From positions 1-64,000 of the forward strand of contig NZ_LPZN01000044.1 in the NCBI RefSeq assembly GCF_001646655.1: a stretch of 64,000 nucleotides of DNA, given 5' to 3'. The notes under the pieces are model-generated. The model had not been told where the DNA came from, searched no databases, and saw nothing but the letters and a program-made list of their open reading frames with translations. This document shows positions 1 through 64,000 of the stretch, in pieces. A program made the position numbers and the translations under genes. How positions within the stretch are numbered: the stretch's first letter is position 1; each line of letters starts with the position of its first letter. This stretch comes from Rhodococcus gordoniae (lineage in GTDB: Bacteria > Actinomycetota > Actinomycetes > Mycobacteriales > Mycobacteriaceae).

Positions 1-640
1 TCGCCGCGAGTACTTCGACCTTCTTCTGTTGCTCGGCAAGCAGTTTCGTCCCGGCTCCCCGGCGATCACGGAACCATTGTTCGACGTCTCCGAAACGGGT
101 GGTGTCGAACAGTCGCTCGAGCAGCCTGCCGCGCTCCTCGCTGCCTGCGCGCAGGAACCGGGCGAAATCGCCCTGCGGCAGAAGCACCACCTGGAAGAAC
201 TGTTCGGCGCTCATTCCCAGCAGCGACTTGACGACATCGCCGATCTCCGGGATCCGCGACAGGTTCTCCCCCGAACCGTCGAGCCACGTGAGAGTGGCTT
301 TGGCCTGTTGCTTGATCGTGCCGGTGCCGCGCAGCTTCGGGCGCTCGAACTCGGGGCTGCGTTCGATACACAGCCGGCGACCCGCGATGGTCGCTTCGAG
401 CCGGACCTTCGGCACCGCACCTACACGCGCGTGGTCGGACAGCAACCGACGGCCGTCGGCACGCGCCCCGGGGACGGTGCCGTAGAGCGCGAATGCGACC
501 GCGTCGAGGATCGACGTCTTACCCGCGCCCGTCCGACCGTGCAGCAGGAACAGGCCGTCGGCGCCGAGTTCGTCGAAGTCGATCTCGACGGTCTCGGCGA
601 ACGGACCGAAGGCCGCGATCTCGAGGTGGTGCAGTCTCAT
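1..640 (-). CDS. sbcC: Exonuclease SbcC, N-terminal part (cut by window start)
   Basis: This is the N-terminal 213 codons of an SMC/Rad50-type ATPase, the large subunit of the SbcCD nuclease that opens hairpins and processes DNA ends. The protein starts MRLHHLEIAAFGPF. A Walker A loop (GRTGAGKT) lies at residues 35-42, and the Rad50/SbcC Q-loop region (QVVLLPQGDFARFLRA) follows further on. Its ATG (640-638) overlaps the sbcD stop codon in an ATGA, so the two are translationally coupled. The coiled coil and C-terminal ATPase half lie outside the window. Confidence 0.93.
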   Translation of the reverse strand, partial: MRLHHLEIAAFGPFAETVEIDFDELGADGLFLLHGRTGAGKTSILDAVAFALYGTVPGARADGRRLLSDHARVGAVPKVRLEATIAGRRLCIERSPEFERPKLRGTGTIKQQAKATLTWLDGSGENLSRIPEIGDVVKSLLGMSAEQFFQVVLLPQGDFARFLRAGSEERGRLLERLFDTTRFGDVEQWFRDRRGAGTKLLAEQQKKVEVLAA

Positions 641-1815
641 GCCGACACGTCCGTTCGCCACGACGCGCCGTTCTCGTCGCCGATACCGCGACGGCGGTCG
701 ACCTCCCTCAGCGCGTCGTCGATCCAGTCGCGCTCGCGCTCGGACGGTTCGGAACGCACATCGGTGAGGAACGACGCGGCGATGTCGCGGTCGCTGCGCC
801 CGCGCACCTTGTCGCGATAGCTGCCCTCCGTGGACCCGGCCGGTCGCTGCCATTCGACATGCACGGCACAGGGGAACCGCTCCTGCAGGCGACGCATGGC
901 ATCGAGCGGGCGGATCGCGTCGGTCAGCACCGCGGAGACGTAGTGATCCTCGACCCCGGCATGCGCCGGATCGGCGAGCAGATCGTCGAGTTCGCCTTCG
1001 AGACGGGTGAGTTCGCGGATCACCGGAAGGTCGACACGCTCGACGGACGCCGCACCGGATGCGTCGAGATCGACGACGAACACCGCCTTGCGGTGCGAGC
1101 GCTCGCCGAAGGAGTACGGCAACGGGGATCCCGAATACCGGACCGTCTCGCTCACCGTCTGAGGAGAGTGCAGATGACCGAGTGCGACGTAGTCGGCGCC
1201 GTCGAACGACGACGCGGCGACCGTCTCGACGCCACCCACGGAGATGGACCGCTCGGAGTCGCTGGGCTCGCCGCCGACGACGAAGGCGTGGGCCAGGACG
1301 ACGGTGCGGGCGTCGCGACCCGCGGCGTCGGCGTGCACGCGTTCCATCGCCGCGTCGAGGATCTGCTGGTGCGAGCGGGCCTCCGGGACACCGAGCTCGG
1401 CCCGGGTGATCTCGGGCTCGAGATACGGGATGCCGTAGAAGCAGACCGGGCCGTGTTCGTCGTGCAGGACGACCGGGCTGCCGATCTGCGACACGCGGGT
1501 GATCAGGTGCAGACCGCCGTGCGCTGCGAAGGCGGCCCCCGCCCCGAGCCGGACCGGCGAATCATGGTTGCCGGAGGTGGCGACGATGATCGCCCCCGCT
1601 TCGCGGATGGCCTCGAGTCCTGCATTGCACACGGCCACCGCATCGGAACTGGGGATGGACCGGTCGTACACGTCGCCCGGCACGACCACCACGTCGATCC
1701 CGCGTTCGGCCACGAGATCGGCGACGGCCCGCAACGCACGCGCCTGGTCGGCGAGCAGGTCGACACCGTGGAAAGTGCGGCCGATGTGCCAATCGGAGGT
1801 GTGCAGGATCCGCAT
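637..1815 (-). CDS. sbcD: Exonuclease SbcD (metallophosphoesterase subunit)
   Basis: SbcD is the Mre11-like nuclease subunit that pairs with SbcC. The calcineurin-type metal motifs are in order: DWH near residues 8-10, GD at 47-48, GNHD at 82-85, and GHLH in the second half. The reading frame is open 10 codons further upstream, but the family N-terminus MRILHTSDWHIG fixes the start at 1815 and gives 392 aa, a normal length. It overlaps sbcC by ATGA and is divergent from rmuC. Confidence 0.95.
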   Translation of the reverse strand: MRILHTSDWHIGRTFHGVDLLADQARALRAVADLVAERGIDVVVVPGDVYDRSIPSSDAVAVCNAGLEAIREAGAIIVATSGNHDSPVRLGAGAAFAAHGGLHLITRVSQIGSPVVLHDEHGPVCFYGIPYLEPEITRAELGVPEARSHQQILDAAMERVHADAAGRDARTVVLAHAFVVGGEPSDSERSISVGGVETVAASSFDGADYVALGHLHSPQTVSETVRYSGSPLPYSFGERSHRKAVFVVDLDASGAASVERVDLPVIRELTRLEGELDDLLADPAHAGVEDHYVSAVLTDAIRPLDAMRRLQERFPCAVHVEWQRPAGSTEGSYRDKVRGRSDRDIAASFLTDVRSEPSERERDWIDDALREVDRRRGIGDENGASWRTDVSA

Positions 1816-1838
1816 GGCACAGACGGTAGAGGAGAGGA

Positions 1839-1858
1839 CCGACATCCCCGGATGTCGG
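1839..1858. promoter_or_regulatory. Inverted repeat between sbcD and rmuC
   Basis: Two perfect 9-bp arms, CCGACATCC and GGATGTCGG, are separated by 2 bp. A further GGATGTCG follows at 1862-1869. The site sits in the 77-bp gap between the divergent sbcD and rmuC starts, so it could be an operator for one or both. It does not match the actinobacterial SOS box. The function is inferred from position only. Confidence 0.4.
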
Positions 1859-1892
1859 GTGGATGTCGCCTCGATGCGGCATCATCCGCCCC

Positions 1893-3056
1893 ATGACAGC
1901 ACTCACGGCACTCGGCCTGCTCGTCGCACTCGGTCTCGGGGTGGTGCTCGGCTGGCTGCTCCGAGCCTCCCGCGACGGCGAACGCGCAGTCCGTGCCGAG
2001 GCCCGGCTGGCGGCCCTGCGCGACAACGAGGAGCAGTTGCGCCAATCGCTCGCTGCGGTGAGCGAGGACGCCGCCAGGCGGCAGTCCGGTGCCATCGGCG
2101 ACCAGGTGTCGCGACTCGTCGGCCCGCTGAACGAGGCGGTGGGGGCGCTCGCCCGGCAGGTCGAGCACGTCGAACACAACCGCGTGCACGCCTACGCGGG
2201 GTTGAGCGAGCAGGTCGAAGGCATGCACCGCGCGTCGCAGCTGCTGTCCACACGCACCCAGCAGCTGGTCACCGCTCTGCGCGCGCCGCAGGTGCGCGGA
2301 CGGTGGGGCGAGATCCAGCTCGAACGAGTCGTCGAGCTCGCCGGGATGGTGCGGCACTGCGACTTCGACACCCAGGTGAGCAAGGACGGCATGCGCCCCG
2401 ACCTGGTGGTCTACCTCGCCGGGGGCAAGCAGATCGTCGTCGACGCGAAGGTGCCCTTCGCCGCCTATCTGGATGCCGCCGAGTCCGAGGATCCCGACGA
2501 GCGCGACCGTCACCTCACGCGCCACGCACGGCAGCTGCGCACCCACGTCGACCAGCTGTCGGGCAAGGCCTACTGGGAGTCCTTCGACCCGACGCCCGAG
2601 TTCGTCGTGCTGTTCGTGCCGGGCGATCCGTTCCTCGACGCCGCGCTGGGTGCCGATCCCGATCTGCTCGAGCACGCCTTCGCCCGGAACGTCATCCTTG
2701 CCACCCCGACCACGCTCGTGGCCCTGCTGCGCACCATCGCCCACACCTGGCGGCAGGAAGCACTCTCCCGCGATGCGGCGACCATCCACCGGCTGGGCCG
2801 TGAGCTGTACCAACGGCTCGGTGTGGTGGGTTCGCACCTCGACCGGCTCGGCAACCAGCTCGGCAAGGCGGTCGATTCGTTCAACCTGACGGTCTCGTCG
2901 ATGGACACCCGGGTGGGAGTGACGGCCCGCAAACTCCACGACCTGGAGATCTTCGACGGCGAGGTGCCCGAGGTCCAGCGTGTCGACGCGTGGCCGCGTC
3001 GCAGCACCCTGACAGAACGAGCCGTCGCGGACGGTCCTGTCGACGAAGCGAGCTGA
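1893..3056 (+). CDS. rmuC: DNA recombination protein RmuC family
   Basis: RmuC proteins restrain recombination at inverted repeats and carry a nuclease-like core. The N-terminus is a single hydrophobic segment (about residues 4-20), followed by a charged, probably coiled-coil stretch. The conserved core begins near residue 130 (RGRWGEIQLERVVE) and continues through VVYLAGGKQIVVDAKVPF and FVPGDPFLDAAL. The frame is open 10 codons further upstream, but MTALTALGLLVALGLGV at 1893 gives the expected membrane-anchor N-terminus. The length is 387 aa. It is divergent from sbcCD, also a DNA-end processing system. Confidence 0.92.
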   Translation: MTALTALGLLVALGLGVVLGWLLRASRDGERAVRAEARLAALRDNEEQLRQSLAAVSEDAARRQSGAIGDQVSRLVGPLNEAVGALARQVEHVEHNRVHAYAGLSEQVEGMHRASQLLSTRTQQLVTALRAPQVRGRWGEIQLERVVELAGMVRHCDFDTQVSKDGMRPDLVVYLAGGKQIVVDAKVPFAAYLDAAESEDPDERDRHLTRHARQLRTHVDQLSGKAYWESFDPTPEFVVLFVPGDPFLDAALGADPDLLEHAFARNVILATPTTLVALLRTIAHTWRQEALSRDAATIHRLGRELYQRLGVVGSHLDRLGNQLGKAVDSFNLTVSSMDTRVGVTARKLHDLEIFDGEVPEVQRVDAWPRRSTLTERAVADGPVDEAS

Positions 3057-3080
3057 CATCGTCACGCTAATGTCTACGTT

Positions 3081-3959
3081 GTGTCTGCAACCCAACGTGC
3101 ACGTTCGGCGGTGCCGCTCGACATGCGGTCGTTGGTGCCTACGGTGCCCGGTGTGCCCTGGTGGGGTGCCGTGGCGATCGCAGCCGGAACGACGCTTCTC
3201 GGGGTGCTGCTCGACAGCGCACGCGGGAACGAACTGACCACTGCGTTCACCGTCTTCTATGTGCTCGGCTGCCTCGCGGCCGTGGTGGCGGTGCGCTATC
3301 GCGGACTGTTCACGGCCATGGCCCAGCCGCCCCTGCTGCTGCTCCTCGCGGTGCCGATCGGTCAGGAGCTCGTCTCCTCCGGCAGCACCGGTGGCTTGAA
3401 GGATCTCGCGCTCAACGTCGCCTATCCGCTGGTGAACCGTTTCCCGGCGATGCTGCTGGCAACCGTCCTGGTCTTGGCCATCGGCGGTTTCCGGATCTTC
3501 GCGACCCGCCAGAACACCGGGGTGCGGGCCCGGGCGCCGCGCGAGCGCGCGAAGCCGCGTGCCCCGAAGGACCGCCCGTCCCGAGCCGCGGACGACCGTC
3601 CGACCAGGCGCGCGACCCGGGGACGACCGTCGACCGCCACCCCGGGCCGGGGGGCGCCGGCCGCGAAGGCGTCGGTCCGGGAGGTCGCCGACACCCGTCC
3701 GCGTCGCCGCGCCCGCCCCGAGCCTCCGGCGGCCGAGCAGCCCGCTCCTCGTGCACAGCGTGTCCGCGCCGAAGGATCTGCTCAGCGTGCTCGCGCTTCC
3801 CGACCTGCCGATCCGGTGCAGCCGGAGAGGCGCGAGCCGCGGCGCCGTCCGGCACCCGAGCCGGAACCCGGCCGGCCACCCGCACCCGCACCCGCACCCG
3901 CACCCACGCAGAGTTACGAGCCCCCGCGTGTGCGGTACCGCGACCGCTACGAGGACTGA
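3081..3959 (+). CDS. DUF6542-type membrane protein with Arg/Pro/Ala-rich tail
   Basis: The first 145 residues hold about four hydrophobic segments (roughly 24-46, 52-72, 76-92 and 118-138), as in actinobacterial DUF6542 proteins found next to ispH. The second half is a low-complexity Arg/Pro/Ala/Glu tail, probably cytoplasmic and disordered. It ends in a Pro-Ala run encoded by a hexamer repeat. The start is GTG at 3081, with an AATGT-type -10 candidate just upstream. The function is unknown. The domain name is from recall of the family, not from a search. Confidence 0.75.
   Translation: MSATQRARSAVPLDMRSLVPTVPGVPWWGAVAIAAGTTLLGVLLDSARGNELTTAFTVFYVLGCLAAVVAVRYRGLFTAMAQPPLLLLLAVPIGQELVSSGSTGGLKDLALNVAYPLVNRFPAMLLATVLVLAIGGFRIFATRQNTGVRARAPRERAKPRAPKDRPSRAADDRPTRRATRGRPSTATPGRGAPAAKASVREVADTRPRRRARPEPPAAEQPAPRAQRVRAEGSAQRARASRPADPVQPERREPRRRPAPEPEPGRPPAPAPAPAPTQSYEPPRVRYRDRYED
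3877..3905 (+). repeat. Hexamer tandem repeat CACCCG x4.8
   Basis: Nearly five uninterrupted copies of CACCCG encode the Pro-Ala run near the C-terminus of the DUF6542-type protein. The unit is a multiple of three, so gain or loss of copies would change tail length without a frameshift. Confidence 0.85.
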
Positions 3960-3972
3960 CCCGCACAACGAC

Positions 3973-4020
3973 GAAGACGACCGGTCACCTGCCGATTCAC
4001 GGCGGTGACCGGTCGTCTTC
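3973..4020. terminator. Bidirectional terminator hairpin
   Basis: Perfect 17-bp arms (3973-3989 and 4004-4020; left arm GAAGACGACCGGTCACC) enclose a 14-nt loop. It lies between the convergent DUF6542 gene and ispH and would end both transcripts. There is no U-tract, as is common in actinobacteria. Confidence 0.8.
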
Positions 4021-4038
4021 GCTTCAGGGACTACCTGT

Positions 4039-5040
4039 TCAGGAACGACGCGACGCGCGCAGTTCGCGCGGCAGGGCGAACACCAGGGTCTCGTTGGCGG
4101 TCGTCACCGACTGCACGTCGTGGAAGCCGCGCTCGTCGAGGAACTGGACGACGCCCTGGACGAGGATCTCGGGGACCGACGCACCCGAGGTGATACCGAC
4201 GGTCTCGACGCCCTCGAGCCAGGCCGGATCGATCTCCTTGGCGTAGTCGACCAGGTGGGCCGCCCGGGCACCTGCACCGAGGGCCACCTCGACGAGTCGC
4301 ACGGAGTTGGACGAATTCCGCGACCCCACGACGATCACCAGATCGCACTCGGGCGCCATCGCCTTCACCGCGACCTGCCGGTTCTGGGTGGCGTAGCAGA
4401 TGTCGTCGCTCGGCGGATCCTGCAGCTGCGGGAACTTCTCGCGCAGGCGCTGCACGGTCTGCATCGTCTCGTCGACGCTCAGGGTGGTCTGGGACAGCCA
4501 GATGACCTTCTCCGGGTCGCGCACGGTCACCGAGTCGACGGCGTCGGGGCCGTCGACGAGCTGCACGTGGTCGGGGGCCTCACCTGCGGTTCCCTCGACC
4601 TCCTCGTGCCCTTCGTGACCGATGAGGAGGATGTCGAAGTCGTCGCGGGCGAAACGCTTGGCCTCCTGGTGGACCTTCGTCACCAGCGGGCAGGTGGCGT
4701 CGATGGTGCGCAGCTGCCGGGCAGCGGCGGATTCGTGGACCGCGGGAGACACACCGTGCGCCGAGAACACGAGGACGGCGCCTTCGGGCACTTCGTCGGT
4801 CTCGTCGACGAAGACCACGCCGCGTTCGGCAAGCGTGTCGACGACGTGGCGGTTGTGGACGATCTCCTTGCGGACGTAGATCGGCGCGCCGTACTTGTCG
4901 AGCGCTTTCTCGACCGTCTCGACCGCACGATCGACGCCGGCGCAGTAACCGCGTGGCTCGGCGAGCAGAACGCGCTTTCCGGAGGCAGAGGGGCCGGCGG
5001 ACCGTGTGATCCCGACTTCGAGTGGAACAGGCGCAGACAT
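4039..5040 (-). CDS. ispH: 4-hydroxy-3-methylbut-2-enyl diphosphate reductase
   Basis: IspH performs the last step of the MEP isoprenoid pathway, making IPP and DMAPP with a [4Fe-4S] cluster. The three cluster cysteines are seen at C33 (GYCAG), C117 (ATCPL) and C215 (ICYATQ). The HGVSP and TSGASVP motifs are also present. At 333 aa it has the typical actinobacterial length, including a short N-terminal extension before [14 protein letters not shown]. It is transcribed opposite to the xseAB unit, the order known around Rv1110. Confidence 0.97.
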
Positions 5041-5140
5041 GCCTCCAGACTACGGGGCGCGTCGGAGAGGGGCTTCCCAGCTCGCAACCGAGGGGCTCAC
5101 CCGGCTACCAATCACGCCGATCATCGGGCAGTCTTGGGGC

Positions 5141-5818
5141 ATGATCCGTCCACCGTTCCTGGCACGGGTGGCTGCCGGCGTTGCTGTCACCGCGTACGAA
5201 GAGACCCTCAAGCTGCCGAGCACAGCCGTGTCGTTGCCGATGACGACGGTGAGCCAGATCCTGCAGACGACGATGCGGGTGCAACAGGTGATGACCTCGC
5301 TCGCCATCAAGGGCGACCAGTTCTTCGAGGTCTTCGGAGGAGAGCCCGCCGAGACCGCACAGTGGGCGACCTTCGACGACGACGGCTCCTCCCCGTCGGA
5401 CGACGCCGCTCCCTCGACGAATGCCGCCTCGAACGGCGCTCCCGGCCGATTCGCCCTGTACTCGATCCCGCCGGAGACCGAGCCCGATGCGCCTGCCGCC
5501 GAGACCGCGGTCACACCGGCGAAGTCCGGTGCGGCGACCTCGAAAGCACCCGAGAAGACGGCCGCAGCGGAGAAGGCCGGCACGAAGTCCGCCGCCGAAG
5601 GCACGGACACGAAGGTCGCCGACGCCTCCGGAGACCGGTCCGAGATCGTCGAGTACCTCGATTACGACTCGCTGACCCTCGCCCAGTTGCGGGCCCGTCT
5701 GCGCACGCTGTCGGTGGACGAACTCACAGCGTTGCTCGACTACGAGAATGCTCACGCCGCGCGTACTCCGTTCGTGACGATGCTGTCGAACCGGATCACC
5801 AGCGCGCGTAACAAGTGA
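5141..5818 (+). CDS. Lipid droplet-associated protein (Rv1109c-like)
   Basis: The 225-aa protein starts [20 protein letters not shown], chosen over an ATG 45 codons upstream because the family begins here. Residues 1-65 are amphipathic to hydrophobic. A long Ala/Glu/Lys/Asp-rich linker (about 75-165) precedes a conserved C-terminal segment ([20 protein letters not shown]) that looks like a short helical binding module. The position between ispH and xseA matches Rv1109c. The lipid-droplet name is the label I recall for this family and is not provable from sequence. Its stop overlaps the xseA GTG in a GTGA. Confidence 0.6.
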
Positions 5819-7080
5819 CGGCCGGACAGAACGCGGGACGACCGAACTCCGCGGAGCAGCCCTGGCCCGTCCGCACCGTCGCCCAGAAGGTCGCCGGGTG
5901 GGTCGACAAGCTCGGCACCATCTGGGTCGAGGGTCAGGTCACCCAGATCAACGCCCGTCCCGGCACCCGGACGGCGTTCCTGACCTTGCGCGACCCGTCG
6001 GTGGACATGTCCCTGCAGGTGACCTGCTCACCGCAGCTCCTGCAGCAGTCGGGGGTGCCGATCACCGAGGGCAGCCGCGTGATCATGTTCGGGAAGATGA
6101 CCTTCTGGCCCGGTCGCGGCAGCCTCGCGCTGCGGGTCACCGAGATCCGGGCCGTCGGCATCGGGGAGCTGCTCGCGCGCCTCGAGCGGCTGCGCGCGTT
6201 GCTCGCCGCCGAGGGCCTGTTCGACCCGCGGTTGAAACGACCCTTGCCGTTCCTGCCGCGCCGCGTCGGCCTGGTCACCAGCCGCGGCAGCGCAGCCGAA
6301 CGCGACGTGCTGTCGGTCGCGCAGCGTCGCTGGCCGGCCGTGCGGTTCGACGTTCGCCACGCGACGGTGCAGGGCCCCACCGCGGTCACACAACTCATCG
6401 AGGCTCTCGAGGCGCTCGACAGCGATCCGGACGTCGACGTGATCGTTCTTGCCCGTGGCGGTGGCAGCGTCGAGGATCTGCTGCCGTTCTCCGACGAAGC
6501 GCTGTGCCGCGCGATCGCCGCATGCACGACCCCCGTGGTCAGCGCGATCGGCCACGAGCCCGACAGTCCGTTGTGCGATCACGTCGCCGACCTGCGGGCC
6601 GCGACCCCCACCGATGCCGCGAAGCGCGTCGTGCCCGATGCCGTCGCCGAACTCGATCTGGTCGACGAGCTGAGGGCGCGGTCGGCGGCCGCGCTGCGCA
6701 ACTGGGTGCGCCGGGAGGAACACGTCATCGCGCAGATGCGCGAGCGTCCCGTCCTGGCCGATCCGTTCCGCGACCTCGACCGGCGATACGAGGAGCTCGA
6801 GCGGCTGCAGCAGGCGGCACGACGCGACGTCACCCGGCTGATCTCGTCGGAGTCGTCGACGCTCGAACATCTGCGGGCGCGGCTGGGGACCCTCGGCCCC
6901 GCGGCGACCCTGGCGCGTGGCTACGCCGTGGTCCAGCGGATCGTGCCGGGCAGCGACCCGGAGGTGGTACGCACACTCGGCGAGATGCCGATCGGCACCC
7001 AGCTGCGGGTGCGGGTTGCGGACGGCGCGGCCCGCGCCGCCGTCATGGGACACGAACGACAAGGAAGACAGGAACAGTGA
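5815..7080 (+). CDS. xseA: Exodeoxyribonuclease VII large subunit
   Basis: XseA is the catalytic subunit of exonuclease VII, which degrades single-stranded DNA. The N-terminal OB-fold (about residues 18-115) contains [10 protein letters not shown]. The nuclease domain shows [33 protein letters not shown] and SAIGHEPD. The C-terminal part is coiled coil ending in ARGYAVV. Length is 421 aa. It starts with GTG inside the preceding stop codon and ends inside the xseB start, so three genes are translationally coupled. Confidence 0.96.
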
Positions 7081-7328
7081 CGAACGCGGGAACCGACGAC
7101 GCGAACGCCGATGTGCGGGAGTTCGGCTACGAGCGAGCTCGGGACGAACTCGTCAACGTCGTGAAGATGCTCGAACAGGGCGGCCTCGACCTCGACGACT
7201 CTCTGCAGCTGTGGGAACGCGGCGAGGCCCTCGCGAAACGCTGCGAGGAGCATCTCGCCGGCGCCCGCGAACGCGTCGAGCAGGCACTCTCGCTCGCGGA
7301 CGACGAGGACGAAGACGACGAGGACTGA
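7077..7328 (+). CDS. xseB: Exodeoxyribonuclease VII small subunit
   Basis: XseB is the small regulatory subunit of exonuclease VII. The GTG at 7077 overlaps the xseA stop (GTGA) and gives 83 aa. The conserved helical hairpin is present: [36 protein letters not shown] and the [13 protein letters not shown] helix. The tail is strongly acidic (Asp/Glu only in the last dozen residues). Confidence 0.95.
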
Positions 7329-7349
7329 CCTCGATCGCCCCGGCCCGGA

Positions 7350-7919
7350 TCAGGGTTCGAGCGGTTCGGCCCTGCCCGCAGCGGTGGCCAGCGCAGTGAG
7401 CTCGGCCTCGTCGCCGGAGCCGCCGATCAGGATGCGCACGTCGCCGAAGTCGGACACCCAGAGCGCTTCGACTCCCTCGCCGCCGTAGACCACCCAGTCG
7501 TGCCCCTCGATCGAGCGGCTGTCGGTGGCGGTGCGGGCTCCCCCGGCGACGAATCGCACCAGCTCGTCCTCACCGGCATCCGACTGGGTGAAACGCACGT
7601 AGCGACCCTCCGGAGTGATGAAACCGACGGTGCTCGAATCGCCGCCCTGGTTACCGGAGACGATGCTGCGGCTACCGGAGTTGGGCTGCCAGCCCTCGGG
7701 GACCTCGGGATGACGGATGGGGAATGCGAGTTCCGTCGCGTCGTACTTCAGACCGGCATCGATGTCGAAACTCGGCACCGGGCCCGCTGTGGGTCCGCCG
7801 GGCTTGAACTCGCACTGGCTGGCGATCGCGGCGATGAACAGAATCAGCACGAGCAGCGGGATCAACGACCACGCCATATCGCGACCGTCTTGCAGGATGC
7901 GAGGTTTCTTGGATGCCAC
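7350..7919 (-). CDS. DUF4245 membrane-anchored protein
   Basis: The 189-aa protein has one N-terminal transmembrane helix (about residues 17-33) and an extracytoplasmic domain with the DUF4245 pattern (ELAFPIRHPEVPEGWQPNSG, then VGFITPEGRYVRFTQSD). The function is unknown. Its place between xseB and the divergent glpX matches Rv1100, which supports orthology. The stop is 21 bp from the xseB stop, leaving little room for a terminator. Confidence 0.8.
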   Translation of the reverse strand: MASKKPRILQDGRDMAWSLIPLLVLILFIAAIASQCEFKPGGPTAGPVPSFDIDAGLKYDATELAFPIRHPEVPEGWQPNSGSRSIVSGNQGGDSSTVGFITPEGRYVRFTQSDAGEDELVRFVAGGARTATDSRSIEGHDWVVYGGEGVEALWVSDFGDVRILIGGSGDEAELTALATAAGRAEPLEP

Positions 7920-8101
7920 CCGTCCAGTCTGACAGCTGCGGAACAGGCATGTTCAGGCCGGGCGGGTCCGACAGCCCACACCATCGGCCGTGATGAGACA
8001 ATAACCGTGCGACACACACGGATCGTGCGGACGCCCTCGGCGACCGCTCCCTCTGCCGGCGCAACCCGCGTCGACCGAAAGTCTCCAGGAGGCAGTAGCC
8101 C

Positions 8102-9136
8102 ATGACGGCCAGCACCCCACGCCGCGAAGCGCCGGACCGCAACCTCGCACTCGAACTGGTCCGCGTCACCGAGGCCGCGGCGATGGCGGCCGGCCGGTGG
8201 GTCGGGCGCGGCGACAAGGAAGGCGGCGACGGCGCCGCGGTCGACGCGATGCGCCACATGGTCAGCTCCGTGTCGATGCAGGGTGTCGTCGTGATCGGTG
8301 AGGGCGAGAAGGACGAAGCGCCCATGCTCTACAACGGCGAGGAGGTCGGCAACGGCGACGGTCCGCTGTGCGACGTCGCGGTCGACCCGATCGACGGCAC
8401 GACACTCATGTCGAAGGGTGCTCCCGGCGCGATCGCGGTGCTCGCCGTGGCCGAGCGCGGTGCGATGTTCGACCCGTCCGCCGTGTTCTACATGGAGAAG
8501 ATCGCCGTCGGTCCCGAGGCCGCCGACGTCATCGACATCACCGCTCCGATCGCGGAGAACATCCGCCGCGTCGCGAACGCGAAGAACATCGCGCATGCCG
8601 ACCTGACCGTGACGATCCTCGATCGTCCGCGCCACGCGCAGATCATCAAGGAGGTGCGTGAGGCGGGTGCCCGCATCCGTCTGATCTCCGACGGCGACGT
8701 CGCCGGTGCGATCGCCGCTGCACGTCCGGGTTCGGGTGTCGACATGCTGCTCGGCATCGGCGGTACCCCCGAGGGCATCATCGCCGCAGCCGCGATGCGC
8801 TGCATGGGCGGCGCACTGCAGGGTCGCCTGGCGCCGAAGGACGACGCCGAGCGTCAGAAGGCGATCGACGCCGGACACGATCTCGATCGCGTCCTGACCA
8901 CCACCGATCTCGTCACGGGCGAGAACATCTTCTTCTGCGCGACCGGCGTCACCGACGGCGAGCTGCTCCGCGGTGTCCGCTACTCCGCGGGTGGCGCGGA
9001 GACGCAGTCGATCGTGATGCGCAGCAAGTCGGGCACGGTGCGCATGATCGAGGCGTACCACCGTCTGCAGAAGCTCAGTGAGTTCTCGTCCATCGACTTC
9101 CACGGTGTCGCCGGCTCGCCGCCTCCCATGCCCTGA
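8102..9136 (+). CDS. glpX: Fructose-1,6-bisphosphatase class II
   Basis: GlpX removes the 1-phosphate from fructose 1,6-bisphosphate in gluconeogenesis and is the only FBPase of most mycolic-acid bacteria. The metal/phosphate motifs GEGEKDEAP (66-74) and DPIDGT (95-100) are intact, as are the later GIGGTPEGI and TGVTDGELL. Length is 344 aa. A strong AGGAGG ribosome site lies 6 nt before the ATG. fumC follows 91 bp downstream, behind a terminator stem. Confidence 0.97.
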
Positions 9137-9153
9137 TCGCCACCGATCGCTCC

Positions 9154-9199
9154 CGAGGAGGGGCACTGCCACGAGTTCTCGTCGCAGTGCCCCTCCTCG
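9154..9199 (+). terminator. Terminator stem between glpX and fumC
   Basis: Perfect 16-bp arms (9154-9169 CGAGGAGGGGCACTGC and 9184-9199) enclose a 14-nt loop, followed by a short T-containing stretch. It sits 17 bp after the glpX stop. Its presence suggests fumC has its own promoter or is reached by read-through. Confidence 0.75.
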
Positions 9200-9227
9200 T
9201 TCGTTCCGGCGGCATAACGTGGAGGAC

Positions 9228-10643
9228 ATGACCGACACCGAACAGTCTTCTCAGCAGTTCCGTATCGAACGCGACACGATGGGCGAGGTCCAGGTTCCGG
9301 TCGACGCCTTGTGGCGCGCCCAGACGCAGCGCGCCGTGGAGAACTTCCCGATCTCGGGGCGCGGACTCGAACGCGCACAGATCCGCGCGCTCGGTCTGCT
9401 CAAGAGCGCCTGCGCCCGGGTGAACAAGGACCTGGGTCTGCTCGATCCGGAGAGGGCCGATGCGATCATCGCCGCCGCCGATGCGATCGCCGCCGGCGAA
9501 TACGACGACCAGTTCCCGATCGACGTCTTCCAGACCGGTTCGGGCACGAGTTCGAACATGAACACCAACGAGGTCATCGCCTCACTCGCCGCGAAGGCCG
9601 GGGTCACGGTCCACCCCAACGACGACGTGAACATGTCGCAGTCGTCGAACGACACTTTCCCCACCGCGACGCATGTCGCTGCGACCGAGGCGACGGTCAA
9701 GGACCTGATCCCTGCCCTCGAGCACCTGCACGGAGCCCTCGCCGGGAAGGCGAAGGAGTGGCGCACCGTCGTCAAGTCCGGCCGCACCCATCTGATGGAT
9801 GCGGTCCCGGTGACCCTGGGCCAGGAATTCGGTGGATACGCCCGTCAGATCGAGGCCGGGATCGAACGTCTGCGTGCGACACTCCCCCGCCTCGGCGAAC
9901 TGCCGATCGGTGGCACCGCGGTCGGCACGGGACTCAATGCGCCGGCGGATTTCGGTCCGCGCGTAGTGGCCGTGCTCGTCGAGACCACCGGACTCGAGGA
10001 TCTGCAGCGGGCCCGCGACAGCTTCGAGGCGCAGGCCGCACGTGACGCCCTGGTCGAGGTCTCCGGTGCGCTGCGCACCGTCGCCGTGTCGCTGACGAAG
10101 ATCGCCAACGACATCCGCTGGATGGGATCCGGTCCGCTCACCGGCCTGGCCGAGATCCGGCTCCCCGATCTGCAGCCCGGCAGCTCGATCATGCCGGGTA
10201 AGGTCAATCCCGTTCTCCCCGAAGCGGTTACCCAGGTCGCCGCGCAGGTCGTGGGCAACGACGCCACCGTGGCGTGGAGCGGTGCGGCGGGAGCCTTCGA
10301 ACTCAACGTCTACATTCCGGTCATGGCGCGGAACGTCCTCGAGTCGATTCGGCTGCTCGCCAACGTCTCCCGGCTGTTCGCCGATCGCTGCATCACCGGG
10401 CTGGTCGCGAACGTCGAACATCTGCGCACGCTGGCGAAGTCGTCGCCGTCGATCGTCACTCCCCTCAACTCGGCGATCGGCTACGAGGAGGCCGCGGCCG
10501 TCGCCAAGGAGGCTCTGAAGGAGAAGAAGACGATCCGTCAGGCCGTCGTGGACCGCGGCCTCGTCGGCGACCGTCTGAGCGAGGAGGAACTGGACCGTCG
10601 CCTCGACGTCCTGGCGATGACGCGGGTGGACGAGGAGTCCTGA
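9228..10643 (+). CDS. fumC: Class II fumarate hydratase
   Basis: FumC interconverts fumarate and malate in the TCA cycle. The fumarase/aspartase signature [11 protein letters not shown] is at residues 318-328. [14 protein letters not shown] is at 103-116, and the proton-relay histidine is H188 ([10 protein letters not shown]). The start at 9228, after a GGAGG site, gives 471 aa, the family length; the reading frame is open 50 codons further upstream without support. The glpX-fumC order matches Rv1099c-Rv1098c. Confidence 0.96.
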
Positions 10644-10692
10644 CCCGCAGAGTTCCGACCGACCGTCCCCGTCTGCATTCGCTACGAATTCG

Positions 10693-10727
10693 GCCATCCG
10701 CTACAGCAACTTGCTGTAGCGGATGGC
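10693..10727. repeat. 35-bp palindromic element, copy A
   Basis: Perfect 17-bp arms (10693-10709 and 10711-10727; left arm GCCATCCGCTACAGCAA) surround a single C. The following bases (GAAGACGTGAGCGA) resemble those after a second copy at 47230. It lies between the convergent fumC and the LGFP lipoprotein gene and may also act as a terminator. The sharing of arm, centre and tail with the 47 kb copy indicates a dispersed element rather than a plain terminator. Confidence 0.7.
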
Positions 10728-10786
10728 GAAGACGTGAGCGAACAGCGAGGGGTCACCGACCCGAGCCGGTTGGTCCGGAAGTCACC

Positions 10787-11377
10787 TCACTCCTGGACCA
10801 CCTCGGTCCCGGCTCGGGGCGACCAGGTGATGTACCCGAACTGGAAGTTGCTCCTCGCACCGTCGGCGTTCTTTTCCTCGTCACTGATCGGGAAGCCCAG
10901 GTCGCCACCGGCACCGCCCGCGGCCTCCCAGGCCGTGCGGATCTCACCCCACACGATGTGGGAATCGGTATCGGGACTCCACGCGATGATGCCGCCCTCG
11001 AACTCCGCGACGTAGCCGTCGCCGACCTCCTCCTGCTCACCGGTCGCCGCACCGAGGGGGCTCGACGCACCACCGACCTCGTTGTACTTCTGCAGGATGG
11101 GTCCGCTGAGTTCGACCTGCTCACCGCCCGGACCGGGCACGGCGCTGGACTGATCCGCTGCGGGTTCCGAGGCCTCGGGCGAATCGTCGCCCTGTGTGAT
11201 CGATTCGACGGCGCTCTGCGCCCCGGACGCCACGCCCTCCGCGGCAGACTGGACCGCGCTGGTCGCGCTGCCCACCGTATCCTCCGCCGATTGGTCGTCG
11301 CTGCAGCCTGCGACGACCAGTCCGACCGCCGCCGCGGCCGCCACCAACGCCGCTCTGCGTCGGGGAATTCGCTTCAT
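10787..11377 (-). CDS. LGFP-repeat lipoprotein
   Basis: The 196-aa protein starts MKRIPRRRAALV, then a hydrophobic core and a lipobox VVAGC at about 21-25, so it is probably exported and lipidated. A Ser/Glu/Ala-rich linker leads to two C-terminal LGFP-type repeats (SPLGAATGEQEEV and DLGFPISDEEKNA, each followed by an aromatic FQFGYITWSP-like strand). LGFP modules occur in wall-associated proteins of mycolic-acid bacteria. The ATG at 11377 was chosen because it places the signal peptide at the N-terminus; the frame continues 57 codons upstream. Confidence 0.85.
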   Translation of the reverse strand: MKRIPRRRAALVAAAAAVGLVVAGCSDDQSAEDTVGSATSAVQSAAEGVASGAQSAVESITQGDDSPEASEPAADQSSAVPGPGGEQVELSGPILQKYNEVGGASSPLGAATGEQEEVGDGYVAEFEGGIIAWSPDTDSHIVWGEIRTAWEAAGGAGGDLGFPISDEEKNADGARSNFQFGYITWSPRAGTEVVQE

Positions 11378-11538
11378 CGGTTCGCTCCTGTCGCTGTGAG
11401 GACGGGTACCTGATGTCAGGGTGCCCGACTCGCCCGCGACACAACCCGGTTTCGGGCGATTCTGTGGCATGCGCGAATCCGGTTCCACCACCGGTCCGTG
11501 CCCGTTACCATGCGACGCAGCCGACGCCGAGGAGAGCG

Positions 11539-11961
11539 ATGAGCACACCGACCGCCACCGGACAGAACGCCGTCGCGACGGTGACCGACTTCCTGGAGGC
11601 GACGGCCGCGGAGGACATCGACCGCGCCGCCTCGCTGATCACCGACGACATCGCGTGGCACAACACCTGGCTCCCCACCATCCGCGGCGCTTCCCGGGTG
11701 CGGCAGATCCTCGCCGGTCTCGCACGACCTGCGGTGGGATTCGGTGTCGTCGTCCATCACATCGCGGCCGACGGCGACACCGTGCTCACCGAGCGCACCG
11801 ACATCCTGCGCTTCGGCCCGGTGCGCATCGAGTTCTGGGTGTGCGGCACCTTCGAGTTACGCGACGGACGGATCGCCGTGTGGGACGACCACTTCGACGT
11901 CCTCACCTTCCTCCGCGGCACCGCCGTGGGGGTACTGCGCGCCGTACTACGTCGTTCCTGA
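11539..11961 (+). CDS. Limonene-1,2-epoxide hydrolase-family protein
   Basis: A 140-aa NTF2-fold protein. The segment RTDILRF...FELRDGRIAVWDDHFD carries the spaced Arg, Asp and Asp of the limonene epoxide hydrolase catalytic pattern, so an epoxide-hydrolysing role on a small hydrophobic substrate is plausible. SnoaL-like proteins share the fold but usually lack this triad. The start is the ATG at 11539, after a GGAGAGCG site. The downstream CMD gene is only 69 bp away on the same strand. Confidence 0.7.
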   Translation: MSTPTATGQNAVATVTDFLEATAAEDIDRAASLITDDIAWHNTWLPTIRGASRVRQILAGLARPAVGFGVVVHHIAADGDTVLTERTDILRFGPVRIEFWVCGTFELRDGRIAVWDDHFDVLTFLRGTAVGVLRAVLRRS

Positions 11962-11988
11962 TCGTCGACGCCCGCATAGAATCCGTTC

Positions 11989-12009
11989 GTCACCGAACCG
12001 TTCGGTGAC
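11989..12009. promoter_or_regulatory. Operator-like palindrome before the CMD gene
   Basis: Two perfect 10-bp arms (GTCACCGAAC and GTTCGGTGAC) flank one central C, 21 bp before the downstream ATG. Length and symmetry suit a TetR- or MarR-type operator, though a short terminator for the upstream gene is also possible. No regulator gene is adjacent. Confidence 0.45.
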
Positions 12010-12030
12010 GGATCAGCAGGGAGCGATGAC

Positions 12031-12456
12031 ATGTCCGACGCCGAGCACACTCCGGGATTCACGACGGGTCTGGAGATCCGGCGCGAAGTGATGGGTGACG
12101 ACTTCGTCGAGCGAGCGTTCGAACGCTCCCGCGGCACCGACTCCGAGGCGATGCAGGAATTCGTCACCGAACATGCCTGGGGTGCCGTGTGGTCGCGCCC
12201 CGGTCTCGACCGGCGCAGCCGCAGCCTGCTCAACCTCGGCATGCTCATCGCGTTGCGTGCCGAGAACGAGTTGCGCGGCCATGTCCGCGGAGCGCTGCGC
12301 AACGGGCTCGGCCGCGCGGAGATCGTCGAATCCGTCATCCACTGCTCGGCGTACTGCGGTGCCCCCGCCGGACTCGCCGCGATGCGCGTGGTCCAGGAAG
12401 TCCTCGAGGCCGAACTCGGCCCCCTCTCCGAGAAGACCGCCTCCGACGAGGCCTGA
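12031..12456 (+). CDS. Carboxymuconolactone decarboxylase family protein
   Basis: The 141-aa protein has the all-helical CMD/PcaC pattern: LDRRSRSLLNLGMLIAL, RGHVRGALRNG and the cysteine-bearing VIHCSAYCGAPAG. PcaC proteins decarboxylate 4-carboxymuconolactone in protocatechuate breakdown. No other pca gene is nearby, so a stand-alone CMD or related detoxifying enzyme is equally possible. The start is an ATG after a GGGAGCG site. The palindrome at 11989-12009 suggests local regulation. Confidence 0.75.
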   Translation: MSDAEHTPGFTTGLEIRREVMGDDFVERAFERSRGTDSEAMQEFVTEHAWGAVWSRPGLDRRSRSLLNLGMLIALRAENELRGHVRGALRNGLGRAEIVESVIHCSAYCGAPAGLAAMRVVQEVLEAELGPLSEKTASDEA

Positions 12457-12511
12457 CGACGACGGCGCGCCCGGCGGGATGCCGGACGCGCCGTTCGATC
12501 GCGCTCGGGGT

Positions 12512-13864
12512 TCAGGCGCCCGGAGCGAACTCCTCGAGCATCTCCGTCACCAGCGCCGCGATCGGCGAGCGCTCACTGCGCGTGAGCGTGACGTGTGCGA
12601 ACAACGGATGCCCCTTGAGTTTCTCGATGACCGCCGCGACACCGTCGTGCCGGCCGACACGCAGGTTGTCGCGCTGGGCGACGTCGTGGGTGAGCACGAC
12701 GCGCGATCCCGCACCGAGCCGCGACAGGACGGTGAGCAGCACGTTGCGTTCGAGCGATTGCGCCTCGTCGACGACGACGAACGAATCGTGCAGCGACCGG
12801 CCACGAATGTGCGTGAGCGGCAGCACTTCCAGCATTCCGCGGCTGAGCACCTCTTCGAGCACCGCCGGACTGGCGAGTCCTTCGAGGGTGTCGAAGACCG
12901 CCTGGCCCCACGGATTCATCTTCTCGGCCTCCGTACCCGGAAGATAGCCGAGTTCCTGCCCGCCGACCGCGTAGAGCGGCCGGAAGACCACCACCTTGCG
13001 GTGGGTTCGTCTTTCCAGGACGGCTTCGAGTCCGGCCGTCAGTGCCAGCGCGGACTTTCCGGTTCCGGCCTTGCCGCCGAGGGAGACGATGCCGACGGAT
13101 TCGTCGAGCAGCAGGTCGAGGGCGACGCGCTGTTCGGCGGAGCGTCCGTGCAGTCCGAACGCCTCCCGGTCGCCGCGGACGAGCTGCACCCGCTTGTCGG
13201 CGGTGACCCGGCCGAGTGCGCTGGAGGAACCGCCGAGGAGCCTGATCCCCGTGTGGCACGGCAGATCCCGAGCGTCGTCGATGTCGACGATGCCCTCGGA
13301 GAACATCTCGTCGATGAGCTCCCGATCGACCTCGAGTTCGGTCATGCCCGTCCATCCCGAGATCACCACGTCCTGGGCGTGGTACTCGTCGGCGTCGAGG
13401 CCGACGGCCCCGGCCTTGACGCGTAACGGGATGTCCTTGCTGACGAGCACCACGTCGCGTCCCTCGGTGGCCAGGTTCAGGGCGCACGCGAGGATGCGGG
13501 AGTCGTTGGTGTCGGTGCGGAATCCGGCGGGCAGGACCATCGGATCGGTGTGGTTGAGCTCCACGTGCAGGGTGCCCCCCTCGTCCCCGATGGGGATGGG
13601 CTGATCGAGGCGTCCGTGCCGCTGCCGCAGGTCGTCGAGCAGCCGGAGGGATTCGCGGGCGAACCAGCCGAGTTCGTGGTGGTGCCGCTTGCCTTCGAGT
13701 TCGCCGATCACCACCAGCGGAAGGACGACTTCGTGCTCGGCGAACCTGGTGACCGCCCAAGGGTCGGAGAGCAACACAGAAGTGTCCAGCACGTAGGTGC
13801 GTACAGCGGGTTCTTTCGCAGCGGCAGGACCGGAACGGGTGGGGACGGAGCGTGTTGCGTTCAC
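12512..13864 (-). CDS. phoH: PIN-domain PhoH family ATPase (PhoH2)
   Basis: PhoH2 proteins couple a PIN RNase domain to a PhoH helicase-type ATPase. The PIN domain spans about residues 22-160 with acidic residues in YVLDTS (D27), GELEG (E55) and DTNDSR. The PhoH domain has Walker [10 protein letters not shown] (263-271) and Walker B VVVDEAQ (363-369). A GTG at 13864 with GAGGAG 7 nt upstream is preferred to a longer frame with no ribosome site. That start gives 450 aa, near the length of mycobacterial PhoH2. Confidence 0.92.
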
Positions 13865-14199
13865 GTGGGGCTCCTCGGCCCGGACGGCACCGTCCGGACG
13901 TATTCGGTGGGCCGGTGGGTCCCCGGTGTCGTCACGACCACGGAGGCCCGGTGCCGGCCCCCTCGTTCGGACTGTGTCAGCCACACGATCAGGGACCTCC
14001 CGTGTAGTCGGCACCTGCGCCGCCTACACCCCAGACGCTAACGCCGATCCGGACGATTCGCTCGCTGGTGGAGTATGCGTGTCGGTGAAGTTTCCGTAAA
14101 CGTCGTCTCGGGAGTGTTCGTGCGCCTCAGAGGTATGCACGAACGTCGTCGATCCGACCCCGCTCGCCGGGGTCGGATCCGCCGAAATCCGGATTCGGG
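13865..14199. other. 335-bp intergenic region upstream of phoH
   Basis: No coding frame is convincing here. It holds the phoH promoter region, an inverted repeat GTTCGTGC / GCACGAAC (14116-14123 and 14137-14144, 13 bp apart), and the isochorismatase terminator at 14151-14179. Confidence 0.6.
14151..14179 (-). terminator. Terminator stem after the isochorismatase gene
   Basis: Perfect 12-bp arms, GATCCGACCCCG (14151-14162) and its complement (14168-14179), enclose a 5-nt loop. The stem lies 20 bp beyond the stop of the minus-strand isochorismatase gene. Confidence 0.75.
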
Positions 14200-14886
14200 T
14201 CAGCGCAGCGACGCGGTGAGTTCTTCGGCCTCGCGGTCGCGGCAGCGCGCCGACGCGACGATCGATTCGATCAGTGCGTTCGTGGTCTCGACGCGGCCGA
14301 CCCGCTTCGCGACGTACTGCAGCGCCGTGAGGTGCTCGTCGCGGGAGAAGTCGGCGGTGGCGTCGAGGGCCATGAACGGTGCCACGTCGCTCATGAAGGC
14401 GTCGGCGGCGCTGAGCATGCAGCCCATGTGGGCGTAGACACCGGTGACGATCAGCTGGTCGCGGCCGTTGTGCGCGAGCAGCTGACGGAAATCGGTGCGC
14501 TGGAACGCCGAGTACCGCCACTTGGTGACCTGGATGTCGTCCGGGCCGGGGGTGAGTTCGTCGATGACCTCGGTGTCGCGACCGGTGCTCAGGCCGACGC
14601 CCCAGAAGTCGGCGAGGATGCCGCGACGCGACGGATGCTGGTCGCCGGGCTGCATGGTGTAGACGACGGGGATACCGGCGGCCAGGCACGCTTCGCGGAG
14701 GCGGACGATGTTGGGTACCACGGTCGCGAGCGGCTCGGCGTCGCACCGGTAGGCGTCGATGAAGTACTTCTGCATGTCGTGGACGAGCAGTGCGCAGCGG
14801 GACGCATCGAGCGTCCAGTCCACCCGAGCAGCGGGAATCTCGTCGCCGGTGGGCAACTCGTACGGATCGATGCTCGGGATGGCCAT
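14200..14886 (-). CDS. Isochorismatase (EntB/DhbB N-domain type)
   Basis: The 228-aa enzyme is predicted to cleave isochorismate to 2,3-dihydro-2,3-dihydroxybenzoate and pyruvate, a step in catechol siderophore synthesis. D37 (HDMQKYF) and K122 (TKWRYSAF) are in place. The usual cysteine of the wider hydrolase family is replaced by Gly in VYAHMGCM, the signature of true EntB/PhzD-type isochorismatases, and FSRDEHL follows. It lacks the aryl-carrier domain of EntB. A candidate IdeR iron box lies 52 bp upstream. No other siderophore gene is in the window. Confidence 0.85.
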   Translation of the reverse strand: MAIPSIDPYELPTGDEIPAARVDWTLDASRCALLVHDMQKYFIDAYRCDAEPLATVVPNIVRLREACLAAGIPVVYTMQPGDQHPSRRGILADFWGVGLSTGRDTEVIDELTPGPDDIQVTKWRYSAFQRTDFRQLLAHNGRDQLIVTGVYAHMGCMLSAADAFMSDVAPFMALDATADFSRDEHLTALQYVAKRVGRVETTNALIESIVASARCRDREAEELTASLR

Positions 14887-14937
14887 GCGACTTCCTTCTG
14901 CTGGTCGGGGTGCACGTGCGACGGCCGACGATGTCGG

Positions 14938-14956
14938 CATGCGTAGGCTACCCTAA
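14938..14956. promoter_or_regulatory. Partial IdeR/DtxR iron box
   Basis: AGGCTACCCTAA (14945-14956) matches 11 of 12 bases of the second part of the 19-bp IdeR consensus. The other part fits poorly, so the whole site scores about 13 of 19. It lies 52-70 bp upstream of the isochorismatase ATG, where a repressor would block the promoter. Confidence 0.45.
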
Positions 14957-14995
14957 CCAACTCGCGCGGTGGGATGCGTCCCGTCCCGGATACGC

Positions 14996-15030
14996 GACCG
15001 GCCCGCACCGAAGGTCGGTGCGGGCCGGTC
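14996..15030 (-). terminator. glyA terminator
   Basis: Perfect 15-bp arms (GACCGGCCCGCACCG at 14996-15010 and its complement at 15016-15030) enclose a 5-nt loop, AAGGT. The stem starts 19 bp after the glyA stop on the minus strand. Confidence 0.85.
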
Positions 15031-15048
15031 GGCGACAGGAGGAAACCG

Positions 15049-16344
15049 TCAGATCAGACGCCAGTCCTCGAGGCCCTCGTACAGCGGCACGGACTGTGCC
15101 AGGGCGCTCACGCGGGTGCGCAGCGACTCGGCGTCGGCGCCACCGATGAGCGTCTGCGCGATGATCTCGGCGACCTCGGTGAACTGTTCGTCGCCGAAAC
15201 CGCGGGTCGCGAGCGCCGGAGTGCCGATGCGCAGGCCCGAGGTGACCATCGGGGGCCGCGGGTCGAACGGCACGGCGTTGCGGTTGACGGTGATGCCGAC
15301 CTCGTGGAGCGCGTCCTCACCCTGCTGGCCGTCGAGCTGCGAGTTGCGCAGGTCGACCAGGACCAGGTGCACGTCGGTGCCGCCGGTGAGCACCGAGATG
15401 CCCTTGTCGGCGACATCGGACTGCGACAGGCGCTCGGCGATGATCCGGGCACCGGACAGGGTGCGCTGCTGACGGTCCTTGAACTCGTCGCCGGCGGCGA
15501 TCTTCAGCGCCACGGCCTTCGCAGCGATGGCGTGCATCAGCGGTCCGCCCTGCTGACCGGGGAAGACAGCCGAGTTGATCTTCTTCGCCCACTCCTGCTT
15601 GGCGAGGATCAGGCCGGAACGCGGACCACCGAGGGTCTTGTGCACAGTGGTGGAGACGACGTCGGCATAGGGCACGGGCGAGGGGTGCAACCCCGCGGCG
15701 ACCAGGCCGGCGAAGTGCGCCATGTCGACCCACAGGTACGCACCGACCTCGTCGGCAATGGAGCGGAAGGCCGCGAAGTCCTCGTGACGCGGGTAGGCGG
15801 ACCAGCCGGCGACGATGACCTTCGGCTTCTCGCGCACGGCGATGTCGCGGACCTCGTCCATGTCGATACGGTGGTCGTCCTTGCTGACCCCGTAGGACGC
15901 GACGTCGTACAGCTTGCCGGAGAAGTTGAGCTTCATGCCGTGCGTGAGGTGGCCGCCGTGCGCGAGGTCGAGGCCGAGCAGCTTCTCGCCGGGCGTCATC
16001 AGCGCCATGAGCACCGCGGCGTTCGCCTGCGCGCCCGAGTGCGGCTGGACGTTCGCGAACTCGGCGCCGAACAGCTCCTTGGCGCGGTTACGGGCGAGGT
16101 CCTCGACGATGTCGACGTTCTCGCAGCCGCCGTAGTAGCGGCGGCCGGGGTAACCCTCGGCGTACTTGTTGGTCAGGACGCTGCCCTGGGCCTGCAGCAC
16201 GGCGCGCGGCACGAAGTTCTCCGACGCGATCATCTCGAGCGTGTCGCGCTGACGCGACAACTCGCCGGCCATGGCCTCGGCGACCTCCGGGTCGAGGTCG
16301 TTCAGTGCGGCAGTGTTCACGTCGGCGCCGGGCGCAGCGGTCAT
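15049..16344 (-). CDS. glyA: Serine hydroxymethyltransferase
   Basis: GlyA is the PLP enzyme that converts serine to glycine and charges tetrahydrofolate with a one-carbon unit. The PLP lysine is K236 in [42 protein letters not shown] and [15 protein letters not shown] are intact. Length is 431 aa with an ATG start at 16344. Downstream lies a strong terminator, so it is probably monocistronic. The phoH-glyA-coaA neighbourhood matches the Rv1092c-Rv1095 region. Confidence 0.97.
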
Positions 16345-16439
16345 CGAGATCTCTCCAAGCAGAGGGCGTCAGGGATACGACCTCCAGTCTACGAAGGCCG
16401 TCCACCGCCCCGGTAGCCGGTACCCGACCGACCTGCGGT

Positions 16440-17630
16440 TCACCGCAGGCTGCTGGGCACCAAGGGTTCGTCGAGCAGGCGCCGGAACCGTTCGGCACGC
16501 TCGGCTCCGACCGGAACCTGCCCGAGCCAGCCGCCGAGAAGCCGGTAGCCCTCGACGTAGGTGCTGATGTAGGCGCGCCACAACGGTGACGACAGGAACC
16601 GCAGCGACTGCCGGGCACGTTCGGGGCTCGACAGCGACCAGCGCTGCAGGAATTCGACCACGTCGTCGTGACTGCGCCCGCGGTCGTGGAGCAGCAACGC
16701 GGCGTCCTGACGCACCGGCAGCAACTGCTCGGACGCCTCGGCCAGTTCCTCGGCGAGTTCGCCGTCGAAGCGGAGCCCGAGATCGGCGTAGATCTCCTGC
16801 GCCCACTTCCCCCAGCCCGGGCCGACGATCGCTTCGAGCGCGAGATCGGCGAGGCCTTCGGCCATGAGGCACTGCGGGGTGTTGACGAGGAACAGCGTCT
16901 GCTCGGCCTGCCCGGCGGCGACGAGACCGGCCTCCTTGCGGCAATGCTCGGTGTGGTGCCCCGGATACGCCTCGTGCGCGATCAGCCGCGGCAGGTGCGC
17001 CATGGTCTGTTCGAGATCGGAGTTGATCGCGACCCGCGAACGGTAGTCACCGAGGTAGTAGTTGAAACCCGACCACGGCTTGTCGCCGACGACCTCGTAC
17101 TCGACACGTTCGGTATCGGGCAGCGGGTAGACCGCCCGCACCTTCTCGCGCAGCGCGCCCGAGAACGCCTCGACGCAGTCGGCGAGGCGATCCGCAGGGA
17201 TCACCTCGGACTTGCGGTGGGCCTGCATCCGCTCGGTGAGCGAACCCGGGCCGGGAAGCAGCGCATCGAGGCGACGGTGCGCGTCGCGGTAGGTGTCCTC
17301 GTCGCCGGGAGCGATGCGCACGTCGAAGTACGCCTCGACCTCGTCGACGAAACCGATCTCCTCCCCTGCGAACTTGCGGGCCGAGCAGTCGAGTGCGCGC
17401 AGATGCACGTCGAGGAAGCGGGTGCGCTCGTCGGACAGACCCGCACCGCGCAGTTCGTCCCGCAGGCGCCGCGCGATGTGCGATAGATCACGGGGATCGG
17501 GAGCCGGAGCGTTCTCGACCTTCCGCCGCAGCGCGGGATCGCCGGTGTAGGCGTCGACGAATCCTTCCTCGAGCCTGTCGAAAGCCAGACCCAGCAGCAG
17601 ATATTCGTTCACGAAGTCGTCGGCTCCCAT
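16440..17630 (-). CDS. DUF885 family metal-binding protein
   Basis: The 396-aa protein starts [20 protein letters not shown]; the reading frame runs 124 codons further upstream but that part is low-complexity antisense-like sequence. It carries the DUF885 histidine motif [11 protein letters not shown], a zinc-hydrolase-like site, and the paired segment [14 protein letters not shown]. Members are predicted peptidases or hydrolases with unknown substrates. It is divergent from coaA with 151 bp between. No signal peptide is seen, so it is probably cytoplasmic. Confidence 0.8.
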
Positions 17631-17781
17631 ACCGGCCGAGCCTAGTCTCTCGTCGGCGGCCCGACACGGGAGAACTTGCCGGAGTGGGGACCCCGACGCG
17701 GCATCACCGTGTGTCAGCGAGCACAATCCGTTACATGGACATGCAACGCCGCATCCACCGCGCCGCCGGGAAGCCGTGCCG

Positions 17782-18714
17782 ATGGCTCGTCTGAACGAAC
17801 CGAGCCCGTACATCGAGTTCGACCGCAAGCAGTGGCGGACGCTGCGGAAGTCGACTCCCCTCGTCCTCACCGAGGACGAACTGGTCGGGCTTCGGGGCCT
17901 GGGCGAGCAGATCGACCTCGCGGAGGTCGCGGAGGTGTATCTGCCCCTCGCCCGGTTGATCCACCTGCAGGTCGCGGCCAGGCAGCGGTTGTTCGCGGCC
18001 ACGGCGACCTTCCTCGGGGAGAAGCATCCCGATCAGCAGGTGCCGTTCGTGATCGGCGTGGCCGGCTCGGTGGCTGTCGGTAAGTCCACGACGGCCCGTG
18101 TGCTGCAGGCGCTGCTGGCACGGTGGGACCATCACCCCCGGGTGGATCTCGTGACCACCGACGGCTTCCTCTACTCCACCAAGGAATTGGTGCGGCGCAA
18201 CATCATGCATCGCAAGGGCTTTCCCGAGAGCTACGATCGGCGCAAGCTGCTGCGGTTCGTCACCGAGGTCAAGTCCGGCGCGAAAGAGGTTGCGGCGCCG
18301 ATCTACTCACACATCTCGTACGACATCATCCCGGGGCAGTACCACATCGTCCGTCAGCCGGACATCCTCATCATCGAGGGCCTGAACGTGTTGCAGACCG
18401 GGCCACGGTTGATGGTCTCCGACCTGTTCGACTTCTCGATCTACGTCGACGCGCGGATCGAGGACATCGAGAAGTGGTACGTGGAGCGCTTTCTCGCGCT
18501 GCGTAATACGTCCTTCGCCGATCCGGAGGCGCACTTCCACCACTACGCGAACCTGTCGGACCGGGACGCGATGAGTGCCGCGAAGGAGATCTGGCACTCG
18601 ATCAACCTGCCGAACCTGGTGGAGAACATCCTGCCGACACGGCCGCGCGCGACCCTGGTCCTGCGCAAGGACTCGGATCACGCCATCAACCGGCTCCGGT
18701 TGCGCAAGCTCTGA
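17782..18714 (+). CDS. coaA: Pantothenate kinase, type I
   Basis: CoaA phosphorylates pantothenate in the first step of coenzyme A synthesis. The P-loop is [12 protein letters not shown] (92-103). [22 protein letters not shown] and [12 protein letters not shown] are the kinase signatures. Start ATG 17782 ([10 protein letters not shown]) aligns with the mycobacterial N-terminus; an in-frame GTG lies two codons upstream. Length is 310 aa. The gene ends 38 bp from the convergent uppS. Confidence 0.96.
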
Positions 18715-18733
18715 AGCGGCCCGCCGTTCCGCG

Positions 18734-18751
18734 CCGGACCGGGCAGTCCGG
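18734..18751. terminator. Short hairpin between coaA and uppS
   Basis: CCGGAC (18734-18739) pairs with GTCCGG (18746-18751) over a 6-nt loop, with a further GCGCC/GGCGC closing pair outside it. It fills the gap between convergent coaA and uppS and could weakly terminate both. Confidence 0.45.
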
Positions 18752-19519
18752 TCAGGCGCCGAAACGGCGGTGCCGTGCGGCGTAGTCGCGCAGGGCGCGC
18801 AGGAAGTCGACCCGGCGGAACTCGGGCCAGTACGCCTCGGTGAACCAGATCTCCGAGTAGGCGGACTGCCAGAGCAGGAAGCCGGACAGCCGCTGCTCGC
18901 CGGAGGTGCGGATGACGAGATCCGGATCGGGTTGACCGGACGTGTAGAGGTGACTGTCGACGCCGTCGACCGTCACGGACTGGACGAGGTCCTCACCGCG
19001 CAGCCCCTGCGCGTAGCGCACCCGCAGGAGCGACTGCACGGCGTCGACGATCTCCTGGCGACCGCCGTACCCGACGGCCACGTTGACGTGCGTGCCCGTG
19101 CGTCCGGCGGTTCCGGCCGCGGCCTCGTGCAGTCGCTTGGCGTGATCGGACGGGAGGAGGTCGGTGGTGCCGACGATCTTCACGCTCCAGTTCTGCCCGG
19201 GCGCGGAGATCTCCTCCACCACGTCGGAGATGATCTCGAGCAGTGCGTCGAGCTCCTCCGGCTCGCGTCGGAGGTTCTCGGTGGACAGCAGATAGATCGT
19301 CGCCCTCTCGATGCCGGCGGCGTCGCACCAGCCCAGCAGCTCGGCGATCTTCTTGGCACCTTCGCGGTGGCCGTGACTGACATCGGTGAAGCCGTTCTCG
19401 CGCGCCCAACGCCGATTGCCGTCGCACATCACCGCGACGTGCCGCGGATGCCGTGCCCCGTCGAGTTCCTTCAGCAGCCGGCGCTCGTAGAGCCGGTACA
19501 GCAATCCGCGGACGCTCAC
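18752..19519 (-). CDS. uppS: Cis-prenyl diphosphate synthase (Z-farnesyl/decaprenyl type)
   Basis: This is a cis-isoprenyl diphosphate synthase that extends allylic diphosphates with IPP for polyprenyl-phosphate lipid carriers. HVAVMCDGNRRWAR contains catalytic D33, and LVIRTSGEQRLSGFLLWQSAYSE is present as the C-terminal signature. At 255 aa, beside hlyIII, it matches Rv1086, reported as the short-chain (2Z,6E)-farnesyl diphosphate synthase, so the product length is uncertain. Confidence 0.92.
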   Translation of the reverse strand: MSVRGLLYRLYERRLLKELDGARHPRHVAVMCDGNRRWARENGFTDVSHGHREGAKKIAELLGWCDAAGIERATIYLLSTENLRREPEELDALLEIISDVVEEISAPGQNWSVKIVGTTDLLPSDHAKRLHEAAAGTAGRTGTHVNVAVGYGGRQEIVDAVQSLLRVRYAQGLRGEDLVQSVTVDGVDSHLYTSGQPDPDLVIRTSGEQRLSGFLLWQSAYSEIWFTEAYWPEFRRVDFLRALRDYAARHRRFGA

Positions 19520-19628
19520 CCCGTCATCACCACCCGAGTCACATTACGCCCAGGGGTACCGGCGGTCGCGGCGGCGGTCACAGAGTCTCCCGCCACAGGG
19601 TCCCACGTTGTAACGTGTCGACGGAACG

Positions 19629-19659
19629 AACCTACGGGCGCGTAGGTTACCGTTCGGTA
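19629..19659. promoter_or_regulatory. Two adjacent palindromes in the hlyIII promoter
   Basis: AACCTACG and CGTAGGTT (19629-19636, 19641-19648) are separated by 4 bp. TACCG-TT-CGGTA (19648-19659) follows at once. Both lie 18-48 bp before the hlyIII ATG, where an activator or repressor would act. No matching regulator is adjacent. Confidence 0.4.
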
Positions 19660-19676
19660 CAGGGAGGAGCGCACGT

Positions 19677-20345
19677 ATGACGGCCTTCGGCCTCGAGGAA
19701 CTGCCCGTCACACCGCGGATGCGCGGATGGATCCACGCCTGGGCGTTCGGTGTGGCCGTCATCGCCGGCGCCGCACTCGTCTCGGCCGCGGCCTTCCTCG
19801 CCGCCCGCCCGGGCGCCGTGCTTCCCGCGACCGTCTACAGCCTCACGGTGTGCGGCGTGTTCGGGATCAGCGCGCTCTACCACCGCCTCACCTGGAGTCC
19901 GCGGGCGCGCGTGTGGATGAAGCGTGCCGACCACTCGATGATCTTCGTGTTCATCGCGGGCAGCTACACCCCGTTCGCGACGCTGGCACTGCCACCCGGA
20001 TCCGGACGGCCGTTGCTCATCGTCGTGTGGTCGGGAGCGCTCGCGGGTGTGGCACTGAAGATGTTGTGGCCGACCGCGCCGAGATGGGTCGGCGTACCCC
20101 TGTATCTGGTGCTCGGATGGGCGATCGTGCCCGTCGCCGGACAGCTGGTCGCCGAGGTCGGGCTCACCCCGATGCTGTTACTGCTCGTCGGCGGCCTGTT
20201 CTACAGCGGCGGAGCGATTCTCTACGCCACGCGCTGGCCCGACCCGTGGCCCGCGACCTTCGGACACCACGAGTTCTTCCACGCGGCCACGGTGGTCGCG
20301 GCCCTGTGTCACGCGATCGCGGTGTGGCTTGTGATTCTGGACTGA
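19677..20345 (+). CDS. Hemolysin III family membrane protein (PAQR-like)
   Basis: The 222-aa protein has about seven transmembrane helices. It carries the HlyIII/PAQR histidine and aspartate pattern: SALYHRLTW (His), KRADHSMIFVFIAGSYTPF (Asp/His) and FGHHEFFHAATVVAALCH. These residues bind zinc in the related adiponectin receptors, where the activity is ceramidase-like; the bacterial role is not settled. GGAGG lies 6 nt before the ATG. The position beside uppS matches Rv1085c. Confidence 0.9.
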   Translation: MTAFGLEELPVTPRMRGWIHAWAFGVAVIAGAALVSAAAFLAARPGAVLPATVYSLTVCGVFGISALYHRLTWSPRARVWMKRADHSMIFVFIAGSYTPFATLALPPGSGRPLLIVVWSGALAGVALKMLWPTAPRWVGVPLYLVLGWAIVPVAGQLVAEVGLTPMLLLLVGGLFYSGGAILYATRWPDPWPATFGHHEFFHAATVVAALCHAIAVWLVILD

Positions 20346-20419
20346 AACCTCACAGGTCACTTCGTGCAACTTCTCACACCACCCGAAGCGACTGTCACGC
20401 GTTTGTAGACTCGCGAGGG

Positions 20420-21337
20420 ATGTCTATTCCGTTGCTCGCCTTCGAACTGACCGAGACCAACCGGGACTGGCTGATCCACCGGCCGCTGGCGATCCTGAGT
20501 TACATCGTCGTCGCCGTCGTGCTCCGCTACGTCCTCCACCGGCTGATCGACCGCATGACGAAGCCACGCGTGCGATCCGGGACACCACGACGATCGTTCC
20601 TCGCGCCGCTGCAGGAACGAGCCGAGCGTGCCATCGGCGACCCCCAGGCTCGCGAACGCCGGGTCCAGCGCGCGCAGACGATCGGTTCGGTGTTCAAGTC
20701 CGGTGTATCGATCGTCGTGCTCGCCTGGGTGGTGCTGCAGACGCTCGACACCCTCGGTTTCAACGTCGCCCCGTTCATCGCCTCGGCCGGTATCGCCGGT
20801 GTCGCGCTCGGTTTCGGTGCGCAGAACCTCGTGCGGGACTTCATCTCGGGAATGTTCATGCTGCTCGAGGACCAGTACGGCGTGGGCGACGTGGTGGACC
20901 TCGGCGACGCGGTGGGCACCGTCGAGTCGGTCGGTCTGCGCGTGACGACCGTGCGCGACATCGACGGCACCCTGTGGTTCTGCCGCAACGGCGAGATCCT
21001 GCGCGTCGGCAACATGAGCCAGGGACATGCCGTCTCCGTGGTCGACGTCCCGATCGCGCCGAGCGTCAACGTCGAGCGCGCCTGCCGGATCGCACTGCGC
21101 GCCGTCCTCGACGGCGTGGAACGCGAGGACATCGCGCCGGACGTACTCGAGAAGCCCGAACTACTGGGCGTCAACTCCGTCACCGCGGGTGCGGTGACCC
21201 TCCGCCTGACGGTGCGCGTACGCGCCGGCAAGCAGTGGGCCATCCGCCGCAGCCTCACCCGCGCGGTGCTCGAGGCCTTCGAGCAGAACGACATCGAGAC
21301 CCCGAACATCGCGCTGGCGGCCGCCCCGGTCTCCTAG
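20420..21337 (+). CDS. mscS: Small-conductance mechanosensitive channel, MscS family
   Basis: The 305-aa channel protein would release solutes on osmotic downshock. A first helix lies at about residues 22-40. A second hydrophobic segment near 93-113 leads into the pore helix (IASAGIAGVALGFGAQNLVRD), the most conserved MscS part. The beta domain DQYGVGDVVDLGDAVGTVE follows. Start ATG 20420 is preceded by GCGAGGG. Its TAG stop overlaps the convergent neighbour's stop within CTAG, so no terminator separates them. Confidence 0.92.
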   Translation: MSIPLLAFELTETNRDWLIHRPLAILSYIVVAVVLRYVLHRLIDRMTKPRVRSGTPRRSFLAPLQERAERAIGDPQARERRVQRAQTIGSVFKSGVSIVVLAWVVLQTLDTLGFNVAPFIASAGIAGVALGFGAQNLVRDFISGMFMLLEDQYGVGDVVDLGDAVGTVESVGLRVTTVRDIDGTLWFCRNGEILRVGNMSQGHAVSVVDVPIAPSVNVERACRIALRAVLDGVEREDIAPDVLEKPELLGVNSVTAGAVTLRLTVRVRAGKQWAIRRSLTRAVLEAFEQNDIETPNIALAAAPVS

Positions 21338-23448
21338 CTCCGCACCGCCCCGGCCACGTCCTCCGACTGCTCGCTCGACTCACCGCTGCGTGCAGCACGG
21401 ATGCGATCGATGACGATGACGCACAGCAGCGACACCACTCCCCAGATCGTGAACGTGACGAGGTGCGGGCCGACGGCGTCACCTCCGAAGTAGAGGACCG
21501 ACCGCACCGATTCCACAGCGGCCGGCATCGGCAGCACACCGTGCAGGAACCGGAAGACCTCCGGCGTCATGTACACCGACATCGCACCGTTCGAGGCGGG
21601 CACGCCGACGAACATGAGGATGCCGACGGCAGGGACGACGGCGAGCAGCCCGAACAGGCGGTGCAGCGCCAACGTGAACATCGAGGTGGTGAACGTCGCG
21701 AGGATCCCGATACCCCACAGCGGGAGGAAGTGCCCGTCGACGGCCCCGGTGATCGGGTCGGCGATCACCCACAGCACGGCGGACATGAACAGCGCCCATC
21801 CCGCGGCGATGGGCACGATCTGCCGCAGGACCATCGCGGCGGGCTGCGCACCGCCGGCCACGACGATCACCATGAAACCGGACATGATCCAGCCCATCGC
21901 GACGTAGAGCGTCACCGTTCCCATGGTGTCGGAACCCGGCAGCGGTGCGATGTTCTCGACGGTCAGGGGCAGATGCATGCCCCCGGCGACCTGCTCGAAG
22001 ACCCGCTGCGCGACCTGCTGCTGGCTCGTACCCGCAGCCTCGTTGGTGATCAGCGTCGCGGTGGGCGACTGGGCGGACGGCAGGACGAAGGCCGCGACGA
22101 TCTCACGGTCCTGCACCTCGGCGCGCGCGTCGTCGACCGAATCCGAGATTCGCAGATCGAACAGACCGGCCATGCTCTGTTCGAGACCGGCGACCGTCCG
22201 GTCCGCCTGTTCGGCGGTCGCGCCGACGACGGTGACGGGCATCTCACGCGGGGTCGGCTGGTACATCGCGCCGAGCATGATGGAGAGCATCAGCACAACC
22301 ATGGCGAACGGAAAGAACGCCAGGGTCAGGTACCGCACTCGGTCGCTCTGCGGACGCGGCCCGGTGGTGAGCGAGGGCATCGTGATCTCGGGATCACCGG
22401 CATCGGGGTTGCGGCGACGCTTCAGGGCGTCGACACCGAGTGTCGCGGCGAGGGCCAGCACGGTACCGACGACCAGCACCAGGATGTGGCCGCCGAGGCC
22501 TTCACCGCCGAAGTAGACGACCGACCTCAGCGATTCGCCGGCGGCCGCGGTGGGCAGGAAGCCGTGCAACCACGGGTAGATCGACGGTAGCGAGTAGACC
22601 GACATTCCCAGGTTCGACGCGGGGACGCCGAGAACCATCACGAAGAGCATTCCCGCGAGGACAGCCATCGGTCCGAGGATCCGGGTGAGGAACACCTGCA
22701 CCGAGCCCACGGCGAAGATGGAGAGCCAGCAGATTCCCAGCACCGTCGCGATCGGGCCTTCGATCGCGCCGAGGATCGGGCCGGCGACGAGCCACACGAG
22801 TGTGCCGATCAGCACCGACCATCCGGCGAGCAGAGGCACGATGCGACGGAATCGCAGCAGCTCGGGCGAGTTGGACAGCATGATGCTCAGGGGCATGTAG
22901 CCCGCGAGCATCAGCGCCTGCACCATGAACATCACACCCAGGCCGGCCATGTCGTGGTCCGGCAGCGGGGCGAGGTCCTCGGCGGTGAGATCGAGACCCT
23001 GCGCGAGCACCTGCGGAACCACCAGTCCGGTGACCACGGACGACTGCGACGCCCCGGCCGCACCCGCGGTGTACACGGTGGCAGTGCCCTGCGGGGACAG
23101 CGTGACCGCACCCGCAACCTCCCGCGAGAGCACGAGGTCGCGCGCCTGATCGTCGGTCCCGATCACGCGGACGTCGACCGCCTCGGCGTCGGCGTCTTCG
23201 AGCGCGCGGGCGAAGTCGTAGGCCTGCTGCTGCGACGATCCGGCGACGGCGATCGGCATGTCGTGCGGGGCGGGCGCGTGCATCGCGTACAGATAGCCGG
23301 TGATCATCATTCCGACCATCAGGAACGGCATCACGAAGATCGCGATGTAGCGGCCGATGTGCTCCTTCCGCGCACGGGCGAGTTCGGCCTCGGTGAGGCC
23401 GTCGCTTCCCGGCGGCTCGTTCTTCTCGCTGGTAGCGGTATCGGTCAT
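21334..23448 (-). CDS. Two-halved YhgE/ABC-2-like membrane protein
   Basis: The 704-aa protein consists of two homologous halves. Each has one N-terminal helix, an extracytoplasmic domain of about 130 residues, and about five more helices. The duplication is clear in the last part of each half: LHGFLPTAAAGESLRSVVYF versus LHGVLPMPAAVESVRSVLYF. This layout resembles YhgE/Pip and RND-distant ABC-2-type exporters that usually occur as one half. The substrate is unknown. A divergent TetR gene with operator-like repeats suggests drug- or lipid-inducible export. Start ATG 23448 has GAGGAGTTC upstream. Confidence 0.75.
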   Translation of the reverse strand: MTDTATSEKNEPPGSDGLTEAELARARKEHIGRYIAIFVMPFLMVGMMITGYLYAMHAPAPHDMPIAVAGSSQQQAYDFARALEDADAEAVDVRVIGTDDQARDLVLSREVAGAVTLSPQGTATVYTAGAAGASQSSVVTGLVVPQVLAQGLDLTAEDLAPLPDHDMAGLGVMFMVQALMLAGYMPLSIMLSNSPELLRFRRIVPLLAGWSVLIGTLVWLVAGPILGAIEGPIATVLGICWLSIFAVGSVQVFLTRILGPMAVLAGMLFVMVLGVPASNLGMSVYSLPSIYPWLHGFLPTAAAGESLRSVVYFGGEGLGGHILVLVVGTVLALAATLGVDALKRRRNPDAGDPEITMPSLTTGPRPQSDRVRYLTLAFFPFAMVVLMLSIMLGAMYQPTPREMPVTVVGATAEQADRTVAGLEQSMAGLFDLRISDSVDDARAEVQDREIVAAFVLPSAQSPTATLITNEAAGTSQQQVAQRVFEQVAGGMHLPLTVENIAPLPGSDTMGTVTLYVAMGWIMSGFMVIVVAGGAQPAAMVLRQIVPIAAGWALFMSAVLWVIADPITGAVDGHFLPLWGIGILATFTTSMFTLALHRLFGLLAVVPAVGILMFVGVPASNGAMSVYMTPEVFRFLHGVLPMPAAVESVRSVLYFGGDAVGPHLVTFTIWGVVSLLCVIVIDRIRAARSGESSEQSEDVAGAVRS

Positions 23449-23491
23449 GAATGAACTCCTCGATATCCGGACACGGACTGCACGCTTTCCG

Positions 23492-23552
23492 GCCGATATC
23501 GGCTCCACAGAAATACGCTACGTGACTTAAAAATTTACGCTGCGTGTCTTGA
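23492..23552. promoter_or_regulatory. Operator region between transporter and tetR
   Basis: GCCGATATCGGC (23492-23503) is a perfect 12-bp palindrome. A 17-bp imperfect direct repeat follows, TACGCTACGTGACTTAA (23514-23530) and TACGCTGCGTGTCTTGA (23536-23552), spaced 22 bp start to start, which is two helical turns. The segment is AT-rich for this genome and lies between divergent genes, as expected for a TetR-controlled promoter pair. Confidence 0.55.
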
Positions 23553-23633
23553 ATATGCCAAGCTGAGACACTGGTGACGCTCGTTCCATCCATCAGCGGG
23601 CCGTTCGGCCGAGAAGAAGGCGACAGGAGAAGC

Positions 23634-24296
23634 GTGAGCACCCACGGGGACCAGGCGCGACGAGCGCTACTCGACTCGGCGGAAGAACTGTTCGCCACCC
23701 ACGGCGTCGACGGCGTGTCCAATCGGCGCATCGCCGAACACGCCGGTAACGCCAACCACTCCGCCGTCAACTACCACTTCGGTGACCGCGAGGAACTCGT
23801 CCGCGCCATGCTCACCCGCTACGCGGAGGACACCCGCCGGCGACGAGTCGAACTCCTGGCCCTGCTCGGGCCCGAACCCGACCTCCGCGACTACCTGAGC
23901 TGCCTCATCCTGCCGTTCACCGACCAACTCGCCTCGATGCCGGTCCCGAGCTGGCGGGCTCGATTCCTACGCCAGTTGAGAGCGGTACCGTCGATGGCCG
24001 ACATCGCGGCGAGAACGACCGTCGAAGATCCGTACCTCGACGTCCTGATCGAACGAGCCAGAGCATGCGTCGCCCACCTGCCCGACACCGTCGTCACCGG
24101 ACGGGCGCGACTGCTGGGCAAGCTCGTCGTCGATGCGTGTGCCGACTACGAGGCACGCCTCGAACGCGAAGGCATCGAACCCGATTGGACGGGATTCGCC
24201 CGATTCCTGATCGACGCGAGCGCGGGAATGTTCGAGGCGCCGGTGACGAGCGAAGGCGACTTCCTCGACTCACGCACAGCGTCCGCCTGGCCCTGA
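23634..24296 (+). CDS. TetR-family transcriptional regulator
   Basis: The N-terminal helix-turn-helix is typical: LLDSAEELFATHGVDGVSNR, then NHSAVNYHFGDREELVRAML. The C-terminal ligand domain (about residues 75-220) is divergent. GTG 23634, with ACAGGAGA upstream, gives 220 aa; the frame is open 20 codons further upstream without a ribosome site. It is divergent from the two-halved membrane protein and probably represses it through the repeats at 23492-23552. It ends 4 bp from the convergent thioredoxin-fold gene. Confidence 0.88.
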   Translation: MSTHGDQARRALLDSAEELFATHGVDGVSNRRIAEHAGNANHSAVNYHFGDREELVRAMLTRYAEDTRRRRVELLALLGPEPDLRDYLSCLILPFTDQLASMPVPSWRARFLRQLRAVPSMADIAARTTVEDPYLDVLIERARACVAHLPDTVVTGRARLLGKLVVDACADYEARLEREGIEPDWTGFARFLIDASAGMFEAPVTSEGDFLDSRTASAWP

Positions 24297-24300
24297 CCGA

Positions 24301-26295
<1,995 letters not shown>

Positions 26296-26338
26296 GCCCC
26301 CACGCTACGGAAGGAGAACCCTCGGCGGCGGAGGGTCG

Positions 26339-26665
26339 TCAACTTCCCTTGGTGGGTTCGGGACGCTCCGGGCCGGTGACCTTCTTCGGCTCGCCCGCCC
26401 CCTCCGCATCCGCGGTGCCGGGGATCGCACCCGGCAACGTGCCGTCGTCCACGGCCTGGTCGGGCCCGGGATGCTCCGGCTGGAAACTCTCGGGCAGCTT
26501 CTTCAGCCGCTTGTTCATGTTCCGGATCAGCAGCGCGGTCGCAACCAGCAGGACCACCACGATGGCGAGTCCGAGCGGGGACGCCTTGCCGAACTCGGGG
26601 CCGGTCGGCTCCTGGGCCAGAATCTCGACGGCCAGAACATCGACCGCGAGCGTACCTATCGTCAT
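26339..26665 (-). CDS. Small single-pass membrane protein downstream of mca
   Basis: The 108-aa protein has a 26-residue N-terminal segment, one transmembrane helix (about 31-47), a basic stop-transfer patch ([10 protein letters not shown]) and a Pro/Glu-rich tail, most likely cytoplasmic. Its ATG overlaps the mca stop (ATGA), so it is coupled to mca. Rv1083 has the same place and topology. Function is unknown. Confidence 0.8.
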
Positions 26666-27540
26666 TCGCCCTGTCCGTCCTCGATGCCCGCGAACAGATC
26701 CGTCTCCGGAAGCTCCGTGGTCACGCGGGTCTTGGCCAACTCGAACTCTTCGGTCGGCCACACCTTCTGCTGAATGTCCAACGGCACCGCGAAGAACGAT
26801 CCGTTGGGGTCGATCTGGGTGGCGTGCGCCCGCAGCGCGTCGTCGCGCTTCGGGAAGTAGTCGCCACAGGTGATCTGGGTGGTCACGCGTCCCATGATGT
26901 CGCCCTGCTCGGTGCGCCACTTGCTGAGCCACTGCTCCATGGGGAACGGCTCCCCGCGACGCTCGTACTCCTCGCGGAACAACTCGAGCCGCTTACGGAT
27001 GAAACCGTGCGAGTAGTACAGCTTGCGCACCGCCCAGGGCTCGCCCAGCTCCGGATGGAAATCCGGATCGGCCGCCGCCTCGTACGCCGCGACCGACACC
27101 TCGTGGCACCGGATGTGGTCGGGATGCGGGTAACCGCCGTTCTCGTCGTAGGTGGTCATGACGTGGGGACGGAACTCGCGCACCTCCTGCACGAGCCGGC
27201 GGACCGGTTCGTCGAGCGGGATGACCGCGAAGCATCCCTCGGGCAGCGGCGGCTTGGGGTCGCCCTCGGGCAGGCCGGAATCGACGAAGCCGAGCCACTG
27301 CTGGCGCACTCCGAGGATGCGGGCCGCCTCGGCCATCTCCTCCTGACGCACCTCGCTCATGCGTTCGCGAATGCCCGGTACGTCCATCGCGGGGTTCAGG
27401 ATGTCGCCGCGCTCTCCGCCCGTGAGCGTGACCACCAGGACCTCGTGCCCCTCGGCCGAGTACCGGGCCATCGTGGCCGCGCCCTTGCTCGACTCGTCGT
27501 CGGGATGGGCGTGCACGGCCATGAGCCGTAGTCCGCTCAC
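26662..27540 (-). CDS. mca: Mycothiol S-conjugate amidase Mca
   Basis: Mca cleaves mycothiol-toxin conjugates so that the mercapturic acid can be exported. The zinc site is AHPDDE (residues 11-16) with H142 in HPDH. The 292-aa length and the C-terminal segment [15 protein letters not shown], which the related deacetylase MshB lacks, favour Mca. The first gene of a coupled unit, it implies the cell makes mycothiol, an actinobacterial trait. Confidence 0.93.
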
Positions 27541-27702
27541 GTGTATTCCTCCACCTCAGGTCGTCTGCTTCGCCGGAACCGTCCCCGCGCCCGCGTCGCG
27601 GTCGCACCGGATCCGTCCTCTATAGTTCCACCTGATAATTCCGTCGTCAGCCGTGGCCCTGCGGCGACGCCCGATCCATTCTCCCGCTGCGAAAGCAAAG
27701 TG

Positions 27703-28131
27703 ATGAGCAACACCACCCCCACCGACCGGTACCCGTCGTCCCGATACCCCGGCTCCGGCGTATCGACACGCGGCAAACGCTGGGGTTTCACCGTGGCCGG
27801 CCTGCTCGCGGGGCTCGTCCTGGCGTTCGTGTTGTTCCAGAACAACTCGACTCCGATCGAGTCGGAGGTCGTCGCCTTCGACATCATCGACGACAGCACC
27901 ATCGACATCCAACTCAAGGTCACGCGCGACGATCCGTCGCAGGATTCCGTCTGCATCATCCGGGCCCGCTCGAAGGACGGGAGTGAGACGGGCCGGCGCG
28001 AGGTCCTCGTCCCCGCGTCCGATTCGCAGACCGTCGTGCTCACTTCCACGGTGAAGACGTCCCAGCGTCCCGGTATGGGCGACAGCTACGGTTGCAGTAC
28101 CGAGGCGCCCGACTATCTGCGCGCACCCTGA
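27703..28131 (+). CDS. DUF4307 membrane-anchored protein
   Basis: The 142-aa protein has one transmembrane helix (about residues 28-46) and an extracytoplasmic beta-rich domain containing the DUF4307 pattern VVAFDIIDDSTIDIQLKVTR and two cysteines (C86 and C133) that could form a disulfide. ATG 27703 is chosen; an overlapping GTG lies one codon before it. It sits between mca (divergent) and greA, as Rv1081c does. Function is unknown. Confidence 0.82.
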   Translation: MSNTTPTDRYPSSRYPGSGVSTRGKRWGFTVAGLLAGLVLAFVLFQNNSTPIESEVVAFDIIDDSTIDIQLKVTRDDPSQDSVCIIRARSKDGSETGRREVLVPASDSQTVVLTSTVKTSQRPGMGDSYGCSTEAPDYLRAP

Positions 28132-28187
28132 TCCTGCTCCCACACCCGCCTTCCAGCGCTTTCCCGGAGTGCGGACCGCAAAGATGC

Positions 28188-28376
28188 TAAAATGGCCGGA
28201 TACACGGTTCCACCCTTTGGGGCCGTGTATTGCTGCATAAGAGCATCAACAGACAGTACGACTTCCGTTCAGCCTGAAGCCATGGGGGGACGACGGCGGT
28301 CGTGCTGTTGCGGTCGTTGCATGTGCACGACTTGTCCACGGAGCCGGGGGCTCCAACCCGAAGGAAGTGATCGAGG
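28188..28376 (+). promoter_or_regulatory. greA promoter and long leader
   Basis: TAAAAT at 28188-28193 is a good -10 element. Just after it ATACACGG (28200-28207) pairs with CCGTGTAT (28223-28230), a hairpin at the start of the likely transcript. The remaining leader is about 170 nt. A 62-codon reading frame begins at the -10 and ends at the greA start, but it would begin upstream of the transcription start and is not called. Confidence 0.45.
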
Positions 28377-28871
28377 ATGACCGAGACCCAGGTGACCTGG
28401 CTGACGCAGGAGTCGTACGACCGACTCAAGGCCGAGCTGGACCAGCTCATCGCGAATCGTCCTGTCATCGCCGCCGAGATCAACGAGCGTCGCGAGGAAG
28501 GCGACCTCAAGGAGAACGGCGGCTACCACGCGGCCCGCGAGGAACAGGGCCAGCAGGAAGCCCGCATCCGTCAGCTCCAGGAGCTGCTGGGCACCGCCAA
28601 GGTCGGCGTCGCTCCGACCGAGTCGGGCGTCGCCCTCCCCGGTTCCGTCGTGACCGTCTACTACGGAGGCGACGAGACCGACACGGAGACGTTCTTGATC
28701 GCGACCCGCGAAGAGGGTGCCCGCAACAGCGAGCTCGAGACCTACTCCCCCAGCTCGCCCCTCGGTGGCGCCCTGATCGACGCGAAGGTCGGCGAGACCC
28801 GCGAGTACAACCTGCCCAACGGCAACACCATGAAGGTGACGCTGGTGAGCGCGGAACCCTACCGCGGCTGA
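28377..28871 (+). CDS. greA: Transcription elongation factor GreA
   Basis: GreA rescues backtracked RNA polymerase by stimulating transcript cleavage. The N-terminal coiled coil carries the acidic tip ([18 protein letters not shown]), and the C-terminal FKBP-like domain contains [17 protein letters not shown]. Length is 164 aa. The ATG at 28377 follows GATCGAGG. A strong terminator follows at 28909. Confidence 0.96.
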
Positions 28872-28908
28872 TCCCGTGAAGCAGAGCTCCTAGGCAGAGC
28901 TTCGTGCA

Positions 28909-28943
28909 GAGGGCCCGACCGGATGTTCTCCGGTCGGGCCCTC
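28909..28943. terminator. Bidirectional terminator after greA
   Basis: Perfect 15-bp arms (GAGGGCCCGACCGGA at 28909-28923 and its complement at 28929-28943) enclose a 5-nt loop, TGTTC. It lies between greA and the convergent wall-hydrolase gene. Confidence 0.85.
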
Positions 28944-28979
28944 GTGCATTCCCGGCAGGTTTCCGGAAGGTGCGCCTTC

Positions 28980-46320: not shown

Positions 46321-47087
46321 GTGCAGTGACGGTGGCGTCGGTCCACAAGGCGTACGGCGACCGGGCGGTGATCGACGGCATCGACTGTTCCGTCGCGCCG
46401 GGCGAATTCGTGTCCTTCATCGGACCGAGCGGGTGCGGCAAGTCGACACTGTTCTCGATCGTCGCGGGACTCGAACAGCCCGACGCCGGTGAGGTTCTCA
46501 TCGGCGACTGTCCCGCCGCGCCCGGACGGGTCGCGCTGATGCCGCAGAAGGACCTGCTGTTCCCGTGGCGGACGGTGCTCGACAACTGCACCCTGGGCCT
46601 CGAGGTGCAGGGTGTGCGACGATCCGACGCCCGAGCCCGCGCCCGCGAGCTGCTGCCGACCTTCGGCCTGTCCGGCTTCGAGGATGCTGCTCCGCACCAA
46701 CTGTCGGGTGGCATGCGTCAACGCGCGTCGCTCGCCCGCACCGTGCTGCAAGGGCGCGACGTGCTCTTGCTCGACGAGCCGTTCGGGGCGCTGGATTCGC
46801 TCACCCGCACCGAGATGCAGCTGTGGCTGCAGGAGGTGTGGCAGCAGCATCGGTGGACGGTGCTGATGGTGACGCACGATGTGCGCGAGGCGGTGCTGCT
46901 GTCCGACCGTGTCGTCGTCCTCGGTCCGCGTCCGACCCGCGTGCAGCACGAGGTGCACGTGCCCCTGCCCCGGCCGCGAACGTTGGAGACGTGCGTGTCG
47001 AGCGAGTTCGTGGCGCTCGAGCACGAACTGATGGAGGTCCTGCATCGTTCACGTCGTGAGGAGGAGCGGAGGATGTCGCCGAGATAG
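46317..47087 (+). CDS. thiZ: Thiamine-precursor ABC transporter, ATPase
   Basis: The 256-aa ATPase has Walker A GPSGCGKST (36-44), the signature LSGGMRQRASLARTVL, Walker B VLLLDEPFGALD and the switch His in MVTHDVREAV. It is of the SsuB/TauB/ThiZ type. ATG 46317 overlaps the permease stop. It is the last gene of the TPP-riboswitch operon. Confidence 0.9.
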   Translation: MSAVTVASVHKAYGDRAVIDGIDCSVAPGEFVSFIGPSGCGKSTLFSIVAGLEQPDAGEVLIGDCPAAPGRVALMPQKDLLFPWRTVLDNCTLGLEVQGVRRSDARARARELLPTFGLSGFEDAAPHQLSGGMRQRASLARTVLQGRDVLLLDEPFGALDSLTRTEMQLWLQEVWQQHRWTVLMVTHDVREAVLLSDRVVVLGPRPTRVQHEVHVPLPRPRTLETCVSSEFVALEHELMEVLHRSRREEERRMSPR

Positions 47088-47229
47088 TCGCCCGCCTCGG
47101 GGATCTACTGGTCGACACCCTCCACGTGCCCGGCCATGGGCAGCCGCAGGGGACTTCTCTCCGGCGAGAGGCCGGGTGCGCCCTCGTCGACTTCCGGTTC
47201 ACACGTCCATCCGCGACGAGAATCGTCAG

Positions 47230-47275
47230 CCGCTACGGCAATTGCCGAGGCGGATGGCAAGAACGGTAGCGAGTG
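47230..47275. repeat. Palindromic element, copy B
   Basis: CCGCTACGGCAA (47230-47241) faces TTGCCGAGGCGG (47242-47253), followed by the tail ATGGCAAGAACGGTAGCGAG. Compared with copy A at 10693, an A-T pair has become G-C on both arms, which keeps the hairpin. The tail GCGGATGGC..A..ACG..AGCGA is shared. It lies between thiZ and the tRNA gene. Confidence 0.6.
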
Positions 47276-47298
47276 GCTCAGGACCGACCTTCGACCGG

Positions 47299-47372
47299 TG
47301 CCCCCAGTCGGACTCGAACCGACACTCGGCGGATTTTAAGTCCGCTGCCTCTGCCAATTGGGCTATAGGGGC
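47299..47372 (-). tRNA. tRNA with UAA anticodon (Leu), short variable loop
   Basis: The cloverleaf is complete on the minus strand: acceptor GCCCCTA/TGGGGGC, D arm with AATTGGCAGA, anticodon stem GCGGA/TCCGC with loop CTTAAAA (anticodon UAA), a 5-nt variable loop, T arm GTCGG-TTCGAGT-CCGAC, and discriminator A. CC follows but the final A is not encoded. UAA reads leucine UUA/UUG codons. Leucine tRNAs normally have a long variable arm, which is missing here. Confidence 0.85.
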
Positions 47373-47607
47373 GTGGGGATCACAGTAGCGTTCGGGGCTT
47401 CCGGCGACCGCGCCGGGTCGCGATCTTCGAACATGTTTTCGTAGTCGAATCCGGGTTGTCGGCGACCTCCTTCACGACTACGGAGGTCGATCCGGCCGGA
47501 TGTGAACACCCTTCGTTGTCTTGTACCCCCCGAACAGGTAGACATTCTGCGGAAGACGTACAGAACGGACAGCCGGTGGTGGCCCGGCGCGAACAGAAGG
47601 ACGATGT

Positions 47608-48861
47608 ATGGGTTTCAGGACCGCACGGCCGTCGGCCCGGCGTCTCGGTATCGCGCTCGCCGCCGCAGCGTTCGCAGTTGCTCCGGGCCTGGCGATCGCA
47701 CCCTCGGCCCTCGCCGAGAGCATCGTCTATCCCGCAGCCCTGCACGACTCCTTCTACGACACCCCGCACGACATCGCCGACCGGCAGCCCGGTGACGTCC
47801 TCGCCGCCCGCGTCGTCCCCCCGCCGCTCGGGTTCCCCGGCACCGACGCGATCCAACTGAAGTTCCGCTCGACGAACTCTGCGGGCGCGCCGATCTCCGC
47901 CGTGACGACGGTGCTGTCACCGCGAGGAGGAGCGCCGGGTCGCCCGCTCGTGTCGTACCAGGCGATCATCAATGCGCTGGGGCTCGAGTGCGCGCCGTCG
48001 ACCGCGCTGTACGCGACGAACCCGATGCGCGGAATCCGGGAGTCGCCCGGCCTGCTCATCGCCATCCAGCGCGGCTGGTCGCTGGCCGTCCCCGACCATC
48101 TCGGACCGAACAGTGCCTACGGTGCCGCGAAGGTCGGTGCGCAGATCACCCTCGACGGCATCCGGGCCGCGCAGCGTCATGCACCGCTGGGACTCGCGGA
48201 CAGCCCGGTCGGCATCGCCGGTTACTCCGGTGGCGGGATGGCCACGGCGATGGCCGCCGCACTCGCCCCGACCTACGCACCGGAGATCCCCCTCGTCGGC
48301 AGCGCCTACGGTGGGGTTCCCATGGACATCGGCGAGATGGCGAAGGGACTCGGCGAATCCGCGCATCCTGCTTTCGGATTGGCGATGGCGGCCGCTCTCG
48401 GTCTCGAACGCGAATACCCCGACCGCATGCCCATCAGCGAGCAGCTCAATCCGGCGGGCCGGGAACTGCGCGACCGGATCGCCAATGCGTGCACCAACGA
48501 GATCCTGCTTGCCGGTGCCGGCCGAAGCATCGCCGACGTCGCCGACGCCGAGGTGGGCATGGCCCTGCTCGACAGCCCGCCCGTCCGGGAGGTGCTGAAC
48601 GAGAACAGCATCGAGAAGCTTCCGGCGGTACCGAATGCCCCGGTCTACGAATGGCATTCACCGACCGATGCGCTGATTCCGTTGCATTCCGTCTCCGCCA
48701 CCCTGCGTAGGTACTGCGACGCTGGGGTGCCCGTACGAACCGAACCGGTTCCGAGCGCCGACCACATCACCGCTGCCGTGATCGGCCTGCCCGGCGCGCT
48801 CGACTTCCTCGACGGCCGGTTCGCCGGCACTGCGCCGTCGTCGAATTGCGGGACGATCTGA
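47608..48861 (+). CDS. Secreted lipase, LIP family
   Basis: The 417-aa protein has a Sec signal peptide (RRLGIALAAAAFAVAPGLAI, cleavage near the ALA at about 36). The alpha/beta-hydrolase domain of the secretory lipase (LIP) family has the nucleophile elbow GIAGYSGGGM, a later acidic WHSPTDALIP and the catalytic His in SADHITAAV. Cysteines at ALGLECAPST, IANACTNEI and the C-terminus could pair. It is probably an exported triacylglycerol lipase or esterase. GAAGGACG precedes the ATG. Confidence 0.9.
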   Translation: MGFRTARPSARRLGIALAAAAFAVAPGLAIAPSALAESIVYPAALHDSFYDTPHDIADRQPGDVLAARVVPPPLGFPGTDAIQLKFRSTNSAGAPISAVTTVLSPRGGAPGRPLVSYQAIINALGLECAPSTALYATNPMRGIRESPGLLIAIQRGWSLAVPDHLGPNSAYGAAKVGAQITLDGIRAAQRHAPLGLADSPVGIAGYSGGGMATAMAAALAPTYAPEIPLVGSAYGGVPMDIGEMAKGLGESAHPAFGLAMAAALGLEREYPDRMPISEQLNPAGRELRDRIANACTNEILLAGAGRSIADVADAEVGMALLDSPPVREVLNENSIEKLPAVPNAPVYEWHSPTDALIPLHSVSATLRRYCDAGVPVRTEPVPSADHITAAVIGLPGALDFLDGRFAGTAPSSNCGTI

Positions 48862-48879
48862 CCGACCTCCGTACATGCG

Positions 48880-48912
48880 TCAGGCCCGCCTCGAATGACG
48901 AGGCGGGCCTGA
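48880..48912. terminator. Bidirectional terminator between lipase and csp
   Basis: Perfect 14-bp arms (TCAGGCCCGCCTCG at 48880-48893 and its complement at 48899-48912) enclose a 5-nt loop between the convergent genes. Confidence 0.85.
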
Positions 48913-48949
48913 TGATGTCTCGAATCCCCAGTGGGGACGGGAGATCGAA

Positions 48950-49153
48950 TCAGATCACGGTGATTCCGGTGGCCTGGGGGCCCTTGGCGCCCTGACCGAT
49001 CTCGAAACGCACGCGCTGGTTCTCGTCGAGGCTGCGGTAGCCGCCCGACTGGATCTCCGAGTAGTGCGCGAACACGTCAGCGCTGCCGTCCTCGGGGGCG
49101 ATGAAGCCGAATCCCTTGTCGGCGTTGAACCACTTCACGATTCCCTCTGCCAT
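48950..49153 (-). CDS. cspA: Cold-shock protein (CspA family)
   Basis: The 67-aa OB-fold RNA chaperone starts [18 protein letters not shown] and contains DVFAHYSEI, so both RNP motifs are intact. An AAGGAG site lies 7 nt before the ATG. About 170 nt of non-coding sequence upstream could form the long leader usual for cold-shock genes. Confidence 0.95.
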
Positions 49154-49326
49154 GTCTGTCTCCTTCTGTCGTGTAGTCGAGCTCCGCCGAGTGTTCGGTA
49201 GAGCGAGGCCGCCATCACATGCGGTGACTTCCGAAAGGAGAACCAACCGCCCGCAACAAGGATTTGCGAGCGTGGGTAAGACGCGAACAAAAACTTCGAC
49301 CGAGACACAGTCAACCACACATTCGC

Positions 49327-49377
49327 CGATTCGGGTGGATCGAGCCCCGGAAGGCGGGGCTGACGCCACCCGAATCG
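49327..49377 (-). terminator. Nested terminator of the eno-ppx operon
   Basis: Outer 12-bp arms (CGATTCGGGTGG at 49327-49338, complement at 49366-49377) enclose an inner stem (AGCCCC at 49343-49348 with GGGGCT at 49356-49361). It begins 5 bp after the ppx stop on the minus strand. Confidence 0.75.
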
Positions 49378-49381
49378 AAGA

Positions 49382-50326
49382 CTAGTGGGCGACGGACAGG
49401 GCGATGCCGTCGAGGATGTCGTGCTCGCTCACGACCAGCTCGGTGATGCCCGCTCGACGTCCCAGTTCCTCGGCGAGGACGGTGGTGATGATCGAGCCAC
49501 CGCCGATGACGTCGACGCGGCCGGGATGCATGGGACCGAGCGCCGCGCGCTTCTCGCGAGTCGCGGCGACGAGACCGTCGCACACCTCGCGCAGGCGGTC
49601 GAACGGCACCGACGACAGGTGGATCTTCTCCGAGTCGTACTCGTCGAGTTCGAGAGCGAGCGCGGCGAGGGTGGTCATGGTGCCCGCGACACCCACCCAG
49701 GTGTGTGCCTGGTCGACCGGCACCCGCTCGAGTGCTTCGCGAATCTTGCCCTCCGCGACCTCCCGTGCCGCAGCGACCTGCTCGGCGGTCGGCGGGTCGT
49801 CGTGGAGGCACCGTTCGGTGAGACGCACGCAGCCTATGTCGGTGGAGTAGGCGGCGTGCACTCCGGCGGCGTCGCCGAGCACGACCTCGGTGGACCCGCC
49901 TCCGAGGTCGACGACGACGAAAGGTCCACGCGCGGAGTCGAGTTCGCCGACAGCACCGGCGAAGGACAGGCGTGCTTCCTCGTCGCCGGTGATGACCTCG
50001 GCCTCGGCGCCGGGAATCACGGCACCGAGCACCTCGCGGGTCATCGCGAAGAAGTCCTCGCGGTTGCTCGCGTCGCGGGTCGCGGAGGTGGCCACCATGC
50101 GCACCGCGGCGGCACCGGTCTCGCGGATCAGGTCGGCGTACTCCACCAGCGCGACCCGCGTGCGTTCGATCGCTTCCGGCGCGAGACGACCGGTGGCGTC
50201 GACGCCCTGGCCGAGCCGCACGACCTTCATCAGACGGGTGACGTCGGTGAGACCGCCGTCCTCCGCAACGTCGGCGATCAGCAGACGAATGGAGTTGGTG
50301 CCGCAGTCGATTCCCGCGACCCTCAC
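49382..50326 (-). CDS. ppx: Ppx/GppA family phosphatase
   Basis: The 314-aa actin-fold phosphatase acts on polyphosphate or (p)ppGpp. It contains VAGIDCGTNSIRLLIAD, ATSATRDASNREDF and FVVVDLGGGSTEVVLGD. It has only the two N-terminal lobes, like the short mycobacterial Ppx proteins. GTG 50326 overlaps the DUF501 stop (GTGA). It is the last gene of the eno-ftsB-DUF501-ppx operon, matching Rv1023-Rv1026. Confidence 0.92.
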   Translation of the reverse strand: MRVAGIDCGTNSIRLLIADVAEDGGLTDVTRLMKVVRLGQGVDATGRLAPEAIERTRVALVEYADLIRETGAAAVRMVATSATRDASNREDFFAMTREVLGAVIPGAEAEVITGDEEARLSFAGAVGELDSARGPFVVVDLGGGSTEVVLGDAAGVHAAYSTDIGCVRLTERCLHDDPPTAEQVAAAREVAEGKIREALERVPVDQAHTWVGVAGTMTTLAALALELDEYDSEKIHLSSVPFDRLREVCDGLVAATREKRAALGPMHPGRVDVIGGGSIITTVLAEELGRRAGITELVVSEHDILDGIALSVAH

Positions 50327-50850
50327 TGCTCTTCTCCGCGTAGCTCGGCGTAGGTGGGCCAGTCGGCGGGAATCGCGGTACCGCGCAGACCCGCATCGGC
50401 GGCGAGTGCGACGGATTCGTCGCCGAGCGGATTGACACCCGGCCCCGTGGCCAGCGAGTGCGCGATGAGCACGTGCAGGCATTTGACGCGCTCGGGCATG
50501 CCGCCGCCGGTGAAGTCGGTGCCGAGCGACTCGATCGCATCGCGCTCGGCCAGGTACGACTCGTGAGCGCGCTGATAGGCCGCGGCCAGCTCCTCGTCGG
50601 CACCGAGACGCTCGGTCATCTCCCTCATGACCCCGGCGGATTCCTGCCGGCTCGCCTCGGCCGTGAGGCGCGGGTCGGTGAGGTAGTAGAGCGTCGGGAA
50701 GGGCGTGCCGTCGGGCAGCTTGGGCGCGGTCTTCACCACTCCGGGCGCACCGTCGGGGCAACGGTAGGCGATGGCCAGGACCCCGCGGGGTTCGCGCCCG
50801 AGCTGGGCGGCGACGGCGTCGAGGTCTTCTTGCGTGACTGGATCGGTCAC
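50323..50850 (-). CDS. DUF501 protein
   Basis: The 175-aa protein shows the DUF501 pattern: QLGREPRGVLAIAYRCPDG, PFPTLYYLTDPRLTAEASR and GTDFTGGGMPERVKCLHVLI with its conserved Cys and His. Function is unknown. GTG 50850 overlaps the ftsB stop (GTGA), and its own stop overlaps ppx, so it is translated in series with a divisome protein and a phosphatase. Confidence 0.88.
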   Translation of the reverse strand: MTDPVTQEDLDAVAAQLGREPRGVLAIAYRCPDGAPGVVKTAPKLPDGTPFPTLYYLTDPRLTAEASRQESAGVMREMTERLGADEELAAAYQRAHESYLAERDAIESLGTDFTGGGMPERVKCLHVLIAHSLATGPGVNPLGDESVALAADAGLRGTAIPADWPTYAELRGEEQ

Positions 50851-51554
50851 CCGGGGACATCTCCTGGTTCTGGGGGTGCCACAGGCATCTGCTGCGGCAC
50901 GGGTTCGGGCAGGGGTTCGGGTGCCGGCTCGGATACCGACAACCACAGGTCGCTGTACCAGGCGCCGGTCGTCGGCCGTTCGGGTTCGCGCTCCTCGCGT
51001 TCGGGTGGAGCGTCACCCGGAAGCTGCACCTGATAGGGGGTCTCACCGGGCACGACGAACCGCAGCCGCTCACGGGCCTGGGCGCGGACCCAGGCCGGGT
51101 CCTCCATGCGGGCCTTCTGCTCCTCGAGGGCCGCGATCGCCTGTTCGAGCTGCACGCGTTCGGCCGCGAGTTGTTCGGCTTCGGAGCGCTGGCTCACGTA
51201 GGTGCGCAGCGGCACCGCGAGGGTGAGGGCGAGACCGCACACGACGAGGGCGAGCACCACGGCGCGACCGGTGGACAGGCCCAGGACGGTGCGTTCGGTG
51301 CGGGGGCGGCGGGAGTCGCGGGGCGCACCGACCCGCGTGGGCCGGGCTCGCCCGGAACCGCCCGGTCGGCCGCGACCGGGCGACGAATGAACGGGGTCCT
51401 CGCGGCCGGCAGGCCGGGCACCCGCGTTCTCGGCCGAGTGCTCGGCCGGGGCGGTAGATCCCGCGGGCCGGGCCCGGCCCGGACGCCGGGCACCGGGCAC
51501 ACCCTCGGTGCGGATACGCCTCGCGCCGGGACGGGATCTACCGCGCTGACTCAT
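50847..51554 (-). CDS. ftsB: FtsB/DivIC-type septum formation initiator
   Basis: The 235-aa protein has about 90 basic, Arg/Pro-rich cytoplasmic residues, one transmembrane helix (about 97-116), then a coiled coil (SEAEQLAAERVQLEQAIAAL) and the DivIC element DPAWVRAQARERLRFVVPGE. A Pro-rich extracellular tail follows. It should act in the FtsQ-B-L divisome complex. It begins 8 bp after eno. The long basic N-terminus is typical of actinobacteria. Confidence 0.88.
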   Translation of the reverse strand: MSQRGRSRPGARRIRTEGVPGARRPGRARPAGSTAPAEHSAENAGARPAGREDPVHSSPGRGRPGGSGRARPTRVGAPRDSRRPRTERTVLGLSTGRAVVLALVVCGLALTLAVPLRTYVSQRSEAEQLAAERVQLEQAIAALEEQKARMEDPAWVRAQARERLRFVVPGETPYQVQLPGDAPPEREEREPERPTTGAWYSDLWLSVSEPAPEPLPEPVPQQMPVAPPEPGDVPG

Positions 51555-51562
51555 GCCGCCGG

Positions 51563-52906
<1,344 letters not shown>

Positions 52907-52965
52907 CTAACGGTCGCGACCTGCGTGTGAGGCACAGGCGCGCCCGAGGCCCGGCGCGGTGCCGT

Positions 52966-53727
52966 CTACGGCCGCACTCCCACCCCGTAGGCGGCGGCGC
53001 GGTCGCGGACGAGCATGAGGTACTCGGTGGACCGGTTGTAGGCCATCAGGGCGTTCGTCCACCCCTCCGCGGTGGTCAGGTCGCCACCGCGATCGCACAG
53101 ATAGCGGCCCGCGGCCAGGGCCGCGTCGTCGATGTTGTCGGGGTCGGCGATCCCGTCGCCGTTCGCGTCGACTCCCCACCTCTCCCAGGTCTCGGGGATG
53201 AACTGCATCGGCCCGACCGCCCGGTCGAGGACCGGGTCGCCGTCGAGTCGGCCCCCGTCGGTGTCGCGGATCTCGGCGTTGCCCCGGGTGCCGTCGAGCG
53301 GGACACCCCGGATGGGAGGAGAGACGCTGCCGTCGGGTGCGAGGGACGCGCCGCCGAACCGGCCGTGGCTGCTCTCCACGTTGCCGATCCCGGCGAGGGT
53401 CGTCCACGACAGGCCGCAACCCGGCGTGCCGACGGCCAGGACGACCGCCGCGTGCCCGTACGCCTCGAGGGCGGTGACGGGGATGCCCAGCTCCCGCGAT
53501 TGGGGTTCGGCCCAGTCGGCGAGTTGCGCGGCCGTGCGGCCGGGACCGTTCACATCGATGGGTGGGACGGGGAGGCCGGGCGCCGGGGGGACACCGTCGG
53601 GGATCTCGACGGACGGCTGCCGAGGTGAGTGCAGGGCGGACTCGACCGCCACGAAGACGACGGCGATCAGCGCACTGAACAGGACCACCGGCCACAGCCA
53701 GCGTCGGGGTTCTCGATCGGACGGCAC
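52966..53727 (-). CDS. Membrane-anchored lytic transglycosylase (LpqU-like)
   Basis: The 253-aa protein has one N-terminal helix (about 13-28) and an SLT-type domain with the catalytic Glu in AGIGNVESSHGRFGG, VGPMQFIPETWERWG and DANGDGIADPDNIDDAALAAG. It is anchored by its helix and lacks a lipobox. GTG 53727 with GGAAG close upstream is preferred to a 64-codon longer frame. Its place before eno matches lpqU (Rv1022). Confidence 0.87.
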   Translation of the reverse strand: MPSDREPRRWLWPVVLFSALIAVVFVAVESALHSPRQPSVEIPDGVPPAPGLPVPPIDVNGPGRTAAQLADWAEPQSRELGIPVTALEAYGHAAVVLAVGTPGCGLSWTTLAGIGNVESSHGRFGGASLAPDGSVSPPIRGVPLDGTRGNAEIRDTDGGRLDGDPVLDRAVGPMQFIPETWERWGVDANGDGIADPDNIDDAALAAGRYLCDRGGDLTTAEGWTNALMAYNRSTEYLMLVRDRAAAYGVGVRP

Positions 53728-53911
53728 CCTTCCATCTTCCACACGGGAGAAAGAGCAGGCCGGCGCCGACAGTCCCCCGAAGACCGCCGGCACCGGTCGG
53801 GAAGGTGGAGTCCGCGAGGGGACGGACTCCCCCGGAGATTCCCGAGACGCACCGTTGCGCTCAGCACGAGTCGACGAGAACCCTGCGTCGGAGCCGGAGC
53901 ATCCTGCCGTC

Positions 53912-53950
53912 AAAAACATACCTTAAGATTTTTTATAGCACAATAACCAA
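53912..53950. other. AT-rich pocket at the 3' end of the GGDEF-EAL operon
   Basis: About 40 bp around CTTAAGATTTTTTATAGC is strongly AT-rich against a high-GC background. On the minus strand it starts just after the GGDEF-EAL stop and may act in termination; on the same strand it lies upstream of the transglycosylase gene and could instead hold its promoter. Confidence 0.4.
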
Positions 53951-53953
53951 CTT

Positions 53954-55876
53954 TCAGAACGGTTCCCGGCATCGCCGTGCCATGGACCTTCTTGCCCCTA
54001 CCCCACCTTCCGGACTCCAGGGCAGCCGGATCCTGCCGGCACGGAGCATCCCCACGAGTCGATCCGGGGTCGCGGGCCGACTCAGCAAAAATCCTTGAGC
54101 GCGCACACAACCCAGATCCAGAAGTTCTCTCACCGCTCCTGTCGACTCGACTCCTTCCGCAACGACTCGAAGTCCGAACGACGAGGCCAGACCCACTATC
54201 GAATCGACGATGACCCGATCTTCCTCGCTGTGATCGAGATTCTGCACGAAGCCCCGGTCGATCTTCAGAGTGTCCACGGGGAGGGACTTCAGATGCCCCA
54301 GCGAACTGTATCCCGTACCGAAATCGTCGATCGCGACTCGGACTCCGAGCCTCTCGAGCCGTCGCAGGGTGTCCCTCGTCCGTTGGAGGTCACCGACAAC
54401 GACGTTCTCGGTGATCTCCAAGCACAACTCCGAACCTTCCAGATCGTAGCGTCGAAGGACGGACTTCACCGTCGCATCGAAATCCAGCGACACCAATTGG
54501 ACCGGTGAAACGTTGACGCTCATGGTGATTCGCAGTCCCGGAATCTCACGTTTCCATCCCGCCAGTTGCGCGCATGCACGCGTGATGACCCATTCGCCGA
54601 GTTCGCCGGCAAGATTCGTGGATTCGGCGACCTCGACGAACTCTCCCGGCTGGAGAAGCCCCAGCGGCGAGTGGTTCCACCTCACCAAAGCTTCGACGCC
54701 GAGAATCATGCCCGTACGGAGGTCGATCTCCGGCTGATACTCCAAGGTCAGGTGATCATCGTCGATCGATGTCCGCAGGTTCATCTCGATGATGGTGCGC
54801 CGGTCCCCTTTCTCGTTCATGTCGTCGGTGAACACGCCGACACCGTTGCCCCCCTGGCGCTTGACCACCATCATCGCCTGGTCGGCACGGCTGAGCAGGG
54901 TCGCCGAACCTACCTGCCCCGGAGTTCCGAGTGCCACGCCGACACTGACACCTCGGCCGACGGTCTGACCGCCGAGCGCGACGGATGCCCCCACCACCTC
55001 CTGCAGCACTTCCGCCCGTTTCGTCGCCTCCGCCGGCGACGAAGGACCGGACAGTACGACCACGAACTCGTCGCCACCGAGCCTGGCGACGAGATCGTCG
55101 GACTCACTTCCCTCGGAGAGGCGATCGGCGATACGGCAGAGATACGAATCGGCGGCCTTGTGCCCGAGGAAATCGTTCAACGCCTTGAGCCTGTCGAGGT
55201 CGAGGAACAACACTCCCACGGGACCGGGAGCGCCGTCCTCCAGCCGTTTGTCGAGATACTCGAACAATGCGCGCCGGCTCGCCAGGCCGGTGAGCGAGTC
55301 ATGGTAGGCCGCCCGCCGGAGATCCTCCTCTGCACGGATGCGTGCCTGTACCTGAGCGAGCAGCGCCGCGATGAGCGTCAGGGCGTTGACCTCTTCCTCG
55401 CTCCACGGCCGCGTCGTCTGTTTCACCAGCCCCAATGTGCCTGTCGTGATCCGGCCGGACACGAGCGGGACCGCCGCCAACGACACACCGGACATCCCGG
55501 AGGCGGCGAACACCCGGTCGGCATAACCCTGCGTGTCCTTCCCCGCCTGCAGACCGTTCGTATCGTTCCCCTCGGTCAACAACGGTTCCTTCATGTCCTG
55601 GGCTGCGGCCATGACGGGGTCTGCACTGTGGAAGTAGACCACTCCCAAAGGATCCGGATCCGGTACGTGTTCGCGGGGTGGCCACTCCGCCACCAGAATC
55701 GTCGCGCCGATGTCATGGTCGTTGTAGCGAAGGAAGCACGTATCGACGCCGAGGAACTCGACCAGATCGCGCAGCACGAGACGGACGACCCGGTCGTGGG
55801 ATGCAGCATCTGCGGGCATGAGCCGCGCCGCAATCCGGGTGACCAGACTTTCGAGGGTCCTCTTGCCATCGGGCAT
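53954..55876 (-). CDS. GAF-GGDEF-EAL cyclic-di-GMP enzyme (Rv1354c-like)
   Basis: The 640-aa cytosolic protein has an N-terminal GAF sensor (about 25-180), a GGDEF cyclase domain (185-350) with intact GGDEF at 267-271, and an EAL phosphodiesterase domain (365-620) with EAL at 395-397, DDFGTGYSSLGHL and AEGVES. Both catalytic motifs look active, so it may make and degrade c-di-GMP. Rv1354c has the same layout and the same neighbour. It is the last gene of a five-gene minus-strand set, 18 bp after the ThiF-nitroreductase gene. Confidence 0.93.
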   Translation of the reverse strand: MPDGKRTLESLVTRIAARLMPADAASHDRVVRLVLRDLVEFLGVDTCFLRYNDHDIGATILVAEWPPREHVPDPDPLGVVYFHSADPVMAAAQDMKEPLLTEGNDTNGLQAGKDTQGYADRVFAASGMSGVSLAAVPLVSGRITTGTLGLVKQTTRPWSEEEVNALTLIAALLAQVQARIRAEEDLRRAAYHDSLTGLASRRALFEYLDKRLEDGAPGPVGVLFLDLDRLKALNDFLGHKAADSYLCRIADRLSEGSESDDLVARLGGDEFVVVLSGPSSPAEATKRAEVLQEVVGASVALGGQTVGRGVSVGVALGTPGQVGSATLLSRADQAMMVVKRQGGNGVGVFTDDMNEKGDRRTIIEMNLRTSIDDDHLTLEYQPEIDLRTGMILGVEALVRWNHSPLGLLQPGEFVEVAESTNLAGELGEWVITRACAQLAGWKREIPGLRITMSVNVSPVQLVSLDFDATVKSVLRRYDLEGSELCLEITENVVVGDLQRTRDTLRRLERLGVRVAIDDFGTGYSSLGHLKSLPVDTLKIDRGFVQNLDHSEEDRVIVDSIVGLASSFGLRVVAEGVESTGAVRELLDLGCVRAQGFLLSRPATPDRLVGMLRAGRIRLPWSPEGGVGARRSMARRCREPF

Positions 55877-55894
55877 GATGTCTCCGTCGTCGGG

Positions 55895-58057
55895 TCACCG
55901 CAGGAGAAGTCCGTCGGCGCGCAGGACACGATCGGCGCGACGCCTGCTACGGACCGGGCCCGCAGTCGTCCGACCGATACGCAACAAGAGGGCGATCCCA
56001 TCGTCCTCGTCCACCTGCAGCATATCGGCGAAGTTCCGCTGCAACACCTGTAGAACGTCGGAATGGTCACGGCTCAATCGCTCGAAGTCGGCTCGCGTAT
56101 CGGCATACAGGAAGATCGGAGATACGGGCTGAACGGCCAAGCCGACCGCCTGGGCCGCGATCCACACACTCTCGACGGTCGCACCGGCACGGATGTAGTC
56201 CGCCCCCGAGCGCCTGTCGGTGAACACTGCGACGAGTCCCGCGCTTCCCAGCACTCGGTCGCGGGTCATCTTCCCGAGACCACCCCCGAGCCCCCACTCG
56301 CCGAGCCGGTCGAGAGCATCGTGCCGCAGTACGACCTCGAGCATGGCCGACTCCGCCGTGTCGAGCCCGAGAGAGACCACCTCGATTCCGCTTTCCGGGT
56401 GGGAGTCGCCCGGCCATCGCAGTTCGCCGATCATCTCGGTCCGGAGCGGCCTGTCCAGATACCGCACGCGGTCCGACTCCGACAAGATCTCTGCGATCGC
56501 GGCGAGATCGTTGCTGCCTGTGAGGATCCGGATGCGTCCGTCGACGAGATCGGCGGCTGCGTGCATCGCTTCGAGCTCGCCGTGCGTGATCGTGTGATCA
56601 TCACTGGGGAATCTGTTGGTGGCGCGGGCGAGCATCGGTCCGTAGAACGCCGCGAATTCGTGATCCGAACCGGTTCCCAGCTCCAGCCGGGCGAGCGGAA
56701 TGCCCGGCCGAGCTTCGTCAGGACCATCGACCACCGTATGCGGACCCAGAATCCCGTGGGCGGCTGCGGCCACTCGAGCATTGTGGAGGGCGGCTCCGAG
56801 CGCAACGCAACTGCCTCGGCGATACAGATCCATCAGTACCGGTTCGGGTTCGGTGGCGAGCGCGAAGGTCAGCCGTGTCGGTTCGACGACGATCGTCCAC
56901 GGCTGCGAATTTCCTCCGGACGGTGCCCGGGTCGCGGCGTCGACGACGGCAGCGACCGAGTCCGACCAGGTGTTCTCGTTCGGCTGTGTTGTCTCCGGCT
57001 CCGTTGGGACCGGAAACTGTGGCTCGGGCACAGTGAGACGAAGGTCGAGGTCGACTCGGCACCGACCGGAAGCGACGGAACCGCCGAGGACGATCCCGCG
57101 CACCGCAGTCGCGACAGTGACGCCACCGAGGCCGACGTCTGCACCGAGTTGCGGCCACGCTTCCAGCGATTCCCCTACCTCGAGAAGTGAGGCTGCAAGC
57201 CGTTCGGAGATCTGCTTCGCGTCGAGCAATCTCAGTACGTACGGGACTTTGTCCCGATTCGACAGCGTTCTCAACGTCTCCGGATCGAGGTCGCCGAGCA
57301 ACCCGTGAAACGGTTGCTGTTCGCCATCGAGATCGAACCGCTCGACGTCGAGCAGCCCACGATCGCTGGTGTGCATCACGACGGGAACTCGTCGTCGTGC
57401 CGCGCACGTCCGGATCGACAACTTCACATCGAACGAATCGCACTCGTCGATCACCAGGTCGAGTCCTTCGAAGAAGTCCTCGACCGACTCGGGCGTCACC
57501 CCCTCCGTCCACACCTCGACCGGCAGGTAGGGGTCCAGCTCTGCGATGCGCCGCGCGGCGATCACAGCCTTGTTCACCCCGAGGTCCAGGACCGAGGCGG
57601 GAATCCTGTTCAGGTTGGACAGTTCCAGGATGTCGTGGTCGGCGAGCCGCAGTACACCGCAGGCACCTTCCAACGCCAAGGTGTACGCCACCGTGTGCCC
57701 TACACTCAGTCCGACCACCCCGACGGCGGCGGATCGGAGACGTGCCTGTTCCTCCGCCGTGATCTTGTTGCGGTTACGGTCGAGCCGGAGACGGTCGAAA
57801 CCGGCAGGACCGAGGACCCGGACCGCTACCTCGCGCCAGGGGTAGTAGGCCCACCGAGCGGCTTCGTCGTGGATATATTCGCCTGGCGCGCCGTCGTTGT
57901 CGACGCCGGACCCGAGCGCCGCCAGACCCGCGAGCTGTTCGTCGAGTCGATCCTCCAGGGTGATTCCCCGGCCCTGCAGTCGTTCGAACTCGACCATGTC
58001 CTCGTCGCAATCCTCCGCCAGGAGAACTGCCTCGAAACGCGGTTCGCGGACGTTCAC
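55895..58057 (-). CDS. ThiF/E1-like adenylyltransferase fused to nitroreductase domain (Rv1355c family)
   Basis: The 720-aa protein has a leader region (1-105), a ThiF/E1-like adenylating domain (about 108-250) with DHDILELSNLNRI, and a C-terminal FMN-nitroreductase-like domain (about 400-720) with DAATRAPSGGNSQPWTIVV. The usual GxGGxG nucleotide loop is altered to GLSVGH, so ATP use is uncertain. GTG 58057 overlaps the upstream stop (GTGA). Rv1355c (called moeY) has this fusion and lies next to Rv1354c. Substrate unknown; a moco role is not supported by neighbours. Confidence 0.85.
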   Translation of the reverse strand: MNVREPRFEAVLLAEDCDEDMVEFERLQGRGITLEDRLDEQLAGLAALGSGVDNDGAPGEYIHDEAARWAYYPWREVAVRVLGPAGFDRLRLDRNRNKITAEEQARLRSAAVGVVGLSVGHTVAYTLALEGACGVLRLADHDILELSNLNRIPASVLDLGVNKAVIAARRIAELDPYLPVEVWTEGVTPESVEDFFEGLDLVIDECDSFDVKLSIRTCAARRRVPVVMHTSDRGLLDVERFDLDGEQQPFHGLLGDLDPETLRTLSNRDKVPYVLRLLDAKQISERLAASLLEVGESLEAWPQLGADVGLGGVTVATAVRGIVLGGSVASGRCRVDLDLRLTVPEPQFPVPTEPETTQPNENTWSDSVAAVVDAATRAPSGGNSQPWTIVVEPTRLTFALATEPEPVLMDLYRRGSCVALGAALHNARVAAAAHGILGPHTVVDGPDEARPGIPLARLELGTGSDHEFAAFYGPMLARATNRFPSDDHTITHGELEAMHAAADLVDGRIRILTGSNDLAAIAEILSESDRVRYLDRPLRTEMIGELRWPGDSHPESGIEVVSLGLDTAESAMLEVVLRHDALDRLGEWGLGGGLGKMTRDRVLGSAGLVAVFTDRRSGADYIRAGATVESVWIAAQAVGLAVQPVSPIFLYADTRADFERLSRDHSDVLQVLQRNFADMLQVDEDDGIALLLRIGRTTAGPVRSRRRADRVLRADGLLLR

Positions 58058-58839
58058 GGCACCCCCCCGTTCGATTCTCTCCGATCGTCGATCCTCCGAT
58101 GCGACCGTGAGAGGTTCCACCACCCCGGGATCGTGCGGGAAGACAGGAGTTTCTCGATTTCTCTGCTCCTTCTGGACGCATCGCAACACGCGAGATCCCA
58201 CAACAACATCCGTGTGCGATAACGGTCATCCGGATACGGAGTGGGAGGAACGTCATCCACGACGCAAGCCTCCGCACGCCGCCACATCCCCAACGCGTTG
58301 TCCGCAGCTGTCCCGAGGAGGAACCTGGCGCCGAGCAGTTCCATGAAGTAGGTCGCCGTGCGCGCCACTCCCGCACTCAGTTCGTGACGCCGCGGAACGT
58401 CGTCGGCCACCCAACCCGTCTTGGCCTCGACGAGACCATGGGGAATACAAGGCTCGAGGATGCGGGCGATCTCCGCCCGGGCGGCCGGATCCGTCCATTC
58501 GACGAACGGATGCGACTCGGTCACGCTCGTATACGGACCGAGAGCGCGTGATCCGCCGTGCACGGTGCCGTCGACAGCGACCGCAACGAAGAACAACGCT
58601 GTCGACGTTCCGTCGCGGATCAGGTCGTGTTCGAGAGCGACTTCGACGTCGAAACGCCGGTAGGCGTCATATGCACCATCGAGGAACTGCGACCACAAAC
58701 CCGGTTCACTCTCCGGTGAGGCGGCGACGAAGTGATATCCCGAGTCTTCGTCCCAGAAATGGAGCGTGTGGTGCGCGAACAACGGTTGGGGATCCACGAC
58801 GACCTTTCCCCCCGGCGTCCCACCGAGCGCCCCCGACAC
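58054..58839 (-). CDS. Acyltransferase-like protein of unknown function
   Basis: The 261-aa protein contains STALFFVAVAVDGTVHGGSR, a conserved acidic VEAKTGWVADDV, and TYFMELLGARFLLGTAADNA. The strand-helix order resembles GNAT-fold N-acyl amino acid synthases, but the similarity is by eye only. There is no signal peptide. It starts with GTG at 58839 (GTG 58797 with GGGGGGAAAG upstream is possible). Its stop overlaps the ThiF-nitroreductase start, so the two are coupled. Confidence 0.6.
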   Translation of the reverse strand: MSGALGGTPGGKVVVDPQPLFAHHTLHFWDEDSGYHFVAASPESEPGLWSQFLDGAYDAYRRFDVEVALEHDLIRDGTSTALFFVAVAVDGTVHGGSRALGPYTSVTESHPFVEWTDPAARAEIARILEPCIPHGLVEAKTGWVADDVPRRHELSAGVARTATYFMELLGARFLLGTAADNALGMWRRAEACVVDDVPPTPYPDDRYRTRMLLWDLACCDASRRSREIEKLLSSRTIPGWWNLSRSHRRIDDRRESNGGVP

Positions 58840-58866
58840 GGATGCGCGCTCGGTGGCCGGGCGTTC

Positions 58867-59292
58867 TCAGAACACCGAGATGTACAACTCGGGTTCGCCC
58901 CGCTCCGGTATGTAGGCCACTTCCTGGTCGTATGTGCGTGAGATGGCGCCTTCTTTCTCCGCCATCTCCACTTGGCGCCAGAGATCCTTGTAGGGATCCG
59001 GCGACGGACCGTCGGGCACGAAGCGGGCGGCGTACCGCTCTCCGAGCCGGACCATCGAATCTCCGATCACAAGATCGTCCGGATCATCCAGGCGATACCC
59101 GAAGACCGCGGACCACCCTGCCCGCGGATGGCAGACGAATACGGCGACGAGGTCGCGGATCTTCCGGGAACGCAACCGTTCCAGCGTGAAATCGGTCAAA
59201 CTGCCCGATTCCCCGAAGACACCCGGTTCGGCGCCTGGGACCACCAGCCCACCCATGAGGCAGGGCCCCACCTTCACGACGGTGAAAGTCAT
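58867..59292 (-). CDS. GyrI-like ligand-binding domain protein, copy 2
   Basis: The 141-aa protein resembles the effector-binding (GyrI/AraC C-terminal) fold: SMVRLGERYAARFVPDGPSP, then YKDLWRQVEMAEKEG and a final paired-strand element YIPERGEPELYISVF. It is a paralogue of the next gene upstream, sharing the DLWRQ...AE.EG block. The ATG at 59292 overlaps the upstream stop in TGATG. There is no DNA-binding domain, so it is a free ligand binder. Confidence 0.65.
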   Translation of the reverse strand: MTFTVVKVGPCLMGGLVVPGAEPGVFGESGSLTDFTLERLRSRKIRDLVAVFVCHPRAGWSAVFGYRLDDPDDLVIGDSMVRLGERYAARFVPDGPSPDPYKDLWRQVEMAEKEGAISRTYDQEVAYIPERGEPELYISVF

Positions 59293-59753
59293 CACTCCTC
59301 CCCGCGTCCCGGAACGACGATCGCGACGTACAGGTCGATTCCGAATGCGTGGGGATAGGACTCGAAATCCCCGGTGAAGGCTCGGATGATCCTCCCCTCC
59401 GCTTCGGCATCCCATATCTGCCGCCACAGGTCGTCGAAGATATCGGTGAAGCGGCTCCCCACCACCGAGAACTTCGCATAGGTGCCGGCAGGGACACGGG
59501 AGATGACGTAGCCGGGGGGTACGTCATCGATCGACTCGCAGCAGAACCCTACTGTCTGTGTGTAGTAGGACCCTATGTCCTCCGCGTGATCGGTGTACGC
59601 GGTCGCGAACGGTCCGGACGTGTCTCCGTTGAGCACAGCCGACCACGCGATTTCGAGGTGTGGATCACGAAGTTTGCCGAGGGCTCGCCGCGGACTTCGA
59701 ACGGGCACACCGGCCACCAGAGTTTCGCGACGTTCCACGATTTGAAACGACAT
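59292..59753 (-). CDS. GyrI-like ligand-binding domain protein, copy 1
   Basis: The 153-aa protein starts MSFQIVERRETLVAGVPVRS, typical of GyrI-like proteins, with VPPGYVISRVPAGTYAKFSV, FDDLWRQIWDAEAEGRI and FESYPHAFGIDLYVAIVVP. Such folds bind small hydrophobic or cationic ligands; some hydrolyse them. It is the first gene of the minus-strand operon running to the c-di-GMP enzyme. No helix-turn-helix is fused. Confidence 0.7.
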   Translation of the reverse strand: MSFQIVERRETLVAGVPVRSPRRALGKLRDPHLEIAWSAVLNGDTSGPFATAYTDHAEDIGSYYTQTVGFCCESIDDVPPGYVISRVPAGTYAKFSVVGSRFTDIFDDLWRQIWDAEAEGRIIRAFTGDFESYPHAFGIDLYVAIVVPGRGEE

Positions 59754-59994
59754 CGGGCAGAACCTCCAAACGCGACTACATCGTCCCCCCCTGCTTCGCG
59801 TGCACTGCCCGACACCGGCACATCGAATGGGACGAGTACGAGCCTAAGGGGTGAAACGGATGGTTTCAAAGGTTCTGCAAAACCAACATAAGGTCTTTTT
59901 TTAGCTTGTTTCCCTTCTCCAGGTATGGTTTATTTGGGGCATCGATTTCGGGGCTCGAGATCGGACACGCTCTTCCCACCGAGGGGGCACCTGC
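59754..59994. promoter_or_regulatory. Divergent promoter region with AT-rich pocket
   Basis: This 241-bp gap separates the minus-strand GyrI-GGDEF operon from the plus-strand sugar operon. Bases about 59855-59935 are AT-rich (AACATAAGGTCTTTTTTTAG and TATGGTTTATTT). TTGTTT with TATGGT about 16 bp later is a fair plus-strand promoter. Both operons probably start here. Confidence 0.45.
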
Positions 59995-61251
59995 ATGAAG
60001 TGCCGTCTGTGCAGTTCGGACCGCCTGACCAGCATCCTGGACCTCGGAGCCACTCCCCCGTGTGAACGATTCCTCACGGCCGAGCAGCTCGACCTCCCGG
60101 AATGCACATATCCACTCCACCTGCGCCTGTGTGAGGACTGCCTGCTGCTGCAGATACCCGCGTTGATCACGCCGGAGGACACCTTCACCGAGTACGCCTA
60201 CTTCTCCTCGTTCTCGCAGTCGTGGGTCGATCACGCTCGAAGCTTCGTGCACGACGCACTGGGAAGCGGACGGCTCCGGCCCGACTCGACCCTCGTCGAG
60301 GTCGCGAGCAACGACGGTTACCTCCTCCGTCACGCGGTGGACGCCGGCATCCGGTGCCTGGGCATCGAACCGTCGGTCAATGTCGGGGAGGCCGCCAGGG
60401 CAGCCGGCGTGCCGACCCACACCGGTTTCCTCGATATCGAACTGGCCGAACATATTCGGACGGAACACGGCCCGGCGGATCTCGTCGTCGCGAACAATGT
60501 CTACGCTCACGTACCCGACCTCGTCGGATTCACGCGTGCGCTGCGCCTGCTCATGGCCGAGGACGGCTGGCTCAGCGTCGAGGTCCACCACGCCCTGAAC
60601 CTGGTGGCACTCGGGCAGTTCGACACGATCTATCACGAGCACTTCCAGTACTACACGGTGCTGTCTGCCGCGCGAGCGCTGGCGTCCGGGGGCCTCCGGA
60701 TCGTCGACGTGGAACTGCTCGACACCCACGGGGGTTCGATCCGTGTGTGGGCGCGGCCCGAACGGGCAGCACAGGACCCGAGTCCGCGCGTCGCCGAGAT
60801 TCTCGAGATCGAAAGGCGCGCAGGGCTACACGATCCCACCGGATATTTCCGGCTCGAACCGCTCGCACGCACCTCACGCCTCGATCTGCTGCGCTTCCTC
60901 CTCCAGTGCCGGAACGAAGGCTTCTCGGTCGTCGGCTACGGAGCACCCGGCAAGGGCAACACGCTGCTCAACTACTGTGGCATCCGACCGGATCTCTTGT
61001 CCTATACCGTCGATCGGAATCCGTACAAGCACGGACGTTTCACGCCGGGGACGCGGATCCCGATCGAGCCCGTCGAGCGGATCGCCCAGGACCGGCCGGA
61101 CGTCGTCCTCGCGTTGCCCTGGAACCTCGAGCCCGAACTGACCCGCCAGCTCGCGTATATCGCGGAGTGGAAGGGACGCCTCGTCCTGCCACTCCCCACC
61201 ATTCACACGACCATCGGCGAACCCGAACTGTCCTGGAGGACAACATCATGA
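59995..61251 (+). CDS. Sugar C-methyltransferase (TylC3/NovU type)
   Basis: The 418-aa protein has the three-part layout of NDP-deoxysugar C-methyltransferases: a zinc finger with C3, C6, C46 and C49; a SAM-binding domain with LVEVASNDGYLLRHA; and a C-terminal domain with VVGYGAPGKGNTLLNYCGI. These enzymes add a methyl to a 4-keto sugar carbon (C3 in known examples), or act on related substrates. The ATG at 59995 follows a GGGGGCACCTGC region. The stop overlaps the next start (ATGA). Confidence 0.88.
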   Translation: MKCRLCSSDRLTSILDLGATPPCERFLTAEQLDLPECTYPLHLRLCEDCLLLQIPALITPEDTFTEYAYFSSFSQSWVDHARSFVHDALGSGRLRPDSTLVEVASNDGYLLRHAVDAGIRCLGIEPSVNVGEAARAAGVPTHTGFLDIELAEHIRTEHGPADLVVANNVYAHVPDLVGFTRALRLLMAEDGWLSVEVHHALNLVALGQFDTIYHEHFQYYTVLSAARALASGGLRIVDVELLDTHGGSIRVWARPERAAQDPSPRVAEILEIERRAGLHDPTGYFRLEPLARTSRLDLLRFLLQCRNEGFSVVGYGAPGKGNTLLNYCGIRPDLLSYTVDRNPYKHGRFTPGTRIPIEPVERIAQDRPDVVLALPWNLEPELTRQLAYIAEWKGRLVLPLPTIHTTIGEPELSWRTTS

Positions 61252-62042
61252 AGGTTGTACTGTTCTGCGGTGGCTACGGCATGCGCATGCGTAACGATCG
61301 GAACGACCAGATTCCCAAGCCCATGCAGATGGTAGGCCCCCGGCCGATCCTGTGGCATATCATGCGGTACTACGCGCACTTCGGTCACAAGGAGTTCATC
61401 CTGTGCCTGGGGTACGGAGCGTCCGAGATCAAGAATTTCTTCCTCGACTACCACGAGGAGCAATCGAACGATTTCATCCTCCACGACAACACCGTCGACT
61501 GCCTCAGCACCGACATCAGCGACTGGCGGATCACTTTCGTCGACACCGGACTCGAGTCGGCGATCGGTGAACGTCTCCGCCGTGTCCGCCGGCACCTCGA
61601 GGGAGACGAGTACTTCCTCGCCAACTACGCGGACGTCCTCACCGACGCCCCGCTCGACGAGATGATCGATCGTTACCATCGGTCGGGCGCTACGGCCTCG
61701 ATGTTGGTCGTACCTCCGCAGTCGTCGTTCCATTGCGTCGACGTAGCGGAGAACGGCGAGATCAAGGAAATCGTTCCTGTGAGCAGGTTCCCCATCTGGG
61801 AGAACGGCGGGTACTTCGTCCTGAGCCAGGCGATCTTCGATCTCCTTCCCCCCGGCGGCGATCTGGTGGCCGACGTCTGCGGCGCACTCGCCGGCCAGGG
61901 CCGGTTGTACGGCTATCGGCACAGTGGGTTCTGGAAACCGGCGGACACGTTCAAGGAGCGTGCGGAACTGGACGACAACTACGCTCGTGGCATCCACCCC
62001 TGGACCGTATGGGAGTCGGCCCGCCCGGCGGTGACCCCGTGA
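61248..62042 (+). CDS. Sugar-1-phosphate nucleotidyltransferase (RfbF-like)
   Basis: The 264-aa protein is a nucleotidyltransferase closest in layout to glucose-1-phosphate cytidylyltransferase: VVLFCGGYGMRMR at the N-terminus, PKPMQMVGPRPILWHIMRYY, and FWKPADTFKERAELD near the end. It should activate a sugar 1-phosphate as an NDP-sugar; CDP is inferred from RfbF similarity. It is coupled to the methyltransferase (ATGA) and to the deacetylase (GTGA). Confidence 0.82.
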   Translation: MKVVLFCGGYGMRMRNDRNDQIPKPMQMVGPRPILWHIMRYYAHFGHKEFILCLGYGASEIKNFFLDYHEEQSNDFILHDNTVDCLSTDISDWRITFVDTGLESAIGERLRRVRRHLEGDEYFLANYADVLTDAPLDEMIDRYHRSGATASMLVVPPQSSFHCVDVAENGEIKEIVPVSRFPIWENGGYFVLSQAIFDLLPPGGDLVADVCGALAGQGRLYGYRHSGFWKPADTFKERAELDDNYARGIHPWTVWESARPAVTP

Positions 62043-62692
62043 TCGAGTTGCACACGGGCGACATCCGGGAGATTGCGGTCCTGGGGGCGCACTGTGACGA
62101 CATCGCGATCGGCCTCGGGGGCACGCTGCTGACCCTCGCCGCCCAGGCACCCGGTTCCGTGCGCGTTCACGCGTTCGTGCTCTCCGGCGAGGATTCGGCA
62201 CGCGAGATCGAGGAGCGGCACGCGCTGAAGGCGCTCTGTCCCGGAGCCGAGCTCGAGATCACCGTCCTCGACATCCCCGACGGTCGCGCACCCGGCTACT
62301 GGGAGGCGATCAAGTTCGCCCTCGAGGCCTTCCGGCACACGTGCACGCCGGACGTGGTTTTCGCACCGCACCGAGGGGACGCCCACCAGGATCATCGACT
62401 GCTTGCCGAGTTGGTTCCCACCGTATTCCGCGACCATCTCATTCTCGGTTACGAAATCATCAAGTGGGAGAACGACACTCCTCGGCCCGCGATCTACCAT
62501 GCGCTCCCCCGCAAGGTCGCGGAAGAGAAAACACGAATCCTGCTCAAGTACTACCCGTCCCAGATCGAGCACGACTGGTTCGACGAACAGGCGTTCCTCG
62601 GCCTGTCCCGGCTTCGCGGCGTGCAGTGCCGGCGCCCACACGCCGAGGCGTTCGTGCTGGAGAAGGCCGTCGTCCATTTCGGAAAGGCGTGA
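62039..62692 (+). CDS. PIG-L family deacetylase
   Basis: The 217-aa protein has the LmbE/PIG-L zinc motif in a variant form, [14 protein letters not shown] (H18, D20, D21; the usual Pro is Cys), and the second motif HRGDAHQDH with H116 and H119. PIG-L enzymes deacetylate N-acetyl sugars and conjugates. In this operon it probably exposes an amino group on a nucleotide- or lipid-linked sugar. GTG 62039 overlaps the previous stop. Confidence 0.85.
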
Positions 62693-62693
62693 C

Positions 62694-63734
62694 ATGCGCG
62701 TACTCGTCACCGGCCATCAGGGCTACCTCGGATCGGTCATGGTTCCTGTGCTCCGCTCGTACGGCCACCACGTGACCGGGCTGGACTCCGGCCTGTTCGC
62801 CGATTGCCTCCTCGGCCCCGCTCCCGACGATCCACCCACCTTGCGCCTCGACCTGCGCGACGTCGACGTCTCTCAGCTCGCGGGTTTCGACGCGGTAATC
62901 CATCTCGCGGCGCTGTCGAACGATCCGCTCGGCTTCCTCGAACCGCGAATCACCTACGAAATCAACCATCAGGCCTCCGTTCGGCTTGCTCGGTGTGCCA
63001 AGGCAGCAGGCGTACGCCGGTTCCTCTATGCCTCGACGTGTTCGGTCTACGGTTCGGCCGGCGACGAACTTGTCGACGAGAGCGCCCCTTTGCGCCCTGT
63101 CACTCCGTATGCGGAGAGCAAAGTGCGCGTCGAAGACGACGTCGCTGCCTTGGCCGACTCCGGTTTCTCCCCTGTATTCCTGCGCAATGCGACAGCATTC
63201 GGGTACTCACCGCGCCTTCGCGCCGACATCGTCCTGAACAACCTTGTCGGATCGGCGTTTCTCACCGGCGAGGTCCGCGTCCTGTCGGACGGAACGCCAT
63301 GGCGTCCCCTCGTGCACGCACAGGACATCGCTGAGGCTTTCGCCCATGCTCTCGTCGCACCCGCCGACCGGGTCCACTGCTCGGCCTTCAACATCGGCAG
63401 TGAGGTCAACAACGTCACGGTCGCTCGAATCGCCCAGGCCGTGGCAGAGATCGTTCCCGGCTCCACAGTCACCGTCACCGGCGAGAGCGGCCCGGACCCG
63501 CGGTCCTACCGCGTCGACTTCTCCAGGGTTCGCCACGTCTTCGAAGGGTACGAGGCCAGGTGGACGGTACGCGACGGCGCCGCCGAGTTGTACGACGCTT
63601 ATCGGAGGTACGGCCTGACCGGCGACGCATTCGCTACGCGCTTCACGCGGCTCGCCCGCCTGAATCGACTCCAGGAGATCGGTGAACTGGACTCGACGAT
63701 GCGCTTCCAGCGGATCGGAGTCCCGGATGCCTGA
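62694..63734 (+). CDS. NAD-dependent sugar epimerase/dehydratase
   Basis: The 346-aa extended SDR has the NAD loop TGHQGYLG (6-13), a catalytic YAESK (Y139, K143) and upstream STCSVYG. The [18 protein letters not shown] and [15 protein letters not shown] segments are typical of NDP-hexose epimerases/dehydratases. The start is 1 bp after the PIG-L stop. The reaction, epimerisation or 4-ketoreduction, cannot be told. It ends the coupled sugar operon. Confidence 0.88.
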
Positions 63735-63750
63735 AGTACTCGCACACGAA

Positions 63751-64000
63751 TCACAGTGCCGCAAGAAGATCACGCCAACTTCCCGCTGCGGCATCGCGTG
63801 CGCTGAGCACGGTGAGCGGCAGCGGCCACGCGATCGCGAGATCCGGGTCGTCATAACGCACCGCGATATCCTCCGCGGGATCGTGCTCCCGATCGATGCG
63901 ATAACACACATCCGCGGTGTCCGTGAGTACTTGGAATCCGTGGAGGAAACCCGGCGGGACGAACAGGTGCGCGAACTCGACGTCATCGAGCCGGAACACC
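63751..64000 (-). CDS. dTDP-4-dehydrorhamnose 3,5-epimerase family, C-terminal part (cut by window end)
   Basis: The visible 83 codons are the C-terminal part of an RmlC-type cupin: HLFVPPGFLHGFQVL and CYRIDREHDPAEDIAVRYDD, followed by WPLPLTVLSARD. These enzymes epimerise 4-keto-6-deoxy NDP-sugars at C3 and/or C5. It is convergent with the SDR gene, 16 bp apart, and belongs functionally with the sugar operon. Its catalytic His and start lie outside the window. Confidence 0.88.
   Translation of the reverse strand, partial: VFRLDDVEFAHLFVPPGFLHGFQVLTDTADVCYRIDREHDPAEDIAVRYDDPDLAIAWPLPLTVLSARDAAAGSWRDLLAAL

Follow-up and report, generated by a model that had tools for sequence, protein, structure and literature searches.

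A row of five minus-strand genes in Rhodococcus gordoniae may join a predicted tryptazolone biosynthesis unit to signal-transduction partners, and we judge the chances about even that its lipid signal acts through c-di-GMP. The row lies at 53,954..59,753 of the window, the 64,000-nucleotide stretch of DNA that was analysed. Two genes for GyrI-like proteins (GyrI1 and GyrI2) are followed by those for an acyltransferase (TrzA), for a ThiF-type cyclase fused to a flavin-dependent oxidase of the nitroreductase fold (TrzS) and for a diguanylate cyclase/phosphodiesterase. What the present comparison adds is the linkage between TrzS, GGDEF and GyrI genes; the tryptazolone product is already published (PMC12856293).

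All five open reading frames were found on the minus strand, at the coordinates and with the spacing given in the original prediction. The gene for GyrI1, a stand-alone GyrI-like/Cass2 ligand-binding protein of 153 amino acids (59292..59753), overlaps by 1 bp the gene for GyrI2, a diverged second GyrI-like protein of about 140 amino acids (58867..59292, ATG at 59292). A gap of 27 bp separates the GyrI2 end at 58867 from the GTG of trzA at 58839 (58054..58839, start codon uncertain), and the trzA end at 58054 overlaps trzS (55895..58057, GTG at 58057) by 4 bp. The trzS end at 55895 is followed after 18 bp by the start of the cyclase gene at 55876 (53954..55876). The longer listed reading frames for TrzS (from 58201) and GyrI2 (from 59427) are mechanical, the fitting starts being 58057 and 59292. 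Genera g1, g38, g39 and g40 show the same full gene order, TrzA and a full-length TrzS included, and variants occur in g31 (TrzA not found) and g32 (ThiF-only TrzS); thus, the layout is not a matter of chance. In the stretch that was scanned, a single terminator-like site was found on the minus strand, past the last gene, and the number of such sites was not above that in shuffled sequences.

Rv1356c-Rv1355c have been identified as TrzA-TrzS with N-acyl tryptazolones as the product (PMC12856293, December 2025), which supersedes the original prediction of a core with no known product. The TrzAS pathway has been described for M. tuberculosis, M. smegmatis and R. jostii RHA1 (PMC12856293), and the window shares with it the TrzA-TrzS order, the ThiF-FDO fusion and an adjacent c-di-GMP gene. 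The main text of that paper contains neither "GyrI" nor "GGDEF" and devotes a single sentence to the c-di-GMP neighbours, those of M. tuberculosis. The window TrzS scores 836.9 bits against the Rv1355c-family model NF005901 (cut-off 476), which bears out the predicted match to Rv1355c, and its ThiF (PF00899, 81.6 bits) and nitroreductase (PF00881, 32.8 bits) domains both lie above the Pfam cut-offs. It carries a DECDS motif with D204/D207; the catalytic residues of M. smegmatis TrzS are D217, R540 and Q651. TrzA matched nothing in Pfam or NCBIfam, and a search of the TrzA alignment against sequences of solved structures gave weak unrelated matches only, none of them credible. Its putative assignment as an acyl-CoA:tryptophan N-acyltransferase comes from orthology (PMC12856293) and agrees with the acyltransferase guessed earlier; 13 homologues (27-39% identity) occupy the same place upstream of TrzS in named Rhodococcus, Rhodococcoides, Jiangella and Phytoactinopolyspora loci. 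The acyltransferase gene travels with Rv1355c homologues, lying within 1.5 kb of TrzS in 81 of 90 actinobacterial loci and being fused to it in ten (L030-L034, L182-L186); in some loci the gene caller had overlooked TrzA.

The window TrzA and TrzS are thus very likely tryptazolone enzymes. A molybdopterin function, an older annotation for the ThiF protein, was set aside. Preference was given to the published tryptazolone chemistry, in which, as shown in relatives, tryptophan is N-acylated by TrzA before TrzS converts it, by cyclisation and oxidation, into an N-acyl tryptazolone (PMC12856293); by orthology the window copies would do the same. OxzAB of Pseudoalteromonas and TyzACB of M. tuberculosis likewise combine an N-acyltransferase, a ThiF cyclase and a flavin oxidase and make acyl oxazolones from an aromatic amino acid; as described in the available parts of the sources, their products derive from tyrosine or phenylalanine, unlike the tryptophan here (PMC12856293, PMC10404671).

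The link to c-di-GMP was followed in a family sample of 151 genomes, of which 97 have GGDEF and 54 do not. Every one of the 62 genomes with a TrzS-type match has GGDEF (in 5 genomes the match is to a ThiF-only relative only), and none of the 54 GGDEF-less genomes has TrzS (Fisher 2e-17 with relatedness ignored; since the genomes are related, such values overstate independence). The two genes are also close together: no more than 3.3 kb separates them in 60 of the 62 genomes, against 0.94 of 62 expected by chance, and in the other two the distance is 5.7 and 6.3 kb. The partner cyclase is not of one type but varies by lineage (GAF-GGDEF-EAL, multi-TM GGDEF and, at one locus, GAF-GGDEF). Among all 90 fetched actinobacterial loci the distance is at most 3.3 kb in 87 and at most 6.5 kb in 89; the remaining locus is truncated where its contig stops, and GGDEF is present in the other half of it (L168, counted in the 90). 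GGDEF was also found at all five ThiF-only places and at all five loci fetched later from other families of the phylum. Where a genome with TrzS has a single GGDEF, it sits at the trz locus (14/14), and the one match at E <= 1e-10 in the window genome, the only GGDEF gene found there, is the cyclase of the predicted operon. The profile behind the locus distances was built from 30 GGDEF stretches of these same loci; Pfam checks of the domain were limited to the window, L155, L110 and one genome-wide scan. Recomputing the distances minus weak domain matches left the counts unchanged. Short 43-residue "DGC" matches beside TrzS in one genus are a read-through artefact of the query and were excluded; the label "other GGDEF" for L104 and L115 reflects cut or split DcpA-type matches, and neighbourhood gene labels are best-hit labels throughout.

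TrzS is rare outside the family (5 genomes among 396 of the phylum sample). Jiangella, Phytoactinopolyspora and two other families of this phylum nevertheless carry TrzA, TrzS and a cyclase, so that "mycolic-acid bacteria", in which the core had been said to be conserved, is too narrow. No GGDEF was found near the 13 fetched non-actinobacterial TrzS relatives. TrzS never occurs without GGDEF in the family sample and 35 of its 97 GGDEF genomes are without TrzS, as expected if the product were useless without a transducer. We consider it probable from these comparisons that the tryptazolone genes are functionally tied to c-di-GMP. Of the predicted small-molecule pathway feeding into c-di-GMP, the tie is supported by the counts (62/62, 0/54), and the feeding step is inferred.

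In this mechanism the oxazolone or the acyl-tryptophan would be the chemical signal, as the comparison suggests, and its effect would pass through c-di-GMP, which the GAF-GGDEF-EAL enzyme of the same predicted operon would make and degrade. This enzyme is of the expected Rv1354c type, with EAL (232 bits), GGDEF (125) and GAF (37) domains in Pfam and, as read by eye, intact GGDEF, EAL and DDFGTG motifs. DcpA/MSDGC-1 and Rv1354c have the same domains and intact motifs, and the parts of the literature available on them make no link between the enzyme and either an oxazolone pathway or GyrI-like proteins (PMC2994820, PMC8846402). M. tuberculosis has, according to an excerpt, one GAF-GGDEF-EAL protein and one EAL-only protein (PMC2994820). 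Among 15 representatives the GAF domain is conserved like GGDEF (0.482 and 0.488; EAL 0.556), which suggests that it has a fixed ligand.

Gene neighbourhood alone cannot give the direction of signalling, and we lean slightly towards the oxazolone being the input rather than the output. The reverse, which we hold to be rather unlikely, is that c-di-GMP controls tryptazolone: the cyclase would sense another cue, the messenger would govern production, release or use of the lipid, and the GyrI pair would handle the lipid or another ligand. The same TrzS-GGDEF linkage fits this order of events. It is favoured by the GAF domain of DcpA, the M. smegmatis orthologue, which is reported in the available part of the source to bind GDP, lowering synthesis (PMC8846402), and by the multi-TM partner cyclases. 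These have no GAF, so that no single oxazolone-binding domain can account for every lineage. Both observations count against the proposed mechanism, as does the finding that acyl-tryptophan is mainly outside and tryptazolone mainly inside cells, with no tryptazolone found in M. tuberculosis (PMC12856293). Control by c-di-GMP is opposed by the Pfam scan, which gave no c-di-GMP-binding domain in TrzA or TrzS, and by the GyrI pair, which remains with the cyclase where trzAS is absent.

GyrI1 matches PF14526 (Cass2) at 2.8e-16 with 60.5 bits (cut-off 27) and PF06445 with 35 bits; its closest solved sequence is 3gk6 VCH_CASS2 (5.8e-05). A GyrI-like pair was proposed originally, and we agree; the window GyrI2 itself has no Pfam match and is 26% identical to GyrI1, and among seven second-gene homologues three lay above the Cass2 cut-off, two just below it and two gave no match. 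Residues W37, Y53, D55, Q66, C72, F95, W110, E117, E131 and Y133 of GyrI1 are invariant across all 33 copies that are linked to TrzS or the cyclase. Among them are candidates for an acidic pair and aromatic cage like those of the CCH enzymes. The two proteins probably pair as a heterodimer: the aromatic/acidic pocket would be preserved in GyrI1, with GyrI2 as the diverged partner. BrlR, the CCH enzymes and Cass2 belong to the same domain family and, in the portions of the reports available, bind small planar aromatic ligands (PMC6028453, PMC5684135); the window differs in having two stand-alone domains, encoded by an overlapping gene pair linked to a cyclase.

Within the genus, all 14 genomes with GGDEF carry GyrI1, and none of the four without GGDEF does. 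In two lineages devoid of trzAS the pair has stayed next to the cyclase. Of the 40 pair-bearing genomes, 9 have no TrzS match and one (G052) has no GGDEF match. The proposal that the GyrI genes travel with Rv1355c homologues holds in part, the pair adjoining a TrzS-type gene in 21 of 62 TrzS-type genomes and lying elsewhere in the genome in 10 more. With linkage in 21/62 only, the five-gene unit was rejected as a universal form and, given also the pair genomes without TrzS, the pair is not a universal receptor. It tracks the cyclase more closely than the trz enzymes, which favours a place on the receiving side.

As the receiving side, to which we give slightly less than even chances, the GyrI pair would bind tryptazolone or a related planar aromatic ligand; in the weakest step of the mechanism, it might present, buffer or hydrolyse this ligand for the cyclase. 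A precedent is BrlR, whose GyrI-like domain reads the endogenous aromatic signal pyocyanin (PMC6028453, seen in part). An alternative, unlikely in our view, is that GyrI1/GyrI2 act in the manner of the GyrI-like cyclopropanoid hydrolases: they would open the reactive oxazolone ring, either to detoxify the compound or to quench the signal. The known hydrolases of this kind work with a pair of acidic residues inside an aromatic cage, as given in the accessible part of the report (PMC5684135); in GyrI1, W37, Y53, F95, W110, Y133, E117 and E131 are invariant. Tryptazolones hydrolyse easily, and an uncyclised desaturated species is seen in producing strains (PMC12856293). The pair persists in G008, G014 and G016, none of which has a TrzS match, however, and sits away from trzAS in several genera; the acidic pair is putative. 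Ordinary co-location through shared growth-phase regulation or an old inherited block, with no direct signalling link, is very unlikely: in much of the genus the locus has the same neighbours, namely enolase, lytic transglycosylase or sugar-modification genes, so that inheritance keeps it together, but TrzS and GGDEF stay close across families despite altered order, strand and cyclase type, and they co-occur genome-wide.

An inverted repeat, TCGGGCAG...CTGCCCGA (59751..59812, minus strand), surrounds the ribosome-binding site and start codon of GyrI1 and is a possible translational switch. Its core recurs in most genus members shown, without covariation; the hairpin is no stabler than shuffled sequences (fold z-score 0.77), and an Rfam scan of the operon start gave nothing credible. 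In genera g6 and g40 a TetR protein with NF041196 as best match lies beside the GyrI pair, recalling the ScbR-type butyrolactone receptors. Five such proteins from related loci, two of them N-terminally cut by the gene caller, reach 139.5-143.1 bits, below the curated 150, and no NF041196-type TetR gene matched at the window locus.

Going further than the signalling mechanism favoured here, acyl-tryptazolones might be a lactone-type hormone of Actinomycetota with a c-di-GMP transducer, an extension that we consider unlikely. Here trzAS would be the sender and the GyrI1-GyrI2 heterodimer with the cyclase the receiver; strains with the pair and cyclase and without trzAS would be listeners, like LuxR solos, and the butyrolactone-receptor-like TetR would join in some genera. 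With the near-obligate TrzS-GGDEF link, the only cyclase found in the genome placed in the predicted operon and, in safe laboratory actinobacteria, a new candidate ligand-binding pair to work with, the lipid and c-di-GMP would become one experiment.

The five genes lie on the minus strand from 59753 to 53954 (contig C69, genome size 4.82 Mb), and the open reading frames in the window confirmed their originally predicted spacing. The first gene encodes a small ligand-binding protein (GyrI1) with a Cass2/GyrI-like Pfam match, and the second its diverged relative GyrI2 (26% identity); three of seven GyrI2 homologues pass the Cass2 cut-off in a Pfam scan. The third protein, TrzA, had no family match when the window proteins were scanned with family models. 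The fourth, TrzS, combines ThiF and nitroreductase domains and scores above the cut-off of the Rv1355c-family model, and the fifth is a GAF-GGDEF-EAL cyclase with intact motifs. Enolase (identified by eye) and lytic transglycosylase genes on one side, and a divergently oriented methyltransferase gene with genes for sugar modification on the opposite side, are taken as lying outside the unit. An inverted repeat (59751-59812, minus strand) spans the GyrI1 start codon and ribosome-binding site; its core TCGGG...CCCGATG is kept in most genus members shown, with no covariation.

The original prediction that this core has no known product is outdated. According to the available portions of PMC12856293, Rv1356c (TrzA) acylates tryptophan, Rv1355c (TrzS) cyclises and oxidises the acyl-tryptophan to N-acyl tryptazolone, and the M. 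smegmatis and R. jostii RHA1 homologues are active. One sentence in these portions notes the adjoining c-di-GMP genes and proposes a signalling role; the c-di-GMP link as an idea is thus already published. The predicted pathway, making or sensing a small molecule and feeding into c-di-GMP, is supported in part and in part superseded by the literature. In a literature search that mostly did not extend to subscription papers, "tryptazolone" occurred only in that paper. Beyond that paper, the hits on oxazolones together with c-di-GMP were unrelated by title, those on GyrI-like proteins together with diguanylate cyclases concerned other subjects by title and abstract, and none dealt with the GyrI pair.

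TrzA and TrzS belong together. They are at most 1.5 kb apart in 81 of 90 actinobacterial loci and 4-6 kb apart in four, and TrzA was not found in five; congeners and named relatives are among the 90, and at least one genome is counted twice (L023 and L137). Ten loci (L030-L034, L182-L186), which come from uncultured Actinomycetes and from two further families in the phylum and some of which may be the same species from two collections, carry both as a single open frame of about 940-1000 residues.

The c-di-GMP link is much stronger than an adjacency in one species. In an evenly drawn Mycobacteriaceae-level sample of 151 genomes, a TrzS-type match (E <= 1e-100) was found in 62, five of them by a relative without the oxidase domain (ThiF-only) alone, and all 62 are among the 97 genomes with a GGDEF match (E <= 1e-20). 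In 60 of the 62 the distance between TrzS and a GGDEF domain is at most 3.3 kb, and in the other two it is 5.7 and 6.3 kb; from the per-genome GGDEF numbers (22 or more entered as 22), chance would give 0.94 of 62. Across all 90 actinobacterial loci, 87 have GGDEF at up to 3.3 kb and 89 at up to 6.5 kb; the sole exception (L085) ends at a contig end, and its other half (L168) has GGDEF. GGDEF is also present at all five ThiF-only places from a later fetch and at all five loci from two other families. GGDEF genes still adjoin ThiF-only relatives at L112, L129, L130 and L173-L180. TrzS is rare outside the family (16 of 396 phylum genomes, five of them outside). Within the fetched stretches, some at contig ends and some from perhaps GGDEF-poor lineages, none of 13 non-actinobacterial TrzS relatives had GGDEF, a weak contrast to the actinobacterial loci.

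The partner is a DcpA-type GAF-GGDEF-EAL cyclase in ten family genera. In five others and the ThiF-only loci of genus g6 its place is taken by a GGDEF protein that lacks GAF and EAL and carries about six hydrophobic segments, a type checked by Pfam and hydropathy for one protein and by eye and match length for the rest. At a single locus from another family (L110), the partner is a GAF-GGDEF protein encoded at a distance of about 2 kb. That cyclase types differ at the same place favours function over inheritance of one block. The only GGDEF match in the window genome is the cyclase of the unit. Exactly one GGDEF (E <= 1e-20) is present in 23 of the 151 genomes, 14 of which have TrzS, and in all 14 it lies at the trzAS locus. 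In three without TrzS (G008, G014, G016) it adjoins the GyrI pair. TrzS was not found in six further single-GGDEF genomes (G023, G066, G067, G069, G077, G166); G077 has the GyrI pair, with no cyclase within the fetched stretch. At the looser E <= 1e-10, 12 of 14 genomes of the genus carry a single GGDEF and the remaining two carry another one besides. In one of the three genomes G008, G014 and G016 (locus L080, about 4900-7000), about 2 kb of other DNA interrupts the cyclase gene and separates GGDEF from EAL.

The GyrI pair is tied more tightly to the cyclase than to the enzymes. Among 18 genomes of the genus obtained by search, GyrI1 and GGDEF are jointly present in 14 and jointly absent in four, while TrzS is found in 11; GyrI2 adjoins GyrI1 in the fetched genus loci. 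G008, G014 and G016 also lack TrzA, the pair still lying beside the cyclase, and in a tree of pair and cyclase they occupy two separate, well-supported positions, so that trzAS must have been lost, or by a less simple account gained, on at least two occasions. The pair occurs in 40 of the 151 genomes; of these, 31 also have a TrzS-type match (Fisher 6e-8, for related genomes) and nine have none. It adjoins the TrzS-type gene in 21 (g1, g31, g32, g38, g39, g40) and lies elsewhere in 10. One genome with the pair (G052) had no GGDEF match, and genera g32, g39 and g40 have a second, unlinked pair. In a g32 genome, a DUF6875 gene (L181:5207-5956, 208 bits) lies between pair and cyclase. A ScbR-like TetR gene adjoins the pair in g6 and lies upstream of the operon in g40; five such proteins score 139-143 bits, just below the curated 150. 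Such genes are seen beside the pair or upstream of trzAS at L083, L085, L088, L136, L090, L091, L093, L095-L097, L114, L134 and L135.

New here are how widely and how exclusively trz genes and cyclase are linked, the finding that one cyclase type stands in for another between lineages, the association of the GyrI pair with the cyclase, and the fusion of TrzA with TrzS. The dependence in the sample is one-way, TrzS never occurring without GGDEF and GGDEF often without TrzS, as expected of a signal that needs its transducer. LuxI and LuxR solos show a similar one-way dependence. Conservation of the GAF domain matches that of GGDEF (0.482 versus 0.488, 15 representatives), which we read as pointing to a fixed ligand, and an aromatic and acidic set in GyrI1 (among them W37, Y53, W110, E131 and Y133) is invariant in 33 of 33 linked copies, those without trzAS included. 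Precedents appear in the available portions of two papers: the GyrI-like domain of BrlR binds pyocyanin, an endogenous aromatic signal (PMC6028453), and certain GyrI-like proteins act as hydrolases of reactive ligands (PMC5684135). Against a tryptazolone or acyl-tryptophan input, the DcpA GAF domain is reported, in the portions available of the review PMC8846402, to bind GDP, and the multi-segment cyclases without GAF would need a different coupling route. From the one-way dependence, the GAF conservation, the GyrI1 residues and the GyrI-like precedents, we prefer a reading in which tryptazolone or acyl-tryptophan, as the putative ligand, would be the input and c-di-GMP the output, a likewise putative direction, and the GyrI pair would belong to the receiver.
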